From contig JALONH010000001.1 of the NCBI GenBank assembly GCA_025455005.1, positions 124,001-188,000 on the forward strand: a stretch of DNA of 64,000 nt, given 5' to 3'. Source of the DNA: Cytophagaceae bacterium (GTDB taxonomy: Bacteria > Bacteroidota > Bacteroidia > Cytophagales > Cytophagaceae). Every line of letters begins with the position of its first letter. Positions within the stretch are counted from its first letter, which is position 1. Positions 1 through 64,000 of this stretch are shown here, one piece after another. Below the pieces are notes generated by a model, which did not search any database, was not told the DNA's origin, and saw nothing but the letters and a program-made list of their open reading frames with translations. A program made the translations under genes and the position numbers.

Positions 1-3000
1 GTTGAAATTAATTATAGAACTGAGGCGCTCAGATATATAAAAGGATTGGTAGATACCATGCGAAACGTGACTACCAATAATCCACAAAAATGGAATTCAG
101 GTGATATTGGAATGGATGGATATGTAAAGGGTGGAGATACATGGAATGAATTAACGGATTGGGCAAATGTTGGTTATTTAGGGTTACTTCCTGAGTATTT
201 TGGCCCTAGACAACAATACGTAGATTATAATGCGCCTGCCTATTTTAAAATTTTTGGTGATTTTATTCAATCTCAAGAACCTACTAATACCTGGTGTATC
301 AATCAATTTAGAAGAGCGGAAGCTTCTTGTGATTGGGTATCTAAACAAATGGATAATCAAAATCTTTCGGGATTTGCAGGATGGATTAATATGTCGACAG
401 GTTTACCCGTATTTAGTAGCTTCACGGATGGCGAAGATTTTAGAACACCATGGCGAACAACACTAAATCATATGTGGAATGGACCTTCAGAAGTAACTTG
501 GAATCCTATTCTTCATCAATTTTCTAATACTTCAAATACATTTCAATTAGATTTTTCTCATCAAGTGATGTCTTTCTTTAAAGATCCTCAATCTTTTGGA
601 AATACTCCTTACACATTACCAACCTTAAATCTACCCATTTGTGGTCCCTCTACTGTTACCGCTTACCATTCTCCTACAGGTGGAGGACAAACCAAAACAA
701 CAACTACTGGAAGTGTTACCACATCCTCTAGTTATTTCCGTTTAAATTGGCCATATGGTTCATTTTCTCCTGCTGCTGTTAATGTACAAGATTTTGATAT
801 TATGACCAAAATGTACAGGAAATGTGAAATCACTTGGGATGGTCAAGATATAGGACAACAATACTTAAATTCAAGACCTATCTATTTTCATGAATGGTTT
901 CGATTATTGGGAATGTTAGTCTTAACAGGTAATTATCATGATCCCCAGCAAATGATTCCTACAGCAAATATGAAAATTTATAAAGAAGTAAATAAGACAT
1001 TTGCTTATGTAGGGGATACACTTCAATATACTATAACCTATCGCAACTACGGTAAACCAACGGCTACTGGGGTAGTAGTTACAGATGTATTACCTGCAGG
1101 ATTGCAATATATATCCTATACTTCTACAAAGCCCGGGGTAACATTTTCTTCTTCTGGTTCTACTCTTACGTGGTCCATAGGTTCTGTTGTAGGAACGAAT
1201 AATAACCTGCCGGCTAACTTATCTCTTACTATGGATACCTTACGTGTAAAGGTTCGTGTTTTAGCAGCCGCATCCGGAACCCGTGTTTGTAATCGAGCGG
1301 TCATTACGTGTACCAATGGTTCAGGATGGACAAGTAATGAATTCCCAAACCGAGTAACAGAGGTGATGCAACGCAATTGCGTAGACATATTGGGTGAAAG
1401 CCCATTAAAGATCACTAAAACGGCGTCTAAAGCGGCTGTTCAAGTAGGAGATTCTATTGCTTACACTATAGTAGTAAAAAATCAATCAGTTGCATTTTTA
1501 AATGGAGGAAGACCTGGGGTGATTTTATCTGTAGGGCACCAAGGATTAACCTCTACCAGTGAGTTAAAATTGAATTTTAGATTTTGGCATGGTGCGGATG
1601 AAGCATATATCAATACGAAAAACTATCGTATGTCATATTTCCTTCGTGAAGCGGGACCTCCCAATTGGTTAGTTGATATGAATACCTCTGAGGGTTTTGG
1701 AACCGTTCCACCAACAATCAATACTCAAGCGTTGGTGCCGGGCACAGGATATAATCATCGTTTCTTTCTAACCTTTCCGGACCAATTAGCCACTGTAACA
1801 CAACACTTAGCTGAGTATAATACGAATGACGATAAGATTCACAGAGGAGCAACACGTCCTCAGCGTATGGAAGTAAGGGTGTATACTAATCCTACCGGTG
1901 TATTTAATTTCACTGATGATTGGAGCGCAGACCCAACGTTACAAGTCGCCTCCGGAGACTTGTATTTTCCTGTTGCAAACGACTGGACGGATCCGAATAA
2001 TCTCAACCAACCCGTTACTAAAATCCATCCGGAAGCTTGTAATAACGTAGCACGAACCACGGATAAATTCCTAGTAGAAGAGTGGGATGGATATACTTGG
2101 AGAAGAATTTATGGAAATTCTCCTGCATCCGGAAGAGAGTTATTAAACATACAAGTACGCGATACACTACCGAATACCGTTACCTTTGGTGGGTTTTTCC
2201 CGGGCTACCCTACGGGCACCATCACCGGTGGTAACATACTACAATGGCCTACCGTGCCTCTTTTATTAACTAATGATTCCATCGTATATCGTTTTTGGGT
2301 GCGCGTGAAAGACGCTACTTTTTTCAATTGCCCGTCCGGACCTACACCGGATAGAGTCATTAACCATGCCCATGGGCGAGCCAATGGAGAACCGTGGAGA
2401 CGGGCCACAGCCACTACTATGGTTAGTTGTGATCCCGTATCGGATCCTAATGCTGCAGTCGTGAAAACCAGTGATAAATCTATTTATCAAGTTAACGATA
2501 ATATTGTATACACCATTACGTATGAAAATAAAAGGGGTGGTATTGTAAATGGACCCGGTCTCATCGCGGATTGGACGGCATTAAATGCCAATGGTAAATT
2601 AGGAGTTACCGCAACGACCATCGATTTAAATACTTCTTGGCAAAATAGGCTAATGACCTATCGTTACTCCCATGGCACTAATGGTGTAGTAAGAGGAAGA
2701 ATGAGTACACCCCAATATGCAGACTATAGTATCTTATTACGTCAATCCGGAAATGATGCAGTAGAAGTTATTTTAAGAAAAGAAAATGCAGGTGTATTAA
2801 TTACTGTCAACAATTTAAATATTTCTGCTAACTCTAGTACCCAAATTGGGACAAGTCAATTAATAAACTATTCTAATCTACCGGGTGATTATGATTTTGA
2901 AATTAGGTTAGTAGGTAATTCCATTGGTATTTCTATTGTTAATCCGGGAGCCCCAATGCCCGGTGTAAGCCACCATATTGTAGTTGGAGTTCCTGTAAGA

Positions 3001-3891
3001 TCAGGTTTTGTTGGAGTTGGCTCTGATATTGGCAATGTTGCTTCCATCTCGAATTGGTTTACCAATATGGATTCACAATTCAACGTTCAAATGACGGATC
3101 CTATTCCTACCAACTTAAGTTTTGTCTCAGCTGCTACTGCCTCCTATAATGCTGCTAATTATACCGGTAGTAATGTAGCCGGTGTGGTGACATGGCAAAC
3201 CATCCCGGGCCCTGTGGCACTGGGCGACCGCATCACATTTACTTGGACCGGCAGAGTGAACACTTGTCCTACTGTTAACATTGTAAACACAGCCATCGCA
3301 AAAGTATTCGGCATCACACCGGATCAAACAGGTGTGCATGTAGCCACTTGCAACAATGGTCTACCACTTGACTGGTTGCAGTTTACAGCGTATGCACAAG
3401 GTGGGACGCATCGACTTTCATGGGTCACGGCAAACGAAACAGCGGTACAACAATTTGTCGTACAACAGTCAACTGATGGGATTCACTTTACAGACCATTC
3501 AGTTCTTCCGGCACGCAATATGGCCTATAACTCGTATACTCGTTCGATCGTGCCTACCACATCCGGAACCTACTATTATCGGATTCGTCAAGTAGATCAA
3601 ACCGGAGCCGTCAGCTATAGCAGTATACGACCGGTAACCGCATCCAACGATTTTGCTTTGCTTGTTCAACCCGTTCCGTTTGATCATCAAACCACTGTGA
3701 CCATTCAGTCTCCTGCACAAGAAAATTATACGCTTCGTGTTTGGGATGTAGGAGGTAAAGAAGTACAATCCGCACAAACGTTCGAAGGTTCTCAAATCCT
3801 TACGCTGGGAGCGTCTTGGAGCAGCGGCACCTATGTCATTGAAATCACTACCCAAAATCAAGTGATCCATCAAAAAATTATTAAGTATTAA
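1..3891 (+). CDS. Secreted GH8-type protein with DUF11 repeats and T9SS sorting tail (5' end outside window)
   Basis: The frame is open from base 1, so the start and the catalytic half lie upstream; about 1,296 residues are visible. The first 100 or so residues match the C-terminal part of the GH8 module of the next gene (MDGYVKGGDTWNE against FDGYMKRANTVRD; RRAEASCDW against KRAEASSDW). Three DUF11-like beta-sandwich repeats follow, beginning near nt 970 (KIYKEVNKTFAYVGDTLQYT), 1400 and 2450. The last 75 residues are a type A T9SS sorting domain (from nt 3660, VQPVPFDHQTTVTIQ, ending VIHQKIIKY). Family knowledge: GH8 enzymes cleave beta-1,4 glucans, chitosan or xylan; which substrate applies here cannot be read. 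The protein should be exported, cross the outer membrane by T9SS and be anchored or released. Its stop overlaps the ATG at 3891. It is a tandem paralogue of 3900-8626, sharing a nearly identical stretch (VEEWDGYTWRR) at about 2070 and 6765. Confidence 0.8.
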   Translation, partial: VEINYRTEALRYIKGLVDTMRNVTTNNPQKWNSGDIGMDGYVKGGDTWNELTDWANVGYLGLLPEYFGPRQQYVDYNAPAYFKIFGDFIQSQEPTNTWCINQFRRAEASCDWVSKQMDNQNLSGFAGWINMSTGLPVFSSFTDGEDFRTPWRTTLNHMWNGPSEVTWNPILHQFSNTSNTFQLDFSHQVMSFFKDPQSFGNTPYTLPTLNLPICGPSTVTAYHSPTGGGQTKTTTTGSVTTSSSYFRLNWPYGSFSPAAVNVQDFDIMTKMYRKCEITWDGQDIGQQYLNSRPIYFHEWFRLLGMLVLTGNYHDPQQMIPTANMKIYKEVNKTFAYVGDTLQYTITYRNYGKPTATGVVVTDVLPAGLQYISYTSTKPGVTFSSSGSTLTWSIGSVVGTNNNLPANLSLTMDTLRVKVRVLAAASGTRVCNRAVITCTNGSGWTSNEFPNRVTEVMQRNCVDILGESPLKITKTASKAAVQVGDSIAYTIVVKNQSVAFLNGGRPGVILSVGHQGLTSTSELKLNFRFWHGADEAYINTKNYRMSYFLREAGPPNWLVDMNTSEGFGTVPPTINTQALVPGTGYNHRFFLTFPDQLATVTQHLAEYNTNDDKIHRGATRPQRMEVRVYTNPTGVFNFTDDWSADPTLQVASGDLYFPVANDWTDPNNLNQPVTKIHPEACNNVARTTDKFLVEEWDGYTWRRIYGNSPASGRELLNIQVRDTLPNTVTFGGFFPGYPTGTITGGNILQWPTVPLLLTNDSIVYRFWVRVKDATFFNCPSGPTPDRVINHAHGRANGEPWRRATATTMVSCDPVSDPNAAVVKTSDKSIYQVNDNIVYTITYENKRGGIVNGPGLIADWTALNANGKLGVTATTIDLNTSWQNRLMTYRYSHGTNGVVRGRMSTPQYADYSILLRQSGNDAVEVILRKENAGVLITVNNLNISANSSTQIGTSQLINYSNLPGDYDFEIRLVGNSIGISIVNPGAPMPGVSHHIVVGVPVRSGFVGVGSDIGNVASISNWFTNMDSQFNVQMTDPIPTNLSFVSAATASYNAANYTGSNVAGVVTWQTIPGPVALGDRITFTWTGRVNTCPTVNIVNTAIAKVFGITPDQTGVHVATCNNGLPLDWLQFTAYAQGGTHRLSWVTANETAVQQFVVQQSTDGIHFTDHSVLPARNMAYNSYTRSIVPTTSGTYYYRIRQVDQTGAVSYSSIRPVTASNDFALLVQPVPFDHQTTVTIQSPAQENYTLRVWDVGGKEVQSAQTFEGSQILTLGASWSSGTYVIEITTQNQVIHQKIIKY

Positions 3892-3899
3892 TGCATTGT

Positions 3900-4970
3900 A
3901 TGAAAATTCGTTTAACACTGGTTTGCATTCTCTCTGTACTTACAATGGTTTTCTCTACCCTTGTAGCACAAACATGGCCTGCAGATACGATTCAAATTAA
4001 TATCAATAGTGGTAATCCCAAATATCCTTTCCCTCAATTTTTAGAATATAAAGAAGGTAAAACATTAGCTACACACAATCCGATAGGAGTACCACATGCT
4101 GAAATGGAGAAATCAATTAGAGAGGCTTATCGGATTATGATGAACAGTACCATTTACACAGGTCAGTCTATAGGAACCGGTGCTAATCAAGTGAGATATA
4201 TGGCATATAACCCACCTTCTGCACCAGATCCGGGACCGGAACCATTATGTTCAGAAGGAGATGGATATGCATTAATAGCTGCGGCATACTTGGGAGATAA
4301 AAAAACCTTTGATGGTCTTTGGTGTCGTTTACATGATAATCGTTTAAATATAGTAACAAGATATATTGATTGCCAAGTAACACGCCCTAATTATCGTTAT
4401 GGACCTTATATAGCTGGGTGGCAACAATCAGCAACTGCAGCAAATACTAATACTGGAGATGATGTTAATGGTGCTCCGGATGGTGATTTTGATATTGCCT
4501 TAGGTTTATTGATTGCATATTATCAGTGGGGTGAATTCATGGGTACTAATGACAATTGTGGTAATCCTATTTCCTATAAAAAAGAGGCAATTAATTTTAT
4601 CAAAGCATTAGCCGATACGGTCTTTTTTGATGCCAATACAGGTATGAATGTCCCAAATTGGAATCCTAGATTAGATCCTTCCGGTGCTAATGGGTATTAT
4701 TCAGGTCATATTGGTTTTGATGGGTACATGAAACGTGCGAATACTGTACGAGATGTGACGAATTGGGTTTATACAGTCCCTGGATATACATTTGGAGGCA
4801 AAACTATGTATGGAAGAAGTATGGGAGCTTCAGATGATCCTCATACAGACTATATGGCTCCCGCGTACTTTAGGGCTTTTGCTACATTTTTGGAGGGTCA
4901 GCAGGTTGGGACAGAGTATGCTTTTGTTATCAATTCAAGAGAGCAGAAGCTTCGAGTGATTGGATTATGA
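3900..4970 (+). CDS. 5' part of frameshifted GH8-type secreted protein (catalytic domain)
   Basis: I prefer the start at 3900, because it begins a signal peptide (MKIRLTLVCILSVLTMVFS, cleaved near LVAQ); an in-frame ATG at 3891 overlaps the previous stop. Residues 118-137 carry the GH8 signature SEGDGYALIAAAYLGDKKTF with the presumed acid Glu119. Residues 194-196 (DGD in DGDFDIALGLL) match the second conserved GH8 acidic site, and YYQWG follows. The frame stops at 4970 inside the module. Homology to the first gene resumes at once in another frame (FKRAEASSDWIMKQLNDQG, from about 4938). The break lies at 4930-4945, where the paralogue has two copies of CAAT and this gene has one. With four bases restored, 3900-8626 would encode about 1,576 residues. 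Either this is a pseudogene or the base call is wrong. Confidence 0.75.
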   Translation: MKIRLTLVCILSVLTMVFSTLVAQTWPADTIQININSGNPKYPFPQFLEYKEGKTLATHNPIGVPHAEMEKSIREAYRIMMNSTIYTGQSIGTGANQVRYMAYNPPSAPDPGPEPLCSEGDGYALIAAAYLGDKKTFDGLWCRLHDNRLNIVTRYIDCQVTRPNYRYGPYIAGWQQSATAANTNTGDDVNGAPDGDFDIALGLLIAYYQWGEFMGTNDNCGNPISYKKEAINFIKALADTVFFDANTGMNVPNWNPRLDPSGANGYYSGHIGFDGYMKRANTVRDVTNWVYTVPGYTFGGKTMYGRSMGASDDPHTDYMAPAYFRAFATFLEGQQVGTEYAFVINSREQKLRVIGL

Positions 4971-7900
4971 AACAATTGAATGATCAGGGTAAATTGCCTT
5001 ATGCAGGTCGTCATAGTATCAGTGGTACAGCCGTATCCTTTTTTCAATATAAACCAGGTGAAGATTTTCGTAATCCATGGAGAACTTTAGCGAATTACAT
5101 GTGGTACGGTCCGGGACAGTATACCTGGAATCCTACAACATACACTTACACGATAGCACCACAAAATTATGAATTATTGAATGCTCAAATATTAACACCA
5201 TTTTTACGTAATCCGGAGAATTATACTTTGTTAGGTTGTGAAAAAATTGGAAAGGATCCGATTCAAGAAACGACATACAAAGGTACTTATCTTATTCGTA
5301 AAGTCCATAATATGGATGGTACGCCTTTTAATTCACCTGAAGAGGAGAGGGGTGTGAATAATGCCAGAGGAGCTTCTATGTGTGCTCCTGTCCTAACAGG
5401 TGAAACCGATTTACTTGCTAAATTATATCGTGATGTTGAGCTGCATTGGGATAATAGGGGGGTGCCCAAAGTGCCTACACTTACAGATGCGCAAAGAAAC
5501 ATAAACGGTACGGAATCTTATATGCACGGTTTTTTCCGTCTATTGGGGATGCTAATCGCAACAGGTAATTGGCATTCACCCATTTTTTATGCATCTCCGG
5601 TACAAGCAAATATGAAAGTATATAAAGCAGTAAGTAAAACTTATGCTTTTACTGATGATACAATAAAATACACGATAAGTTATAGAAATTACGCTTCCGT
5701 AAATGCTACAGGTGTTCGCATACAAGACGTCTTACCTCCGGAATTAGAATTTGTATCGGCTTCTAATGGAGGAACCTATACAGGAGGTATCGTTACTTGG
5801 AACTTAGGTACTGTATCGGGATTTAACTCTGCTACCGGCATTATTCCAACTCAAGGTAAAGTGACGATGATTTGTAGAGTCAAATCAAATGTACCTACAG
5901 GAGCTAGAGTTTGTAATACGGCTACTATTAGTTGTACTAATGGAACAGGGTGGACAAGTAATGAATATCCCAATAATGTTACCCCTGTTATGGAGCGAAA
6001 TTGTGTTGATATTGTAGGTCGCGCTTTTGAAATAACAAAAGAAGTGGATAAACCAATAGTGAATCCCAATGATATTGTGGAATTTAAAATAACATTTAAA
6101 AACTCTACTGATGCAGGTTGGTTAAATGGGGGAAGGCCTGGTGTGAACGTGACTCATGCATATGGTTATGCGGGGGTGAATTCATTCATGATGTTTTATC
6201 GAATTTTTCATGGAGCAGATGAACCCTATATAGATTATGGCAATTATAGGATATCGTATTATTTAAATAACCCTTCTGTGAATGGTTTCTACCCGGCTTA
6301 CGCAAATGGTTGGGTATTTAAGGTGAATTTTATGGAAGGAGGAGATCCTACGAAAGTAAAATTCGATTTTCAAAAAGTTCCATATGGTTCAGAAACAATT
6401 TCAGGTATCAATAGAAAATGGGATCAAAGATTAATATGTAAATTTCCTAACTCTTTAGGAGCTTTATCTCAACATCTATATCAAAAATGGTCGGAATATC
6501 CGGATATTCACAAAGGAGCCTACGATCCTTTTAGAACACAATTACAATTAGAATTACCAACCTCCTCTCCTATTGATCCTGTCATCAACGATAGTTGGTC
6601 GTACGATGGTATTTCTTCTTTTTTATCCGGCTATAATGATAAATCACCATATTATCCCATTACACCGGATTGGACGGATGTCATTACATATCCTGCCGGA
6701 AAATTAGTAGATAGAGTACATCCGGATGTTTGTGAAACAAGACCTAATTATAGCCGAGTTTTAGTAGAGGAGTGGGATGGATATACTTGGAGAAGAGTGT
6801 TAGGAAGAGGGCCATTACCCGGAAGAGAGCAATATAATGTAGTAGTTGTAGATACTGTGCCGGCTAATTTAGAGTTTGTTAAGTTTACCGATAATGAAGC
6901 TTTAGGAATTATTGCTACATATGATGCTACAAAAAAGATAATCAAATGGCAAATACCTACTTTTTTGGTTGGCTCCATAGGTGATTTAAGATATGAAGCT
7001 AAAGCATTAGGAACATGCCCAATGACAGATAAAGATGTACGTAACTGGGCTTGGATTTTTTCAAGTACAGAATCACCACTAGGTGATTACGCCGATGTCA
7101 AAATCACTTGTAATGTTGTACCACCTCCTTCATCTAAAACAAGCATTTATAAATCATCTGATAAAAATTCGTATGTAGTAGGGGAAGAAATCACCTATAC
7201 TCTAGCATATAAACAAACACAAGGTACTCAAGCCGTAGGTAACGTATCTAGTGGTACTAATTGGACTACGGTGTCAGGTACTTCTACCTTTAATGCTACT
7301 AATTTAGGGTTATCGAGTAATGCATTTATATATCAACAATATTCTCATGGAACGGATGGAGAATTTGATATATACGTCAATAATACCAATTCAAATGACA
7401 TCTTTTCAGTAGTGCTAAGGTATGAATCAGGCACACCTAATACGGCATCGTTTGATGGAGTTGGAATTCAAATTCATCCCGGACCTTGGGGTAAAAATTC
7501 AGGAGCATTAATTGCTGTGGTGGATGGAAATACTGTAATTTCTAGTACACCCGGGTTTGTTACTTATGCAGATCCAACAGCTGACACGCTAAAAATTCAT
7601 ATATCTTTGAAAGGATCAGAAATGAAGGTATGGTTAAATAAAAATTACCTTACAGATGCTCCTATTCTTACAACTACAGGACTACGAATTCAACCGGGTT
7701 ACATAGGCATGGTCAACGGTTTGATTACGGCTAATGCATTCCCTTCTTACGCTGGGGGAGTTGGGACAAGTAATTCCATAACCTATTGGAAGTCTAATTT
7801 TGATTCAGCATTTGATATTAAGTTAAGTGATTTAATTCCTTCAGGCACATCCTTTATACCATCATCAATAGTTGTAAATTATAATCAATTAGGAAAGTTT

Positions 7901-8626
7901 ACTTCATTACCTAATTTTAACACAAACTCAGTTTTATGGAATCTTTTTGCAAATCCTAAAATGCCTATCCTATATGGGGATTCGGTTAAATATCAGTTTA
8001 AAGTAAAGGTGGAGGAATGTTTTTCAGGATATATAACAAATATCTTATATGCGAATCTGTATAGTAATCCTGCTAACAAAACAATAAATGCTACAAATCA
8101 AGTAACATGTTCTACAACGTTGCCTGTTTCGTTATTAAGTTATTCGGGTAAAGCAAGTAATACGGGAAATCTACTGAATTGGGTATCACTAAGTGAAAAA
8201 GATACATATGGTTATTATATAGAAAAATCTTCGAATGGTATACAGTTTGTTACCATAGAATTTGTTTTAGCAAATAATACGCATGCTATGAATGAATATA
8301 CATATATAGATCAAAATACCGGAAATGCATTCTATCGATTAAGAATACAAGATATTAATGGAAGCAGTGAAAATAGTAACACTATTTTCCTATCTCAAAA
8401 CAGTTTGGTTTCTATTTTCCCTTTACCATCTAATAATACCTTCACCGTAAAAGTTCAGTCACCGGAGGTATTCCATTATCAAATCTATTCCTCATCGGGC
8501 CAACTGGTAGAAAAAGGCACGGCTAACCAATCCGTAACAGTAGGGAATGAATATGCTCAGGGAGTCTATACCATCCAAGTCATTACCGGTGATGAGGTAG
8601 TTGTACGGAAGTTGGTGAAAGAGTAA
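4967..8626 (+). CDS. 3' part of frameshifted GH8-type secreted protein (DUF11 repeats, T9SS tail)
   Basis: This frame continues the protein begun at 3900; its apparent ATG at 4967 is an internal Met. The homologous frame extends upstream to about 4938. It holds the end of the GH8 module (EDFRNPWRTLANYMWYGPGQYTW). DUF11-like repeats begin near 5610 (MKVYKAVSKTYAFTDDTIKY), 6030 and 7140; the DUF11 cores and VLVEEWDGYTWRR match the first gene. A type A T9SS sorting domain ends the protein (from about 8410, SIFPLPSNNTFTVKVQ, ending VVVRKLVKE). As a separate reading frame it has no signal peptide, so without the 5' part it would not be exported. A hairpin terminator follows at 8642. The body is well preserved, which argues for a very recent mutation or a sequencing error rather than an old pseudogene. 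Confidence 0.75.
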   Translation: MKQLNDQGKLPYAGRHSISGTAVSFFQYKPGEDFRNPWRTLANYMWYGPGQYTWNPTTYTYTIAPQNYELLNAQILTPFLRNPENYTLLGCEKIGKDPIQETTYKGTYLIRKVHNMDGTPFNSPEEERGVNNARGASMCAPVLTGETDLLAKLYRDVELHWDNRGVPKVPTLTDAQRNINGTESYMHGFFRLLGMLIATGNWHSPIFYASPVQANMKVYKAVSKTYAFTDDTIKYTISYRNYASVNATGVRIQDVLPPELEFVSASNGGTYTGGIVTWNLGTVSGFNSATGIIPTQGKVTMICRVKSNVPTGARVCNTATISCTNGTGWTSNEYPNNVTPVMERNCVDIVGRAFEITKEVDKPIVNPNDIVEFKITFKNSTDAGWLNGGRPGVNVTHAYGYAGVNSFMMFYRIFHGADEPYIDYGNYRISYYLNNPSVNGFYPAYANGWVFKVNFMEGGDPTKVKFDFQKVPYGSETISGINRKWDQRLICKFPNSLGALSQHLYQKWSEYPDIHKGAYDPFRTQLQLELPTSSPIDPVINDSWSYDGISSFLSGYNDKSPYYPITPDWTDVITYPAGKLVDRVHPDVCETRPNYSRVLVEEWDGYTWRRVLGRGPLPGREQYNVVVVDTVPANLEFVKFTDNEALGIIATYDATKKIIKWQIPTFLVGSIGDLRYEAKALGTCPMTDKDVRNWAWIFSSTESPLGDYADVKITCNVVPPPSSKTSIYKSSDKNSYVVGEEITYTLAYKQTQGTQAVGNVSSGTNWTTVSGTSTFNATNLGLSSNAFIYQQYSHGTDGEFDIYVNNTNSNDIFSVVLRYESGTPNTASFDGVGIQIHPGPWGKNSGALIAVVDGNTVISSTPGFVTYADPTADTLKIHISLKGSEMKVWLNKNYLTDAPILTTTGLRIQPGYIGMVNGLITANAFPSYAGGVGTSNSITYWKSNFDSAFDIKLSDLIPSGTSFIPSSIVVNYNQLGKFTSLPNFNTNSVLWNLFANPKMPILYGDSVKYQFKVKVEECFSGYITNILYANLYSNPANKTINATNQVTCSTTLPVSLLSYSGKASNTGNLLNWVSLSEKDTYGYYIEKSSNGIQFVTIEFVLANNTHAMNEYTYIDQNTGNAFYRLRIQDINGSSENSNTIFLSQNSLVSIFPLPSNNTFTVKVQSPEVFHYQIYSSSGQLVEKGTANQSVTVGNEYAQGVYTIQVITGDEVVVRKLVKE

Positions 8627-8641
8627 AGATCCTATTACATT

Positions 8642-8680
8642 AAAAAAGGGTGTGGTCATGAAATAACTACGCCCTTTTTT
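8642..8680 (+). terminator. Rho-independent terminator after the GH8 gene
   Basis: An A-run and GGGTGTGG pair with CTACGCCC followed by TTTTTT (wobble pairs allowed). The hairpin begins 16 bases after the stop codon at 8626. Confidence 0.7.
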
Positions 8681-8820
8681 AATGCTTTTATAAAGCTTGT
8701 AATATATTTTAAATCATAAGGTTATGTTCTGAGGCTGTTTAAAATAATCTTAACTAAATGATTTAGGATGATAAATAGGGCACCTTTACTTCAACTTAGT
8801 TCTAATCCCCTTTCTTTATG

Positions 8821-8862
8821 TTTTTGTTAGTAACAAAAGAAATTATTTGTTACTAACAAAAA
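8821..8862. promoter_or_regulatory. Perfect 17-base inverted repeat, likely operator of the ATPase gene
   Basis: The left arm TTTTTGTTAGTAACAAA (8821-8837) and right arm TTTGTTACTAACAAAAA (8846-8862) are exact reverse complements separated by 8 bases. The right arm supplies the -33 TTTG of the promoter described next. A protein bound here would therefore compete with or recruit RNA polymerase. No regulator gene is adjacent, so autoregulation is only a guess. Confidence 0.6.
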
Positions 8863-8875
8863 ATTTGTATTTTTG
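8846..8875 (+). promoter_or_regulatory. Bacteroidota-type promoter (-33 TTTG, -7 TATTTTTG)
   Basis: TTTG at 8846-8849 and TATTTTTG at 8868-8875 (consensus TAnnTTTG) are separated by 18 bases, close to the spacing known for Bacteroidota sigma-ABfr promoters. Transcription would start near 8882. That excludes the upstream TTG at 8847 and supports the ATG at 8907. Confidence 0.65.
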
Positions 8876-8906
8876 GATTAAGTTATTCGTAATCAAAGTT
8901 CTGTAT

Positions 8907-10118
8907 ATGATATTAGAATCGATTCTTTTAGACGTGATAGAAAATCAAACTACTATCATTAAACAAAAAAAGGCCGGAATAAAAAGAGGCCAACTAAAAG
9001 ATACTCGAGTTATTCATAATTTTGCTATTGTCATATGTGGGGTCCGAAGATGCGGAAAAAGTACATGGATGTATCAATTATTACAACAGGATGCAGCCAA
9101 CTTTTTATTTTTAAATTTTGAAGATCCAAGATTGGTTGGGTTTGATTTACAAGATTCACAACGCTTGCTTCGTATTATACAATCGAAAGAAGTAAAAACG
9201 TTGTATTTCGACGAAATACAAGATTTCACCGAGTGGGAAATATTTGTTAGACAATTATTAGATTTAGAGTATCAAGTGGTGATTACCGGTTCTAATGCTT
9301 CCTTACTTAGTACAGAATTAGGAAGTAAGCTTACCGGTAGGCATTTATCTTATGAGTTATTTCCGTTTGATTATTCTGAATTTTTGTTGTTGACCGGTAA
9401 GGATCATAATCAAGAGTCTATTGATTTTTACATTAAAAATGGAGGCTTTCCTGAATTTTTAAAAACAAATAACTCCATGATTTTAAATCAACTTCTGGAT
9501 GACATTATTTACCGTGATATAGCTGTACGATATGGTGTAAGAGATGTATTGTCTTTACGTAAATTGGCTGTTTATCTATTATCCAACATAGGGAAATCTT
9601 TTTCAGCAAATAAGTTAAAAGAACTTTTTGGAATCAAAGCTACGAGTACTATTTTAGAATACTTATCGCACTTAGAAAATACTTATATCGTTCAATATCT
9701 ACCTAAGTTTGATTATTCGCTCCAAGTACAAATACGAAATCCTAAAAAAGTATATGCAATAGATTTGGGTTTATTTTCCTACAATTCTGTTGTATTTACA
9801 GAGGAACATGGACGTAGATTAGAAAATCTAGTTTACTTACATTATCGAAAAAAGTTTAAGGAATTATATTATTACCAATCTAAAAAAGAATGTGACTTTG
9901 TTGTTTTCGATAATGGAAAAGTGAAAGAAGTAATTCAAGTTTGTTATCAATTGGATGATATAAATTTGAAGAGAGAAACAGAAGGATTGATAGAGGCTAT
10001 GGACTTTTTTAAGCTGTCAACCGGTAAAATCATTACCTACAACCAAACAGATAGGTATGTGATTTCAGGTAAAGAAATTGAAATTATGACCATACAAGAA
10101 CTGTTGCTACAAAATTAG
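8907..10118 (+). CDS. AAA_14/DUF4143-family ATPase
   Basis: A 403-residue protein. Residues 45-53 are the Walker A loop (GVRRCGKST) and about 99-105 the Walker B strand (LYFDEIQ). A sensor-like TGSNASLLS follows. The C-terminal half is the DUF4143 region (NKLKELFGIKATSTILEYLSHLEN, then KECDFVVFDNGKVKEVIQV, a nuclease-fold-like module). Family knowledge: these archaeal-type ATPases are common, patchily distributed single genes of unknown role, often in variable regions. I chose the ATG at 8907 because the promoter and palindrome occupy 8821-8875. The gene stands alone between T9SS cargo genes. Immediately after its stop lies a remnant of another cargo gene, which suggests it replaced that gene by transfer or recombination. 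Confidence 0.85.
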   Translation: MILESILLDVIENQTTIIKQKKAGIKRGQLKDTRVIHNFAIVICGVRRCGKSTWMYQLLQQDAANFLFLNFEDPRLVGFDLQDSQRLLRIIQSKEVKTLYFDEIQDFTEWEIFVRQLLDLEYQVVITGSNASLLSTELGSKLTGRHLSYELFPFDYSEFLLLTGKDHNQESIDFYIKNGGFPEFLKTNNSMILNQLLDDIIYRDIAVRYGVRDVLSLRKLAVYLLSNIGKSFSANKLKELFGIKATSTILEYLSHLENTYIVQYLPKFDYSLQVQIRNPKKVYAIDLGLFSYNSVVFTEEHGRRLENLVYLHYRKKFKELYYYQSKKECDFVVFDNGKVKEVIQVCYQLDDINLKRETEGLIEAMDFFKLSTGKIITYNQTDRYVISGKEIEIMTIQELLLQN

Positions 10119-10123
10119 ATTGA

Positions 10124-10182
10124 ATACCATCCAAATGATTACCGGTGATGAAGTAGTGGTAAGAAAGTTGGTGAAAGAGTAG
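10124..10182 (+). pseudogene. Orphan T9SS tail of a lost GH8-type paralogue
   Basis: These bases encode TIQMITGDEVVVRKLVKE and a stop, against TIQVITGDEVVVRKLVKE at the end of the gene ending at 8626. About 53 of 59 bases agree. Most of the differences are synonymous (GAG/GAA, GTT/GTG, CGG/AGA), which points to a once-functional diverged paralogue rather than a fresh duplication. It has no start or body of its own and begins six bases after the ATPase stop. Confidence 0.75.
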
Positions 10183-10200
10183 ATTGTATAAAAATTAGAT

Positions 10201-10235
10201 AAAAAGGGGTTTTGATTCTTCAAAGCCCCTTTTTT
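10201..10235 (+). terminator. Rho-independent terminator inherited from the lost paralogue
   Basis: AAAAAGGGGTTTTG pairs with CAAAGCCCCTTTTTT around a short loop. It stands about 20 bases after the orphan T9SS tail, as the terminator at 8642 does after its gene. It would also end ATPase transcription. Confidence 0.75.
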
Positions 10236-10285
10236 GATTCTATGATTGCCTTTTTGTATTTTAGTAGTTTAAATGTATCCTTAAT

Positions 10286-12586
10286 ATGCAACTTTTAGTT
10301 AGGTGGGTATCAATTACAATTTTCTTTTGTAACACATTAAGTACTTTTTCTCAATCAATAACAACGGTTGCGGGTGATGGGAGTTACGGCTCAATTGATG
10401 GTCCCGTGTTATCTGCATCTTTTAAATCCCCTAGAGGAATGACAAAGGATGCATTAGGTAATCTTTATGTGGTAGACATGGATGCCCATGTAATTAGAAA
10501 AATAACTTCTGATGGTATTGTTAGTACATTTGCAGGGACGGGTGTAGCAGGTGATGCAGTGGGAGCACCTAATGTAGCGCAGTTTAGATATCCATTTGAT
10601 ATAGTAATTGACAATCAAGGTTTTTTTTATGTTACAGACGAAAGTAATAATAAAATAAAAAAAATATCACCAACTGGATTCGTTTCAGATTTCATAGGTA
10701 ATGGGACTTCAGGTGATATAAATGGTAATGGAATGAATGCCCGTTTAAACAGACCAAGTTCTATCTGTATTGATGCAAACAATAATTTAGTGTTTACAGA
10801 TACATATAATCATAAAATTAAAAAAGCTACACTTAACGGTGATGTAATAACTATAGCAGGTAATGGTGTTTATGGTACATTAGATGGTCTTTCATTGAAT
10901 GCCACTTTTCAATATCCGCAAGGAATTGCTATGGATGATGCTGGTAATTTTTATGTTGGATCGGGCTCTTATACAATAAAAAAAATTGGGACTAATGGTA
11001 TTACTTCTACTTTTGCTGGAAATTATGTTCAGGGTGATGAGGATGGTCAAGGAACTATCGCTCGTTTTAATTCAATTTCTCAAATTAAATTAGGGCCAAA
11101 TAATTCTTTATTTGTTACAGAATATTCAATTAGTAAAATTAAACAAGTTGATCAATTAGGGAATGTAACAACTATTATTTCTTCTTCTGGATATGGAAGT
11201 GAAGATGGTTCTTTCACTTCTTCCAGATTTGCTTTTCCGTCTGGAATATATTTTGACGGATATAGATCATTATTTTTTACTGAAGTAGATTTTAGAAAAA
11301 TAAGAAAAGCATATTTCCCAATTTCATTACCTTGCCAACTTACCGTTACCAATACTAATGACTCCGGAGTGGGAAGTTTGAGAGATTGTATCGAGTGCGC
11401 CAATGTGAAACCAGGGAAGGATACGATAATATTTTTAATTAACGATGTATTAACAAATGTTGGTTTACCTGAAATTACAGAAGCATTAGAAATTAGAGGT
11501 AATGTAGATAGTGATGGGTGGCCGATAACAAAAGTTCGTCTCTCTGGAATAAATGGGTGGTTTGGTATTGATGAAGGTTCAACTGATGCGTTTATTATCA
11601 ATAGTGATTCTGTAATTATCGTCAATTTAAGTATAGATAGCTTTTACAGGCCAATTTGGATAAAGAAAAATAGAACTGCTATAGAAATAAAAAATAACAT
11701 ATTCTCCAATTTTAATCAAATAAGGACAGATACTATCGGTTCGTTATTATTCGAGAACAATAATATCAATGTTCAGAAGAATGGCGATTTGATAGCAGGT
11801 TATATTGGACATAATATTTTTTTCGATGGGAGTAAATTGATAATAAGAAATAATCAATTCGGAAATATTGGATATATACTTCTTGGCAATAATGTAATTT
11901 TTTTAAATAATCTACTCGGGATTTCCAAGCAGAACAAAAAATTATCCGACTATAGTTTTAGAATAATCGGGGATAATAATATAGTAAAAGGTAATTATTT
12001 TGGAAATTCTCGATATGGGATAGAGTTATACTTAACATATCCTAAAAATAATATTATTGATTCAAATACCATTGGAAAAGATAGAGTTGGGAATATTCAT
12101 CCTGTAGAATACGGTATGTTTATATATGGTGGGCAAAAAAATGTTATTTCAAATAATGTTATTTCAAATTTTACTGAAAGAGCCTTTGAACGAATATGCG
12201 ACACTTTACCTACAACAAACTTTAAGACTATTTTTATTAAAAATATAATTGTTAATAATATTGATTCATTGAAATTTTACTTGAATGACTTAGGATGTAA
12301 TTTTTATATTTATAAGCCAAAAATATTAAATTTTACTTCAATTGACACACAAATTACAATTCATGGGAAATCTAAAGCTAATGATACTGTAGAGGTATTT
12401 TATGTTAAGAGTGCCTTCATCGAAAGCATTGATGAGTACATAGGAACAACTTATTCTGATCAATATGGAATTGGTCATTTACATTTACAAAGAAACCTCA
12501 ATATAGTTTTGTTCGGTCTACTTTTACTAAATATGGATTTACTTCTGGTTTTTCAGATGCTTTCCCTATTGATGAGTCTGTTATGA
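10286..12586 (+). CDS. 5' part of frameshifted T9SS cargo: NHL propeller and first beta-helix
   Basis: A signal peptide (MQLLVRWVSITIFFCNTLSTFSQ) is followed by about six NHL-type propeller blades (residues 25-350, for example FKSPRGMTKDALGNLYVVDM and LNRPSSICIDANNNLVFTDT). A right-handed beta-helix domain begins at the motif VTNTNDSGVGSLRDCIECAN (about residue 352). The last 30 residues (from NLNIVLFGLLLL) are out of frame. The correct continuation is read in another frame from about 12490 (KPQYSFVRSTFTKYGFTSGF). One base is therefore missing in the A-rich run near 12488-12497. Family knowledge: such proteins are surface or secreted adhesins or carbohydrate-binding proteins. The whole gene would be 10286-15289, about 1,667 residues. 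Confidence 0.75.
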   Translation: MQLLVRWVSITIFFCNTLSTFSQSITTVAGDGSYGSIDGPVLSASFKSPRGMTKDALGNLYVVDMDAHVIRKITSDGIVSTFAGTGVAGDAVGAPNVAQFRYPFDIVIDNQGFFYVTDESNNKIKKISPTGFVSDFIGNGTSGDINGNGMNARLNRPSSICIDANNNLVFTDTYNHKIKKATLNGDVITIAGNGVYGTLDGLSLNATFQYPQGIAMDDAGNFYVGSGSYTIKKIGTNGITSTFAGNYVQGDEDGQGTIARFNSISQIKLGPNNSLFVTEYSISKIKQVDQLGNVTTIISSSGYGSEDGSFTSSRFAFPSGIYFDGYRSLFFTEVDFRKIRKAYFPISLPCQLTVTNTNDSGVGSLRDCIECANVKPGKDTIIFLINDVLTNVGLPEITEALEIRGNVDSDGWPITKVRLSGINGWFGIDEGSTDAFIINSDSVIIVNLSIDSFYRPIWIKKNRTAIEIKNNIFSNFNQIRTDTIGSLLFENNNINVQKNGDLIAGYIGHNIFFDGSKLIIRNNQFGNIGYILLGNNVIFLNNLLGISKQNKKLSDYSFRIIGDNNIVKGNYFGNSRYGIELYLTYPKNNIIDSNTIGKDRVGNIHPVEYGMFIYGGQKNVISNNVISNFTERAFERICDTLPTTNFKTIFIKNIIVNNIDSLKFYLNDLGCNFYIYKPKILNFTSIDTQITIHGKSKANDTVEVFYVKSAFIESIDEYIGTTYSDQYGIGHLHLQRNLNIVLFGLLLLNMDLLLVFQMLSLLMSLL

Positions 12587-14424
12587 CTTGTTTTGTCACA
12601 AATGTTAATGATGCTGGTCCTGGTTCTTTTAGAGATGCTATAGATTGCGCAAATACTACTCCCGGTCCGAGCATAATTCGATTTGCCATACCGGGCACTG
12701 GACCCTATGTGATAAAGCCGACGACTTCTTATTCTAATATTGGAAATGTAACTGATCAATTAGTTATTCTTGGTAATTCTCAAGCATCTTCTGGAGTAGG
12801 TTCCGGCGATCAGACCATTAGCATTTCTGGTGAATTACTAACTCCCAATTTAACAACCTGGTTATTCATCAATACAAAAACTTCTTCCATAAACTTTAAT
12901 GTAATTCCGGACAATGATATTAAAGCATACGCATCCTCTTTTAGTAATGTACATTTCAATAATGTAAGAGGGATTAGAATAGGTGACCCTTACAATTCAT
13001 TAATATTCAATAGAGGAAATTTTGAAAATTGTACGTTTGAGAATATGGAGAATGGCCCATCCTTTAATGTAGATGGTGGAGCAGCTGTTAATTTGAAAGT
13101 AAATAATTGTTACTTTATTAACGTAGATCAACCTATCTCCGGAGCATTTTATGGAGATTCTGTGTCCATTACGAATAGTTTTTTTGGTAAAGATAAGAAT
13201 GGTGTCATCACAGGAAATAAAGGTGGAATTACCTTTGGCTTGGTAAATAATATTCGAATTGAAAATAATGAAATATATGTTACTACTGAAAGAGGTTCGG
13301 CTATCTATATGTCCGCTTGTCGAAATGTTGAAATAAAAAATAATATTATCGAACAAGTTTCAACCGCATTTACAGCAACGCCATTGATACAGTTGGCTGC
13401 CGTTAATAGTAATTCCGGGAACTATAGTAATAAAGTAGTACTTTCTGGTAATACGATTCGAAATGCTCAAAATGAATCTGTTTTACTGGTATCATCCGAT
13501 AGTATGGAGATTTATGGCAACACAATCATTAATGGTTTACGAAATGGAATTATTTTAAACGGTATTAATCAAGTCCGGCAAATTAAAAATAACACTATTA
13601 CGAACCATACCTTAAATGGAATACATATAGTAGGAGCTCAAATGATAGATTCTATTATTCAAAATACCATTTCCAATTGTGATCAAGGGCTTTCATTATC
13701 CGGAATAAATTATCCCATTAAAATTAATGCTAATACATTCTCTGATTGCAGACAATATGGTCTATACTTGAACGGAAGTGTCCAAAATAGCACTTGTACA
13801 AACAATGTACTAACACAAAATACTATAGGTGGGATCTACAATGCGGGTTCAACATCTAATAATTTATTTATAAATAATAGAGTGTTGGATAATGGTACTT
13901 ATGGAATACTAAACTCTGATGGTTCTCAACTCTCTACTTTTCGGAATAATATTATTCGAAACCATCCTATTGGAATGGAACTTAGAAATAGTAGTTCATC
14001 AAATCGTATCGATTCAAATGTTTTTATAAACAACTCAACGGCACTTCAAGTCTATAATGGGTCATCTTCTAACGTCATTTCCAATAACTCTTTTGAACAA
14101 GGTACGATACAAATTAAAATGTATAATGGCGCATCTGGAAATCTATTAACTCGTAATACATTTGTACAGGCATTACAAGCCATTGATTTAACCTTAAATG
14201 ATGTAAACCTAGGGGTAGGTAACAATGCTAAAGATACGGCCTCCATTTCTTCAGCCGTTAAAAATAGCAATAGCCTTATACTATCCGGTACCGGAATCGA
14301 CAATGATACTATTGAGGTATTTACCAATAATAAAACCAAAGAGAATGCGCTAACTTATGTAGGTAAAACTAGAGTGGTTGGGGGGGGTATGGTCTTTAAA
14401 TATACTTGGAGGTGCAGGGTATAA
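12583..14424 (+). CDS. Middle part of frameshifted T9SS cargo: second beta-helix
   Basis: The ATG at 12583 is internal; the homologous frame begins about 12490. A second copy of the beta-helix entry motif (VTNVNDAGPGSFRDAIDCAN) opens the segment. It is followed by many short coils rich in Asn and Ile typical of NosD/parallel beta-helix folds (IENNEIYV, IKNNIIEQ, LSGNTIRNA, IKNNTITNH). The frame is lost in a run of eight G at 14380-14387; with seven, it would read VVGGVWSLNILGGAGYN into the next segment. The last residues before 14424 (GMVFKYTWRCRV) are out of frame. It lacks a signal peptide and sorting tail when read alone. Confidence 0.75.
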   Translation: MTCFVTNVNDAGPGSFRDAIDCANTTPGPSIIRFAIPGTGPYVIKPTTSYSNIGNVTDQLVILGNSQASSGVGSGDQTISISGELLTPNLTTWLFINTKTSSINFNVIPDNDIKAYASSFSNVHFNNVRGIRIGDPYNSLIFNRGNFENCTFENMENGPSFNVDGGAAVNLKVNNCYFINVDQPISGAFYGDSVSITNSFFGKDKNGVITGNKGGITFGLVNNIRIENNEIYVTTERGSAIYMSACRNVEIKNNIIEQVSTAFTATPLIQLAAVNSNSGNYSNKVVLSGNTIRNAQNESVLLVSSDSMEIYGNTIINGLRNGIILNGINQVRQIKNNTITNHTLNGIHIVGAQMIDSIIQNTISNCDQGLSLSGINYPIKINANTFSDCRQYGLYLNGSVQNSTCTNNVLTQNTIGGIYNAGSTSNNLFINNRVLDNGTYGILNSDGSQLSTFRNNIIRNHPIGMELRNSSSSNRIDSNVFINNSTALQVYNGSSSNVISNNSFEQGTIQIKMYNGASGNLLTRNTFVQALQAIDLTLNDVNLGVGNNAKDTASISSAVKNSNSLILSGTGIDNDTIEVFTNNKTKENALTYVGKTRVVGGGMVFKYTWRCRV

Positions 14425-15289
14425 CCCTTTAGCCAACAATCATTATGTTGTTACTGCTACAGATGTGAATAATAATACGTCACAGTTGAGTAATTATTTT
14501 AGTGTTCCAATTCAACTCACCTCTAATCGCTTAAATCTATTGCCTAAAAATGGGGGAATCTGCTTAGGTGAATCTTATACTCTAGATGCCGTAATCGATA
14601 GCGTGGGTTATCGCTGGTACAGAGAGACAGTGTCGTCCACACCTATAGCCACCACTAAACAACACTCTATTTCTGTAGGTGGTAACTATATTATCGAAGT
14701 AGATGACTCCTTTGGAAATACAGCGAGTGATACCATTAGCGTCATTGCTAATTCAGAACCTCTTACCGCTGATTTTTTAATGCCTTCCACCACAGGTATA
14801 GATGATATCACAGTGGTCGTTGATATTAGTTTTGTTCAACCGGACTCCACCGTTTGGAATTGGGGTGGTGCTACCGCTGTCAAAGGAATAGATAATTACA
14901 CCCTGTCATTTCCTTCTACAGGTTCTTATACCGTACAATTAATATCCTATTTGGGTGCATGTGCTAAGATTAAATCCTCTACCATAACTGTAGTACCGGG
15001 TCGTTTGCAAACCTCTGATCCAATAGTGTATCCTTATAATATTAAGTCCGTGGTGTCAGGCCCAAATCCAGTTTTCGATCAACTGGATGTTGAAATTGAT
15101 ATGGCCAATCTAGCAACAGCTGAGCTAATCTTATATAATCAAATGGGTGCTATCCTCCAAACAATTAACTTGAGTACGCCGGCATTAAACCAATCGGCTT
15201 CTGTTAACTTTGTAGGCCAGCCGGCAGGAATTTATTATCTGAGAATTACCAGTGGGCCGGATGTGCGTGTTATTAAAGTGGTAAAATAG
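14378..15289 (+). CDS. 3' part of frameshifted T9SS cargo: Ig/PKD-like domains and sorting tail
   Basis: The apparent TTG start at 14378 is only the point where this frame takes over from the previous one. The segment contains the end of the beta-helix region and an Ig-like domain (GGICLGESYTLDAVIDSVGYRWYRE). A PKD-like domain (STVWNWGGATAVKG, then FPSTGSYTVQLISYLGACAK) and a type A T9SS sorting domain (about 15060-15289, VSGPNPVFDQLDVEID, ending VRVIKVVK) follow. It shares frame 2 with the 5' part, so the two frameshifts cancel: minus one near 12490, plus one near 14385. A CAGAG-rich repeat begins at 15291, two bases after the stop. Confidence 0.75.
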   Translation: MGGVWSLNILGGAGYNPLANNHYVVTATDVNNNTSQLSNYFSVPIQLTSNRLNLLPKNGGICLGESYTLDAVIDSVGYRWYRETVSSTPIATTKQHSISVGGNYIIEVDDSFGNTASDTISVIANSEPLTADFLMPSTTGIDDITVVVDISFVQPDSTVWNWGGATAVKGIDNYTLSFPSTGSYTVQLISYLGACAKIKSSTITVVPGRLQTSDPIVYPYNIKSVVSGPNPVFDQLDVEIDMANLATAELILYNQMGAILQTINLSTPALNQSASVNFVGQPAGIYYLRITSGPDVRVIKVVK

Positions 15290-15290
15290 G

Positions 15291-15545
15291 TTCAGAGAAC
15301 AGTAGGACAGATATTCAGAAATCAGAGGTTTGGTACATAGAAGTTCTATTTTCGTCTAGCTGTATTCGGTAAATTAAAAAAGTTAAATTAAATCTAAGTA
15401 TTCTATAAAGCAGTCCTACACTAGAAACAATTTACCCTCTGAAAATCTGTTCTACTGTTCTCTGAATATCTATTCTAATGTCCTCTGAAAATCTGTACAC
15501 TGAATAATAGCCAAAACGCTAATCAGCCCTTTTCTGAATATCAGA
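15291..15545. repeat. CAGAG/CTCTG inverted-repeat island, first copy
   Basis: Bases 15291-15312 and 15445-15466 form a 22-base inverted repeat with one mismatch. The left side is rich in CAGA words (CAGAGAACAG, CAGATATTCAG, CAGAGG). The right side is rich in TCTG words (CCTCTGAAAATCTGT twice, CTCTGAATATCT). A transcript would fold into a long imperfect stem with an AT-rich loop (15330-15430). It starts two bases after a stop codon. It has no coding potential. A second island of the same word type follows the next gene. Confidence 0.7.
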
Positions 15546-15551
15546 AATTAT

Positions 15552-15559
15552 TACATTTG
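15552..15559 (+). promoter_or_regulatory. -7 box TACATTTG of the outer-membrane protein gene
   Basis: TACATTTG matches TAnnTTTG; no clear -33 TTTG is seen at the expected distance. Because it overlaps the in-frame TTG at 15557, the GTG at 15578 is the likelier start. The leader would be only about 12 bases. Confidence 0.45.
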
Positions 15560-15577
15560 TATTTAAGTTTCAATTTT

Positions 15578-17287
15578 GTGAAAAGTACTTTTCTTATTAT
15601 TCTTTTCTGTAGTCTTTTTCAAATGGTAAAAGCTCAGGACTTAGAAGCTCTGGTGAAAGCACGAAAGAAACCGGTTAAGGTTTCCGGTGGTGTAGGAACC
15701 GATCATGTCTTTTATGAATCAGAAGGGATCTCTGCAAGAAGAAATTTACCCTATCAGTATTATTTTAATGGAAATGTCAATTTTACTTTTTTTAACGAAT
15801 TACATGTACCTATCTCTTTTTCATATAGTAATCAACATTTAAGCTATTCTCAACCTATCAATCAACAACAGTTTAATCAATTTGGTATGAGCCCCCGATA
15901 CAAATGGGTAACAGGACATTTTGGTTGGCGTTCTATGACCTTTTCTCCTTATTCACTCAATGGTCATACTTTTCTTGGTGGTGGTCTAGAATTGAAACCC
16001 GGTAACTTTCACATTTCGGCTATGTATGGTCGATTACTAAAACCGGTAGAGTTTGATTCCATTCAAGTAGCCTTAGGGAATAAACCATCATTTGAACGAT
16101 ATGCTATGGCAGTCAGTGGAAAATACGAAAAGGACGGTAATACGTATGGATTTAACTTTCTCCGTTCATCGGATAATATAGCTTCGATTGAAAAACCATT
16201 AGATAGTATGGGTGTAACACCGGAAGATAATTTTGTTTGGTCTGCATTATTAAAACAAAAAATATCTTCTAAACTAACATTAGAGGGAGAGTATGCTAAT
16301 AGTGCTATCACTAAAGATACACGTTATCAAGATGAGACTCCAGTAAAATATTTGGGTATCATTACTACTAATTCTACTACCGTTTCTTATCAAGCGTATA
16401 AAGCTAAAGCATCCTATCAAATTGGCAAATCTAAAATTGGCGCCGGCTATGAACGTGTTGATCCGGGGTATCGTACACATGGAGCTTATTATTTCAATAA
16501 TGATTTAGAAAATATCACCGCCTCTTTTTCCACTCAATTATTAAAAGGCAAAATCAATTTTTCGATTGAAGGAGGCACTCAACGTAATAATTTGGATAAG
16601 TCTAAAATCAGTACCATGAAAAGATGGGTAGGTAATTCTACACTTGCCTATCAAGTATCGAAGAAGTTAAACATGTCGGTGAACTATTCGAACTTTCAAT
16701 CTTACACTAACATGCGCTCGCCCCTAGCAGTGATAGTAAGTCCTAATCCCTATCAAAACATTGATACGTTAAATTATGTTCAGGTTTCCCAGAGTGTTGG
16801 TTTAATGACTAATTGGAATATGCGTAGTGATGAAAAATTGCAACAGACATTTATTATTAATGCAAATGTTCAAAAAGCAGGAGAGGAACAAGGTAATAAA
16901 AGATTACCCACGGGTACTTCTTTATATAACATAAATACATCCTATTCACATGCTTTCGTTCCGATAGGATTAAGCTTTCAGTTTTCTTTTAATATGAATA
17001 GTAATGTATTGGCTACCGCAACTGTTTTAGCCTATGGCCCAAGTTTGGGTGCTACGAAACAATTGTTTAAAAAAGCACTTAAGTTAAATCTGACGTATAC
17101 ATGGAATACAACAGAAACAGATCAAGTACGGAATGGTTATATTGGAAATTTAAAATTCACCAATACTTTAACCATTAAGAAAAAACACAATGCTACATTA
17201 AGTTTTGTATGGCTTGATCGACAAACGCTAACATTACCCATGTTTCAAGAATATACAATGCGAGTGGGATATAATTATCGATTCTAA
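15578..17287 (+). CDS. Outer-membrane beta-barrel protein
   Basis: About 569 residues from GTG 15578, which starts a signal peptide (KSTFLIILFCSLFQMVKAQ). A short linker (DLEALVKARKKPVKVSGGVG) leads into many alternating amphipathic strands, and the protein ends in the aromatic strand MRVGYNYRF, typical of outer-membrane barrels. The stretch MTFSPYSLNGHTFLGGGLEL (residues about 128-147) is one I recall from a widespread, unnamed Bacteroidota family, often next to fibronectin-type secreted proteins like the one at 17632; that is memory, not a search. It is longer than PorP/SprF proteins (about 300 residues) and lacks TonB-receptor plug motifs. It is flanked on both sides by CAGAG/CTCTG repeat islands. 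Likely role: the outer-membrane partner of the downstream secreted proteins. Confidence 0.75.
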   Translation: MKSTFLIILFCSLFQMVKAQDLEALVKARKKPVKVSGGVGTDHVFYESEGISARRNLPYQYYFNGNVNFTFFNELHVPISFSYSNQHLSYSQPINQQQFNQFGMSPRYKWVTGHFGWRSMTFSPYSLNGHTFLGGGLELKPGNFHISAMYGRLLKPVEFDSIQVALGNKPSFERYAMAVSGKYEKDGNTYGFNFLRSSDNIASIEKPLDSMGVTPEDNFVWSALLKQKISSKLTLEGEYANSAITKDTRYQDETPVKYLGIITTNSTTVSYQAYKAKASYQIGKSKIGAGYERVDPGYRTHGAYYFNNDLENITASFSTQLLKGKINFSIEGGTQRNNLDKSKISTMKRWVGNSTLAYQVSKKLNMSVNYSNFQSYTNMRSPLAVIVSPNPYQNIDTLNYVQVSQSVGLMTNWNMRSDEKLQQTFIINANVQKAGEEQGNKRLPTGTSLYNINTSYSHAFVPIGLSFQFSFNMNSNVLATATVLAYGPSLGATKQLFKKALKLNLTYTWNTTETDQVRNGYIGNLKFTNTLTIKKKHNATLSFVWLDRQTLTLPMFQEYTMRVGYNYRF

Positions 17288-17289
17288 TT

Positions 17290-17630
17290 TCAGTTGTTTA
17301 GAGAACAGAGTATCAGATAACAGAGTTTCAGAGGTTAGATGTACAGACCTCAGATGATCAGTATGAATTAGTTAATAATGGTGAATAGTCAAAAAGAAGA
17401 GTAGAATGTATAGAGTTTATCAAAAGTATAACACCGTATCAAAGCTGTCGTATTACACGTCACTTCACTCTATCCCTTTACCTTCTAAAAATCTATCCAC
17501 TATATATCTGACCACTGACCCACTGACCTCTGTAAATCTGACCACTTTAAATCTGCTCTCTGAACCTCTGACCTCTATAAGTCTGACCTCTGTAAATCTG
17601 CTCTCTGACCCTCTGAACCACTGATTTAAC
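17290..17630. repeat. CAGAG/CTCTG inverted-repeat island, second copy
   Basis: The left part (17290-17365) carries CAGAG, CAGAT and CAGAC words. The right part (17480-17630) is a run of degenerate TCTGACC, CTCTGAACC and TGTAAATCTG words (CTGACCTCTGTAAATCTG occurs twice, near 17523 and 17583). The halves are broadly complementary, so a long hairpin is possible. A 72-codon frame through it is an artefact of the repeats. The next gene starts directly at its edge, so the repeat lies in that gene's 5' leader or promoter. Confidence 0.7.
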
Positions 17631-17631
17631 C

Positions 17632-20600
17632 ATGCAGCGCTATTTATACATATTGTGTTTTTTATTGTCGAGCTTAGGTATTCAAGCGCAGATTTTCCCT
17701 ATTCAAATCACTACGTCTATCCGTGGGCCTTATTCATTAAATCTTTCCGATTATGCTCAACCTACGTATGATCGAATCAGTACGAATATTTTCTGTGCAG
17801 ATTTAACGAAAGTAGATTATCCGGTTAAACTCCGATTGGTGATTCGCGGACCAGGAGGGATCAACATCTCTACATTACCCGGATATGAAGTAGGGCCTAT
17901 TTTATTAGATGGTGGTACGACTGTACCCTTAACAGGAGCAGAGCTATCCTCTATGTTCAATCCGGATAAACTTAATTTTTCAGGTATTACAAAAAATCAG
18001 TATTTAGCTAACAGAGCACTACCGGAGGGTATTTATCAATTCCATTTTGAAGCACTTGATTTTAATGTCAATGCTGTAGTTTCTAACGTTAATATAGGAT
18101 TTGCTTCCGCGTGGTTAATATTGAATGATCCACCTATTATTAATAAACCGGTTAATGAAGCTACTGTTCAACCGTTAAATCCTCAGAATATATTCTTTCA
18201 ATGGACTCCACGTCATACGGGATCTCCTAATGCGGCTACAAGTGTAGAGTATGATATTCAATTAGTAGAAGTGTATCCATTTGATCGTAATGCTAATGAT
18301 GCGATGCTGAGTGCACCCCCCATCTTTGAAACGACTACCACAGCCACAGCCTACAATTTTGGTATGCAAGATCCTACCTTACTGGAAGGTAAATGGTATG
18401 CTTTCCGAATTCGTGCACGGGATGTGAATGGATTAGACTTATTCAAAAATCAAGGATACTCCGAGGTATATAAGTTCTATTATGGACAGCCGTGTTTGGC
18501 TGTTTCCGGTTTAAAAACGGAATCATTAAGTCCTACTTCTATCTTAGTTTCATGGAATGAGGATCCTAGTTATACAGAAGCTTTTGTAGAATACAGAAAA
18601 GCAAATACACTTACCTGGATGTCGCAACGTGTATTGGGTAATAGTGCAATTATGGAGAACTTAGATCCCGCAGCTACATATACCTTCCGAGTAAAAAGCA
18701 AATGTTCAGATATACTTTCAGAGTATGTAGAGTTAGTGTACCCTAATGTAGCTTCGGCTACTGGAAATGTAAATAATGCTAATGGTTCAATATGTGCTAT
18801 ACCTAATCCGGTAAATGTTAACGCAACCGCAATCAATACAAATGGTGGAGTTAACGTTACCTGGAACGGAGGCACTGCATTTAATAAATATATACTTCGT
18901 TATCGAGTGCTGAATTCTAATGATTTTTTTATGGAAGTGGAAACAACAACTCCTCAAGCAACTTTAACTTCTATAGATGTGAATCAGCGTTACGAGTATC
19001 AAGTCTTTTATACTTGTACCAATGGGACATTCTTATCAAGTGATTTTAACACTTTTAATGTTCTAGTACCGGTAGTATTAAATAATCAAACGCCTACAGG
19101 AGACTGTTTTCCTCCGGTGCAGTATTCTCATACTGAAAAATCAACAAGTGCGGTGGAAGTTTCTTGGGAAAAAGATAAAGAAACAGATTCTTATATTTTC
19201 TTATGGAAAACAAAAAATTCAGCATTTTGGGACTCTGTGGCGGTTAATGGCAGATCCTACTTATTAACTTCACTAGACCCTTCGGTAGAGTATATGTACA
19301 AGATTGTACCTGTTTGTAAAAATTCGGGATTAAAAGGTATTGCAAGTACCATAGGAAGATTTACTATTGGGAATGTAGTAACCACATCTAATGCATGTCC
19401 TACTCCGTTGCTTAATCCTTCTAGAACCGTAAGCCAAGAAGAAGTAGTCGTAGAAGCTGAACCGAATATTGCTTACTCTAATTATTTTATCCAAATACGT
19501 TTAGCTGATTCTAATGATCAATGGATGGAAATGAATGTGTCTACTGCTAAGAAACTGATAGGAGGGCTTATAGCGAATACGTTATATGAATATAAAATAG
19601 CAGGACTTTGTGGTTCTAATCAATCTGATTTTTCTAGAGTCGATACAGTAAGAACAGCTCCTTATGATTTACCATATGCATGTGGGCAGACCGGTAGAGG
19701 AATTATTATTTCTTCTACTACTCCTATTACATCCCTTACCGATGAAGATCCTTTTTCAGCAGCAGACTTTAATTTGAAAGTAAAAAGATTAATCAGCGAT
19801 AATCCATATAACGGAGAGGCTACGGCACAAGTGCCATATTTAAAACATTCTACGTTTGATTTTGTCATGCAGGATGTATGGATTAATGAAGAAGGCCAAA
19901 TGTATCGGGGTAAAGTGGTGATGAAAGGTATGACCATCGCGCTCCTAGATCCGGCATTGACAGCCAAAATTAACTCCTTTGTGGGGAAATTAGACGAAGG
20001 CTTAAGTAGGGCTAATATGATATTGACTATGGCGGATAGTATTCAAACGGCGTTGAACGATGTGATTAATACTGCCAACCAACCGATTGATTGGGCTAAA
20101 TATGAAGGCTGGACAGCTGAACAATTATTTGCAGAAGGGAAACGATTAGTTGGTTTAGCACAAACTTTAATGGCAAATGGTACACCACAATCTATCTCGG
20201 AAGCGAAGAAAATGTTAATGGAAGGAATTCAATTAATTAAGGCTGCGGCAGCGTTAGGCAGAGAGGTTGTTAGACAAATAGATTTGTTAAAAGACAAACT
20301 CGACACCTTAATATATACAACTGTAAAGAATAAGATACGAGTAGACAGTACAACTTTTAGTAATCTGGATATCCAATTAAAAGGATTCTCAAATCAAGCA
20401 AATTCAAAAAGCACACTTATTAGGGATAGAAATATATCTAATACAATTTCAGCTAGTCCTAATCTTTATGATGCGAATGATTTTAATTATGATAGCTTAT
20501 TAAATTCAGAAGAAGTACCTGAAAGTTTGCTACAAGAACTAAGGTCAAATCCAGATTATAATACCTACATGGAAAACATTGAATTGTATAGTAACAATGT

Positions 20601-20823
20601 TGATTCTACCATTTATTATGAAACAAGAGTATTTAAATTAAAATCACTGATATCGAGAGAGAATTTCAATAATTTATCCGTGTTTGTTAGAGATTTATTG
20701 ACAGCCGATAATTTAGCTTTGTTAGAAGATATTTTAAATGGTACCATTGCTGAGGAGCACATAGAAAAAATAAATACTTTGATTGAAAATTTCTTAGTTC
20801 AATCAGCCATCAATTTGAGATAA
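17632..20823 (+). CDS. Large exported fibronectin type III-like protein
   Basis: 1,063 residues. A signal peptide (MQRYLYILCFLLSSLGIQAQ) is followed by a conserved N-terminal domain (IFPIQITTSIRGPYSLNLSDY; LPEGIYQFHFEALDFN; IFFQWTPRHTGSPNAATSVEY). Four or so Fn3-like repeats follow between residues 290 and 680 (ILVSWNEDPSYTEAFVEYRK; YTFRVKSKC; VNVTWNGGTAFNKYILRYR). The C-terminal third is mostly helical, with coiled-coil-like stretches (INSFVGKLDEGLSRANMILT; LGREVVRQIDLLKDKLDTL). No T9SS tail is visible. I recall the N-terminal domain from many Bacteroidota loci that also encode a barrel like 15578-17287 and toxins, but no function has been assigned that I know of. One base separates its stop from the toxin gene at 20825. 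Confidence 0.75.
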   Translation: MQRYLYILCFLLSSLGIQAQIFPIQITTSIRGPYSLNLSDYAQPTYDRISTNIFCADLTKVDYPVKLRLVIRGPGGINISTLPGYEVGPILLDGGTTVPLTGAELSSMFNPDKLNFSGITKNQYLANRALPEGIYQFHFEALDFNVNAVVSNVNIGFASAWLILNDPPIINKPVNEATVQPLNPQNIFFQWTPRHTGSPNAATSVEYDIQLVEVYPFDRNANDAMLSAPPIFETTTTATAYNFGMQDPTLLEGKWYAFRIRARDVNGLDLFKNQGYSEVYKFYYGQPCLAVSGLKTESLSPTSILVSWNEDPSYTEAFVEYRKANTLTWMSQRVLGNSAIMENLDPAATYTFRVKSKCSDILSEYVELVYPNVASATGNVNNANGSICAIPNPVNVNATAINTNGGVNVTWNGGTAFNKYILRYRVLNSNDFFMEVETTTPQATLTSIDVNQRYEYQVFYTCTNGTFLSSDFNTFNVLVPVVLNNQTPTGDCFPPVQYSHTEKSTSAVEVSWEKDKETDSYIFLWKTKNSAFWDSVAVNGRSYLLTSLDPSVEYMYKIVPVCKNSGLKGIASTIGRFTIGNVVTTSNACPTPLLNPSRTVSQEEVVVEAEPNIAYSNYFIQIRLADSNDQWMEMNVSTAKKLIGGLIANTLYEYKIAGLCGSNQSDFSRVDTVRTAPYDLPYACGQTGRGIIISSTTPITSLTDEDPFSAADFNLKVKRLISDNPYNGEATAQVPYLKHSTFDFVMQDVWINEEGQMYRGKVVMKGMTIALLDPALTAKINSFVGKLDEGLSRANMILTMADSIQTALNDVINTANQPIDWAKYEGWTAEQLFAEGKRLVGLAQTLMANGTPQSISEAKKMLMEGIQLIKAAAALGREVVRQIDLLKDKLDTLIYTTVKNKIRVDSTTFSNLDIQLKGFSNQANSKSTLIRDRNISNTISASPNLYDANDFNYDSLLNSEEVPESLLQELRSNPDYNTYMENIELYSNNVDSTIYYETRVFKLKSLISRENFNNLSVFVRDLLTADNLALLEDILNGTIAEEHIEKINTLIENFLVQSAINLR

Positions 20824-20824
20824 T

Positions 20825-23629
20825 ATGAAAATACTGATTAATATTATTCGATTCATTTTAATTATCTCTTCGTTTTGTAGTAAGGCGGAGATATTTGAAT
20901 CTATTCATTCTACCACACCAATTCACGTTACTAGCAGCAAAAAGAAGAACTATTTCAATTATTCTTTACAAAGACTTTCATTAAAACCAATAATTAATTT
21001 ACGTAATGAGGAAGTTGCTACTTATTTAAATTTCGAGCAGGAAAAGGAATTAGATAAATACATAAAGCAATATGCAAGTGGTTCTATAAAGGACTTAAAT
21101 AAAGCCATTTTTGATAATCAAAAGGTATTAGACAAAGTAGGTATTGGTACGTTAAACTATATAATAGATTATAGGAATGTATTGTCAACAGAAAGTAAAG
21201 ATAATATAAATGCTCAATTAAGAAGTTTATATGTAGAAACAGGCAAGTCGTTGTATATTATACTAAGTCCTATTATACCTGAACAGTTAAGTTATGCGGC
21301 ACAAGCGAGTAGTGAGTTTAGATATAGTTCAAAAAACACTTCCATTTATAATACACAGTTTACATTAGAGCAGCGAAATGAATTTTACAAACGATATACT
21401 AGTTATGTAGCGGCTAATTCTAATTTATCTACCACTAGTAACTCAGGAGCATTACTCAACATTCAAAGTGTATTACATTATAATAAAAATGTAAATAAAT
21501 GGGTTGTTGATTTTTTAGATTATGTTTGTTTTACTAAAAATATAAACCCAGAAGTAGCACAAAGTATAGCCCAAGGAATTCAACAATATAAAAACCAGAT
21601 AGGGGGAATAACTTTTTCTAATTCTATTAGTGTAATTTCCCAATCATTAATCCAATATGTAGATATAATAGATTGGGAGTTTAGAATTGCATTTGTTACA
21701 CAAAATGCGAATAACCAGCTTAACAGGTCTATAGGTAAATATCGGGTAGTACTTTCACAGATCTCTGAAGATGATAAGAATGCAATTTTTCAAAAATTAA
21801 CTACTACTAATAATCCTACTACCTATAATCCTGTCAAGCGAAGTGGATATTTAGTAGATTATGCGAATTTAGATAGCTATATCGAGCGGATTTTTTGGCG
21901 ATTTTCATTAATGAACGTTCAGACATCAAGTGATATAAAATGTTTTGTATATACCAGTTCCAGTTTAAACAATGAGAGTGGTAAACTAGCGTTTCAACTT
22001 ATTTCTGAAAAAACGTTAGAAGCAAGTACTATAGGTTTTGGGTACCATTTTGTAAAAGAAGGTGAACAACTTGTTATGTACTGGAATGTTAAACTATCCA
22101 ATGATTTAAATGGCTTTATTGATGCAGCCTCTTTGGATAGTATGTTCCGTGATATAGGAAGTTTAAATTTTGGTGAAGCAACAGCCTATTATACGAAACA
22201 TTATTTATTAGAAAAATATACGCAAGCTAAAGTAGCGGTTACCGATGCCTATCAATGGGGATATGAACGTGTGTTCATGTTTTATGAATTTGTTAGAACA
22301 GTTATTCATGAGGGTAGAATTCCTGAAACGGTTTATGGAGACAGTGTTATTTTGGCTTCTATCGTAGGACTTTTGAATTGTGTAATTGATGAAATAAAAG
22401 GCATATATCAAATTGGTGTTTTCGTCATGGATATAGCACTGTTGCCTACGAAATTATTAAATGAGTGTCTACTATTTTTTTATTACTATAGTATTGACAG
22501 TGCTTTTAGAAGTAGGATTGACGCTAACATTTCATTTATTACCAATAACATTCAGCTAATCACTTCTTCTATTATATTGGACGTAGCTGATACTTTTGGT
22601 TTTGCACCTTCCATGGGAGTGCCCCCAGATAACATCAATCCGGAAACTAATACAGGAGGTTTTCAATCTTCTTTATTAACGAAGATTAAGAATATAGATG
22701 TAGTTGAATTAGATCGCTCTATTACTAATACGTTATCAGTACCATTTATTGCATTTGGGACAGCTTTAGAGAATTGTTATACAAATAGTACGTTGGCTCA
22801 GAAAGCCTACTGTTCTGCCTATGGAGTAGGTACTATTGTATTAATTTTTTGTGGTGAAAAAATCTATCAAACGGCAGGAACTCTTGTGACGAAGTTAGGA
22901 ACGAGTGTATTAGCTAGGTTTACCGTACGCTTAGGTAGCAGTTTCTCAAAGTCTAAAATATCTGCATTACTCGATAATTTTGTAGAGTATGCCCAAGGAG
23001 CTATAGCACGAATAAGGGGAAATGTGAGTAAGGTGAAAGCGGGTAGTATATTCGACTTGTCTGTTTTCAAATCCCTTACGGCCCGAATCCCATCGGGAGG
23101 TAAACTAACGAATCTAAAAAAATCTGAATTTTTAACATATGGATATAAAGTAAAACCAACAAGTGGTCCTCTAAAGAATCAAATTGATGATATAATTGCT
23201 AATGGCGATAACCTTGGTAGAAAGACTGAAGATATTGTAGATAACATCATGAGTCAAAATGGTTACAGCAAGTTGGATGGCAAGTATGGTGGTAACAACG
23301 GTTACGATGGTATCTATATAAAAGGAGATATTAATAATCCAACTGAAATTATAATTATAGAAAGTAAGCAGTTTAAATATACTAATGGTGTTGCTGACGA
23401 TATATTGGAACATAATGGTGTCACATTGAACTCTCCAAGTGCTACAACACCTTTACCTTCACAAATGAGTGATGCGTGGGTGCAATATGTACAAAATAAA
23501 CTAAGAGCTGAAGGGAAAACAGGTGTAGCGAATATGATACGTGATTTTGATGATAAGATTACGAAGTATGTAGCAGCAGTAGATAAAACAAAAGCAGAAA
23601 TTAATTTCTTAAAATTAGGGACATATTAA
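20825..23629 (+). CDS. Polymorphic toxin-like protein with C-terminal PD-(D/E)XK nuclease-type domain
   Basis: 934 residues. It has a probable signal peptide (MKILINIIRFILIISSFCSKAE). A segment about residues 97-155 resembles a TPM-like fold (IIDYRNVLSTESKDNINAQL, then GKSLYIILSPIIP). A long helical middle with hydrophobic segments (VFVMDIALLPTKLL; GVGTIVLIFC) follows. The C-terminal 150 residues carry GRKTEDIVDNIMSQNGY, then GNNGYDGIYI with Asp828, then IIIIESKQF with Glu846 and Lys848. That D...ExK arrangement is the active-site pattern of restriction-endonuclease-fold toxins. A sharp change from a conserved platform to a small nuclease end, followed after one base by an Imm49-like gene, is the classic polymorphic toxin layout. 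It belongs to the same-strand cluster from 17632. Alternatives: a non-toxic nuclease, but the neighbour makes that unlikely. Confidence 0.7.
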   Translation: MKILINIIRFILIISSFCSKAEIFESIHSTTPIHVTSSKKKNYFNYSLQRLSLKPIINLRNEEVATYLNFEQEKELDKYIKQYASGSIKDLNKAIFDNQKVLDKVGIGTLNYIIDYRNVLSTESKDNINAQLRSLYVETGKSLYIILSPIIPEQLSYAAQASSEFRYSSKNTSIYNTQFTLEQRNEFYKRYTSYVAANSNLSTTSNSGALLNIQSVLHYNKNVNKWVVDFLDYVCFTKNINPEVAQSIAQGIQQYKNQIGGITFSNSISVISQSLIQYVDIIDWEFRIAFVTQNANNQLNRSIGKYRVVLSQISEDDKNAIFQKLTTTNNPTTYNPVKRSGYLVDYANLDSYIERIFWRFSLMNVQTSSDIKCFVYTSSSLNNESGKLAFQLISEKTLEASTIGFGYHFVKEGEQLVMYWNVKLSNDLNGFIDAASLDSMFRDIGSLNFGEATAYYTKHYLLEKYTQAKVAVTDAYQWGYERVFMFYEFVRTVIHEGRIPETVYGDSVILASIVGLLNCVIDEIKGIYQIGVFVMDIALLPTKLLNECLLFFYYYSIDSAFRSRIDANISFITNNIQLITSSIILDVADTFGFAPSMGVPPDNINPETNTGGFQSSLLTKIKNIDVVELDRSITNTLSVPFIAFGTALENCYTNSTLAQKAYCSAYGVGTIVLIFCGEKIYQTAGTLVTKLGTSVLARFTVRLGSSFSKSKISALLDNFVEYAQGAIARIRGNVSKVKAGSIFDLSVFKSLTARIPSGGKLTNLKKSEFLTYGYKVKPTSGPLKNQIDDIIANGDNLGRKTEDIVDNIMSQNGYSKLDGKYGGNNGYDGIYIKGDINNPTEIIIIESKQFKYTNGVADDILEHNGVTLNSPSATTPLPSQMSDAWVQYVQNKLRAEGKTGVANMIRDFDDKITKYVAAVDKTKAEINFLKLGTY

Positions 23630-23630
23630 A

Positions 23631-24410
23631 ATGATGACTATTGAAGATTTAATTAAAGAAAATATTGAAGGTAAAAAAAGATTAATGGAGAGAATAATAA
23701 ATCGTCCTGAATCAATTACAACTGGTGTATTTTTGAATTTATGGTTTTGTGAAGAATCATTCGCCATCAATTATATAAAAGAAAATAATATTTTAGGCTC
23801 AAAAAAATCTTTTAATAATTGTGGTTTAATTGATTTTTTTAGAGTTATTAAATTCAATGAACGTTTTTTCGATTACGGTTTACACCACATCAGTTATACA
23901 ATACTAAGTGACAACGAAGCATTAATCCAACGTTATGCAAAGTTAGGTTACCAACGAGGTATTAATGCGGAGTTGAGTATGGATGAAATGGTTGCTAGTG
24001 GGGAATCTCCAATTTGGTGTAATACTATCCAGTCTTTCATAGCAAATGATATTGAAGGAGTTGAAAAGAATCTAAATATGATTGAACTCAAAACATTAAA
24101 TAGTTTATCTCAAAAGGAAGAAGGTTTAAAACTTGATTATGAATATTACAAAGCTTTGTACGCGGAAGATAAATCCAAAATGGAAGAAGTTTTAGATAAA
24201 TTTATTAGTCCTAAAATTCATAAAATGAGAAACGATAATCCCATTTTGAGACAATATATTTCTTTACCAGCTTTAGGTTATGCCAAGTTAGCTTGGCGCA
24301 AAGGGATAAGGGTAGACATAAATAGTAATCTTATCCCCAAAGAACTTTTACCGGTACAGCCCTTGGATGATTATCAAATACCATATGATTTTTTGAAAAA
24401 AATTATATGA
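23631..24410 (+). CDS. Imm49-like immunity protein
   Basis: 259 residues, all helical in appearance, with no signal peptide, so cytoplasmic as expected for an immunity protein. The segment ISLPALGYAKLAWRKGIRVD (about residues 207-226), then NSNLIPKELLPVQPL, and YYKALYAEDKSKMEEVLDKF match what I recall of the Imm49 family (PF15575). SYTILSDNEALIQRYAKLGY fits its N-terminal repeat. The start is one base after the toxin stop (TAAAATG; a second ATG follows at once), so the pair is co-transcribed. It presumably binds and blocks the nuclease domain encoded at about 23150-23629. Its stop overlaps another small ATG (ATGA at 24407-24410). Family assignment is from memory of sequence motifs. Confidence 0.65.
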   Translation: MMTIEDLIKENIEGKKRLMERIINRPESITTGVFLNLWFCEESFAINYIKENNILGSKKSFNNCGLIDFFRVIKFNERFFDYGLHHISYTILSDNEALIQRYAKLGYQRGINAELSMDEMVASGESPIWCNTIQSFIANDIEGVEKNLNMIELKTLNSLSQKEEGLKLDYEYYKALYAEDKSKMEEVLDKFISPKIHKMRNDNPILRQYISLPALGYAKLAWRKGIRVDINSNLIPKELLPVQPLDDYQIPYDFLKKII

Positions 24411-24496
24411 AAAGTGAAGATATTTTAATTGGGTGGTCGGCGCTCTTGTGGAGCGCTCAACCACGAAAATTTCTAGGCTTAGGAAACATAAGATAA
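24407..24496 (+). other. 29-codon frame coupled by ATGA, probably a gene remnant
   Basis: It encodes MKSEDILIGWSALLWSAQPR and nine more residues, overlapping the immunity stop. The frame runs through a strong hairpin (24433-24464). I see no homology and suspect the 5' remnant of a damaged small gene. Confidence 0.3.
24433..24464. repeat. Imperfect palindrome, left edge of cassette-like segment
   Basis: GTGGT (24433-24437) pairs with ACCAC (24460-24464). GCGCTC (24440-24445) pairs with GAGCGC (24451-24456), with a small internal bulge and a five-base loop. It is much more GC-rich than its surroundings. A related palindrome lies at 24729-24805. Confidence 0.55.
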
Positions 24497-24516
24497 TCGC
24501 CAACAACGTAGTAAAT

Positions 24517-24810
24517 ATGGACCAAAGATTTAAGAATTCATTTACGCAATATTTTTTGAATCATCATATAAAGATTTTATACCCTTTATATTTTGTAGAA
24601 GAAGATGGTTTCATAGCTTCTATTGAATATACATTAGATAAGGACTGTCCAGGAGTCATAAAAATATATAATGATAAATTAGTATTTAATTATTTTCATC
24701 ATCGATTTGGCATATCATATGGCCCCTCGCCTTGGTCGGTGTTGCCAAGGCTCAGTGAGATGAAAAAAAATAGTAAAATATATTTTGCCTTGGGTCACCG
24801 ACCAACGTGA
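24517..24810 (+). CDS. Small hypothetical protein, possibly an orphan immunity protein or damaged gene
   Basis: 97 residues from ATG 24517 (MDQRFKNSFTQYFLNHHIKI). The middle reads like a normal alpha/beta protein (LYFVEEDGFIASIEYTLDK; GVIKIYNDKLVFNYFHHRFG). The last 30 codons run through overlapping palindromes and may not be the original end. I do not recognise it. Its place directly after a toxin/immunity pair suggests an extra immunity gene or the residue of an earlier toxin module, which is common in such loci. An in-frame GTG-type extension upstream to 24433 would cross the left palindrome and is unlikely. Confidence 0.4.
   Translation: MDQRFKNSFTQYFLNHHIKILYPLYFVEEDGFIASIEYTLDKDCPGVIKIYNDKLVFNYFHHRFGISYGPSPWSVLPRLSEMKKNSKIYFALGHRPT
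24729..24805. repeat. Overlapping palindromes, right edge of cassette-like segment
   Basis: GCCTTGG (24729-24735) pairs with CCAAGGC (24745-24751). TTGGTCGGTG (24732-24741) is also an exact inverted repeat of CACCGACCAA (24796-24805). Two mutually exclusive hairpins can form. The TGGTCGG core recurs in the left palindrome (24434-24440). Confidence 0.55.
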
Positions 24811-25024
24811 GATTGTTTGATGGGCAAGAGCAGGTAAATTAAATAATGGTGATAGCTGAATAATAATTATCGGAGACACGATAGAAAGTATATAGAAAAA
24901 CGATAGGCATATAAGTCGCTAAAATCCGATAACGACCGCATCCGGAATTGTAAGTGATAAAGCATTCCCTAAATTGATTGTAATAAAATAATTTCAAAAA
25001 AGTGGTTCGCCACTTCTATAACCA
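24811..25024. other. Non-coding gap with UUCG-tetraloop hairpin before the next start
   Basis: No gene is seen. AAGTGG (25000-25005), loop TTCG, CCACTT (25010-25015) forms a compact hairpin ending nine bases before the ATG at 25025. There is no T-run after it, so it is not a normal terminator; it could limit ribosome access. Words like CGATAG recur at 24880-24920 without clear order. Confidence 0.4.
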
Positions 25025-28000
25025 ATGAAACAACTACTTCTTTTTTTTGCTACGCTTTTCTGTACAAGTATAGGATTTCATATACAAGTATATGCAGGTG
25101 ATCAACATAAAGATAAAACCACAACTACGTTCTCTCAACAGGAGATAAAACGTAAAGGTATTTATTTGTCCGAAATTTTTGATCAGGAAGTAAAGGCTCG
25201 TAGGGATATACATATTAAGTATTCCGATGCGATGCGTTTTGTGGACACAGAAGAAATCAAGGATAATGTTCCTGCTTCTACCGCAAAGCCATTCAATATG
25301 CCTATTGCCGAAATTCAAAAGAACGTTCAGCGGGCACACAGTGCTTTACATACGGTTACAGAAAATGAAATGTATACCACCTTATTGGAAGGAAAAAATA
25401 TTACACTTCCCATAGGTATCAAAAAACAAGTTGGTAACAAAAGCATCGTTATTTGTCTTGATAGTATCATTTTCACACCTACGTATGCGTATGGAGTTGT
25501 TTACGTTGTTGTAGAGGATACTAAGAATGATAAGACCTTAGCCTTTATGGGTCGAGACATTCGATTTACTAAAGCCGGAGGATTCACCGGTGATGCTCGC
25601 CTAGAATTACTAGAAGAATATACGTTGAATTTTGGTTCAACAGCAGATGTTACTTTTTTAGTGGACGAAACACATGAAAATTATGTAGTGTTTGATTGTG
25701 ATGGTTTCAAGCGTTTGCACGTAGACGCTCGTGTATTTTTATCGGAGAATAAATTTAAACGATCTTTTGTAGGTATTCCTGCTCCCGGTGCGGATATGCG
25801 GGTCACGGTTGATTTCCAAGCCGATTTTGTAAGCTTGGATAATTTCATGGTGCAACTGTCAAACGTGCCGGCATTTGAAATTGTTGGGTTGGAAGGTACA
25901 GTTTTCTCTGTTCGAACCATTGCGTTTGACTACAGTAGTTTGGTTAATCCCACAGGTATTCAGTTCCCTACCAATTATGACCACCCTGCACTACTCTCCG
26001 GTTCACCGGAAGCATGGGAAGGTTTCTATATCGACGGACTAAACATTTTGTTACCGGAAGAAATAAAAGTTAAAAATAACCCCGGTCGAATTACTCTTTA
26101 CGTTAATAATGCTTTTATAGATAAGTTAGGTTTCACCGGTACCATTGGTGCGGATAATCTATTTACGCTTGATAATGGGGATATGAGCGGATGGAAGTAT
26201 AGCTTAGATAACATTTCTATCAAATTAGTAAAAAGTAGTTTAACAGAAGCACAGTTCAGTGGTCGATTAGTAGTTCCAATTACAAAATCAGATCAAGAGT
26301 TTCGCTATCAAGCGATCATTCAACCGGCCAACCAATATAGCTTTACCGTTGCCTTACAAAATAATATGTCATTCCCACTTTGGGGAGCAGGCAAGGTTGA
26401 CATCTACCAAGATTCATGGATACAAGTTGCTGTAGTAAATAAAAAATTCAAGCCGAACGCTTCCTTATCCGGAAGAATGACTATAGGTGCTGCTATTAAT
26501 GGAGCAGAGGGGCAATCGGAAGACTCGAATGAAGATAATAAAGCTTCTCTAGCTAACATCAATTTTATTAAGCTCAGAATTTCAACGGATGCTCCTTATA
26601 TTTTTCTAGACCCAAATGGTGGGGCTTTTGGAATTGGGACAAGTGGTGCGAAACAAAAGTTAGCTCGATTACCTGTTAATATAAGTGAAATCACATTACA
26701 GTCAGGGGTGAATCCTAATCGCTTAGGATTAAAAGTTACTGTGAATGTAAACCTAAGTGGCAACTCTGATCCAAGTAAAGGGTTTGGCGGTTCATGTACG
26801 TTCACCATTTGGGCTAAAGTGAATGCACCAGCCAAACCGGAGTATTCATTTTATAAGTTAGAATTAAATCGAATTGAATTAAAGAATATCAAGATTGCGA
26901 TTTTAACATTAAATGGATTTATAGAGTTCTATCGGGATGATGTAGTATATGGAAGTGGATTCTCCGGTCGAATTGCAGTAGATATTGAGATTGGTGCAGG
27001 TACAGTCAAGGGAGATTTGAGAGCCATATTTGGAAAGAAAACTTCTACCACAGATCCGGATGGAATCTACCGATACTGGGCGGTGGACGCGTTAGTAGGA
27101 TTTCCTGCTGTTCCTATTTTCCCTGGAATAGTATACTTAAATGCCATAGGTGGTGGTGCTAGTAATCGCATGGCGATTCAGCGAACCGCACCGGTTGCAG
27201 GAGCTAAATTTGTATCTAATTCAGGTGCAACCTACACTCCGGATGAAAGTAAAGGTTTAGCTGTTAAGTTACTTTTAGGTATACAAGGCCAGTCTAGTAA
27301 AATCTATGATGGGCAATTAATTTTTGAAGTTGCCTTTAACTCTAATGGAGGATTAAGTCAAATCGTATTTTCAGGATTTGTTCAAATAGGATCACTGAGT
27401 AAAACTAATCCTTTAGATAAAGTAAAAGGTAGTATGGGAGGGTTTATTGATAAAATAAATTCTAAAGCAGATGGAGCTATGCCTGCTAAAGCAACGAGTT
27501 CAGAGGTATACGGAGAAATTCAACGTATGGGGGACGGAGGGGCTGTTTTAGCTCAATGGATGATGGTATACGATCGAGATAATAAATCCTTTACATGTAA
27601 TTTAGATGTTTTTGTAGATGTTTTTGGTATTATAAAAGGGGTTAATCCAAATGGCCACGCCGGTAGAATTGATATATTATTTACCCAAAGAGAATGGCAT
27701 GTTTTTGTGGGTGTGCCAAGTTATCCGGTTGGCATTTCAGTAATTGATTTTGTGAATATAACGGCCTACTTTATGGTTGGACATAATTTGTACCCACCAT
27801 TGAAAATGCCGTTCCCCGGAGCACCAAATCCAACTTTCCCGGCAGGAACAGATGGTACAGTTCGATTAGGTAAAGGATTTGGTTTAGGAGCCCGTCTTAA
27901 TATTTCAATTTCAGGTGGTGGTTCATTTTATTATAAAGCCGGGGTAGATGCCGGTTTTGATATATTAATATGGAATGTAGAAGGTCAATATTGTGGTGGG

Positions 28001-28318
28001 AAGCCTAAAGGAATGAAAGGTTGGTTTGGTACAGGTCAAGTATTCCTGTATACTTATGGCAGTGCAGGTTTAAATACAGAAGTAAGAGTCCCGTATCCTT
28101 GTAATTGGGGTTGGGGTTGTTGTTTTAGAATATTTAGAAAAAGAATTTGTCCATGTCCAACTTTTAGCTGGTGTCATTTAGTCACTAGAATGCATATAAG
28201 TGCTACTATTGATGTAGGGATTTATGGTTATGTAGAGGCTCCTAATCCAACCTATGTAGAAGGAGGAATAAGAATTTTAGGTTTTGATATTAAAGTAAAA
28301 GGTGGTAAAAGATGTTAG
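25025..28318 (+). CDS. Giant exported protein of unknown function with Cys-rich C-terminus
   Basis: 1,097 residues. The signal peptide (MKQLLLFFATLFCTSIGFHI) ends near VYAG. The body is almost entirely beta-strand: a region with VPAFEIVGLEGTVFSVRTIA, WEGFYIDGLNILLPEEIKVK and MSGWKYSLDNISIKLVK, then long repeats of amphipathic strands with Gly-Phe-Ser turns. The last 120 residues hold about ten Cys (YCGG; NWGWGCCFRIFRKRICPCP; FSWCHLV; GGKRC), unusual for Bacteroidota exported proteins. They suggest disulfides or a metal site. No T9SS tail. I recall related proteins beside fibronectin-type and toxin genes but know no function. Its stop overlaps the next start by seven bases. Confidence 0.7.
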   Translation: MKQLLLFFATLFCTSIGFHIQVYAGDQHKDKTTTTFSQQEIKRKGIYLSEIFDQEVKARRDIHIKYSDAMRFVDTEEIKDNVPASTAKPFNMPIAEIQKNVQRAHSALHTVTENEMYTTLLEGKNITLPIGIKKQVGNKSIVICLDSIIFTPTYAYGVVYVVVEDTKNDKTLAFMGRDIRFTKAGGFTGDARLELLEEYTLNFGSTADVTFLVDETHENYVVFDCDGFKRLHVDARVFLSENKFKRSFVGIPAPGADMRVTVDFQADFVSLDNFMVQLSNVPAFEIVGLEGTVFSVRTIAFDYSSLVNPTGIQFPTNYDHPALLSGSPEAWEGFYIDGLNILLPEEIKVKNNPGRITLYVNNAFIDKLGFTGTIGADNLFTLDNGDMSGWKYSLDNISIKLVKSSLTEAQFSGRLVVPITKSDQEFRYQAIIQPANQYSFTVALQNNMSFPLWGAGKVDIYQDSWIQVAVVNKKFKPNASLSGRMTIGAAINGAEGQSEDSNEDNKASLANINFIKLRISTDAPYIFLDPNGGAFGIGTSGAKQKLARLPVNISEITLQSGVNPNRLGLKVTVNVNLSGNSDPSKGFGGSCTFTIWAKVNAPAKPEYSFYKLELNRIELKNIKIAILTLNGFIEFYRDDVVYGSGFSGRIAVDIEIGAGTVKGDLRAIFGKKTSTTDPDGIYRYWAVDALVGFPAVPIFPGIVYLNAIGGGASNRMAIQRTAPVAGAKFVSNSGATYTPDESKGLAVKLLLGIQGQSSKIYDGQLIFEVAFNSNGGLSQIVFSGFVQIGSLSKTNPLDKVKGSMGGFIDKINSKADGAMPAKATSSEVYGEIQRMGDGGAVLAQWMMVYDRDNKSFTCNLDVFVDVFGIIKGVNPNGHAGRIDILFTQREWHVFVGVPSYPVGISVIDFVNITAYFMVGHNLYPPLKMPFPGAPNPTFPAGTDGTVRLGKGFGLGARLNISISGGGSFYYKAGVDAGFDILIWNVEGQYCGGKPKGMKGWFGTGQVFLYTYGSAGLNTEVRVPYPCNWGWGCCFRIFRKRICPCPTFSWCHLVTRMHISATIDVGIYGYVEAPNPTYVEGGIRILGFDIKVKGGKRC

Positions 28319-30483
28319 TCCTATCAAAAAATAGTAAAGGTTTATTTTCCTGCTTACTCGTTTTATTAGCGTTTTTTTTAAATAAAGCGAACGCACAAAC
28401 GAGAAATGCAGTGGAATTATACACTAAACCAATGAAAGACTCGATTATACTAAGATGGCAAATTTATAATAGTCAAATCTGGGAAATTTCATTGAAAAAT
28501 GGGTTTGATATTTATCGTTCTACGATAGGTTCTGTACCTGTTAAGATTAATGATTCCATAGTAAAGGCTTTGGACCCTAATCAATTTACACTAAGGTATC
28601 TTACATTACCTAATTCTATTGACACTTCTAAAATTGATTACAATAAAGAAGGAGATGTCATTCCGGACACATTGGGGTTTTCTTATAAACCGGATTCTAT
28701 AGCGCAGAAAGCAATGGCGTTGCTTTTTTCCGATGAAGTAGGACTTAACTTTACCTTACCGGATAAAGAATCAAATATGTATTTTGGAGATGATGTGATA
28801 CCTGTTCGATGGTTATTCCATTCTCTTATATGTTTTAGCTCTAAGGAAGCAGCTATTATTTCTGGGATGTATTTTGTAGATAAAAATGTTAAAGCAAATA
28901 CAGACTATACCTACTATTTAGTACCCAAAGGAAAAACGGTGAAAGAGGCCGTTGCTATAAAAAGTCAAAATTCATCTGCGGCTTATTCTCTACCTTCACC
29001 TAGAGGGATACAAGATCGTACGAATAAGAAAAGAACCACTTTGTCATGGAAAAAAATTGATACTTTAGGTCTTTTCATTCCTTCCTATGAAGTGTATAGA
29101 TCGGAACAAAAAACTTCCGGTTATATTAAAAACAACTTACAACCTGTATTAGCCTTATATGAAGGTCCATCTATAGCGGACACTACCATTGTAACCTATT
29201 CAGATACCACATTAAAAAAAGACAAAACATATTTCTATAAAGTACGAGGTTTGGATGTATTTGGAGATTACACGCCATTCTCGGATGCTTATCAAGTAAC
29301 AGAAAAAACGCTTTTAACTTACGCACCAATAATCCATGAGTTGTATAAATTTGGAAGTCCGGTTCAAACGAGAGTTAAGTTTACCATTGATACGGTAGAG
29401 GTAAAAAATATTTTAGAGTTACAACTTTATAAAAGTACTAAACCGGATACGCTCTACAAACGTGTTCCGGAAAAGTTGAAAGTAACGGCTCGAGAGTATG
29501 TAGATAAAGCTCCATCTAAAAACAACTATTATAAATTATTGATGATAGGCAAAGCAGGCGATTCGTTATGGTCAAATGTAGCCTATGTATTGGTACCGGA
29601 TTCAATTCCGCCAAAAGCGCCTGAGATATACTCTGGAGTTTGTGATTCTTTGGGAATTGTTACCATTAAGTGGCGTCATTCTAATGAATCTGACTTATAT
29701 GGATATGCTTTGTACTTTGCTAATCAAAAAGAGGATGAATATTCTAGAATTAGAAATGTCATTTCAATTGATACTATCACAAAAGACACTATATCACTCC
29801 GTGTATTGAATTCTGCTTTATATTATAAAGTGGTACTCTTTGATGAAAGTTTTAATAACTCAGCATTTTCAAATGCATTCAAGGTTACGAGATACGATAC
29901 AATTGTTCCCAACAATGCTGTATTTGTTAGCTTTGTAACTGATAAGAAGGGTGTCAATTTAGTTTGGGCTAACAGTTCGAGTGAAGATGTGCTGAAAACT
30001 ACTTTATATAGAAGATTCAAGGGCGAACTGAGTTGGCATGTACTGAAAGTATTCGCTCAAGATACCGTTAAATACAAAAAATTTATTGATACTGCAGTAG
30101 TCAAAGGACAATGGTATGAATACAAATTACAAACTACTGATGATGATGGATTAGTGTCCAATAACGAATCTACATTAACGGTTAGGTCGTTTGATGATGG
30201 AATTCGTCCCGGTGTAGAATACATTCAAGTAAAATCAAGTACAAAAAAACGAATAGTAAAACTTACATGGACAAATACCGCTTCCGGTGTTAAGAATATT
30301 CAGATATATAGGGGTGATGAAAAAACAAAACCTATTATCTTAAAAGCACTTAAAGCAGGTTCTATTAATTTTTATGATAAAGATTTAGCTCCCGGAAAGA
30401 CTTACACCTATTGGATTAAAGTAGAGTATGTAGATGGTGGTGAATCACTTTTCTCAAGACCTATAGTAGTTAAAATGAAATAA
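28312..30483 (+). CDS. Exported multi-domain fibronectin type III-like protein
   Basis: 723 residues. The signal peptide spans GLFSCLLVLLAFFLNKANAQ. At least five Fn3-like modules are seen, each with a Trp-containing B strand and a Tyr corner: SIILRWQIYNSQIWEISLKN; TTLSWKKIDTLGLFIPSYEVY; VTIKWRHSNESDLYGYALYF; VNLVWANSSSEDVLKTTLYR; VKLTWTNTASGVKNIQIYRG. The protein ends in a plain strand (RPIVVKMK) without a T9SS tail. It overlaps the giant protein gene by seven bases and is four bases from the next start, so these are one operon. Role inferred: adhesion or scaffold for the surface assembly. Confidence 0.75.
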   Translation: MLVLSKNSKGLFSCLLVLLAFFLNKANAQTRNAVELYTKPMKDSIILRWQIYNSQIWEISLKNGFDIYRSTIGSVPVKINDSIVKALDPNQFTLRYLTLPNSIDTSKIDYNKEGDVIPDTLGFSYKPDSIAQKAMALLFSDEVGLNFTLPDKESNMYFGDDVIPVRWLFHSLICFSSKEAAIISGMYFVDKNVKANTDYTYYLVPKGKTVKEAVAIKSQNSSAAYSLPSPRGIQDRTNKKRTTLSWKKIDTLGLFIPSYEVYRSEQKTSGYIKNNLQPVLALYEGPSIADTTIVTYSDTTLKKDKTYFYKVRGLDVFGDYTPFSDAYQVTEKTLLTYAPIIHELYKFGSPVQTRVKFTIDTVEVKNILELQLYKSTKPDTLYKRVPEKLKVTAREYVDKAPSKNNYYKLLMIGKAGDSLWSNVAYVLVPDSIPPKAPEIYSGVCDSLGIVTIKWRHSNESDLYGYALYFANQKEDEYSRIRNVISIDTITKDTISLRVLNSALYYKVVLFDESFNNSAFSNAFKVTRYDTIVPNNAVFVSFVTDKKGVNLVWANSSSEDVLKTTLYRRFKGELSWHVLKVFAQDTVKYKKFIDTAVVKGQWYEYKLQTTDDDGLVSNNESTLTVRSFDDGIRPGVEYIQVKSSTKKRIVKLTWTNTASGVKNIQIYRGDEKTKPIILKALKAGSINFYDKDLAPGKTYTYWIKVEYVDGGESLFSRPIVVKMK

Positions 30484-30487
30484 TAAC

Positions 30488-31324
30488 ATGAAAAGCAATT
30501 TAAAATATTTTATCGTTGTAATAATAGCTATAGGATTACTCCTTTATTTTGATATCATCAAATTTGAAAAAAGTAAACCTACACTTACAGAAGATAGTAC
30601 ATATCTATACCCCGTTTCTTCTATTCGTTCCATTCGTCATAAAATGTTTATCGATTCGGTTAAAACGGGAGATATTGTTTTTTATAATGGATTAAGGGAT
30701 GAACAGAAAATGGTTCCGGAACATGTTCTGGAAGCTCAGAGAAAGTTGTGGGGAGCCGGTTTAGTGATTCGAAGAGAAGATGATGTATATATAGCTGTGA
30801 TAGATCAAATTGTTCAAATGGTTCCCCTGCGGAATTGGTTAAGAAGGATGGAATCAGTTGAAGGACTAGTAGTAAAAAGAATTAAAGATGATACTATTTT
30901 TGAACAAGACAGTTTACGAAACGCCTTTATTGAATTTATCGCTACCCATGCTGTGGTGAATACCAGCGGATATACAGGACAAAGACAAACTGTAAAATCG
31001 AAAATGATAAAAGACGAAGTTTTGTTATGGTCGGATAAAAATTGGTATGAGGCTGAAATGATATGGAAAGTATATGAACGAGTAGTAGGAGTTCAACTAT
31101 GTCCTACTAAAAAGATGAAAGATATTAAATGGTTAAAAATAGAAATTGTAAGAAGTTTTAGTAGAAATCATCTTTTCTTTAAAGATTATGAAAATGAAAC
31201 TATAGTTGATGCTCAAGATATATATCATAGTGTTGAGTTAAAAAAAGTATATGATACTAATGGCATACAAGAATACGATATTATACCACCCGGTGTGAAA
31301 ACAGAGATGGAAAAGTTAAAATAA
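30488..31324 (+). CDS. YiiX-like (permuted papain fold) membrane-anchored protein lacking catalytic residues
   Basis: 278 residues. A single N-terminal membrane segment (YFIVVIIAIGLLLYF, residues 7-21) anchors a periplasmic domain. SVKTGDIVFYNG (57-68) matches the start of YiiX/NlpC-P60-like folds. Family knowledge: these have a His in a SHxG-type motif and a Cys in YCSE. Here the first site reads WGAGLVI (88-94), with Gly89 where His would be. The second reads WYEAEMIWKVY (186-196), with Glu188 where Cys would be. If my alignment is right it is a pseudoenzyme, perhaps a lipid- or peptide-binding partner of the neighbouring exported proteins. It sits inside the toxin-associated cluster. Confidence 0.6.
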   Translation: MKSNLKYFIVVIIAIGLLLYFDIIKFEKSKPTLTEDSTYLYPVSSIRSIRHKMFIDSVKTGDIVFYNGLRDEQKMVPEHVLEAQRKLWGAGLVIRREDDVYIAVIDQIVQMVPLRNWLRRMESVEGLVVKRIKDDTIFEQDSLRNAFIEFIATHAVVNTSGYTGQRQTVKSKMIKDEVLLWSDKNWYEAEMIWKVYERVVGVQLCPTKKMKDIKWLKIEIVRSFSRNHLFFKDYENETIVDAQDIYHSVELKKVYDTNGIQEYDIIPPGVKTEMEKLK

Positions 31325-31419
31325 ATTCAAATATAGTATTGTTTTCTTATTTTTATATTTATTAAAGTATATTCTAAAGTTTTATATTTAATTATTTCCA
31401 TAACCTAAATTTAAGATGT

Positions 31420-32400
31420 ATGTATTCTAAAAAGATTAGTTTTGTTTTTTTATTTACCTTATTATCTATCCTTTGTTATGCTCAAGGAAGAAAAGGAGAT
31501 ATGTTCGTTTGGGCCAAAAGATTAACACAAACCTTTGATTCGAAAGCACCCAATAACACCTTTCGACTACTACTGAATGGGCCTATCAACAATAGTGCTA
31601 CCATCAATTATAGTAATCAAGAGGAAGGGAAAGCGTGTCAGAAAAAAGTGGAGGCTGAACCGTATATTTTAGTTGACATTACCACTAGCGATGTTACTGT
31701 ACGCTTAGACGAATTAGGAAATCCAGTCGTCTTACTAGGTGTTTTCTTAATGGTAGATTATGAGGCTAGTGTTCTAATAAAGGACTATACAGGTAAAATT
31801 ATTTCTAGTAGAAAAATATTTGAGAAAGGTCAAAAAAATACGGCAATTCAGTTAACCACCGCTCAAGCAATAAATTTAAAATTAAATAAAAATGAATTAC
31901 AAGATTTAGTAAATTCTAAGAAACAAATATTTTTTAATGAAACTGTACTAAGCAGTTATATTATTCTCTCTAGACACGCTTGTGGAGCATTTGTAGCAGA
32001 CTCCCTTTATATCTATAGTGGTAAAGGTAAAGCCTACGATTATTCAAAACTAGATGCAACAATGGAAGCGGTTGTAGCGTTAGGAAAACAGGTGAATACT
32101 AAAAAAATTGATACTGTATTACTAAAGAAAACCGTGCTTGAAGCTATAGAACTTTGGACAGCAGAATGTGCTACTTATGAACAGGGTAACCCGGAAGCAA
32201 GAATCAATACTAAATTATTTAGAGCTCTTCAATATAATATTGCAGTAGGTTATTTTTTGATTAGAGATATGAGCAAAGCATATGAATATGCTATCCTAGC
32301 ACGATATGATTCAGAGGAAAAAGATGCTAAAATAAAAGTAACAGATAACTTTGAATCTCGGGTAGAAGATTTAATCAAATTAATTGAAATTAATTTTTAG
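31420..32400 (+). CDS. Exported protein of unknown function, last gene of the cluster
   Basis: 326 residues. A signal peptide (MYSKKISFVFLFTLLSILCYAQ) is followed by a beta-rich N-terminal half (NTFRLLLNGPINNSATINYS; PYILVDITTSDVTVRLDELG). The C-terminal half is helical with a TPR-like look (ALQYNIAVGYFLIRDMSKAYEYAILARYD). I do not recognise a family. A 95-base AT-rich gap separates it from the previous gene, so it may have its own promoter, but it is on the same strand. A symmetrical hairpin ends the cluster at 32408. Confidence 0.6.
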   Translation: MYSKKISFVFLFTLLSILCYAQGRKGDMFVWAKRLTQTFDSKAPNNTFRLLLNGPINNSATINYSNQEEGKACQKKVEAEPYILVDITTSDVTVRLDELGNPVVLLGVFLMVDYEASVLIKDYTGKIISSRKIFEKGQKNTAIQLTTAQAINLKLNKNELQDLVNSKKQIFFNETVLSSYIILSRHACGAFVADSLYIYSGKGKAYDYSKLDATMEAVVALGKQVNTKKIDTVLLKKTVLEAIELWTAECATYEQGNPEARINTKLFRALQYNIAVGYFLIRDMSKAYEYAILARYDSEEKDAKIKVTDNFESRVEDLIKLIEINF

Positions 32401-32407
32401 TATATTC

Positions 32408-32448
32408 AATAGGTCACTATTTTCGATAGAATTTAATAGTGACCTATT
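32408..32448. terminator. Perfect 14-base inverted repeat closing the cluster
   Basis: AATAGGTCACTATT (32408-32421) is the exact reverse complement of AATAGTGACCTATT (32435-32448). It begins eight bases after the stop. It lacks a long T-run, so it may act as an RNA 3'-end stabiliser as well as a terminator. Confidence 0.6.
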
Positions 32449-32719
32449 CTCTAGATTTAATTTCAGATCAAATTATACTCATGTTTTTTTGCTTATTTAG
32501 CAGCCAGCAGTACTTTTATAAATTGTGTTTAGGATACAAAGGAGGATTAAAAATTTACTTTTTTTTATTATAAACCAAACTGCTTCGTTTACTCCTATTA
32601 GACTTATTCCTATTCCATTATCTGCTTTACCTATTCTTCTTTCTCAATCCTATCTTTTCCGTCTAATTCGTATATTATTACAACGTATTTCTTTTTATTT
32701 GTAATCTTATATTATAATA
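32449..32719. other. Non-coding gap
   Basis: AT-rich, with pyrimidine-rich blocks on the plus strand from 32580 to 32700. AAAGGAGGATTA at 32538-32549 equals the ribosome binding site region of the histone-like gene, but no start codon or open frame follows it. No convincing -7 box is seen before the gene at 32720. Confidence 0.4.
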
Positions 32720-34027
32720 ATGCGTGTAATAGATTATACAGCCTACAGAAAGTATGGGGGTTTTTGTATCCTTCATGGAATCGTATTTCTCTGTTTGATC
32801 CTTTTATCATCTCCTTCAACTGCCTATTTGTCTGATTCCTTCGAATATATTCAGGCTGCTCAAAACCTTTTCCACCACGGAACTTGGTATGCAGGTGATC
32901 TTCAACAACCGATACAACCGCTTTTGGAAGCTCTTCGTCCTCCTGTATTTCCTATTATTTTATTTCCTTCTTTTGTATTATTCCACTCTCTACCCGTGTA
33001 TTGGGTATTACAATTTATCTTTTCTTGCACCGGACTTTATTTTTTATGGAAAATAGCCCATCGCTTAGGCTTCTCTGCCCATATTCAATCGTTATTGATG
33101 TTGCTCTATTGCATACTCCCTACTCAATACCTGTATATGTATTTTGTCATGAGTGAGGTATGGTTTCAATGTTTATGGCTTGTATTTTTTTATATCATAA
33201 CCCTACCAACCCCCTTTTCTACTAAAAGAATGTACCTTATTTCGTTGGTAGCAGCTGCTTGTATTGCCACTAAACCCATCGCGTTACTTGTTATACCCAT
33301 TGGTTTAGGATATGTTCTTTATATCCATCGACGGGAAGGAATAAAAATAGTTCAGGTGTTATTTTTCCCATTACTGGTTTATTTTTTTGTATCCTATACG
33401 CATTATACGAAAACAAAAGTATTCGAATTCTCCTCTATCGCGGGACATAATTTGGTTAATTACAATGGTTATTACTTTATGTTGTCTGAAAAGGGAAAAG
33501 CGTATACTGATTCTGCCGTCTCTGCTAATCGAGAAGCCGTCGCTACATTGTCTTACCCGGAATCCAGACAATATCTGCAGTCCCGTACGATTCAATATAT
33601 ATTGGATGCACCCTTTTCTTATGCGTTGTTTCATCTGAAAGGTATGGGAACCTTTTTTGTGGATCCCGGCAGGTTTGATGCAGCGCAGTTGGTAGGTGAA
33701 ACCACTAATACAGGTTTTTTAGAAGCCCTTAGTGCAGGCAAAGAATCAATCTTAAAACAAATTCAACGTATATCATATCCAATAGCAGCTAGTATGTTGG
33801 TCACCTTAACGATTAAATTATTTCTAGCTTTATCTATGGTGTATAGTTTGTTTATCAAAGCATCTTATAGGCATAGACCATTTTTACTTTTGATGGGCAT
33901 AGTACTTTGCTCAGCCCTATTAACGGGACCTTTAGGGGCCTCTCGCTTCTGGTTACCTTTTATGCCTTTTTGTCTTTTATGGTCAGCATATGGATGGACG
34001 CATGTCCTTTCCGGACGAGCAATATAA
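32720..34027 (+). CDS. GT-C type integral membrane glycosyltransferase (ArnT/PMT-like)
   Basis: 435 residues with about ten hydrophobic segments. The first loop carries SDSFEYIQAAQNLFHHGTWY (residues 38-57), the acidic motif found after the first transmembrane helix in GT39/GT83-type transferases, followed by LRPPVFPIIL. Family knowledge: these enzymes use polyprenyl-phosphate sugars at the outer face of the inner membrane to modify lipids or proteins. The acceptor cannot be told from the sequence. It stands alone, with an AT-rich gap before it and no coupled partner. Alternative: another GT-C member of unknown specificity. Confidence 0.7.
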   Translation: MRVIDYTAYRKYGGFCILHGIVFLCLILLSSPSTAYLSDSFEYIQAAQNLFHHGTWYAGDLQQPIQPLLEALRPPVFPIILFPSFVLFHSLPVYWVLQFIFSCTGLYFLWKIAHRLGFSAHIQSLLMLLYCILPTQYLYMYFVMSEVWFQCLWLVFFYIITLPTPFSTKRMYLISLVAAACIATKPIALLVIPIGLGYVLYIHRREGIKIVQVLFFPLLVYFFVSYTHYTKTKVFEFSSIAGHNLVNYNGYYFMLSEKGKAYTDSAVSANREAVATLSYPESRQYLQSRTIQYILDAPFSYALFHLKGMGTFFVDPGRFDAAQLVGETTNTGFLEALSAGKESILKQIQRISYPIAASMLVTLTIKLFLALSMVYSLFIKASYRHRPFLLLMGIVLCSALLTGPLGASRFWLPFMPFCLLWSAYGWTHVLSGRAI

Positions 34028-34287
34028 ACACCCACCATTTTCAACTCTTTATTTTTATATAACAATACGAGCTTTAGGTCTACTTAATACCGTTTCAATA
34101 GTCTTATCCTACTCTTCAAGACTGTTTACATAAGGGTTATACTAAAAGTGCTTTAGATTGTATAGGAGTAAGGAGTTTTATAAAAGATTTTCAATTTAAA
34201 AACTAAACATCCGGTTTGGTTTTATTACAACTACATGGAAATACTAATTCTTCGCTTTTCTCGTTACCATTAAAAAATAAATATACT

Positions 34288-35001
34288 ATGAATCTCCTTC
34301 GACATCTTTTCTTACTTTTCATCTTCAGTAGTTTGTCTTATCTCCAAGCACAACCACCGGCTGTCTTTCAAAAATCAATTACCGTAACGGGTACAGCAGA
34401 AATGGAAATTGTACCCGATGAAATTTATTTTAGAGTAGTATTAAAAGAATATCTTAAAGATAAAACAACTATTCAAATCGATAAGTTAGAAAAGGACTTG
34501 ATCCAAGCGGTAACCGCTGTAGGTATTCCTAAAGAAGATTTTATGGTAGAGTCGGTATACGGTGACCGTTGGAGAAGAAATAAGTATAAGAACAACGAGT
34601 TGTATCATTCGAAATCTTACATTATAAAAGTAAAAACACCCGGTATAATGGATGAAATTTTGGACAAAGTTCAAACCGAGTCGGTCTATAGCGTGAGTAT
34701 TCGAAATTTTACACATTCTAAAATGGAAACCTTTAAAAAGGAATTAAAGATAAAGGCTATGCAAGCGGCAAAAGAGAAGGCGGCCTATATGTTACAAGCC
34801 GTCGATGAAAAACTAGGCGTGCTGCTTGAAGTAACGGAGAACGATAATAATCCTATCCCTGTTCCGTTTCCTCAAATGCGCCAACAGTGGGCCAATGTTG
34901 CATATGATAGCATACAAGAAGCACCGGAAGAATATGGAGAGGTGGGTTTTCAAAAAATCAAAATACAGTTTACGGTTACCACCCGTTTTGCGATAGTGTA
35001 A
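34288..35001 (+). CDS. SIMPL domain (DUF541) exported protein
   Basis: 237 residues from ATG 34288, chosen because it begins the signal peptide (NLLRHLFLLFIFSSLSYLQA); the frame is open upstream to 34216. The N-terminal ITVTGTAEMEIVPDEIYFRV is the hallmark of SIMPL proteins. The middle contains LKIKAMQAAKEKAAYMLQAV, and the end VGFQKIKIQFTVTTRFAI is the usual last strand. Family knowledge: periplasmic or outer-membrane-associated oligomeric proteins of poorly defined role in stress response. It is a single gene with a strong terminator just after its stop. Confidence 0.85.
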   Translation: MNLLRHLFLLFIFSSLSYLQAQPPAVFQKSITVTGTAEMEIVPDEIYFRVVLKEYLKDKTTIQIDKLEKDLIQAVTAVGIPKEDFMVESVYGDRWRRNKYKNNELYHSKSYIIKVKTPGIMDEILDKVQTESVYSVSIRNFTHSKMETFKKELKIKAMQAAKEKAAYMLQAVDEKLGVLLEVTENDNNPIPVPFPQMRQQWANVAYDSIQEAPEEYGEVGFQKIKIQFTVTTRFAIV

Positions 35002-35006
35002 CAAGT

Positions 35007-35050
35007 GATTAGGCCTTATAACATCCAATTTATAAGGCCTAATCCTTCTT
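35007..35050 (+). terminator. Strong terminator after the SIMPL gene
   Basis: GATTAGGCCTTATAA (35007-35021) is the exact reverse complement of TTATAAGGCCTAATC (35030-35044), with an eight-base loop and then CTTCTTTTT. Confidence 0.85.
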
Positions 35051-35178
35051 TTTGGCCTTATTATGGTATTATTCCATTAAAATATTGTGCTATGTAAGTA
35101 TTTTTTATATATTTAAGTGCTCAAATTTTTTCTCTCTGCCCATATACAATGCTCAACAACCTATGTTAAATGTAGATT

Positions 35179-38052
35179 ATGGGATATATATTTATTGTAT
35201 TAAGAATAAGCTGCTCTATCGCTTTTGCTTTTCTTTTATTTAGCGTAGCCTCTGCTCAGACACCTATTATAGTCAATCAGTATGCAGCTGTTACCGCATT
35301 CCCTTCTTGTGATGCTTGTATTAGTCCATGTTCCAGAGCTGTGGTGGATGATGCGTCTATATTTTCAATAGGGGATGAAGCATTGTTAATTCAAATGAAA
35401 GGAGCGGATATTGTTTGGACTGATACCCCACAATTTGGTACCATAACAAGTTATGGTAGTGCCGGTTTTCATGAGTTGCTCACTATTGCTTCAATTAATT
35501 TACCTCTCAATGAAGTTACGTTTAGCACTCCAATAGCCGGAAATTATGTAGTAGCCGGTAGGGTCCAATTGGTTCGGAAGTTTAGAGTAGTCGGTAATTA
35601 TACGGTACCGATAGGCGGTGTAACGTGTGCTCCTTGGGATGGAGAAAAGGGCGGTGTATTGTTTATGGAAGTAACAGGAACGTTAAGTTTAACCGGAGAT
35701 ATTGATGTAACCGGAAAAGGATTTAGAGGGGCAGTAAATTTAAATTCAAATAATGACATTACGAGATGTGGAACAGGAGGTCCGGCAGGAAATGACTTCG
35801 CAAATGGTATTTATGCTTTTGATGCCCAGCATGTACAATGGTCCGGAAGAAAAGGAGAAGGAATAGCTGAGTTTAGAAGCCCGCAATTTGATTTAGGTAG
35901 AGCACCTTTAGCAAACGGTGGTGGTGGAGGACTAAATCATAACTCCGGTGGTGGTGGCGGTGCTAATATGGGCGCGGGAGGGATGGGGGGAAACCCCTAC
36001 GGGAACTACTCTGCAGCTATATGTGGTGTTGTAACAAATGGTATGGGGGGGTATGTATTAGACCGTATGGGTGGTCTCCGCATGTTTATGGGTGGTGGCG
36101 GTGGTTCCGGTCAAGAAAATAATAATAGAGGAAATTCGGGTGGAGATGGTGGAGGTATAATTTTATTACGTGCCAATCAAATTCAAGGAAATAATAGACG
36201 CATCATTTCAGATGGATTTATAGGATTTAATTATGCAGGCGTCGAAGGGGGCTTAGGTGGAAATGATGGTGGCGGTGGTGGTGGCGCCGGAGGTTCTATA
36301 AAAATAGAATGTGCTAATTTTGGATTAACGGCTCTTACCATTCAAGCACGTGGTGGAAATGGTGGAAGTTTAGATGCGATAGACCATGGTCCCGGCGGTG
36401 GCGGTGGTGGTGGATTAATTTGTTTCAGTGCAGCATCGATTACAAATCCATTGGTGTCGGTAGTGTCTACGGGTGGGAATTCCGGCTTGTTAAACGATGG
36501 AACTGCAAATGGAGCGCAGCCTGGTCAAGTCGGCATTACAGCATATAGTTGTTCTAGTATTTCGGTTAATCCTCCCCGGACCTTATCTATATCTATTGGG
36601 CCGGATTTAGTTTTATGTAATCCGGCGGAAGGAACTCTGACTACTAGCTTAGCGCCGAGTGGGTATACTTTTACTTGGTTTCGGAATGGGAGTGTACAGG
36701 TGGGGGCTACCGGACCTAGTTTAATCGTTAATCAAAATGGTACGTATGTCGTGCGGGTCGTCAATGCACTTTGTTCCGCTCAGGATACGGCTATTGTAAC
36801 TCGAACCGGAACGGAGATTCCCCAAAATCAAACATTTTGTGATGATCCTACTCCTGTACCCGTTACGTTACAAGTAGGCAATCCAACGGTAGGGGCTAAT
36901 TACGGTTGGTTTAGGCAACCCAACGGACCGTTACTTTCTATAGGCACTTCCTATACCATACCTAATCTAAATCGAGATACGGTGTTGTATGTGATCGATA
37001 CCAATAAAGTACGTGTAACCATAGGTCCTACCCCGGTAGGCGGAAGTCAAGTCTATTATCAAGGTAATGCATCTTCCCAAGATATTACAATTGCAGAACA
37101 CCATAGAACGTTTCAGGTTACGGCACCAATAGTACTGCGATCTGTTCAAGTTAGAGCGGCACTAAATATTGGAGGATGTGGGTGGAATAATACCTTTACT
37201 CGTCCCGTTACCATTACATTATTTCAAAATGGTGCACCCACAACACAGACCCGAACCGCCACAATAGGTTGTGATGTTCTCTCTACTGTTCCTTTAATGT
37301 TTACCATACCACCCGGTACAAATTATGAATTAAGAATTGTAGGGCTTACGCCGGGACAATTTTATTTAAATGCACAATCTTCCGGTTTTTCTATACCGTC
37401 TATTCTATCTATATCTCCAAATTATGCTCAATCCGGTTCTTTTTATAACTGGTTCATAGAGTATGGAAACCCCTGTGCTCCTATTCCGGTGTATGCTACT
37501 CGTAATTGTCCTTTACCGGTTCAGTTTATACATACATCAGCCGAACTATTAGGCGCCGATTGGAATATACAATGGACAGTAGTAGATGAAAAAGATATAC
37601 AGTACTACGTAGTAGAGAGTAGTAGTGATGGCATTTCGTTTACCTCTATAGGTCAAATACCGGCTACCCGTAGGCATCAATACCAATGGAATGGGGCTAT
37701 ACCGGCGGACCAGGGGTACTTCCGTATTCGCGCAGTAGAAGAAACAAATCCAATACACACTTATTCCGCAATTCATCCATTAAATAAACCTACTAATCCA
37801 TGTTTAACGGTGTATCCCAATCCTATTCAATCTTCGTCGAAAATGGTTTTGATGTCTGATATACAACAAACAATAGAAATAGAACTATTTTCTTCTTTAG
37901 GCATACGTGTTAAAAAATGGAATTGGCCGGTGGAGCCGGGATTGAATTCTAAAATCGTTGACGTAGAAGATTTGTCATCGGGAATCTATTTTATTCAATA
38001 TAAAAATGAACATGAAAAAAGTTGTAAGCTCAAATTGATATATACTAAATAG
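35179..38052 (+). CDS. Glycine-rich secreted T9SS cargo with Ig-like domain
   Basis: 957 residues. The signal peptide is followed by a domain rich in Cys (FPSCDACISPCSRAVVDDAS). Residues about 190-425 are very Gly-rich with polyglycine blocks (ANGGGGGLNHNSGGGGGANM; GGNDGGGGGGAGGSIKIEC), a pattern of beta-helical or polyglycine-II adhesins. An Ig-like domain follows (YTFTWFRNGSVQVGATGPSL), then further beta domains. A type A T9SS sorting domain from about residue 872 (CLTVYPNPIQSSSKMVLMSD) ends in CKLKLIYTK. It should be exported and attached to the cell surface. No partner gene is coupled to it; the next gene is convergent. Function unknown; adhesin or matrix protein is my guess. Confidence 0.75.
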   Translation: MGYIFIVLRISCSIAFAFLLFSVASAQTPIIVNQYAAVTAFPSCDACISPCSRAVVDDASIFSIGDEALLIQMKGADIVWTDTPQFGTITSYGSAGFHELLTIASINLPLNEVTFSTPIAGNYVVAGRVQLVRKFRVVGNYTVPIGGVTCAPWDGEKGGVLFMEVTGTLSLTGDIDVTGKGFRGAVNLNSNNDITRCGTGGPAGNDFANGIYAFDAQHVQWSGRKGEGIAEFRSPQFDLGRAPLANGGGGGLNHNSGGGGGANMGAGGMGGNPYGNYSAAICGVVTNGMGGYVLDRMGGLRMFMGGGGGSGQENNNRGNSGGDGGGIILLRANQIQGNNRRIISDGFIGFNYAGVEGGLGGNDGGGGGGAGGSIKIECANFGLTALTIQARGGNGGSLDAIDHGPGGGGGGGLICFSAASITNPLVSVVSTGGNSGLLNDGTANGAQPGQVGITAYSCSSISVNPPRTLSISIGPDLVLCNPAEGTLTTSLAPSGYTFTWFRNGSVQVGATGPSLIVNQNGTYVVRVVNALCSAQDTAIVTRTGTEIPQNQTFCDDPTPVPVTLQVGNPTVGANYGWFRQPNGPLLSIGTSYTIPNLNRDTVLYVIDTNKVRVTIGPTPVGGSQVYYQGNASSQDITIAEHHRTFQVTAPIVLRSVQVRAALNIGGCGWNNTFTRPVTITLFQNGAPTTQTRTATIGCDVLSTVPLMFTIPPGTNYELRIVGLTPGQFYLNAQSSGFSIPSILSISPNYAQSGSFYNWFIEYGNPCAPIPVYATRNCPLPVQFIHTSAELLGADWNIQWTVVDEKDIQYYVVESSSDGISFTSIGQIPATRRHQYQWNGAIPADQGYFRIRAVEETNPIHTYSAIHPLNKPTNPCLTVYPNPIQSSSKMVLMSDIQQTIEIELFSSLGIRVKKWNWPVEPGLNSKIVDVEDLSSGIYFIQYKNEHEKSCKLKLIYTK

Positions 38053-38144
38053 CAAGCATTAACCATTTGGATTGGGATAGTACGATGAAGATAAACCGAC
38101 AACGATATCATAGAGGTAAGAATGGAATAGAAAGTGTAATCGGC

Positions 38145-39287
38145 TTACATTACTTTCCGTACGAGCCATTGCGCCAATCGAGGTTTAGAAGAAAAAATAG
38201 AAACGATTGTTAACAACCAAGGGAACCGTATCAGTAGATTCATTTGACGAGTACTGGCACGTAATTCCGGACCTAGTTTTTTATAGACGTCATGATCATA
38301 GGCTTTTAAAAAGGAGGCATCAAATCGATTGGATTCAAAGGATTTTATAATTTGTTCGCCTGCTAGAATACCACTCCACATGGCTTTGTCGATACCATGC
38401 CCAATAAAAGGGTCAATCAGAGAAGCCGCATCGCCACACAATAATACCCCTTCATCTGACAATGGAATCGAGTCTAATCCCAAAGGCAAAGCACATCCTT
38501 TAATTTCTGTTATAGGGTGAGCGTTCTTAAATTTAGGAGCAATAATCGGATGTGTAGTGATTAAGTCTTGCAGTAAGGTTCTTAAAGGCTTGGCTTCTGT
38601 GTTTTTTGAATGTTGAATATAGCCGCATCCTACATTGTATATATTATTACCTAAAGGGAATATCCATACATATCCCGGGTATATCGATTTTGAAAAAAAA
38701 ACATCATTACCCTCCTGGGAAGTACAGGCTACATTTTTATAATAGGCCCTAACAGCTATAGCCGGCTGTTTCTTTTCGTTTTTATGATAAGGCAGAAATC
38801 GTTTAACGATAGAATAGGCACCATCGCAACCAATAACCATTTTAGACGTCAACACCTTATCTGTTGTAGAAAGTAAAACTTGAAAGCCATTTGATATTCG
38901 TTCTATTCGTTGTACTCGGGTTGAGGGATGAAAATCTGTTAAGGTTTGTTTTTTTACTAGATCGACTAAATAATTATCCCATTCTGTTCTAGTACAATTT
39001 ATAGCAGGTAATACCCATTGAATCGTTAAGGAGTTCTTATTATCGGTATAAAAGTGTACATACTGAATGGATTGGGATTTATCTTGATGAAAAAGTTCTT
39101 TACTCCATTCCGGGTTTAAATAGTCTAATGCTTTAAAGGTTTTACCCGGTATGGCATCTCCACAAATTTTATCTCTGGGAAAGGATGCTTGATCAATCAG
39201 AGCGACCCGAAGCCCTGATTTTTGTAAGGCTAATGCACAGGCACTTCCCGCAGGACCCGCACCCACTATGACTACATCATAATTCAT
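38145..39287 (-). CDS. Geranylgeranyl reductase family FAD-dependent oxidoreductase
   Basis: 380 residues from ATG 39287, which places the dinucleotide-binding motif at the very start (MNYDVVIVGAGPAGSACALA); the frame is open upstream to 39398 but the extra residues look non-coding. PRDKICGDAIPGK (about 47-59) and LLCGDAASLIDPFIGHGIDK (about 281-300) are the family's conserved blocks. Family knowledge: members reduce prenyl chains of lipids, quinones or chlorophyll-like molecules, or act in polyketide tailoring. The substrate here may be a prenyl-quinone or carotenoid-related compound; the type III polyketide synthase and prenyltransferase at 62-64 kb are another possible partner. It is convergent with the preceding gene. 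Confidence 0.8.
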   Translation of the reverse strand: MNYDVVIVGAGPAGSACALALQKSGLRVALIDQASFPRDKICGDAIPGKTFKALDYLNPEWSKELFHQDKSQSIQYVHFYTDNKNSLTIQWVLPAINCTRTEWDNYLVDLVKKQTLTDFHPSTRVQRIERISNGFQVLLSTTDKVLTSKMVIGCDGAYSIVKRFLPYHKNEKKQPAIAVRAYYKNVACTSQEGNDVFFSKSIYPGYVWIFPLGNNIYNVGCGYIQHSKNTEAKPLRTLLQDLITTHPIIAPKFKNAHPITEIKGCALPLGLDSIPLSDEGVLLCGDAASLIDPFIGHGIDKAMWSGILAGEQIIKSFESNRFDASFLKAYDHDVYKKLGPELRASTRQMNLLIRFPWLLTIVSIFSSKPRLAQWLVRKVM

Positions 39288-39592
39288 ATGTACAAGATAG
39301 TCAAATTCAGATGATTTAGACATGTCCATACCGTACCCATACCTGTAGGATACAATCGACTTCAATTTTATATAAACTATTGAATTGGGAGTCAACATTG
39401 CTTCGTTTAATACCTAACCGGTAGTCATTCCTTTCTTGACGTGTAAGATATAGACTTCTTAGTCTAGTATTCAGGTAAACAGCTTAGGGTTTTTCCATCC
39501 TTATTTATACTACATGGATTTAAGTTAGATAATTACATTTTACTTTATCTTTTTTGTATCTTACTACCTTTATGTTCTTCAACCTTATCTAG
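39288..39592. other. Divergent non-coding gap between flavoprotein and histidine kinase genes
   Basis: It should hold promoters for both genes. TACCTTTA at about 39565 resembles the -7 box in seven of eight positions. A five-base stem AGACT/AGTCT lies near 39451. Nothing else is evident. Confidence 0.3.
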
Positions 39593-40894
39593 ATGTTTGC
39601 TATCATTGCTTCTTTCCTTAAGATGGGCATTACCGCCAATCTATCTTCGTTAGAGGCCAAACGGATTGTATTAACTAACTTTACGGCTATGTTATGCATT
39701 ATCATTTGCGCAGCATTAGGACCCTACTATCATTTATTTAGTTATTCAGAGCTTACCTGGATGTTTTTTTATTTTGGTTTGTATTATATCGGTGTTTTAA
39801 CTATTTCATTTTTAAGTTTTACTACCTTAGCAAAGCCATTATTATTTTTTGGTATTTTGGTTCATACTTTTTTATTGAGTTTACTCTCCGGTATGGTTCA
39901 AGAAGCTAAAGAATTATATATCCCCATACTCATCATTCCATTTATGATTTACCACAAACATGAACGTTGGCTACTTGTGTTATCTATTGCCATTGCGTTA
40001 ATCATAGTTGTTATGGTGTATCAACATCATATGTTTCCTTTATTTTTTAAAAAATATTCGGATGATTCCTACCAAGGAATCAGCTATACCCTTAATATTA
40101 TTTGTATTTCGTGTATGTTGATTCAATGTTTTTTATTTACACAATTAACAGAAGAAGGGGAAGATTTATTACAACAAGTCAATACAAAACTACAACAATC
40201 GGAGTCGGAGTTGCAAGGAATGAATAGCTTAAAAGACCAACTGTTACGAATCATAGCGCATGATGTACGCAGTCCGATTTCTTCTACACAAGGCGTAGTA
40301 ACGTTATTAAAAAATAATCAATTAGAAAAAGAAGATATAACGTTTCTAGCCGAAAAGATTTTCCAGTCGGCACAGCATACACAATCCATGTTAGAAGATG
40401 TTATGACTTGGTCCAATAGTCAACTCGAAGTTATTCAACCTCAATCCGAATCCTTTATCCTTAAAGAATGGCTACAGGAAGTAGTGTCTTCGCTTGAATA
40501 TAAGTGGAAAGAAAAACAACTAACAATTATTTTTTTGTTATCGGATATTAGTATCAACACCGATAAGCGCTTACTTGAAATCGTGTTGCGTAACCTCTTG
40601 ACCAATGCGATTAAATATAGTTTTGTAGGAGGAGAAATTATATTGCATGCCTATAGCAAAGCTAACCATTACGTATTAGAAGTTACCGATCATGGTGTTG
40701 GTATGACAGCGGAAAAAGTACGTAACGTATTTGATGCCACACCCAATAAAAGTACACTAGGAACTCAACATGAAAAGGGTACGGGTGTAGGTTTATTGAT
40801 TTGTAAAAATCTACTGGATAAGTTGAATATCCGCTACGAAGTGGAAAGCCAAGCCAAGGTAGCTACTACCTTCCGACTGTTTATTCAGAAATAA
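39593..40894 (+). CDS. Membrane sensor histidine kinase
   Basis: 433 residues. Six or so transmembrane helices fill residues 28-185, with little external sequence, so the signal may be sensed in the membrane. A short coiled coil (EEGEDLLQQVNTKLQQSESE) joins to the kinase. The H box RIIAHDVRSPIS has the phosphorylated His223. The N box is LLTNAIKYS, G1 is DHGVGMTAEK and G2 is KGTGVGLLICKNLL. No response regulator is adjacent, so it is an orphan kinase. It ends one base before the convergent htpX-like gene, with no terminator between. Confidence 0.9.
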   Translation: MFAIIASFLKMGITANLSSLEAKRIVLTNFTAMLCIIICAALGPYYHLFSYSELTWMFFYFGLYYIGVLTISFLSFTTLAKPLLFFGILVHTFLLSLLSGMVQEAKELYIPILIIPFMIYHKHERWLLVLSIAIALIIVVMVYQHHMFPLFFKKYSDDSYQGISYTLNIICISCMLIQCFLFTQLTEEGEDLLQQVNTKLQQSESELQGMNSLKDQLLRIIAHDVRSPISSTQGVVTLLKNNQLEKEDITFLAEKIFQSAQHTQSMLEDVMTWSNSQLEVIQPQSESFILKEWLQEVVSSLEYKWKEKQLTIIFLLSDISINTDKRLLEIVLRNLLTNAIKYSFVGGEIILHAYSKANHYVLEVTDHGVGMTAEKVRNVFDATPNKSTLGTQHEKGTGVGLLICKNLLDKLNIRYEVESQAKVATTFRLFIQK

Positions 40895-41770
40895 TTAAAA
40901 TTGTTCTAACACACGAATTCTTTTTTCAATCGAAGGGTGAGTCGAAAACCACTCTGGTAAATCCACTCCTCCTATCGACATTCGGGGCATATGAATAAAT
41001 AAAGAAGTGACGTCTTTTTGTTTTACCGCTTCTATTTCAGAATCACCGCTTATTTTCTTTAATGCAGAAGCTAATGCCCAGGGGCGTTTCGTCATTTCTG
41101 CAGCACCGGCATCTGCCATGTATTCTCTTTTTCTAGAAATACCTAATCGAATCAATTGTGCTAAGGCGTATGCGACGACAGCAATTAATATTGAGGTTAA
41201 GATGAGATAGATTCCGTTTTTTCGATTGGTAAAATAAAGACGACGTGCAATCACTTGAGCTATGAAAGAGAATATGCCTACAAAAATGATTGATATAATC
41301 AGTAAGCGGACGTCTTTGTTGATGATATGTGCCAATTCGTGTGCCAGTACGCCTTCTAATTCTTCATCGTTGAGAAGGTCTAACATCCCTCGAGATACTG
41401 TAATTGTGTAATCTTCCGGTCGAACACCACTGGCAAAGGCGTTGAGCGAATGGTCTTCAATAACTTGTAAAGCGGGCATGCTTATTCCTTGGCTAATACA
41501 AAGATTCTCTAACAGATTGTATACCCTAGGATTTTCTTTACGCTCCAATTTGCGCGCTCCGGTGGCCCAACGCATCATACCGGTATTGAACTTATACGCT
41601 ATCGCTAGCCAAATAAGGGAAAGCAATAAAAAAATTAAGGCGCCCATACCGCTTTGTGTGAGAGCGCCTCCTACAAAAATTAATAAAACAGGAAACCCAA
41701 TCAAAAGCAAAATACTATGTAAGGTATTGCGTTTGATTTGGGTTTGTATACCCACGTAGGCCATTGCCAA
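40895..41770 (-). CDS. htpX: M48-family membrane metalloprotease, HtpX-like
   Basis: 291 residues. Two N-terminal transmembrane helices, the zinc motif HELAH (residues 144-148), two more helices (IISIIFVGIFSFIAQVI; ILTSILIAVVAYALAQLI) and the third ligand region SRKREYMADAGAAEM are in the order of HtpX. Family knowledge: it degrades damaged inner-membrane proteins at the cytoplasmic face. The start codon follows the lemA stop without a gap, and LemA-HtpX pairs are frequent in bacteria. The pair may be transcribed from the region of the heptamer repeat upstream of lemA. Confidence 0.88.
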   Translation of the reverse strand: MAMAYVGIQTQIKRNTLHSILLLIGFPVLLIFVGGALTQSGMGALIFLLLSLIWLAIAYKFNTGMMRWATGARKLERKENPRVYNLLENLCISQGISMPALQVIEDHSLNAFASGVRPEDYTITVSRGMLDLLNDEELEGVLAHELAHIINKDVRLLIISIIFVGIFSFIAQVIARRLYFTNRKNGIYLILTSILIAVVAYALAQLIRLGISRKREYMADAGAAEMTKRPWALASALKKISGDSEIEAVKQKDVTSLFIHMPRMSIGGVDLPEWFSTHPSIEKRIRVLEQF

Positions 41771-42337
41771 TTAAAACTTTATTTGTGGAGGTTGTTCATT
41801 CATTTCCGCTCTACGCTCATTGCCCAATGAATACAACGGTTCTTTGCTAAAGTTATACCGTTTTGCAATTAGGTTATTCGGAAATACTTCAACCGCATTA
41901 TTATATTCTGTTGTAGCTGAGTTAAAAAAACGACGAGCGGCAGCCAATTTATTTTCTATATCCGACACTTCATTCTGTAGTTGCAAGAAATTCTGATTTG
42001 CTTTTAGGTCAGGGTAGGCTTCCACTGTGATGCGTAAGCCGCTTAGCGCTTGTGTCAACTGATTATCGGCTACAATCTTATCTGAAATGGTTCCGGCAGA
42101 TTGTACTGAATTACGTGCTTGAATAACGCGGTCTAAAGTTTCTTTTTCATGATTGGCATAGCCTTTAACCGTCTCCACCAAGGCCGGAATTAAATCGTTT
42201 CGTTGTCGTAATTGCACATCTATATCGGCAAACGATTGTTCTCTTCGATTACGTAAGGACACTAAAGAGTTGTACGCACTGATTAACCAAAATACAATGA
42301 GCACGATAATTCCTATGAATAGTATAAATCCAAGCAT
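41771..42337 (-). CDS. lemA: LemA family protein
   Basis: 188 residues. One N-terminal transmembrane helix (LGFILFIGIIVLIVFWLIS), then the LemA core: YNSLVSLRNRREQSFADIDV, QLRQRNDLIPALVETVKGYA, a long helical bundle (QNEVSDIENKLAAARRFFNS) and VFPNNLIAKRYNF. Family knowledge: membrane-anchored helical protein of unknown role, commonly paired with HtpX. The ATG is five bases from an array of eight TTTAGTA units, so copy-number change there could alter expression. Confidence 0.88.
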   Translation of the reverse strand: MLGFILFIGIIVLIVFWLISAYNSLVSLRNRREQSFADIDVQLRQRNDLIPALVETVKGYANHEKETLDRVIQARNSVQSAGTISDKIVADNQLTQALSGLRITVEAYPDLKANQNFLQLQNEVSDIENKLAAARRFFNSATTEYNNAVEVFPNNLIAKRYNFSKEPLYSLGNERRAEMNEQPPQIKF

Positions 42338-42342
42338 AAAAG

Positions 42343-42398
42343 TTTAGTATTTAGTATTTAGTATTTAGTATTTAGTATTTAGTATTTAGTATTTAGTA
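42343..42398. repeat. Eight perfect tandem copies of TTTAGTA
   Basis: Counted directly: eight uninterrupted heptamers over 56 bases, placed five bases upstream of the lemA start (minus strand reads TACTAAA). A heptamer array is outside a reading frame, so it can vary in length freely and may change promoter spacing or the mRNA leader of lemA-htpX. Confidence 0.95.
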
Positions 42399-42456
42399 TT
42401 ACTTTTTCTTTAAAGAAGAGTACTATAGAAACGGTATATGTATACATACAGTATCA

Positions 42457-44223
42457 TTAATCAATATAAAGCTTTTCTATAAGCCCGGCATATTTTTGAG
42501 CGATTATTTTTCGTTTTAGCTTCATAGTAGGCGTCAATTCTCCTCCGTCGATACTCCACAAAGCAGGCAACAATGCAAATTTTTTCACTTTTTCATACTG
42601 GGCAAAATGCTCATTTAACTCATCTATTTCCCGTTGAAATTTTTGAATAATCGATTCGTGTTGGATCATTTCGGCATCTGTCGTATAAGGAATACCTTTG
42701 ATGGCACACCAACTCCGCACACTATCAAACGAAGGCACAATCAGAGCACCGGGAAATTTTTGACCTTCCCCTACAATCATTATTTGTTCTACGTATCTGG
42801 ATTCTTTAAATTTATTTTCAAGTAATTGTGGTGCTACATATTTTCCACCGCTGGTTTTGAACATTTCTTTTTTGCGGTCGGTAATTTTTAAATACTTTCC
42901 TTCTATAAACGTTCCGATATCGCCGGTGTGAAACCAACCGTCAGCATCAATCACTTCAGCTGTTAAATCCGGTCGTTTATAATACCCTTTCATGATGTGT
43001 GGTCCACGCGTTAAGATTTCACCATCTGCTGCAAGGCTAACTTCTACACCTTCTATCAATGGTCCTACGGTACCGATTCGGTTTTCCTTCGCATCCACCC
43101 GATTTACCGATATTACAGGAGATGTTTCCGTTAATCCGTATCCTTCCATTACCGGTATTTGTGCCGCCCAAAATACTTTAGCTAACCTGGGTTGTAAGGC
43201 AGCGCTCCCGGATACCACTGCTCGTATATTTCCTCCTAAAGCTTCTCTCCATTTACTGAAGATGAGTTTATTGGCAAGGGCCAGTTGGCTATTGTACCAA
43301 AATCCTTGGTCTTTATTGATTTCATATTTTAAACCTAATTGTAAAGCCCAAAAGAATAAGGCCTTTTTAGTACCGGTAAGTTCAGAGCCTTTCGCTACTA
43401 TTTTATCGTATACTTTTTCTAATAACCTCGGAACTGTAGTAAAGATGTGAGGTTTCACTTCTTTTAAATTGTCCGCTATCGTTTCTAAACTTTCAGCATA
43501 ATAAATGGAAACACCCACCGACATATACAAGTAAACCAACATTCGTTCGTATATATGGCACATGGGTAAAAAGCTTAGCGCTCGATGGGCTTCATTAACC
43601 GGCATCAACGGTGTACAGGCTTTGTAATTACTAATGATGTTATCGTGTGTTAGCATTACTCCCTTTGGTTTCCCTGTAGTACCGGATGTATAAATGAGGG
43701 TAAGGAGATCCGTTCCCTTTACCTCTTCTTTTAATGTATCTAAAGAGGCATCGGAAGTGCCTTCTCCTATTGATGTTAATACATCCCAAGAACGCACTCC
43801 ATCAACAGGTAAAAAACTAAAAATTTCTTTTACACAAGGAGCCTGTTTTACCGCTTCGGCCGCTTTTAAATAGATGTCTTTGTCATAAACAAAAACGTAT
43901 TGAACTTCGGCGTCATTAAAAATATAGGCATAATCTTCTGTCGTTATCGTAGGATAAATCGGGACACTCACGGCACCGATTTGTTGTAATCCAAAATCAA
44001 TAAAATTGAAGTGTGGTCGATTAGGTGAAATAATAGCTACTTTAGCATCTCTTTTTAGCCCTAAAGCTATAAATCCTTTGCTGACTTGGTTTACCGTAGT
44101 TTGTACGTCTGCCGTCGAAAAGGTCTCCCAAGTCCCGTTATTTTTCCATGCTAAGGCATCTTTCTTAGGATATTTTGCTTGTTGGTAAGCAAGTAAATCG
44201 AAAAGTCTGGTTACTTCTATCAT
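42457..44223 (-). CDS. Long-chain fatty acid-CoA ligase (AMP-forming)
   Basis: 588 residues. The AMP-binding signature LTLIYTSGTTGKPKGVMLTH is at about 185-204. The other adenylate-forming blocks are EGYGLTETSPVISVNR, the motif WFHTGDIGTF and LKITDRKKEMFKTSGGKYVAP. It activates fatty acids to acyl-CoA for beta-oxidation or lipid synthesis, probably as a peripheral membrane enzyme. It resembles the FAA1/FadD15 branch. It is on the same strand as lemA, 119 bases before it, with the heptamer array in between, so shared transcription is uncertain. Confidence 0.9.
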   Translation of the reverse strand: MIEVTRLFDLLAYQQAKYPKKDALAWKNNGTWETFSTADVQTTVNQVSKGFIALGLKRDAKVAIISPNRPHFNFIDFGLQQIGAVSVPIYPTITTEDYAYIFNDAEVQYVFVYDKDIYLKAAEAVKQAPCVKEIFSFLPVDGVRSWDVLTSIGEGTSDASLDTLKEEVKGTDLLTLIYTSGTTGKPKGVMLTHDNIISNYKACTPLMPVNEAHRALSFLPMCHIYERMLVYLYMSVGVSIYYAESLETIADNLKEVKPHIFTTVPRLLEKVYDKIVAKGSELTGTKKALFFWALQLGLKYEINKDQGFWYNSQLALANKLIFSKWREALGGNIRAVVSGSAALQPRLAKVFWAAQIPVMEGYGLTETSPVISVNRVDAKENRIGTVGPLIEGVEVSLAADGEILTRGPHIMKGYYKRPDLTAEVIDADGWFHTGDIGTFIEGKYLKITDRKKEMFKTSGGKYVAPQLLENKFKESRYVEQIMIVGEGQKFPGALIVPSFDSVRSWCAIKGIPYTTDAEMIQHESIIQKFQREIDELNEHFAQYEKVKKFALLPALWSIDGGELTPTMKLKRKIIAQKYAGLIEKLYID

Positions 44224-44272
44224 AAATAAACCCCCATATTTTTTTAAATATACGAAATTTTGTAGAAGTGGG

Positions 44273-45046
44273 TTATGGACGTATAGTAGTTGTTAGGGCC
44301 AAAGGATGTCCCTTCAGCCAAGAAGACACTGCGGGGCTATTTTTATCCATAGCCCCTAAAACAAAGCGTTGAGACAGGGGTAGTACGATGGACTGGTCAA
44401 TGCTTTCGCTACACGCCACTCCGGGGGTTATGTAACTCGAATGGATAAAAGTCATAGAATTACCCACGATACTGATCCAGCCTACGTGATTGTCTAAACC
44501 CACTACATAGAGCCCGTCCGGAAGAGCAGAGAGGTGTTTTTTAAAGTTTTCAAAACCGGTTATGGTAAGCGCTTCACCACATATACTGGTAACGATAGCG
44601 TGGCTATACAGTTGAGCCAGTTTATACCGGTTAACCTTCACCCCACTATGTTGCAAAGTGGTAGAGACAAGATACCCACACGCTATAGTGCCCTGACGGG
44701 GAAGCGCCGTATACCCATTATAATCCCATGGTGTGCCGTACCAAAATGGACATATATTGTCTCGTATCGCATGATGCAAATACACCGCCGCAAAAGCTAG
44801 AAGACTATCTTTTGCAAACCCTTGATCATATAACGCTTGACAATGAAACTGTTTAAGATGGGTATTTAATCGAAGTCGTTCGTATTGTTGGTAGAATGCT
44901 TTTGAATCTACTGCAATGGGTTGTTGTAGCAAAGGAATCGTATCGGACTTTATAGACTCAGATACAGTAGTCGATTCGACAGGCTCTGTAGGCGATAAAA
45001 ATATACAACTCCAGAGAAACAAAGAAAGTACCAGCATTTGATACAT
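44273..45046 (-). CDS. Papain-like (NlpC/P60-type) lipoprotein
   Basis: 257 residues. The N-terminus has a lipobox (LFLWSC, Cys14), so it is probably a lipoprotein. The core contains FWYGTPWDYNGYTALPRQGT, then IACGYLVSTTLQHSGVKVNR with a candidate catalytic Cys. A His follows in LDNHVGWISIV, and then TFIHSSY. This Cys-His order fits a papain-like cysteine peptidase or amidase fold. I recall similar unnamed Bacteroidota proteins, without a known substrate. It is monocistronic or follows the gene at 45107 on the same strand. Confidence 0.6.
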   Translation of the reverse strand: MYQMLVLSLFLWSCIFLSPTEPVESTTVSESIKSDTIPLLQQPIAVDSKAFYQQYERLRLNTHLKQFHCQALYDQGFAKDSLLAFAAVYLHHAIRDNICPFWYGTPWDYNGYTALPRQGTIACGYLVSTTLQHSGVKVNRYKLAQLYSHAIVTSICGEALTITGFENFKKHLSALPDGLYVVGLDNHVGWISIVGNSMTFIHSSYITPGVACSESIDQSIVLPLSQRFVLGAMDKNSPAVSSWLKGHPLALTTTIRP

Positions 45047-45106
45047 AAGCCTTTTTTAAGGCATAATGCAGAAGTACAAAAAAGATACAGTTGACCGTAT
45101 AAAGAA

Positions 45107-46147
45107 TTAATAAAATTTACGCTCTACAATTTCAAAAAATTCTTCTACTTCAGCGCTTCGCATGTGCCAAAGGTATTTGACAGAGTATTTTTCAGTCAGA
45201 AATTGTTTGGCTGCGTCAAATGTACTGTAGTGCTCCATTTGATTTAATGCTTCATTATACTCTTGTGCTTTTCCATCAAACAACGTATTAATGAATAAAA
45301 ATTTCATATTTAATGGAATAGACGTTTTTAAATCTTCAATTTTCGTTTTGGTAAATTTTTCAGCAAGTGTTCCGGAACTGCCTTTCGCTTCTTTTAGGGT
45401 ATCCAAAACGGTGGCTTGTGTTTTTTCAAACGCAGCGTTTAACGTTGTTTTAGGCGTGTTTTCCGCTTTTGTTTTTTCTTCTTTTGGAACATCGGTAGGA
45501 ATCACGATGCGTTCCACTTTCGCTTGTTGAGGTGTTGGAATTGGAATGTTAAGTTTAAGTAAACGGTTGAATTTTTCGACCGTTGGGTCTGAATATTGAA
45601 CAACTGGTGCTTTAGGGGCGAAAAGTTTATATGCCGCGATGGCTTCAGTCCCGGTCCATTCCGTTTTTATACTTAATTGATCTACCCAATGGGCAAAATC
45701 ATCTTTATAAAGTTTATAAAACTTTTCTTTTTCTTTAACATCTTCGGTCAAAACTAAATTTGTTTTCCCAAATTCTTGTTCAATATATTCAGCAGGATGA
45801 AGTAAATACGTGAGAGTGTCTACTACTGATTTTTGAACAAGAGGACGAAAGAACTCTTTTTTAACACTAATGTACTTCGATAGTTTATTGACAAACGTCT
45901 TAAGGGCTTGTGCCACTTCCGGATGTTCATAATCGAAATAAGGCGAGCGAATTCGTTGCATTTCTTCTTTCCAACGATCATAAAGATGAAGCAACAAAAA
46001 CAAGTTAAGTTGTTCTATTTCGGTAAATCGAAGGATGCCTTCCCCTCCAATGGTATTTTTATCGGCAAAATAGTCGTTACACAACTTTTCGGACAAAGCT
46101 ACACTGTAGGATTGAATCACTTGTTTGTCTAATACTATTTGGCTCAT
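45107..46147 (-). CDS. Conserved hypothetical protein beside porZ
   Basis: 346 residues from ATG 46147; the frame extends upstream to 46186 but those residues look spurious. It has a helical N-terminal domain (QVIQSYSVALSEKLCNDYFA; LNLFLLLHLYDRWKEEMQRI) and a charged low-complexity linker (TDVPKEEKTKAENTPKTTLN). A C-terminal domain contains LNMKFLFINTLFDGKAQEYN and VKYLWHMRSAEVEEFFEIVE. No signal peptide, so probably cytoplasmic. I know no function. It diverges from porZ, with a 168-base intergenic region holding both promoters. Confidence 0.6.
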   Translation of the reverse strand: MSQIVLDKQVIQSYSVALSEKLCNDYFADKNTIGGEGILRFTEIEQLNLFLLLHLYDRWKEEMQRIRSPYFDYEHPEVAQALKTFVNKLSKYISVKKEFFRPLVQKSVVDTLTYLLHPAEYIEQEFGKTNLVLTEDVKEKEKFYKLYKDDFAHWVDQLSIKTEWTGTEAIAAYKLFAPKAPVVQYSDPTVEKFNRLLKLNIPIPTPQQAKVERIVIPTDVPKEEKTKAENTPKTTLNAAFEKTQATVLDTLKEAKGSSGTLAEKFTKTKIEDLKTSIPLNMKFLFINTLFDGKAQEYNEALNQMEHYSTFDAAKQFLTEKYSVKYLWHMRSAEVEEFFEIVERKFY

Positions 46148-46315
46148 ATGAGGGAGGAGAACTTTTGACTTTAAAATTACAATCAAATACTGATATATAA
46201 AAACAAGATAATTTAATTCGGGATAAAATTCTTAATTTACGTCATTGATGGGTCAAAAGGAATGTTAGAATGCCTTATGTACACGAAATTGACTCCTTTG
46301 ACGTTTTCTATAACT

Positions 46316-48568
46316 ATGAACTATTGCGTTTGTATCAGTCTTCTTTGTTGTTTCTTATATGGGAATATAAGGGCTCAAAGTCCTATTCCGGTGGGTACTT
46401 GGAGAGATCACCTACCTTTAAACTATAACAATATTGCTATTACCTCCAATGCAGAACAAGTCATCATGGCATCTCCTAACGGTGCTACAATCTATCGTTT
46501 CAGCGATGGTACATTGGAGCCATTTTCCAGAATCGATGGACTATCAGCCGTCGACATTACCGATGTTCAATATAATGATGCGGGAGATTTAGCCATTGTA
46601 ACTTACAAAAGCGGTGGTATTGATTTCATAAAAGACAATACTATCCTTCCTTTAGATGCGATACTAAGAGCCGGAATTACCGGCTCCAAGACGATTAATC
46701 ATATAGCTATTTTTGGTCAAGAGGCCTTTTTAAGTACGGATTTTGGAGTAGTCGTTTTAAATTTGAATCGGTTAGAAGTAAAAGAAACCTGGCGCAACTT
46801 AAGTGCAGACGGTTCGCAAAACAGGGTGTACCAAACGTGTCTCACCGGCGATCGGGATTCTGTTTTCTTAGCCACCGAAGCGGGAGTATTAGCTGCACGG
46901 TATACCCCAGGAGTAAATTTATTGGACTATGCCAATTGGTTTTTACATGGGGCAGCCCAATCTATACCAATAGGAGCGGCTTATGTCATAGGTGCTCATA
47001 ATGGTGTGATCTATACAGCTTTTAAAGACAACGATATTTTTTATTGGAACGGACTTAATTGGACCGGTATGGGAGCCGCCCTGTTTGATGGTTGGCCGGT
47101 TGTTACAATGGTCCCAACCAATTCCGGCTTACGTTTGTGTATGCAATTTCGTGTGTACACGATCACTTCCCCTTCTCAGTTTTCCTTTATCAATAGTTCA
47201 GAATGGATTAAAGTAAACGATGTTACCCAAGATCGCACGGGAAATCTATGGATGGCTGATAGTGAAAAGGGATTAATTCGAATCATGGGTACAACTACCA
47301 CTTTTTACCCACAGTCGACTCCACTTACAGCGGCTTGTTTTAAATTAACCTATAGCAATCAAACGATATTAGTAAATACGGGTGGGTATAACGGTTCCTT
47401 CTTTCAAAATTTTTCTTATAAAGGGTTTTATACCTATGATTACACAAATGGTTGGAAATACAATGTTCCCCAATTGTTAGGAGAGGCCGGTGATAATGTG
47501 TGTGCATTTTATCCTACGAATTCGGACTCTATTTATATCGGAACATGGAGCAATGGTTTGTTCAGTTGGCATAGAACAAATGGAGGGTTCGTTTCTACTC
47601 GAGCAGCCAGTTCCTTTTTGGAAACGGATTTTATTGGAGGTCTCGATATGGATAAAAACGGGACCCTCTGGATCGGTTGTTCTAAAGGAGGATTAGGAGT
47701 GCCATCTGTTTTTTCAAAAAAAGGAAATACGATTCAAGCCTATGCGCTATCTCAAAATCAAGGCAGGTATATTATCGATTTAAAAATAGATCCTCAGTCG
47801 AATAAATGGATGCGGTATGGTAATCCCGGAATCCCAAGAGGTTTGATGGTTTTTAATGAAAACGGTATGCAACAACGCTATTTTAGTAGTGCAACCGGCG
47901 TTCCGGGAAACGTGGTAACTTGTGTGGAAGTAGATCGAAAAGGGGATATTTGGATTGGAACAGACGAAGGTTTGGCAGGATTCAGTGACCCAACTAACGT
48001 CTTTTCTACCGGTACATTTTATACGCCTATTTTTAATGGTTTTCCCATACTGTTTGACAAACAAATAACTTGTATTAAAGCCGATGGTGGTAATAGAAAA
48101 TGGGTTGGGACTACGGATGGTTTATGGTTGTTCAATGATGATTTTACAGAAGCTATTGCCTTTTATTCCATGGACAATGCTCCTTTACCAAGCAATTTCA
48201 TTGTAGACATTGCTATTCATGAAATTACCGGTGAAGTCTTTATCGGAACGGATAAAGGAATTATTTCGTATCGCTCGGATGCGAACGCAAGTGAAGAGGC
48301 TTTATCTTCGATTAAAATTTATCCTAATCCCGTACTTCCGGGTTACCAAGGGCTAATAACAGTTGAAGGCCTGACAGATAATGCTATCGTAAAATTTACC
48401 GATATGCAAGGGAAACTAGTGTATGAAACACGATCAAACGGTGGTATGGCAACCTGGAATAGGATTACCTATAAAGGAAATCAGCCTGTTCCGGGAGTAT
48501 ATTTGATTTTTGTAGCGGATGCAGAAGGGAATGAAGGTATAGTAGGTAAGGTGGCTATAATTGAATAA
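46316..48568 (+). CDS. porZ: Type IX secretion system protein PorZ
   Basis: 750 residues from ATG 46316, chosen because it begins the signal peptide (MNYCVCISLLCCFLYGNIRA). The opening SPIPVGTWRDHLPLNYNNIA is characteristic of PorZ. Two beta-propeller domains follow (YRFSDGTLEPFSRIDGLSAV; VTYKSGGIDFIKDNTILPLD; GDIWIGTDEGLAGFSDPT). A sorting-domain-like C-terminus (IKIYPNPVLPGYQGLITVEG) completes it. Family knowledge: PorZ belongs to the surface attachment complex with PorU, PorV and PorQ and helps link cargo to anionic LPS. Its presence makes the T9SS tails at 3.9, 8.6, 15.3 and 38 kb functionally plausible. recO starts one base after its stop. Confidence 0.88.
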   Translation: MNYCVCISLLCCFLYGNIRAQSPIPVGTWRDHLPLNYNNIAITSNAEQVIMASPNGATIYRFSDGTLEPFSRIDGLSAVDITDVQYNDAGDLAIVTYKSGGIDFIKDNTILPLDAILRAGITGSKTINHIAIFGQEAFLSTDFGVVVLNLNRLEVKETWRNLSADGSQNRVYQTCLTGDRDSVFLATEAGVLAARYTPGVNLLDYANWFLHGAAQSIPIGAAYVIGAHNGVIYTAFKDNDIFYWNGLNWTGMGAALFDGWPVVTMVPTNSGLRLCMQFRVYTITSPSQFSFINSSEWIKVNDVTQDRTGNLWMADSEKGLIRIMGTTTTFYPQSTPLTAACFKLTYSNQTILVNTGGYNGSFFQNFSYKGFYTYDYTNGWKYNVPQLLGEAGDNVCAFYPTNSDSIYIGTWSNGLFSWHRTNGGFVSTRAASSFLETDFIGGLDMDKNGTLWIGCSKGGLGVPSVFSKKGNTIQAYALSQNQGRYIIDLKIDPQSNKWMRYGNPGIPRGLMVFNENGMQQRYFSSATGVPGNVVTCVEVDRKGDIWIGTDEGLAGFSDPTNVFSTGTFYTPIFNGFPILFDKQITCIKADGGNRKWVGTTDGLWLFNDDFTEAIAFYSMDNAPLPSNFIVDIAIHEITGEVFIGTDKGIISYRSDANASEEALSSIKIYPNPVLPGYQGLITVEGLTDNAIVKFTDMQGKLVYETRSNGGMATWNRITYKGNQPVPGVYLIFVADAEGNEGIVGKVAIIE

Positions 48569-48569
48569 G

Positions 48570-49244
48570 ATGAAATACAAAACCAAAGCCATAGTATTCA
48601 GTTATATTAAATACAGTGACACCTCTATTATTGCACGTATTTATACAGAAGTGTTTGGTTTACAATCCTACATTATACCCGGTGTACGTAAATCATCTAA
48701 CGGTACTAAAATGGCATTGTTTCAGCCGCTCACGTTGTTAGATTTAGTGGTTTACCATAAAGAACAATCCAGTTTACAGCGTATCGCAGAAATGCGCTGT
48801 GCAGAACCGTATCACCACATTCCTTTTGATATTTATAAAAGCAGTATTGCACTCTTTCTAACAGAGATGATGCAAAAATCAATTAAAGAAGAAGTATCGA
48901 ATCGCTCTTTATTTGAATTTTTATATCATTCCTTGCACGCATTAGATGAAGTAAGTTCCGAAGCGGCAAAAAATTTTCATGTTATGTTTTTAATTCGATT
49001 AGCCGCTTATATTGGATTTTATCCGGCTTCTTTAGAGGAACTGTGGAAAACAGCAGCAGTCCCCGCTGCTGCTACCCAATCGTATATCCAAGCTTGTATA
49101 GAAAATAATTATTTTCAATCAGTGCATTCTACGAACACCATTCGTAGAGAGACAATACAATTGTTACTTCATTTTTACAGAACCCATATCGATGGGTTCG
49201 GGGAGAGTAACGCTTTACCTATCTTACAAGAAGTATTATCTTAA
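48570..49244 (+). CDS. recO: DNA repair protein RecO
   Basis: 224 residues from ATG 48570. The N-terminal OB-fold reads YKTKAIVFSYIKYSDTSIIA, RIYTEVFGLQSYIIPGVRKS, then QPLTLLDLVVYHKEQSSLQR. A helical C-terminal domain follows (FHVMFLIRLAAYIGFYPAS). The zinc-binding Cys cluster of some RecO proteins is absent, as usual in Bacteroidota. It loads RecA with RecF and RecR. An in-frame TTG at 48561 overlaps the porZ stop and is less likely. Its stop interlocks with the stop of the convergent gene (TTAA at 49241-49244). Confidence 0.9.
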   Translation: MKYKTKAIVFSYIKYSDTSIIARIYTEVFGLQSYIIPGVRKSSNGTKMALFQPLTLLDLVVYHKEQSSLQRIAEMRCAEPYHHIPFDIYKSSIALFLTEMMQKSIKEEVSNRSLFEFLYHSLHALDEVSSEAAKNFHVMFLIRLAAYIGFYPASLEELWKTAAVPAAATQSYIQACIENNYFQSVHSTNTIRRETIQLLLHFYRTHIDGFGESNALPILQEVLS

Positions 49245-50074
49245 ACACCGCTGTTCTTACGAACCTCAATGGTACGTTTCACAGTATTGTAAGGCCCGGG
49301 TAAAACATTGCCGGCTACATCAATCAGTTCTAATTGGATGGTATTGCTACCTTCCGGTAAATTTTTAATCAGGTAAGCTTTCCATTGGTCGAGTATAAAA
49401 AGTGTATCGTTTATAGTCGCCCGTACTTTGTTTCCAGTTGGAGATAAGGTAGTGTTGACTAAAAAGAAATCCAATAATATAGATTCTGTGTCTTTACCTT
49501 TGTATTCTCCTTTTGGACGACTATAGAATAAATGGGGTTGAGTTAAGTCTACTTTATCTCCGGTTTTTTTCCCTACATCAAATTGACAGAGTTGATAAGC
49601 ACCATAATGTTTTAAGCTTTCGTGGTAAGAGCGGCTCAAAAACGATAAGGCAACATAGTGCCCGTCTTTCAACGATTCTTTAAAGGAAGTTTCATATTTG
49701 GCTAGATAGGGTTCATTGTTTAAGATAAGGTGTATGTGTTGGCCTTTATCTGAATTGGCACAATGTTGAGCACAACTGCCTTCTGTTGTAGGTGCAGTGA
49801 GCGTATAGTTTTTTAAGGTATACGAAAAGGCAATGTCACTACCACTGGTAAATACTTGGTTATCCAATGGCTGATTGAGATCTAGTTGTGCATCGGCAAA
49901 TTCCGGTGAATCCTCTAAGGGAATCAACTCAATTGCGCCTAAGGCGGTGGAGTCATTCAAGATTACATCAGTTGTATCACTCGGAGTACCTTGGAATTCT
50001 TTCGGTTGACTGTCGCACGATGTCCAGGCAAGAAGACTCATACAGATAAAGATGGGAAGCCAAAGTATTTTCAT
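49241..50074 (-). CDS. Lipoprotein of unknown function
   Basis: 277 residues. The N-terminus is a lipoprotein signal (ILWLPIFICMSLLAWTSC, Cys20), followed by an acidic low-complexity linker. The domain has QVFTSGSDIAFSYTLKNYTL, GQHIHLILNNEPYLAKYETS, DGHYVALSFLSRSYHESLKH and an Ig-like last part (GSNTIQLELIDVAGNVLPG). The HIHLILNN segment with His residues is conserved in Bacteroidota homologues as I recall; no function is known to me. It shares its stop with recO on the other strand. Confidence 0.6.
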   Translation of the reverse strand: MKILWLPIFICMSLLAWTSCDSQPKEFQGTPSDTTDVILNDSTALGAIELIPLEDSPEFADAQLDLNQPLDNQVFTSGSDIAFSYTLKNYTLTAPTTEGSCAQHCANSDKGQHIHLILNNEPYLAKYETSFKESLKDGHYVALSFLSRSYHESLKHYGAYQLCQFDVGKKTGDKVDLTQPHLFYSRPKGEYKGKDTESILLDFFLVNTTLSPTGNKVRATINDTLFILDQWKAYLIKNLPEGSNTIQLELIDVAGNVLPGPYNTVKRTIEVRKNSGV

Positions 50075-50114
50075 AGTATTATATCGTTTTAATGGTCAAG
50101 GGTAATTGTGTTAA

Positions 50115-50588
50115 TTATTCATAAGCTAATCGTCTTCTATTTAATGGCCAACGTTCGTATAGAACCAGTTCAATCGGTTTCCACATGCTCACCCATCCCA
50201 CGATATAAAGCGCTTCTTTTGTGAGAAATTTCGGATAATTCATCTCCGTTAGCTTTTCAAAATAATAATTGAAGGAAAGAGCCGTAAGCATAATAGCAAC
50301 ACCTTTAAGAGCAGCGTTCAGACTTTGTTTTTTCATAAATTTTAAATCACGTTCAAGACGAAAAAGATTTCGTTTTTGAACCTCTTTAAAAAAAGAAGCT
50401 AACTCAGTAGTTTCAATATTATTGCTTTCAGAACAGTGTAGGACGATTTCATAATCCTTCTGAACACCTTCACTGATCATGGTGTGTATGATTTCATGAA
50501 CCCATTGTTCCGGAGTCGATTCTTCCAAGAATTGATCTAATTGACGGTGTTGGAGATCCGGTTCGTAATATAAATGTATAGGTATCAT
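50115..50588 (-). CDS. Small hypothetical protein with a hydrophobic helix
   Basis: 157 residues from ATG 50588 (MIPIHLYYEPDLQHRQLDQF). Upstream codons to 50621 are open but hydrophobic and AT-rich, and probably leader. A cytoplasmic-looking N-terminal domain (EQWVHEIIHTMISEGVQKDY; EIVLHCSESNN) is followed by a basic segment (RLERDLKFMKKQSLNAALKG) and one or two membrane-associated helices (GVAIMLTALSFNYYF; ALYIVGWVSMW). It ends WPLNRRRLAYE. I do not recognise a family. It follows crtB but is separated from it by a terminator. Confidence 0.5.
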   Translation of the reverse strand: MIPIHLYYEPDLQHRQLDQFLEESTPEQWVHEIIHTMISEGVQKDYEIVLHCSESNNIETTELASFFKEVQKRNLFRLERDLKFMKKQSLNAALKGVAIMLTALSFNYYFEKLTEMNYPKFLTKEALYIVGWVSMWKPIELVLYERWPLNRRRLAYE

Positions 50589-50641
50589 GTTATAAAAATA
50601 TATAAACGATATTAAAAACAATCTACTAAATATTTGGTCCT

Positions 50642-50664
50642 AAAAAAAGTAGCCGGAGCTACTT
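50642..50664 (-). terminator. Terminator overlapping the crtB stop codon
   Basis: On the minus strand AAGTAGC, loop TCCG, GCTACTT is followed by a run of T. The stem begins inside the crtB stop codon, so the carotenoid operon ends exactly here. Confidence 0.85.
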
Positions 50665-51508
50665 AAGAATAAGATAATACATTGAAGGTGTCTTGTATCC
50701 ATGTTCGCAATAACAATATTATTTTTTTACTGTCGGGAATACGAACCCGTTCATGCAAAATTTTGTCGGCGGGCAAACGTTCAATTTTTGAAAATAAATT
50801 TCTATAATAAATATATGCTAGATACACTCCTAAGCGACTTCCTTTCGGTAAATTCTTGATGCCATCAAACGCCTTGTCAAAATCGAGTCGAATATCCGCT
50901 TCAATTTTTCGTTTTTCATCTGCATTAAAACGATGAAAATCAACGCCCGGGAAATACACCCGACTACGGTCATCAAAATCACTGCGGATGTCACGAAGAA
51001 AGTTTACTTTTTGAAAGGCAGCCCCTAAATGTTTTGCAGCCGGTTTTAAACTTTGGTATTGCATCGCATTTCCTTCGCAAAACACTCTTAAGCACATAAG
51101 GCCTACTACTTCAGCTGATCCATAGATATATTGCTCGTACTTTAACCGATCATAACTTTGAGGAATCAGATCCATCTCCATACTGTATAAAAAGGCATCA
51201 ATTAACTCTCTTTCTATGTGATAAGTATTGACGGCAAGTTGAAAAGCATGTAATACGGGATTTAAACTTATTTTTTCTTCAATCGCTTGATAGGTATCTT
51301 TTTTAAATCGTTGCAATAAGTCCGCCTTGTTATGCCCATGGAAGGTATCTACAATTTCATCAGCATACCGAACAAATCCATAAATAGCATAAACCGGCAT
51401 ACGAAACTTTGGAGCCAGTGTCCGTATCCCTAAGCTAAACGACGTACTGTAGTGGTGTGTAATTAAACGACTACACTGTAGGGCGGTTGTATCAAAAAGT
51501 GTTTCCAT
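50663..51508 (-). CDS. crtB: Phytoene synthase
   Basis: 281 residues. The two Asp-rich motifs of squalene/phytoene synthases are present: YADEIVDTFHG (about 48-58) and VNFLRDIRSDFDDRSRVYFP (about 168-187). YGSAEVVGLMCLRVF is also typical. It joins two geranylgeranyl diphosphates into phytoene. Its start overlaps the end of crtI by 17 bases, so the two are translated from one message. Together with crtI it should give lycopene or a similar pink-orange carotenoid; later enzymes such as a cyclase or hydroxylase are not in the window. Confidence 0.93.
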   Translation of the reverse strand: METLFDTTALQCSRLITHHYSTSFSLGIRTLAPKFRMPVYAIYGFVRYADEIVDTFHGHNKADLLQRFKKDTYQAIEEKISLNPVLHAFQLAVNTYHIERELIDAFLYSMEMDLIPQSYDRLKYEQYIYGSAEVVGLMCLRVFCEGNAMQYQSLKPAAKHLGAAFQKVNFLRDIRSDFDDRSRVYFPGVDFHRFNADEKRKIEADIRLDFDKAFDGIKNLPKGSRLGVYLAYIYYRNLFSKIERLPADKILHERVRIPDSKKIILLLRTWIQDTFNVLSYS

Positions 51509-52979
51509 GATCTTGTTCTATTCTTTCTGTAACTAATCGAGAGCTGATAACTACTATAGGCAAACCGGTACCCGGTATGGTAGAAGCTCCTACGTAGTAT
51601 AAATTTGAAAATTCTTCGTCTTTATTTTTTGGTCGGAAAGCACCAATCTGTTTCATACCGTGCGCTAATCCTAAGCCACTTCCTTTGTACAAATTGAATT
51701 TATCCTTCCAATCCCCCGGGTGTAAGATCGTTTTAGATAAAATATTGTTTTTAATATCATAGCCTACACGTTTGCCTAAATCATCGATGATCGTATCGGC
51801 CAAGGTTTCAGCATCAGACCAGTCTTGTTTGTACCGCATGTCCGGAACAGGACATAAAATAAATAAGTTTTCACAATTTGGTGGTGCACAGTCCGGATTA
51901 GATTTAGAACTGGCATTTACGTAGTAATAAGGTTTTTCGGGAGATACAGACGTTTTAAATATTGTATCGGCGTAGTCTTTAAAATTTGAACCTAAAAAAT
52001 AGTTGTGGTGATGCAAATCCGGAATTTTTCCATCAACACCCAAGTAAATGGTGAACGGTGATAAAGTCCAATGTAATTGGTCTAACTTTTCTTCTCTAAA
52101 CTCCGGTCGTTTTAACACTTCTCCTCTAAAACCGGCTGCATCGGAATTACATACATAAATATCCGCATTCCACAGTTGTCCTTTTTGGTCTATAAATCCT
52201 TTGATTTTTCCTCCTTCCATTTTGTAGGAAACGATCTCAGTGTTATAATGAAGGGTAACATTTTTTTCTTTTAATAAAGTCAACATGGCTTCTGTTATGC
52301 GGTACATTCCACCTTTTACATTCCAGTAGCCATCATGCTCTATTTCGGTATAGTTCAACAACGAATAAACGGCCGGTGTATCAAAAGGTGTAGAACCTAA
52401 AAAGAAAGCCACTAAGGAGAAAATCACCTTTACATCTTCAGACTCAAAATGTTTATCTAATTCTGTCCACATCGATCGAACAAGCTTCGGTGCATGTTTC
52501 AATGGGACTGTGGTTAGCGTTAATAAATACTGAAGGATGGAATCGAAATTTCGTTTAACTATTTTGTATTCGGTATCATGAAAAATAGACTTGGCGGAAA
52601 GTAAATACCGACGCACTTTTGCCTCCATATTAGGTTCGATGGCTTTGAATTCTTCTGCCATTCGAGCTAAATTTTTATACATGACGTACGGTTTGTCACG
52701 ATGAGCAAAATGTACTGTATACAAAGGGTCGAGTTCGTTGAAATGTAAAGGATTTTGAACGCCACAAGCATCAAAAAGTTCCTTGAATTCATAACTCATA
52801 CTAAAAAAAGAGGGACCCATATCAAAAGTAAATCCATCCTTTTTAATTTCATTCAAACGGCCGCCGGCTTGGTGGTATTTTTCAATGATTTCAACTTGAT
52901 ACCCTTTACTGGCTAATCGTAATGCAGTAGATAAACCGCCTAAACCTGCCCCAATGATTATAACCTTCTTTGCTGCCAT
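51492..52979 (-). CDS. crtI: Phytoene desaturase
   Basis: 495 residues. The N-terminal FAD-binding motif is VIIIGAGLGGLSTALRLASK with IEKYHQAGGRLNE. DGFTFDMGPSFFSM follows, and near the C-terminus NLYYVGASTIPGTGLPIVVI is the CrtI signature. It introduces double bonds into phytoene at the membrane. It is the first gene of the crtI-crtB operon. The promoter region upstream (52980-53110) contains three copies of a TGTTTA motif that may bind a light- or stress-responsive regulator. Confidence 0.93.
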   Translation of the reverse strand: MAAKKVIIIGAGLGGLSTALRLASKGYQVEIIEKYHQAGGRLNEIKKDGFTFDMGPSFFSMSYEFKELFDACGVQNPLHFNELDPLYTVHFAHRDKPYVMYKNLARMAEEFKAIEPNMEAKVRRYLLSAKSIFHDTEYKIVKRNFDSILQYLLTLTTVPLKHAPKLVRSMWTELDKHFESEDVKVIFSLVAFFLGSTPFDTPAVYSLLNYTEIEHDGYWNVKGGMYRITEAMLTLLKEKNVTLHYNTEIVSYKMEGGKIKGFIDQKGQLWNADIYVCNSDAAGFRGEVLKRPEFREEKLDQLHWTLSPFTIYLGVDGKIPDLHHHNYFLGSNFKDYADTIFKTSVSPEKPYYYVNASSKSNPDCAPPNCENLFILCPVPDMRYKQDWSDAETLADTIIDDLGKRVGYDIKNNILSKTILHPGDWKDKFNLYKGSGLGLAHGMKQIGAFRPKNKDEEFSNLYYVGASTIPGTGLPIVVISSRLVTERIEQDHGNTF

Positions 52980-53008
52980 GAACTAAAATAGATAGAGAAT
53001 AGAATAAC

Positions 53009-53060
53009 ATTTGTTTAACAAAATATACATAAAAATGTTTAGATGCCCCCAAATGTTTAA
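53009..53060 (-). promoter_or_regulatory. Candidate promoter and operator of crtI-crtB
   Basis: WTGTTTA occurs at 53011-53017, 53035-53041 and 53053-53059 (plus strand). On the minus strand these are TAAACAAAT, TAAACATTT and TAAACATTT. A -33-like TTTG (complement of 53051-53054) and a -7-like TATATTTTG lie between and beside them, with a spacer of about 22 bases. Family knowledge: carotenoid operons are often controlled by MerR-type photoreceptors, but no such gene is in the window. Confidence 0.4.
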
Positions 53061-53121
53061 ACAAAATTAAACTAAAAATGATGTATATCACTTAATTATA
53101 TAAAAAAATATCGGACCGTGT

Positions 53122-53604
53122 TTATTCTACTTTACGGACTAAATAGGCATCTAACACGAAACGCTCTTTTCGTTTTTTATCATAATATTCCGTACGCAGC
53201 ACCAATACATCTTCTGTTAATTTGATGATGTACACACCATGTCGACTGATGGGTTCAGGACACCCTTCCAAGCAGCGTAGTTTTTTTTCATCCCAAGTGA
53301 TCGTTAACACTGAAGGCGCAGATAGATGCCACTTCCCTCCATTCGATGTAGGACAAGTATAATCATTGGCATCCAAAAAACACATTTTAAGGTCTTCCGT
53401 CTCATACGTATGATCTTTATACAGATACACATGTCCGGTAGTATGTATAATAGTGTCTACGTTTTTGGATTTTTGAAGTGGAGTATACAAATGATAATAA
53501 TGCAACTTCCAATTACCGGTTAATAAAGTAGTATCTATTTTTCCTCCATAACTGAAAAAACAGACCAAAGAAAAAGAAGCTATAAAAAAGAATAGACGAA
53601 TCAT
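53122..53604 (-). CDS. Small exported lipocalin-like protein
   Basis: 160 residues from ATG 53604, which begins a signal peptide (IRLFFFIASFSLVCFFSYGG); the frame is open upstream to 53682 but that part crosses the gap after the trp terminator. LLTGNWKLHYYHLYTP resembles the GxW start of lipocalin-like domains of Bacteroidota. The rest is a series of strands (HVYLYKDHTYETEDL; SVLTITWDEKKLRCL; DVLVLRTEYYDKKRKERFVL). Four Cys could form disulfides. Ligand and role are unknown. Confidence 0.55.
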   Translation of the reverse strand: MIRLFFFIASFSLVCFFSYGGKIDTTLLTGNWKLHYYHLYTPLQKSKNVDTIIHTTGHVYLYKDHTYETEDLKMCFLDANDYTCPTSNGGKWHLSAPSVLTITWDEKKLRCLEGCPEPISRHGVYIIKLTEDVLVLRTEYYDKKRKERFVLDAYLVRKVE

Positions 53605-53660
53605 GATAGTATACAACGGAATAAGATTCGTATAAGTTACCGGATTTACAATAAGAGAAC

Positions 53661-53690
53661 AAAAAAAGGTGGATAAGACCACCTCTTTTT
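53661..53690 (-). terminator. Terminator of the trp operon
   Basis: On the minus strand AGGTGG, loop TCTTAT, CCACCT is followed by seven T, about 30 bases after the trpA stop. The plus strand also has a T-run, so it can stop transcription from both sides. Confidence 0.85.
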
Positions 53691-53712
53691 ATAGTAAATT
53701 CTACGTTTGGTA

Positions 53713-54507
53713 TTAACCCCGGATGTTTTTTACAAAGCTTGGAATATCTCGGTGTATGTTATCGGATTGACGGATCATTTTAATAAATGCGGATCCGATA
53801 ATGGCCCCTTGTGCAAACGAACAAGCATGAGCAAAGGTCGTGTGATCTTTAATATTAAACCCTATTAACCTTGGATTAACTAAGCCGGAAGCTTGTATTC
53901 GTTGAAAATATTGGTCTACTGCTTGTGTTGATTTGCTTTCATTCCCTGTAGTGCTATTGGTCGAAACCATGTAAATAAACCCGGTGCTTAATCGATCGAT
54001 GGTCGCTAAACGTTTTTCGGAAGTGTTGGGAGTTATTAATCCTATAAAGGAGAGATTGTTTTCTTCAAATAATTTTTTGTAATGCCGTTCGTATTCCTCC
54101 ATGGGTAAATCCGGAAGGATAACACCGTCAATTCCTATAGCACTGCTGTCCCGAACAAACGCCTCTATTCCATATTGTAATACCGGATTGATATACCCCA
54201 TTAACAGTATAGGGACAGATACTTCTTTTCGGATATCTTTTAATTGGTCTAAAAGTTTTTTTACCGTCATACCGTTGTCCAATGCTACCATATTACTTTC
54301 TTGGATAATAGGTCCATCCGCTACGGGATCGGAGTACGGCATACCGATTTCTATTAGATCTACGCCTGCCGCAGCAAGGGATTTAATAATGGGTACGGTA
54401 TCCTCTAAATGAGGGAATCCGGCAGTAAAATATATATTAAGGATATTTTCTTTCTTATTTTCGAACAGTTGAATGATACGGTTCGATAGTACAACGCTTG
54501 TAGACAT
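53713..54507 (-). CDS. trpA: Tryptophan synthase alpha chain
   Basis: 264 residues. The active-site strand reads GVDLIEIGMPYSDPVADGPI, containing the catalytic Glu and Asp. GVILPDLPMEEYERHYKKL, GFIYMVSTNSTTG and the phosphate-binding region IGFNIKDHTTFAHA follow as usual. It cleaves indole-3-glycerol phosphate to indole, passed to TrpB through a tunnel. It is the last gene of the operon, five bases after trpB, with the terminator downstream. Confidence 0.95.
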   Translation of the reverse strand: MSTSVVLSNRIIQLFENKKENILNIYFTAGFPHLEDTVPIIKSLAAAGVDLIEIGMPYSDPVADGPIIQESNMVALDNGMTVKKLLDQLKDIRKEVSVPILLMGYINPVLQYGIEAFVRDSSAIGIDGVILPDLPMEEYERHYKKLFEENNLSFIGLITPNTSEKRLATIDRLSTGFIYMVSTNSTTGNESKSTQAVDQYFQRIQASGLVNPRLIGFNIKDHTTFAHACSFAQGAIIGSAFIKMIRQSDNIHRDIPSFVKNIRG

Positions 54508-54512
54508 AGTCT

Positions 54513-55706
54513 TTAGTCTTTGATGTATTCGTCTTTAAACTGAATATAGGTTTGTAAGTCTTTGTCGCCTCGTCCTGAAACATTGATTACGACAATATCA
54601 GTTGGCTCAAATCGAATATTATCTAATACCGCAAAAGCATGGGCAGTTTCTAAAGCCGGAATGATGCCTTCGGTACGACTGATCATAAAGGCGGCTTTAA
54701 AGGCTTCTTCATCCGTAACACTATAAAATTTACCTCGACCGCTATCAAATAAATGAGCATGCATAGGTCCAATTCCGGGATAATCTAAACCGGCAGAGAT
54801 GGAGTGTGGTTCTACCACTTGGCCGTCATCCGTTTGCATTAAGAGTGTTTTGCTGCCATGTAATACGCCGGGTTTCCCTAAATACGTAGTAGCAGCGGAA
54901 TAGCCGGAGTGAACACCTTTGCCGGCGGCTTCTACGGCTATCAATTGGACATTCGGATTATCTAAGTAATGGTAAAAAGCTCCGGCTGCATTACTTCCCC
55001 CGCCAACACAAGCAATCACATAATCCGGGTCTGGGGAGCCTACTTTTTCCATCAGTTGCATTTGAATTTCTTCTGAAATGACAGATTGTAATTTCGCTAC
55101 TAAATCCGGGTAGGGATGAGGCCCTACAACGGAACCTATGATGTAATGGGTATCCACGGGATTATTGATCCAATCTCGTAATGCCTCGTTGGTAGCGTCC
55201 TTCAGCGTTCTACTTCCTGTTTTAGCCGGACGTACTTCTGCTCCCATCATGCGCATCCGTTCCACATTTAATTTTTGACGCGCCATATCCACTTCGCCCA
55301 TGTATACTATACATTCCAGTCCCATCAACGCACAGGCTGTGGCCGTAGCTACACCATGCTGACCCGCACCGGTTTCTGCGATAATTCGTTTTTTATTCAG
55401 CCGTTTGGCCAAAATTATTTGACCTATGGTGTTATTGATTTTATGTGCTCCTGTATGGCAAAGATCTTCGCGTTTTAAATAAATAGAGGTATTGTATTTA
55501 TCCGATAAACGTTGTGCAAAGAAAAGTGGCGTAGGTCGTCCTACATAGTCGCGTAACAATTGATGGAATTCTTCTTGAAACGTTTCTTCAAAAATAATAT
55601 CCATGTATTGTTGTCGTAACTCTTCCACATTCGGGAATAACATTTCGGGAACATAAGCACCACCGAAGGTGCCATAATAACCGTTGGAGTCTACTTGATA
55701 GGACAT
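54513..55706 (-). CDS. trpB: Tryptophan synthase beta chain
   Basis: 397 residues. [20 protein letters not shown] contains the Lys that binds [18 protein letters not shown] is the phosphate loop of the cofactor. [20 protein letters not shown] and [20 protein letters not shown] are other conserved blocks. It condenses indole with serine to make tryptophan. It is between trpF and trpA and co-transcribed with both. Confidence 0.96.
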
Positions 55707-55731
55707 ATTGATGAGGGTGTATTAAACTACG

Positions 55732-56385
55732 TTAACCGATATAATGACGTAAACCGTTGAATTGTTTACGATGTTGATTGAATGTTTGAACTAAGGCTAC
55801 ATCCTTACGACCGGGCTCAACTTCGAATTTACTATTTATATCAAAGCCGTACAAGCCCGGTAAAGTCAAACCGGAAACGGATGACCATATAGACGAGTCA
55901 ATTCCGCCACTTAAGAAATAGGGAGTGGATAATGCATAGGATTCTAATAATCGATGGGGAAAGGTCTGTCCGCTTCCTCCATATCCCTTTGTTAAAGTAT
56001 CAAACAAAAAGAAATCGACACTGCCTTCGTATGCTTTTACTCTATCCCAATCAATGGAATCGCCTACGGGGATAGCTTTTAACACTTGCACTCCGGTGGT
56101 TTTAAAATAGGCACATACTTCCGGAGATTCTTCTCCATGAAGTTGTACTGCTTTTAAGCCATAAGCATCAATAATGGTATCGATTTCGCTGATGGATTCA
56201 TTCACAAATACACCTGTTTTAATGCTGCTTTCAGGAAGTTGGCGAACAAATGCACCGGATAATGCAGCTCCGCAGTAGCGTTTAGACGGTTTATAAAATA
56301 TAAAACCAAGGTATTCCGGTTGCATTGCTGCAATGGCTTCCGTATTGTCTTCATATTTCATTCCACACACTTTTAAACGAAGCAT
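55732..56385 (-). CDS. trpF: Phosphoribosylanthranilate isomerase
   Basis: 217 residues. LRLKVCGMKYEDNTEAIAAM with the catalytic Cys at the start, YLGFIFYKPSKRY, KAVQLHGEESPEVCAYFKTT and PYFLSGGIDSSIWSSV are the family's strands in order. It performs the Amadori rearrangement to CdRP. Separate from trpC here, not fused. It begins ten bases after trpC. Confidence 0.94.
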   Translation of the reverse strand: MLRLKVCGMKYEDNTEAIAAMQPEYLGFIFYKPSKRYCGAALSGAFVRQLPESSIKTGVFVNESISEIDTIIDAYGLKAVQLHGEESPEVCAYFKTTGVQVLKAIPVGDSIDWDRVKAYEGSVDFFLFDTLTKGYGGSGQTFPHRLLESYALSTPYFLSGGIDSSIWSSVSGLTLPGLYGFDINSKFEVEPGRKDVALVQTFNQHRKQFNGLRHYIG

Positions 56386-56395
56386 AATCAGAATC

Positions 56396-57178
56396 TTAAA
56401 GAGTTTGAATCATTTGTTGTAAAGCTTTTCCCGGGTGTTCTTGTTTCATAAAAGACTCACCAATTAAGAAACCTTGAAAGCCATTGGATTTAAGTAAACG
56501 TATCGTAGCGGCATCATCAATGCCACTTTCTGATATTTTTATAAAAGAGTCCGGAATATGTTTTCCTACTTCTATAGACGTTTGAATGGACACGTCAAAT
56601 GTTTTAAGGTTTCTATTATTCACCCCCACCACATCGATAGTTGGAAATAGATTGCCGACTAATTCTTCAGCATCGTGTACTTCTAATAACACTTCTAAGC
56701 CTAAATGGTGCGCATAAGTAGATAATTCTTTTATTTCGCCTGAATCCAAACAGGCTGCAATCAATAAAATAGCGTCAGCGCCCATCGCCTTAGCCTCTTC
56801 TATTTGGTAAGTGTCGATCATGAAATCCTTACGTAAGATAGGTATTTGGAGTAAAGGTCGGACTTGAATGATATCTTCCGGAGTGCCGCCAAAAAACGGC
56901 TGATCGGTAAGAATCGAACAAGCACTTGCTCCGGCTTCTTGATAACCCGTCACGACCTCTGCCACCTTAACCTTTCCATTGATAATGCCTTTAGAAGGAG
57001 ACTGACGTTTGTGTTCTGCGATAATTCCACTAAGTGCCGGATGGGTTAAATGTTCCCGCAAGGATAATGTTTCTCTTTTGTATAAAGGTTGAGTTCGTAA
57101 ATCTTGAATGCTCGTATGTGACTTACGTTCGGCCACTTCCATCCGTTTTTGTGCTATTATAGTATCGAGTATGTTCAT
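56396..57178 (-). CDS. trpC: Indole-3-glycerol-phosphate synthase
   Basis: 260 residues. SGIIAEHKRQSPSKGIING holds the catalytic Lys. SILTDQPFFGGTPEDI, ILRKDFMIDTYQIEEAKAMG, VVGVNNRNLKTFDVSIQT and KISESGIDDAATIRLL are the (beta/alpha)8 landmarks. It closes the indole ring from CdRP. Its ATG overlaps the trpD stop (ATGA at 57175-57178), so translation is coupled. Confidence 0.95.
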   Translation of the reverse strand: MNILDTIIAQKRMEVAERKSHTSIQDLRTQPLYKRETLSLREHLTHPALSGIIAEHKRQSPSKGIINGKVKVAEVVTGYQEAGASACSILTDQPFFGGTPEDIIQVRPLLQIPILRKDFMIDTYQIEEAKAMGADAILLIAACLDSGEIKELSTYAHHLGLEVLLEVHDAEELVGNLFPTIDVVGVNNRNLKTFDVSIQTSIEVGKHIPDSFIKISESGIDDAATIRLLKSNGFQGFLIGESFMKQEHPGKALQQMIQTL

Positions 57179-58170
57179 AGTTGCGTTAACGAAACAAAGG
57201 TTTTAAATGAGTGTAATGCTTTACCGCTTTCAAGGGATGCTTTGGCCATAGCGAGCGCTTCTTCCCATGTTCCTCCTTTGACACACCGAATAGCAACTGC
57301 TGCATTTGCCTGCACAACATCTTTTTGTGCAAGGGTTCCCTTACCTTCTAATACAGACATAAAGATGTCGGCTGCTTGGGCTATTGTATCTCCTCCCCAC
57401 AATTCTTTTTCTGTATAAGTGGGACAACCGATATCTGTTGGATGGTAAATGTGTTCTAATTTATTTCCCGTTAATTTAAATGGACCTGTAAGGGACACTT
57501 CATCATACCCATCTAAGCTATGGGCAATCACAAATGAACTTTGCAACGATTGATGCAAATAAGTATACAAACGTTGCAAATCGGTATTGTAAGTACCTAA
57601 AACATGGTGCGTGGGGTTGGCCGGATTTACTAGTGGTCCCAATATATTAAAAAGGGTTTTGATACCTAATTCTTTTCGAACAGGTCCTACATTTTTTAAC
57701 GCCGGATGAAACAAGGGAGCATGCAACATACAAAAGTTAGCTTGTTCTACTTGTCGGGTTAAGGCATCCGGATGAGAGGTAAATCGAACGCCTAAATATT
57801 CTAATACGTTAGAAGAACCACTAATCGATGATACACCATAATTCCCGTGTTTGGTGACGGCAATTCCGGCTCCGGATACAACAAAACAAGCTAAAGTTGA
57901 TATGTTAAACGTATTTTTCCCATCACCACCGGTACCTACGATGTCTACAGTATTATAAGCGGTTAAGTCGACCGAAAGACACATCTCCAATAAGGCTTGA
58001 CGAAAGCCAATAAGTTCTTCGATTCGGATGGGACGCATTCGATAAATGGTAATAAATGCCGATATTTGAGATGCATTTATTTCACCACGACCTATTCGAC
58101 TTAAAACAGTATACGCTTCTTCAGTCGATAGGGTATAGCCCTCCAATAATATCTGCAACTGTTCTTTCAT
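57175..58170 (-). CDS. trpD: Anthranilate phosphoribosyltransferase
   Basis: 331 residues from ATG 58170 (MKEQLQILLEGYTLSTEEAY), four bases after the trpG stop; a TTG further up at 58206 lies inside trpG and is unlikely. VDIVGTGGDGKNTFNISTLA binds PRPP and KHGNYGVSSISGSSNVLEYL follows. PLFHPALKNVGPVRKELGIK binds anthranilate. Not fused to trpG, unlike in enterobacteria. Confidence 0.95.
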   Translation of the reverse strand: MKEQLQILLEGYTLSTEEAYTVLSRIGRGEINASQISAFITIYRMRPIRIEELIGFRQALLEMCLSVDLTAYNTVDIVGTGGDGKNTFNISTLACFVVSGAGIAVTKHGNYGVSSISGSSNVLEYLGVRFTSHPDALTRQVEQANFCMLHAPLFHPALKNVGPVRKELGIKTLFNILGPLVNPANPTHHVLGTYNTDLQRLYTYLHQSLQSSFVIAHSLDGYDEVSLTGPFKLTGNKLEHIYHPTDIGCPTYTEKELWGGDTIAQAADIFMSVLEGKGTLAQKDVVQANAAVAIRCVKGGTWEEALAMAKASLESGKALHSFKTFVSLTQL

Positions 58171-58174
58171 AAGA

Positions 58175-58765
58175 TTAATGAGCGGTAGGTTGTAACCAGT
58201 TGGCAACTATTTTTTCTCCTTGTTCCGTTAAGATAGACTCCGGATGAAATTGTACACCACGAACATCATATTGACGGTGGCGAAGCGCCATGATGGCTCC
58301 TTTATCATCTACAGCAGTTACTTCTAAGGTGTCCGGGAAGTTCTCTGCTTTGACTGCCCATGAATGATATCTACCGGTTGTAAACGTAGTAGGCATACCA
58401 TTAAATAGAATATCAGTGGTCGTAATATGGGTAGGAGTAGCGATTCCATGGTATACTTTATCCAAGTTGATTAAGGTACCACCGAATACTTCACCAATAG
58501 CTTGATGCCCTAAACAAACTCCAAAAATAGATTTTGAAGGTGCATAGGTTCGAATGACGTCGCATAATATACCGGCTTCAGAAGGAATACCCGGACCGGG
58601 TGATAATAGAATTTTATCGTACGCTCCCACAGCGTCTAGGCTTATTTTGTCATTTCGATAAATATCTACCGTAAAACCTAAGGCACGAATAATGTGAACT
58701 AAATTATAGGTGAACGAATCGTAATTGTCTAAAACTAGTATAGTAGGGTTCATGAGCTTTGGCAT
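58175..58765 (-). CDS. trpG: Anthranilate synthase glutamine amidotransferase component
   Basis: 196 residues from ATG 58765, which overlaps the trpE stop (TAATG) and so is coupled; ATG 58753 (MNPTILVLDNYDSF) is an equally good start by homology. The class I glutaminase triad is visible: Cys in IFGVCLGHQAIGEVFGG, and His and Glu in VRGVQFHPESILTEQG. It supplies ammonia to TrpE. Because no second copy is seen here, it might also serve para-aminobenzoate synthesis. Confidence 0.94.
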   Translation of the reverse strand: MPKLMNPTILVLDNYDSFTYNLVHIIRALGFTVDIYRNDKISLDAVGAYDKILLSPGPGIPSEAGILCDVIRTYAPSKSIFGVCLGHQAIGEVFGGTLINLDKVYHGIATPTHITTTDILFNGMPTTFTTGRYHSWAVKAENFPDTLEVTAVDDKGAIMALRHRQYDVRGVQFHPESILTEQGEKIVANWLQPTAH

Positions 58766-60180
58766 TAAATGGTAGAGGCTAATTCAATCGCTTTTTTGAG
58801 CGCCGCAAGTTTATTATTTACTTCTTGTAATTCGTTTTCTATGATGGACAAATCCACGACACCGGCACCGGCTTGATAGAACAGCACATTGTCTTTACTT
58901 AATATGGTTCGAATCATGATGGCATGATTGAAATCTCCGTTTAAGCCTATATACCCAATCGCCCCTCCGTAATATCCTCTGTTCCCATGTTCGTTGCGGT
59001 TAATAATTTGCATAGCCATATGTTTTGGCGCACCGGATAAAGTGCCCGCCGGAAACGTATCCGCTACAATATCCATGAAATGGTCTTGATTAGGTAAATG
59101 ACCGGAAACTTTGGATACTAGATGAATGACGTGCGAATAATACTGAACCTCTTTAAACGTCTCTACCTGTACCTCATGGCAATGACGACTTAAATCATTC
59201 CGAGCTAAATCCACTAGCATCACATGTTCGGAATTTTCTTTGGGATCGTTCAGTAATTGTTTGGCCAAATCATAATCTTGTATGTCATTTCCAGTACGGC
59301 GAAATGTTCCGGCAATAGGATAAATGGTCGCTTTATTTTGTTTGACTACAATTTGAGCTTCCGGTGAAGAACCAAAAAGCCGGAAACTTCCGTAATCAAA
59401 ATAGAATAAGTAGGGAGACGGATTTACAGAACGCAAACTACGGTATACATTAAAGTCATCTCCTCTATATTGACGAGAGAAGCGTCGGGATAAAACAATT
59501 TGAAATACATCGCCTCTTCTACAATGCTCTTTTCCTTTTTGCAACACATTTAAAAATTCTTCATCGGTAAAGTTTGATTCTTCCCGATCTTGAAGCGTAA
59601 AGGCATATTGAGCATAGGATTTATTTTTGAGTAGAGCTATAATACGATCTATAGTGAACGTATTCGTCGAAGGGCTGTCGTTAGGGTAATTATCAATAAT
59701 GGTTAATTCATTATTAAAATGATTAAAGACTAAAATGAATCGATAGATATGATATTGGAGATCCGGAATTTTTCGGTAATCGGTAGTAAAACTATCAATA
59801 TGAATATCTTCAAAGTACCGGATGGCATCGTATGCCGTATATCCGAACAATCCACTTTGAATGAACGGAAGCGGACCGGTAGGTATATCAAACTGACGAA
59901 CAAACGAGGCGATAGCTTCCGGAACTCGAATAGCATCAACAGAGGTTTCCGTTCGGGATTCGTCCGGATAATATTGAGATAATATACCGTTCTCCACTTT
60001 AATACCGGCTATGGGTAAACAACAGATATAAGAATAAATGTCTTCTGTTCCGTGATAATCCGAACTTTCCAATAATATCGATTGCGGGAATTTATCCCGT
60101 AGTTGTAAGTAAATACTGACCGGAGTGTCTGTATCAGCGAGTATTTGTCGATACGTAGGGGTAAAAGAATATTTTTTCAT
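58765..60180 (-). CDS. trpE: Anthranilate synthase component I
   Basis: 471 residues from ATG 60180 (MKKYSFTPTYRQILADTDTP); the open frame upstream to 60258 crosses the attenuator and is not coding. QSILLESSDYHGTEDIYSY contains the LLES element that binds feedback tryptophan. The chorismate-binding core is DVFQIVLSRRFSRQYRG, SSPEAQIVVKQNKATIYPIA, HVMLVDLARNDLSRHC, then DTFPAGTLSGAPKHMAMQII. It is the first structural gene and is preceded by a leader peptide and terminator, so it is under attenuation as well as feedback control. Confidence 0.96.
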   Translation of the reverse strand: MKKYSFTPTYRQILADTDTPVSIYLQLRDKFPQSILLESSDYHGTEDIYSYICCLPIAGIKVENGILSQYYPDESRTETSVDAIRVPEAIASFVRQFDIPTGPLPFIQSGLFGYTAYDAIRYFEDIHIDSFTTDYRKIPDLQYHIYRFILVFNHFNNELTIIDNYPNDSPSTNTFTIDRIIALLKNKSYAQYAFTLQDREESNFTDEEFLNVLQKGKEHCRRGDVFQIVLSRRFSRQYRGDDFNVYRSLRSVNPSPYLFYFDYGSFRLFGSSPEAQIVVKQNKATIYPIAGTFRRTGNDIQDYDLAKQLLNDPKENSEHVMLVDLARNDLSRHCHEVQVETFKEVQYYSHVIHLVSKVSGHLPNQDHFMDIVADTFPAGTLSGAPKHMAMQIINRNEHGNRGYYGGAIGYIGLNGDFNHAIMIRTILSKDNVLFYQAGAGVVDLSIIENELQEVNNKLAALKKAIELASTI

Positions 60181-60201
60181 AATAGAAATACAAGTATAAT
60201 G

Positions 60202-60231
60202 AAAAAGGCCTGCCGTGAACAGCAAGCCTTT
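60202..60231 (-). terminator. Attenuator terminator hairpin of the trp leader
   Basis: On the minus strand AAAGGCTTGC pairs with GCAGGCCTTT (one G-T wobble) around the loop TGTTCACG, followed by T residues. It lies between the leader peptide and trpE. Confidence 0.85.
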
Positions 60232-60269
60232 GTTAAATGATATATAGGTACCTAGCAATAGCGTTCACG
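60214..60269 (-). promoter_or_regulatory. Antiterminator pairing of the trp leader
   Basis: CGTGAAC (minus strand, complement of 60263-60269) is exactly complementary to GTTCACG in the terminator loop region (complement of 60214-60220). If these pair, the terminator cannot close. Upstream, TATAGGTAC inside the leader peptide gene is complementary to GTACCTATA at 60243-60251 (minus strand), a candidate 1:2 pairing. This is the usual set of alternatives in Trp attenuation. Confidence 0.65.
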
Positions 60270-60277
60270 AATGAAAT

Positions 60278-60325
60278 TTATTTCACGCGCCACCAAAGTT
60301 GATATGTACCTATAAGTATTTTCAT
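60278..60325 (-). CDS. trpL: trp operon leader peptide with tandem Trp codons
   Basis: A 15-residue peptide, MKILIGTYQLWWRVK, with two adjacent Trp codons at 60290-60295 and a TAA stop. It lies about 100 bases upstream of trpE, directly before mutually exclusive hairpins. A ribosome stalled at WW for lack of charged tRNA-Trp would free the downstream sequence to form the antiterminator. Leader peptides with WWR are known in Bacteroidota trp operons as I recall. The gene is too short for normal gene finders and is usually missed. Confidence 0.85.
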   Translation of the reverse strand: MKILIGTYQLWWRVK

Positions 60326-60357
60326 AATTGCAAATTTAAAAGGGAAAATTAAAAAAA

Positions 60358-60365
60358 CAAATATA
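60358..60365 (-). promoter_or_regulatory. -7 box TATATTTG of the trp operon
   Basis: The minus strand reads TATATTTG (TAnnTTTG), 32 bases upstream of the leader peptide ATG. No good TTTG is seen at -33. Confidence 0.55.
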
Positions 60366-60373
60366 TATCTTTG
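60366..60373 (+). promoter_or_regulatory. -7 box TATCTTTG of lysA
   Basis: The plus strand reads TATCTTTG, directly abutting the trp -7 box on the other strand. The last G belongs to the in-frame GTG at 60373, which argues for the ATG at 60397 as the lysA start. Confidence 0.55.
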
Positions 60374-60396
60374 TGAATACACGTTTACTGAACACA

Positions 60397-61638
60397 ATGG
60401 AAATAGTTAATGGCATTTGTCAACTGCAGGGAATCTCGTTTAATCAACTGGCAGAATCTTTCGGAACACCTTTATATATATATAATAGTGCTACGATAAT
60501 TGCTCAATATGATCGCTTGAAAAATGCATTTTCTAAAGTTCCGGTGCGAATTAAATATGCTGCTAAAGCCTTAACCAATCAAGCCATATTAGAACTTTTG
60601 CAACGGAGAGGAGCCGGAGTAGATGTTGTATCTATTCAGGAGGTACAATTGGCATTGAAAGCGGGATTTCTTCCTTCGGATATAATGTTTACACCTAATT
60701 GTGTCGAGTTTTCTGAAATCGAGACTGCGGTAGCGTTGGGAGTACAAATCAATATTGACAATTTGCCCTTTCTAGAGCGTTTTGGGCAACAATATGGAAA
60801 TAGTGTTCCATGTTGTGTTCGAGTGAATCCTCATATTGACGCCGGTGGGAACGTAAAAATCATGACAGGACATAAAGGATCCAAGTTTGGAATCTCCATC
60901 GAACAAATCGGATCGGTATATGATATCGTAGATCAATATTCTATTTGGGTTAATGGGGTACATGTTCACAGTGGCTCTGATTTTAAAGATGCTGACGCAT
61001 TTGTACGAGCAGCTGAGGTAGTATATTCTATTGCCATGCAATTTACGGAACTACGTTTTTTAGATTTTGGAAGTGGATTTAAAGTAGCGTATAAAGCGGG
61101 CGATTATGTGACGGATATTGAAGAATTAGGCCGTAAGATGAGTGATTCGTTTAATGCGTTTGTTGTTAATTATGGAAAGCCCTTGGACATTTGGTTTGAA
61201 CCGGGAAAATTTTTAGTAAGTGAATCCGGCTATTTATTAGTTCAATGTACCGTAATTAAAGAAACGCCGGCTTGTACTTTCATCGGTGTTAATTCCGGAT
61301 TGAATCATTTAATTCGACCCATGATGTACGGCGCGCATCATGACATTGTAAATGTAAGTAGCCCAACTGCACCCCTTAAAGAATATCATGTAGTGGGCTA
61401 TATCTGCGAAACGGATACCTTTGGACAGGGATTAACAATTGCAGAAACAGCAATAGGCGATTTATTAGTGATGAAAAATGCAGGTGCGTATGGATTTAGC
61501 ATGAGTTCGAATTATAATTCACGATTTAGACCGGCGGAAGTGTTAATTCATAATGGAAAGGCACATTTGATTCGTCAACGTGAAACCATGGATGACCTAT
61601 TACGCCATCAAGTAGCGGTTTCTTGGGATACACTTTAA
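60397..61638 (+). CDS. lysA: Diaminopimelate decarboxylase
   Basis: 413 residues from ATG 60397 (MEIVNGICQLQGISFNQLAE). PLYIYNSATIIAQYDRLKNA and RIKYAAKALTNQAILELLQR include the PLP Lys (in YAAKA). GVHVHSGSDFKDADAF, FLDFGSGFKVAYKAGDY, DIWFEPGKFLVSESGYLLVQ and VGYICETDTFGQGL follow the fold type III order of LysA. It makes lysine from meso-diaminopimelate, so the wall is probably DAP-type. It is divergent from trp with a shared, very short promoter region. Confidence 0.92.
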   Translation: MEIVNGICQLQGISFNQLAESFGTPLYIYNSATIIAQYDRLKNAFSKVPVRIKYAAKALTNQAILELLQRRGAGVDVVSIQEVQLALKAGFLPSDIMFTPNCVEFSEIETAVALGVQINIDNLPFLERFGQQYGNSVPCCVRVNPHIDAGGNVKIMTGHKGSKFGISIEQIGSVYDIVDQYSIWVNGVHVHSGSDFKDADAFVRAAEVVYSIAMQFTELRFLDFGSGFKVAYKAGDYVTDIEELGRKMSDSFNAFVVNYGKPLDIWFEPGKFLVSESGYLLVQCTVIKETPACTFIGVNSGLNHLIRPMMYGAHHDIVNVSSPTAPLKEYHVVGYICETDTFGQGLTIAETAIGDLLVMKNAGAYGFSMSSNYNSRFRPAEVLIHNGKAHLIRQRETMDDLLRHQVAVSWDTL

Positions 61639-62001
61639 AAAAAGTATTTTTTTTTAAAATCGATTTTTTTTTAGAAAAGAATAGACGAATAGATAATCTT
61701 TAACGCCATCCTTCGTTTTTTTAAAATGATGGATGGCGTTTAAAGAGCTCTCTAAAGTCCTTTGTTCATAAGCCTTTCAGCGTGATGAACAAAATTAAGA
61801 AGAGCACTCATCCGAATTATTTAAAAAAATAGAAATACAATATAACCTTTTTGAGTACCCATCGTAAAGGGTAATAAATCATGATAAAAAAAATTATGAT
61901 ATTTGGAAGTTTAAAAATTATTATATATAATTGTTTATAATTTTAAGTCAAGTATTTTTTATCTAGTATTTATTTAATTACAAAAAAGGAGGATTACACT
62001 C
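61639..62001. other. Long non-coding gap between lysA and the histone-like gene
   Basis: Extremely AT-rich with runs of A and T just after lysA. An exact ten-base inverted repeat AACGCCATCC/GGATGGCGTT (61702-61711 and 61731-61740) may end lysA transcription. The remainder is AT-rich leader or promoter sequence for the next gene. No frame of note. Confidence 0.5.
61987..61992 (+). promoter_or_regulatory. Perfect Shine-Dalgarno AGGAGG
   Basis: AGGAGG stands nine bases before ATG 62002. Most genes in this window lack such a site, as is normal for Bacteroidota, so this points to strong or special translation of the histone-like gene. Confidence 0.75.
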
Positions 62002-62223
62002 ATGGCAAAAGCTAAAGCTTCCGCTAAGAAACCTGCAGCTAAGAAAGTTGCAAAGAAAGCTGTTAAGAAAGCTGCTAAAAAAGTAGCTAAGAAAGCAGCA
62101 GTAAAAAAAGTAGCTAAAAAAGCGACTAAAAAAGTAGCTAAAAAAGCAGTTAAAAAAGCTGCTAAAAAAGCGACTAAAAAAGTAGCTAAGAAAGTTGCTA
62201 AAAAAGCGGCTAAGAAAGCATAA
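62002..62223 (+). CDS. Lysine-rich histone H1-like DNA-binding protein
   Basis: 73 residues made almost wholly of Lys, Ala and Val, in repeats of KKVAKKA, KKAAKKA and KKATKKV. This is the composition of the C-terminal tail of histone H1 and of bacterial H1-like (HctA/AlgP-tail) proteins. It should bind and compact DNA or RNA without a defined fold. The repeats at DNA level (GCTAAAAAAGC, GTAGCTAA) make it prone to length change by slippage. It is flanked by a long AT-rich leader, a perfect ribosome binding site and a strong terminator, so it is a single highly expressed gene. The antisense frame is an artefact. Confidence 0.85.
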   Translation: MAKAKASAKKPAAKKVAKKAVKKAAKKVAKKAAVKKVAKKATKKVAKKAVKKAAKKATKKVAKKVAKKAAKKA

Positions 62224-62242
62224 TTGATTTCTTAGAAAAAAC

Positions 62243-62277
62243 AAAAACCCCGAAGTATAGTGCTTCGGGGTTTTTTT
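62243..62277 (+). terminator. Strong terminator after the histone-like gene
   Basis: AAAAACCCCGAAG (62243-62255) pairs with CTTCGGGGTTTTT (62263-62275), seven-base loop, seven T. It also excludes a TTG start at 62260 for the next gene. Confidence 0.93.
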
Positions 62278-62325
62278 ATACCTAAAATAGTAGAAAACCT
62301 TCTTAATCCCCCATTATCTCGGAAC

Positions 62326-63186
62326 ATGAAAGCAATTTTGGCACATATGAGATTTCCCTTTTCCTTTTTTCTAATGCCCATGTATAGTTGGGCACTTTAT
62401 TTAGTTAGGGATTGGGATTACAATCGATTTGATGCAACGTTCCTTTTTTTGATCTTACACCTTTTAGTTTATCCTTCGAGTAATGCATTTAATAGTTCAC
62501 AAGATAAAGATTTGGGAAGTATCGGTGGATTGAAAAATCCTCCACCTGTACCGGCATCATTGACTACGATTACATGGATAATAGATATTACGGCTATTTT
62601 GCTTTCTTATATTTTCCTTTCCGCATTCGTTGCCATCGGAATATTTGGCTACATTCTAGCCTCCAGAGCATATAGTCACCGCTCCATTCGTTGGAAGAAA
62701 AATCCTATTTCCGGGTTTTTAACCGTATTTATTTTTCAAGGTGCGTATATTGTGGCACTCGTAGTTTATTCTTTAGTTCCCAATGTTCATGACTTGTCTA
62801 TCGATATTTGGATACCCATTTTGGCAGCTTCCTTTTTAATCGGAGCTATTTATCCGCTCACTCAAATATACCAATTCGAGTCAGACAAAGCAGACGGTGT
62901 CACTACCTTGTCCATGCGCTTAGGTTATAAGGGAACGTTTATTTGGACTATTCTTTGTTTTACCATCGCCTCTCTTGCCATTGCGTATAGTGGAATATCG
63001 AATGGAAAAACAATGGATGTGATGGTATTCCAACTTTTTGGGCTTCCTGTGGTTATATACTTTATATACTGGATGCGATTGGTATGGATAGATACTATAC
63101 ATGCTTCCTTTCATCATACTATGCGCTTTAATCTTATCGCATCGTTTTGTTTAAACAGTTGCTTTCTTTATTTAGCTTTCGTCTAA
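62326..63186 (+). CDS. UbiA-family membrane prenyltransferase
   Basis: 286 residues from ATG 62326 (MKAILAHMRFPFSFFLMPMY). About eight transmembrane helices. The first Asp/Asn-rich motif is SNAFNSSQDKDLGSIGGLKN (about 52-71) and the second QFESDKADGVTTLSMRLGYK (about 187-206), in UbiA order. Family knowledge: it transfers a prenyl chain to an aromatic or other acceptor. The polyketide synthase gene starts five bases after its stop, so the acceptor is probably a type III polyketide (alkylresorcinol-like or pyrone). Confidence 0.8.
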   Translation: MKAILAHMRFPFSFFLMPMYSWALYLVRDWDYNRFDATFLFLILHLLVYPSSNAFNSSQDKDLGSIGGLKNPPPVPASLTTITWIIDITAILLSYIFLSAFVAIGIFGYILASRAYSHRSIRWKKNPISGFLTVFIFQGAYIVALVVYSLVPNVHDLSIDIWIPILAASFLIGAIYPLTQIYQFESDKADGVTTLSMRLGYKGTFIWTILCFTIASLAIAYSGISNGKTMDVMVFQLFGLPVVIYFIYWMRLVWIDTIHASFHHTMRFNLIASFCLNSCFLYLAFV

Positions 63187-63191
63187 AATAA

Positions 63192-64000
63192 ATGCCTGCT
63201 CATATTAATCATATTGCATCCGTTTTACCTCCCTATTCTTACAGTCAAGAGGCCATTCGGAATTATTTATTAAAACACAGCAAAAAAGCATTTCCTATAC
63301 AAATGTTGTTCAATGAAAGTATCATTCAACAACGGTATTCTGTTTTATCCGATTTGTACTTGCCGGAACCCATAGGCTTGTACACTTTAGAAGCTCGGAT
63401 GGCTATATATAAAAAGGAAGCACCAGCATTAGCTATTCAAGCCATTCAAAAATTACCAATCGACCTTGCTGATATTACGCACATCATTACGGTTTCTTGT
63501 ACCGGATTATACGCACCGGGATTGGATATTGATATTCAACAACAACTGCAACTTGCTCCCGGTATACAACGACACGCCATAAACTATATGGGTTGTTATG
63601 CCAGTTTTCATGGACTACGATTGGCCCATTTAATACTAAATGAGCAACCTCAAGCAAAGGTGGTACTCGTGAGTGTAGAGTTGTGTTCTCTCCATTTGCA
63701 GCACAACACGGATGTAGAGTCTTTAGCAGCCTATACCTTATTCGGTGATGGTGCAGCTGCTGTATTATTAAGCGCTACACCGATAGGACCTGTTATTCAA
63801 AACTACCATTCCTATTTACTACCGGATACTGCCTCCTTAATGCAATGGAACGTTACATCTACTGCATTTGAGATGGTCTTGCATAAATCCATACCACATC
63901 ATATTACTACTCATTTACCGGAAGTATTAAAAGACGCATATGAAAAAGGAATACAACCACCGGATACGTTTGTAGTTCATCCCGGCGGAAAAGAAATTTT
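63192..64000 (+). CDS. Type III polyketide synthase (3' end outside window)
   Basis: 269 residues are visible, open to the window edge. ITHIITVSCTGLYAPGLDID, INYMGCYASFHGLRLAHLIL with the nucleophile Cys135, LFGDGAAAVLLS and FVVHPGGKEI with His263 are the chalcone-synthase landmarks; the catalytic Asn lies beyond the edge. Family knowledge: it extends a CoA starter with malonyl-CoA and cyclises it. Bacteroidota clusters with such an enzyme plus prenyltransferase, methyltransferase and FAD oxidase genes are known as orphan biosynthetic clusters. More cluster genes are expected downstream. Confidence 0.88.
   Translation, partial: MPAHINHIASVLPPYSYSQEAIRNYLLKHSKKAFPIQMLFNESIIQQRYSVLSDLYLPEPIGLYTLEARMAIYKKEAPALAIQAIQKLPIDLADITHIITVSCTGLYAPGLDIDIQQQLQLAPGIQRHAINYMGCYASFHGLRLAHLILNEQPQAKVVLVSVELCSLHLQHNTDVESLAAYTLFGDGAAAVLLSATPIGPVIQNYHSYLLPDTASLMQWNVTSTAFEMVLHKSIPHHITTHLPEVLKDAYEKGIQPPDTFVVHPGGKEI

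Follow-up and report, generated by a model that had tools for sequence, protein, structure and literature searches.

Insertion of a small unit together with a long duplication of its target is known for restriction-modification genes (Nobusato et al. 2000, as cited in PMC3874152, PMC3031569, and PMC4978471), and PMC2654758 cites that work solely for restriction-modification systems. In the laboratory study of PMC3240628, 56 of 60 Lac- clones gave a PCR signal of a gene-end duplication, the 14 that were sequenced measured 109 to 950 bp, and the authors read these duplications as single crossovers of circular plasmids. A related linear process is given in PMC5361080 as the explanation of displaced genes in Vibrio. 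According to an account of archaeal immunity (PMC12988326), members of the PDC-S01 family join an ATPase to a PD-(D/E)XK member; the same account ranks PDC-S01 as the fourth commonest defense in prokaryotes and states that most PDCs await validation.

We analyzed a stretch of 64,000 nucleotides (called the window below, always at its full length) in which a PDC-S01-type ATPase gene is bracketed by two copies of the end of its upstream neighbor. The second tail is confirmed as an observation. The features of the locus, and of two other loci considered below, are listed in Table 1.

The gene end repeated behind the ATPase gene

Upstream of the ATPase gene lie two tandem paralogs, gene 1 and gene 2. 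When compared to the intact gene of a relative, gene 2 changes frame between about positions 4901 and 4931 and is thereby divided in two; either a genuine lesion or a fault of the assembly may account for this. The last 18 codons of gene 2, which reads TIQVITGDEVVVRKLVKE at its end at 8626, encode the terminal part of a T9SS sorting domain (TIGR04183). The T9SS sorting signal is common to many unrelated secreted proteins. The label "GH8-type" given to the second tail in the first-pass annotation is not established, and it cannot be read from 18 codons.

The second tail (tail B), in frame at 10126 to 10182, reads TIQMITGDEVVVRKLVKE and is closed by a stop codon; the aligned repeat begins slightly ahead of it, at 10124. 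Its presence 3′ of the ATPase stop had been stated in the first-pass annotation and stands, while the spacing of six bases given there has to be corrected to seven. The proposal that the joint lies at the ATPase stop is supported. The ATPase gene is surrounded by a direct repeat of 58 bp with 90% identity. A DNA search of the genome that carries the window with tail B at E ≤ 0.001 returned, besides tail B itself, a sole match, to the last 18 codons of gene 2 (tail A; 90% over 58 nt, E = 7.3e-16). This value rules out chance similarity of the tails, and a recent genome-wide copying of the T9SS tail is unsupported, since no DNA match beyond tail A was found at this threshold. With the end of gene 2 as the query against the same genome and a limit relaxed to 10, all further matches had E values of 0.67 or worse. 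An Rfam RNA or a tRNA at the site was rejected.

Tails A and B share 50 of 57 bases, and the 7 differences fall in five codons. Four of the five changed codons are synonymous, with the stop codon included, and the remaining one changes V to M. Given seven random substitutions, the probability of at most one residue change is 0.00097 (0.0029 with a transition bias). Two earlier claims, that the tails differ mainly at synonymous positions and that they diverged as functional coding sequence, are borne out by these counts. A strong hairpin followed by a U-run was found 3′ of each tail (z = −8.15 for tail A and −5.81 for tail B), in line with the proposal that tail B has a terminator of its own; a strict terminator scan reported neither tail's hairpin. 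Beyond the tails, the sequences that follow them resemble each other only weakly; of 1000 shuffles, 16 scored as well.

The ATPase open reading frame has its first ATG at 8907, with an alternative TTG start possible at 8847, and its stop codon at 10116 to 10118. There is no integrase inside the unit, since the ATPase is the only open reading frame of at least 80 amino acids between the tails. The product has Pfam-type matches to AAA_14 and DUF4143 and matches the PADLOC model PDC-S01 over residues 35 to 402 of 403 (E = 1.9e-102); judged by its sequence, it is a candidate phage-defense gene. Its structure model (mean pLDDT of 89.6) comprises an AAA domain, a helical middle whose shape suggests a winged helix, and a C-terminal alpha-beta-beta-beta-alpha-beta core. 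From this core fold and from the family description in PMC12988326, we read the C-terminal domain as PD-(D/E)XK-like. In this domain, E306 and D330 are invariant among 21 sequences, and Q344 is nearly so. All 50 Foldseek matches listed for the model were P-loop ATPases.

Table 1. Coordinates of features in the window and at two further loci.
Feature	Location	Position	Strand	Remark
Gene 1, upstream paralog of gene 2 (DUF11, T9SS tail)	window	46–3891	+	open frame enters from before the window
Gene 2, N-terminal part (GH8 domain)	window	3891–4970	+	
Gene 2, C-terminal part (DUF11 repeats, T9SS sorting domain)	window	4967–8626	+	
Tail A	window	8570–8626	+	end of gene 2, 18 codons with stop
Terminator hairpin of gene 2	window	8638–8684	+	
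Palindrome	window	8821–8862	.	two 17-bp arms, 8-bp loop, just 5′ of the ATPase gene
AAA_14-DUF4143 ATPase, PADLOC PDC-S01	window	8907–10118	+	AAA domain followed by a winged-helix-like helical middle and a predicted C-terminal domain of PD-(D/E)XK-like type
Tail B	window	10126–10182	+	second tail of the type found in gene 2, 18 codons with stop
Terminator hairpin 3′ of tail B	window	10201–10234	+	
NHL-repeat protein gene	window	10286–12586	+	presumed original right neighbor
Second AAA_14-DUF4143 ATPase	L236 (same genome as the window, C2:1-8000)	2387–3574	−	
ParE/RelE-type toxin-antitoxin pair behind wzi, with displaced wzi tail	L298	695–2704		

Flank repeats around related ATPases and toxin genes

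We asked whether upstream DNA is also repeated behind relatives of the window ATPase. The discovery set consisted of 71 sources, including the window, and contained 64 ATPases, of which 59 had enough flank; other genes of 300 to 550 amino acids within the same stretches served as controls. The second set consisted of 60 regions around PF13635 matches (mainly the best-listed ones, with some skipped) from 80 genomes of the class and contained 63 ATPases, 62 of them with enough flank. The repeat criterion was fixed on the discovery set, and the second set was scored with it unchanged. Close direct repeats were detected at 9 of 59 ATPases and 4 of 171 controls in the discovery set (P = 8.5e-4) and at 11 of 62 ATPases and 1 of 103 controls in the second set (P = 1e-4). 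One of the four discovery controls adjoins the ATPase in locus L138 and shares its repeat. In the pooled and deduplicated sets, with only those repeats counted that begin no more than 100 bp from the stop, the tally was 19 of 121 ATPases and 3 of 274 controls (P = 4e-8), loci from genus g113 not being independent; the other 102 ATPases had no such repeat. The genome of the window has two PF13635 matches at E ≤ 1e-8, the window ATPase and a second one at L236, and both have a flank repeat. With both left out, the pooled count is 17 of 119 (P = 3e-7).

Host-gene ends account for 8 of the 19 ATPase repeats. The repeated sequence is the 3′ end of a gene at the window, L112, L115, L138, L207, and L236 and the 5′ end of a gene at L136 and L218. 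The other 11 repeats are intergenic (L210 is one of these), dispersed, or copies of the upstream palindrome. At L236, cas9 (a Pfam assignment) adjoins the ATPase on one side, and its last codons are repeated behind the ATPase (55 bp, 93%); on the other side lie genes that we read from their sequences as cas1 and cas2, and one small open reading frame is present besides. It is improbable that this tail stems from an additional cas9 that was lost. At L112, the ATPase lies behind wzi, and the repeat is a 371-bp wzi tail. The repeat at L115 is a T9SS tail, that at L207 is the 3′ end of an HPPD-like gene, and that at L138 comes from a gene which we take to be brnA-like. Mirrored footprints lie in front of a presumably dtd-like gene (L136) and of a gene that we assume to be pseudouridine-synthase-like (L218); the L218 repeat is 98.6% identical over 73 bp.

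On the minus strand of L138 (5299 to 8181), a single brnA-like 3′ end recurs in copies that flank the ATPase as well as a second gene. Read from part of its sequence, the second gene, which is the discovery control at this locus, is probably a DNA methyltransferase. The arrangement looks as if one target had been used by two insertions.

Flank repeats were also scored at 70 of the listed ParE-family loci from the same 80 genomes, the flanks of the toxin gene being widened to 1100 and 700 bp. Repeats were found at 18 of the 68 loci that had enough flank. A recount of the second set with flanks of this width gave repeats at 11 of its 62 ATPases and at 1 of 97 controls. Flank repeats are enriched around both the ATPase family and the ParE loci. 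Inspection of 12 of the 18 ParE repeats revealed that some, not all, are plainly gene ends.

The 3′ end of wzi was followed within one genus. Tail copies were present in 3 of the 21 loci examined (L112, L298, and L287), and their starts lie at most 13 codons apart. At L288, L296, L305, and L306, where wzi is separated from the next gene by 303 to 384 bp, no wzi tail copy was found. At L298, where a toxin-antitoxin pair lies behind wzi, the tail copy begins 36 bp 3′ of the toxin stop. The two L298 tails are of partly different affinity: 25 of the first 84 aligned bases differ (70% alike), with the nearest relatives in different species, and the last 105 aligned bases are 97% identical, the cut between the halves having been picked after the differences were seen. 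Such a recombination-like mosaic would result if a foreign allele had undergone homologous recombination with a native one. It could also represent an older duplication whose distal part was later converted. At L287 (1925 to 4822), a 2.7-kb insert with two other open reading frames lies between wzi and a diverged copy of the wzi tail.

The palindrome in front of the window ATPase also has counterparts in the family. Palindromes with a score of at least 12 in the 120 bp before the start were counted at 17 of 59 ATPases and 1 of 171 controls in the discovery set and at 25 of 63 ATPases and 4 of 115 controls in the second set (42 of 122 and 5 of 286 in both sets). The palindromes of the ATPase family are long, and their sequences vary widely between loci. 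That the palindrome is an operator for self-regulation is a guess. At L200, L209, L221, and L237, the upstream inverted repeat is copied 3′ of the ATPase stop, which would suit an element end. It is conceivable, and in our estimate decidedly unlikely, that PDC-S01 genes are self-mobile one-gene elements, in which the ATPase-nuclease would cut at or near the end of the neighboring gene and provoke recombination, much as a homing endonuclease does, and the variable promoter palindrome would act as the element end or as an operator.

Origin of the displaced tails

To describe how the tail copies diverged, differences in the eight coding cases were assigned to synonymous and nonsynonymous classes. 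Synonymous differences prevail in the window (5.5 synonymous and 1.5 nonsynonymous), at L112 (14 and 3), and at L136 (3 and 1). The patterns at L236 (1 and 7) and L138 (1 and 4) look neutral, those at L207 (4 and 6) and L115 (3 and 4) are in between, and a single change separates the copies at L218; the L236 and L207 comparisons extend one to two codons past the stop, which added nonsynonymous differences. Pooled, there are 31.5 synonymous and 27.5 nonsynonymous differences, an excess of synonymous ones with P = 1.4e-7 when compared to neutral drift and P = 0.0002 to 0.003 when compared to drift of one copy, and this pooled result leans on L112. The coding-type divergence of the window tails is observed directly; the tails therefore appear to have diverged while each belonged to a functioning gene, ahead of the event that brought them together, which fits import.

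We consider the best explanation, and probably the correct one, to be a recombination-driven insertion of a cassette behind gene 2 that stranded one of the tails. The acquired unit between the tails would be a one-gene cassette consisting of the palindromic promoter region and the PDC-S01 ATPase. The donor DNA would stem from a relative whose own gene 2 already had the cassette behind it, and this DNA would have recombined with the host at the conserved gene 2 end, either through one homologous crossover (a circular donor) or through one homologous and one illegitimate end (a linear donor). The product would be a complete gene end with one tail, the cassette, and the other tail at the ATPase stop before the old right flank. 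We infer the donor, the direction, the circular or linear state of the DNA, and the identity of tail B as the host's own copy; tail B might instead derive from a different gene with a T9SS tail. The most economical reading is that homologous recombination took place on one side, at a conserved gene end. Against it count the weak likeness of the sequences 3′ of the two tails, the 11 ATPase repeats that are not host-gene ends, the 102 ATPases that have no repeat, and the second reading of the L298 mosaic.

If an enzyme had made a long target-site duplication, the tails would have been identical at birth, and the useless copy would then have drifted. Variable repeat lengths, as reported for restriction-modification genes, the near identity of the L218 copies, and the neutral-looking differences at L236 and L138 are consistent with such an event. 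However, the differences are mostly synonymous in the window and at L112, and the L298 copies group partly with different species, so that we regard this origin as unlikely. Plain target duplication may nevertheless hold for some members of the series, since L236, L138, and L218 appear unconstrained and the pooled codon result depends strongly on L112.

In the first-pass annotation, tail B was taken for the remnant of a whole third paralog that had lost its body. More generally, a third tandem paralog or another T9SS-tailed gene would have stood between gene 2 and the NHL-repeat gene, and the ATPase would have replaced its body and left the last 18 codons. The evolution of tail B as coding sequence, the tandem of paralogs already present, and the separate terminator of each tail would all suit this history, but it requires the loss of a gene body in addition to an insertion. 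The syntenic relative G001 has the same gene 1–gene 2 tandem, and in the 6.4 kb that its contig has 3′ of gene 2, neither a third paralog nor an ATPase match was found; the genome of the window is the only one of its genus in the collection searched. Where a similarly shaped footprint lies behind another gene, as at cas9, one event suffices, whereas lost paralogs would have to be assumed separately for the cas9, wzi, HPPD-like, brnA-like, dtd-like, and pseudouridine-synthase-like genes. Because the footprint recurs, a third paralog is unnecessary, and the earlier proposal is unsupported in this respect. A lost third paralog is possible, not favored, and in our view quite unlikely.

It is very improbable that gene ends serve as a specific attachment site for an integrase acting in trans, or that the end of gene 2 was duplicated to give tail B independently of the ATPase, since, although repeats often begin 1 to 40 bp 3′ of the cargo stop and the three wzi tail copies start so close together, the unit lacks an integrase, an informal look noticed no shared sequence among the targets, and such repeats are rare in controls.

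Comparison with known systems

With recombination at conserved gene ends as the origin of tail B, which we prefer, what looked like a curious remnant becomes a scar that can be read. If the displaced gene ends beside defense-like ATPases and toxin-antitoxin pairs are footprints of recombination, genes of these kinds that arrived recently could be recognized, and the foreign tail could be used to trace their donors. If this is true, the spread of transposase-free defense genes could be tested by counting scars, and the rates observed, 19 of 121 ATPases and 18 of 68 ParE loci, with 3 of 274 and 1 of 97 for the controls, are high enough for a census. Overall, the footprints suggest a general way for small selfish genes to enter genomes. 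Among the papers listed by a literature search, with most subscription journals outside it, none reported this footprint around PDC-S01 ATPases or ParE loci. Together with its diverged tails, the footprint around these genes would be new, as a variant of the insertion known from restriction-modification genes.

The locus resembles insertion with long target duplication in its small unit and in direct target repeats of variable length, on the order of 100 bp. It differs in its cargo, which is an AAA_14-DUF4143 ATPase of the PDC-S01 type (ParE/RelE-type genes at other loci) and not a restriction-modification gene, and in its repeats, which are diverged, some of them like orthologs that evolved apart. 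With homology-facilitated illegitimate recombination and single circular crossovers, as described in PMC3240628 and PMC5361080, it shares one homologous anchor, the addition of foreign DNA, and the displacement or duplication of a part of the old gene. In contrast to those cases, the process is deduced here from natural genomes, and the anchor is the gene end of an unrelated neighbor. The ATPase belongs to PDC-S01 (PADLOC) by its model match, and its C-terminal domain, as predicted from the structure model, may correspond to the PD-(D/E)XK member described for that family. Unlike integrase-borne elements with att sites in the 3′ end of a gene, the unit contains no integrase gene.
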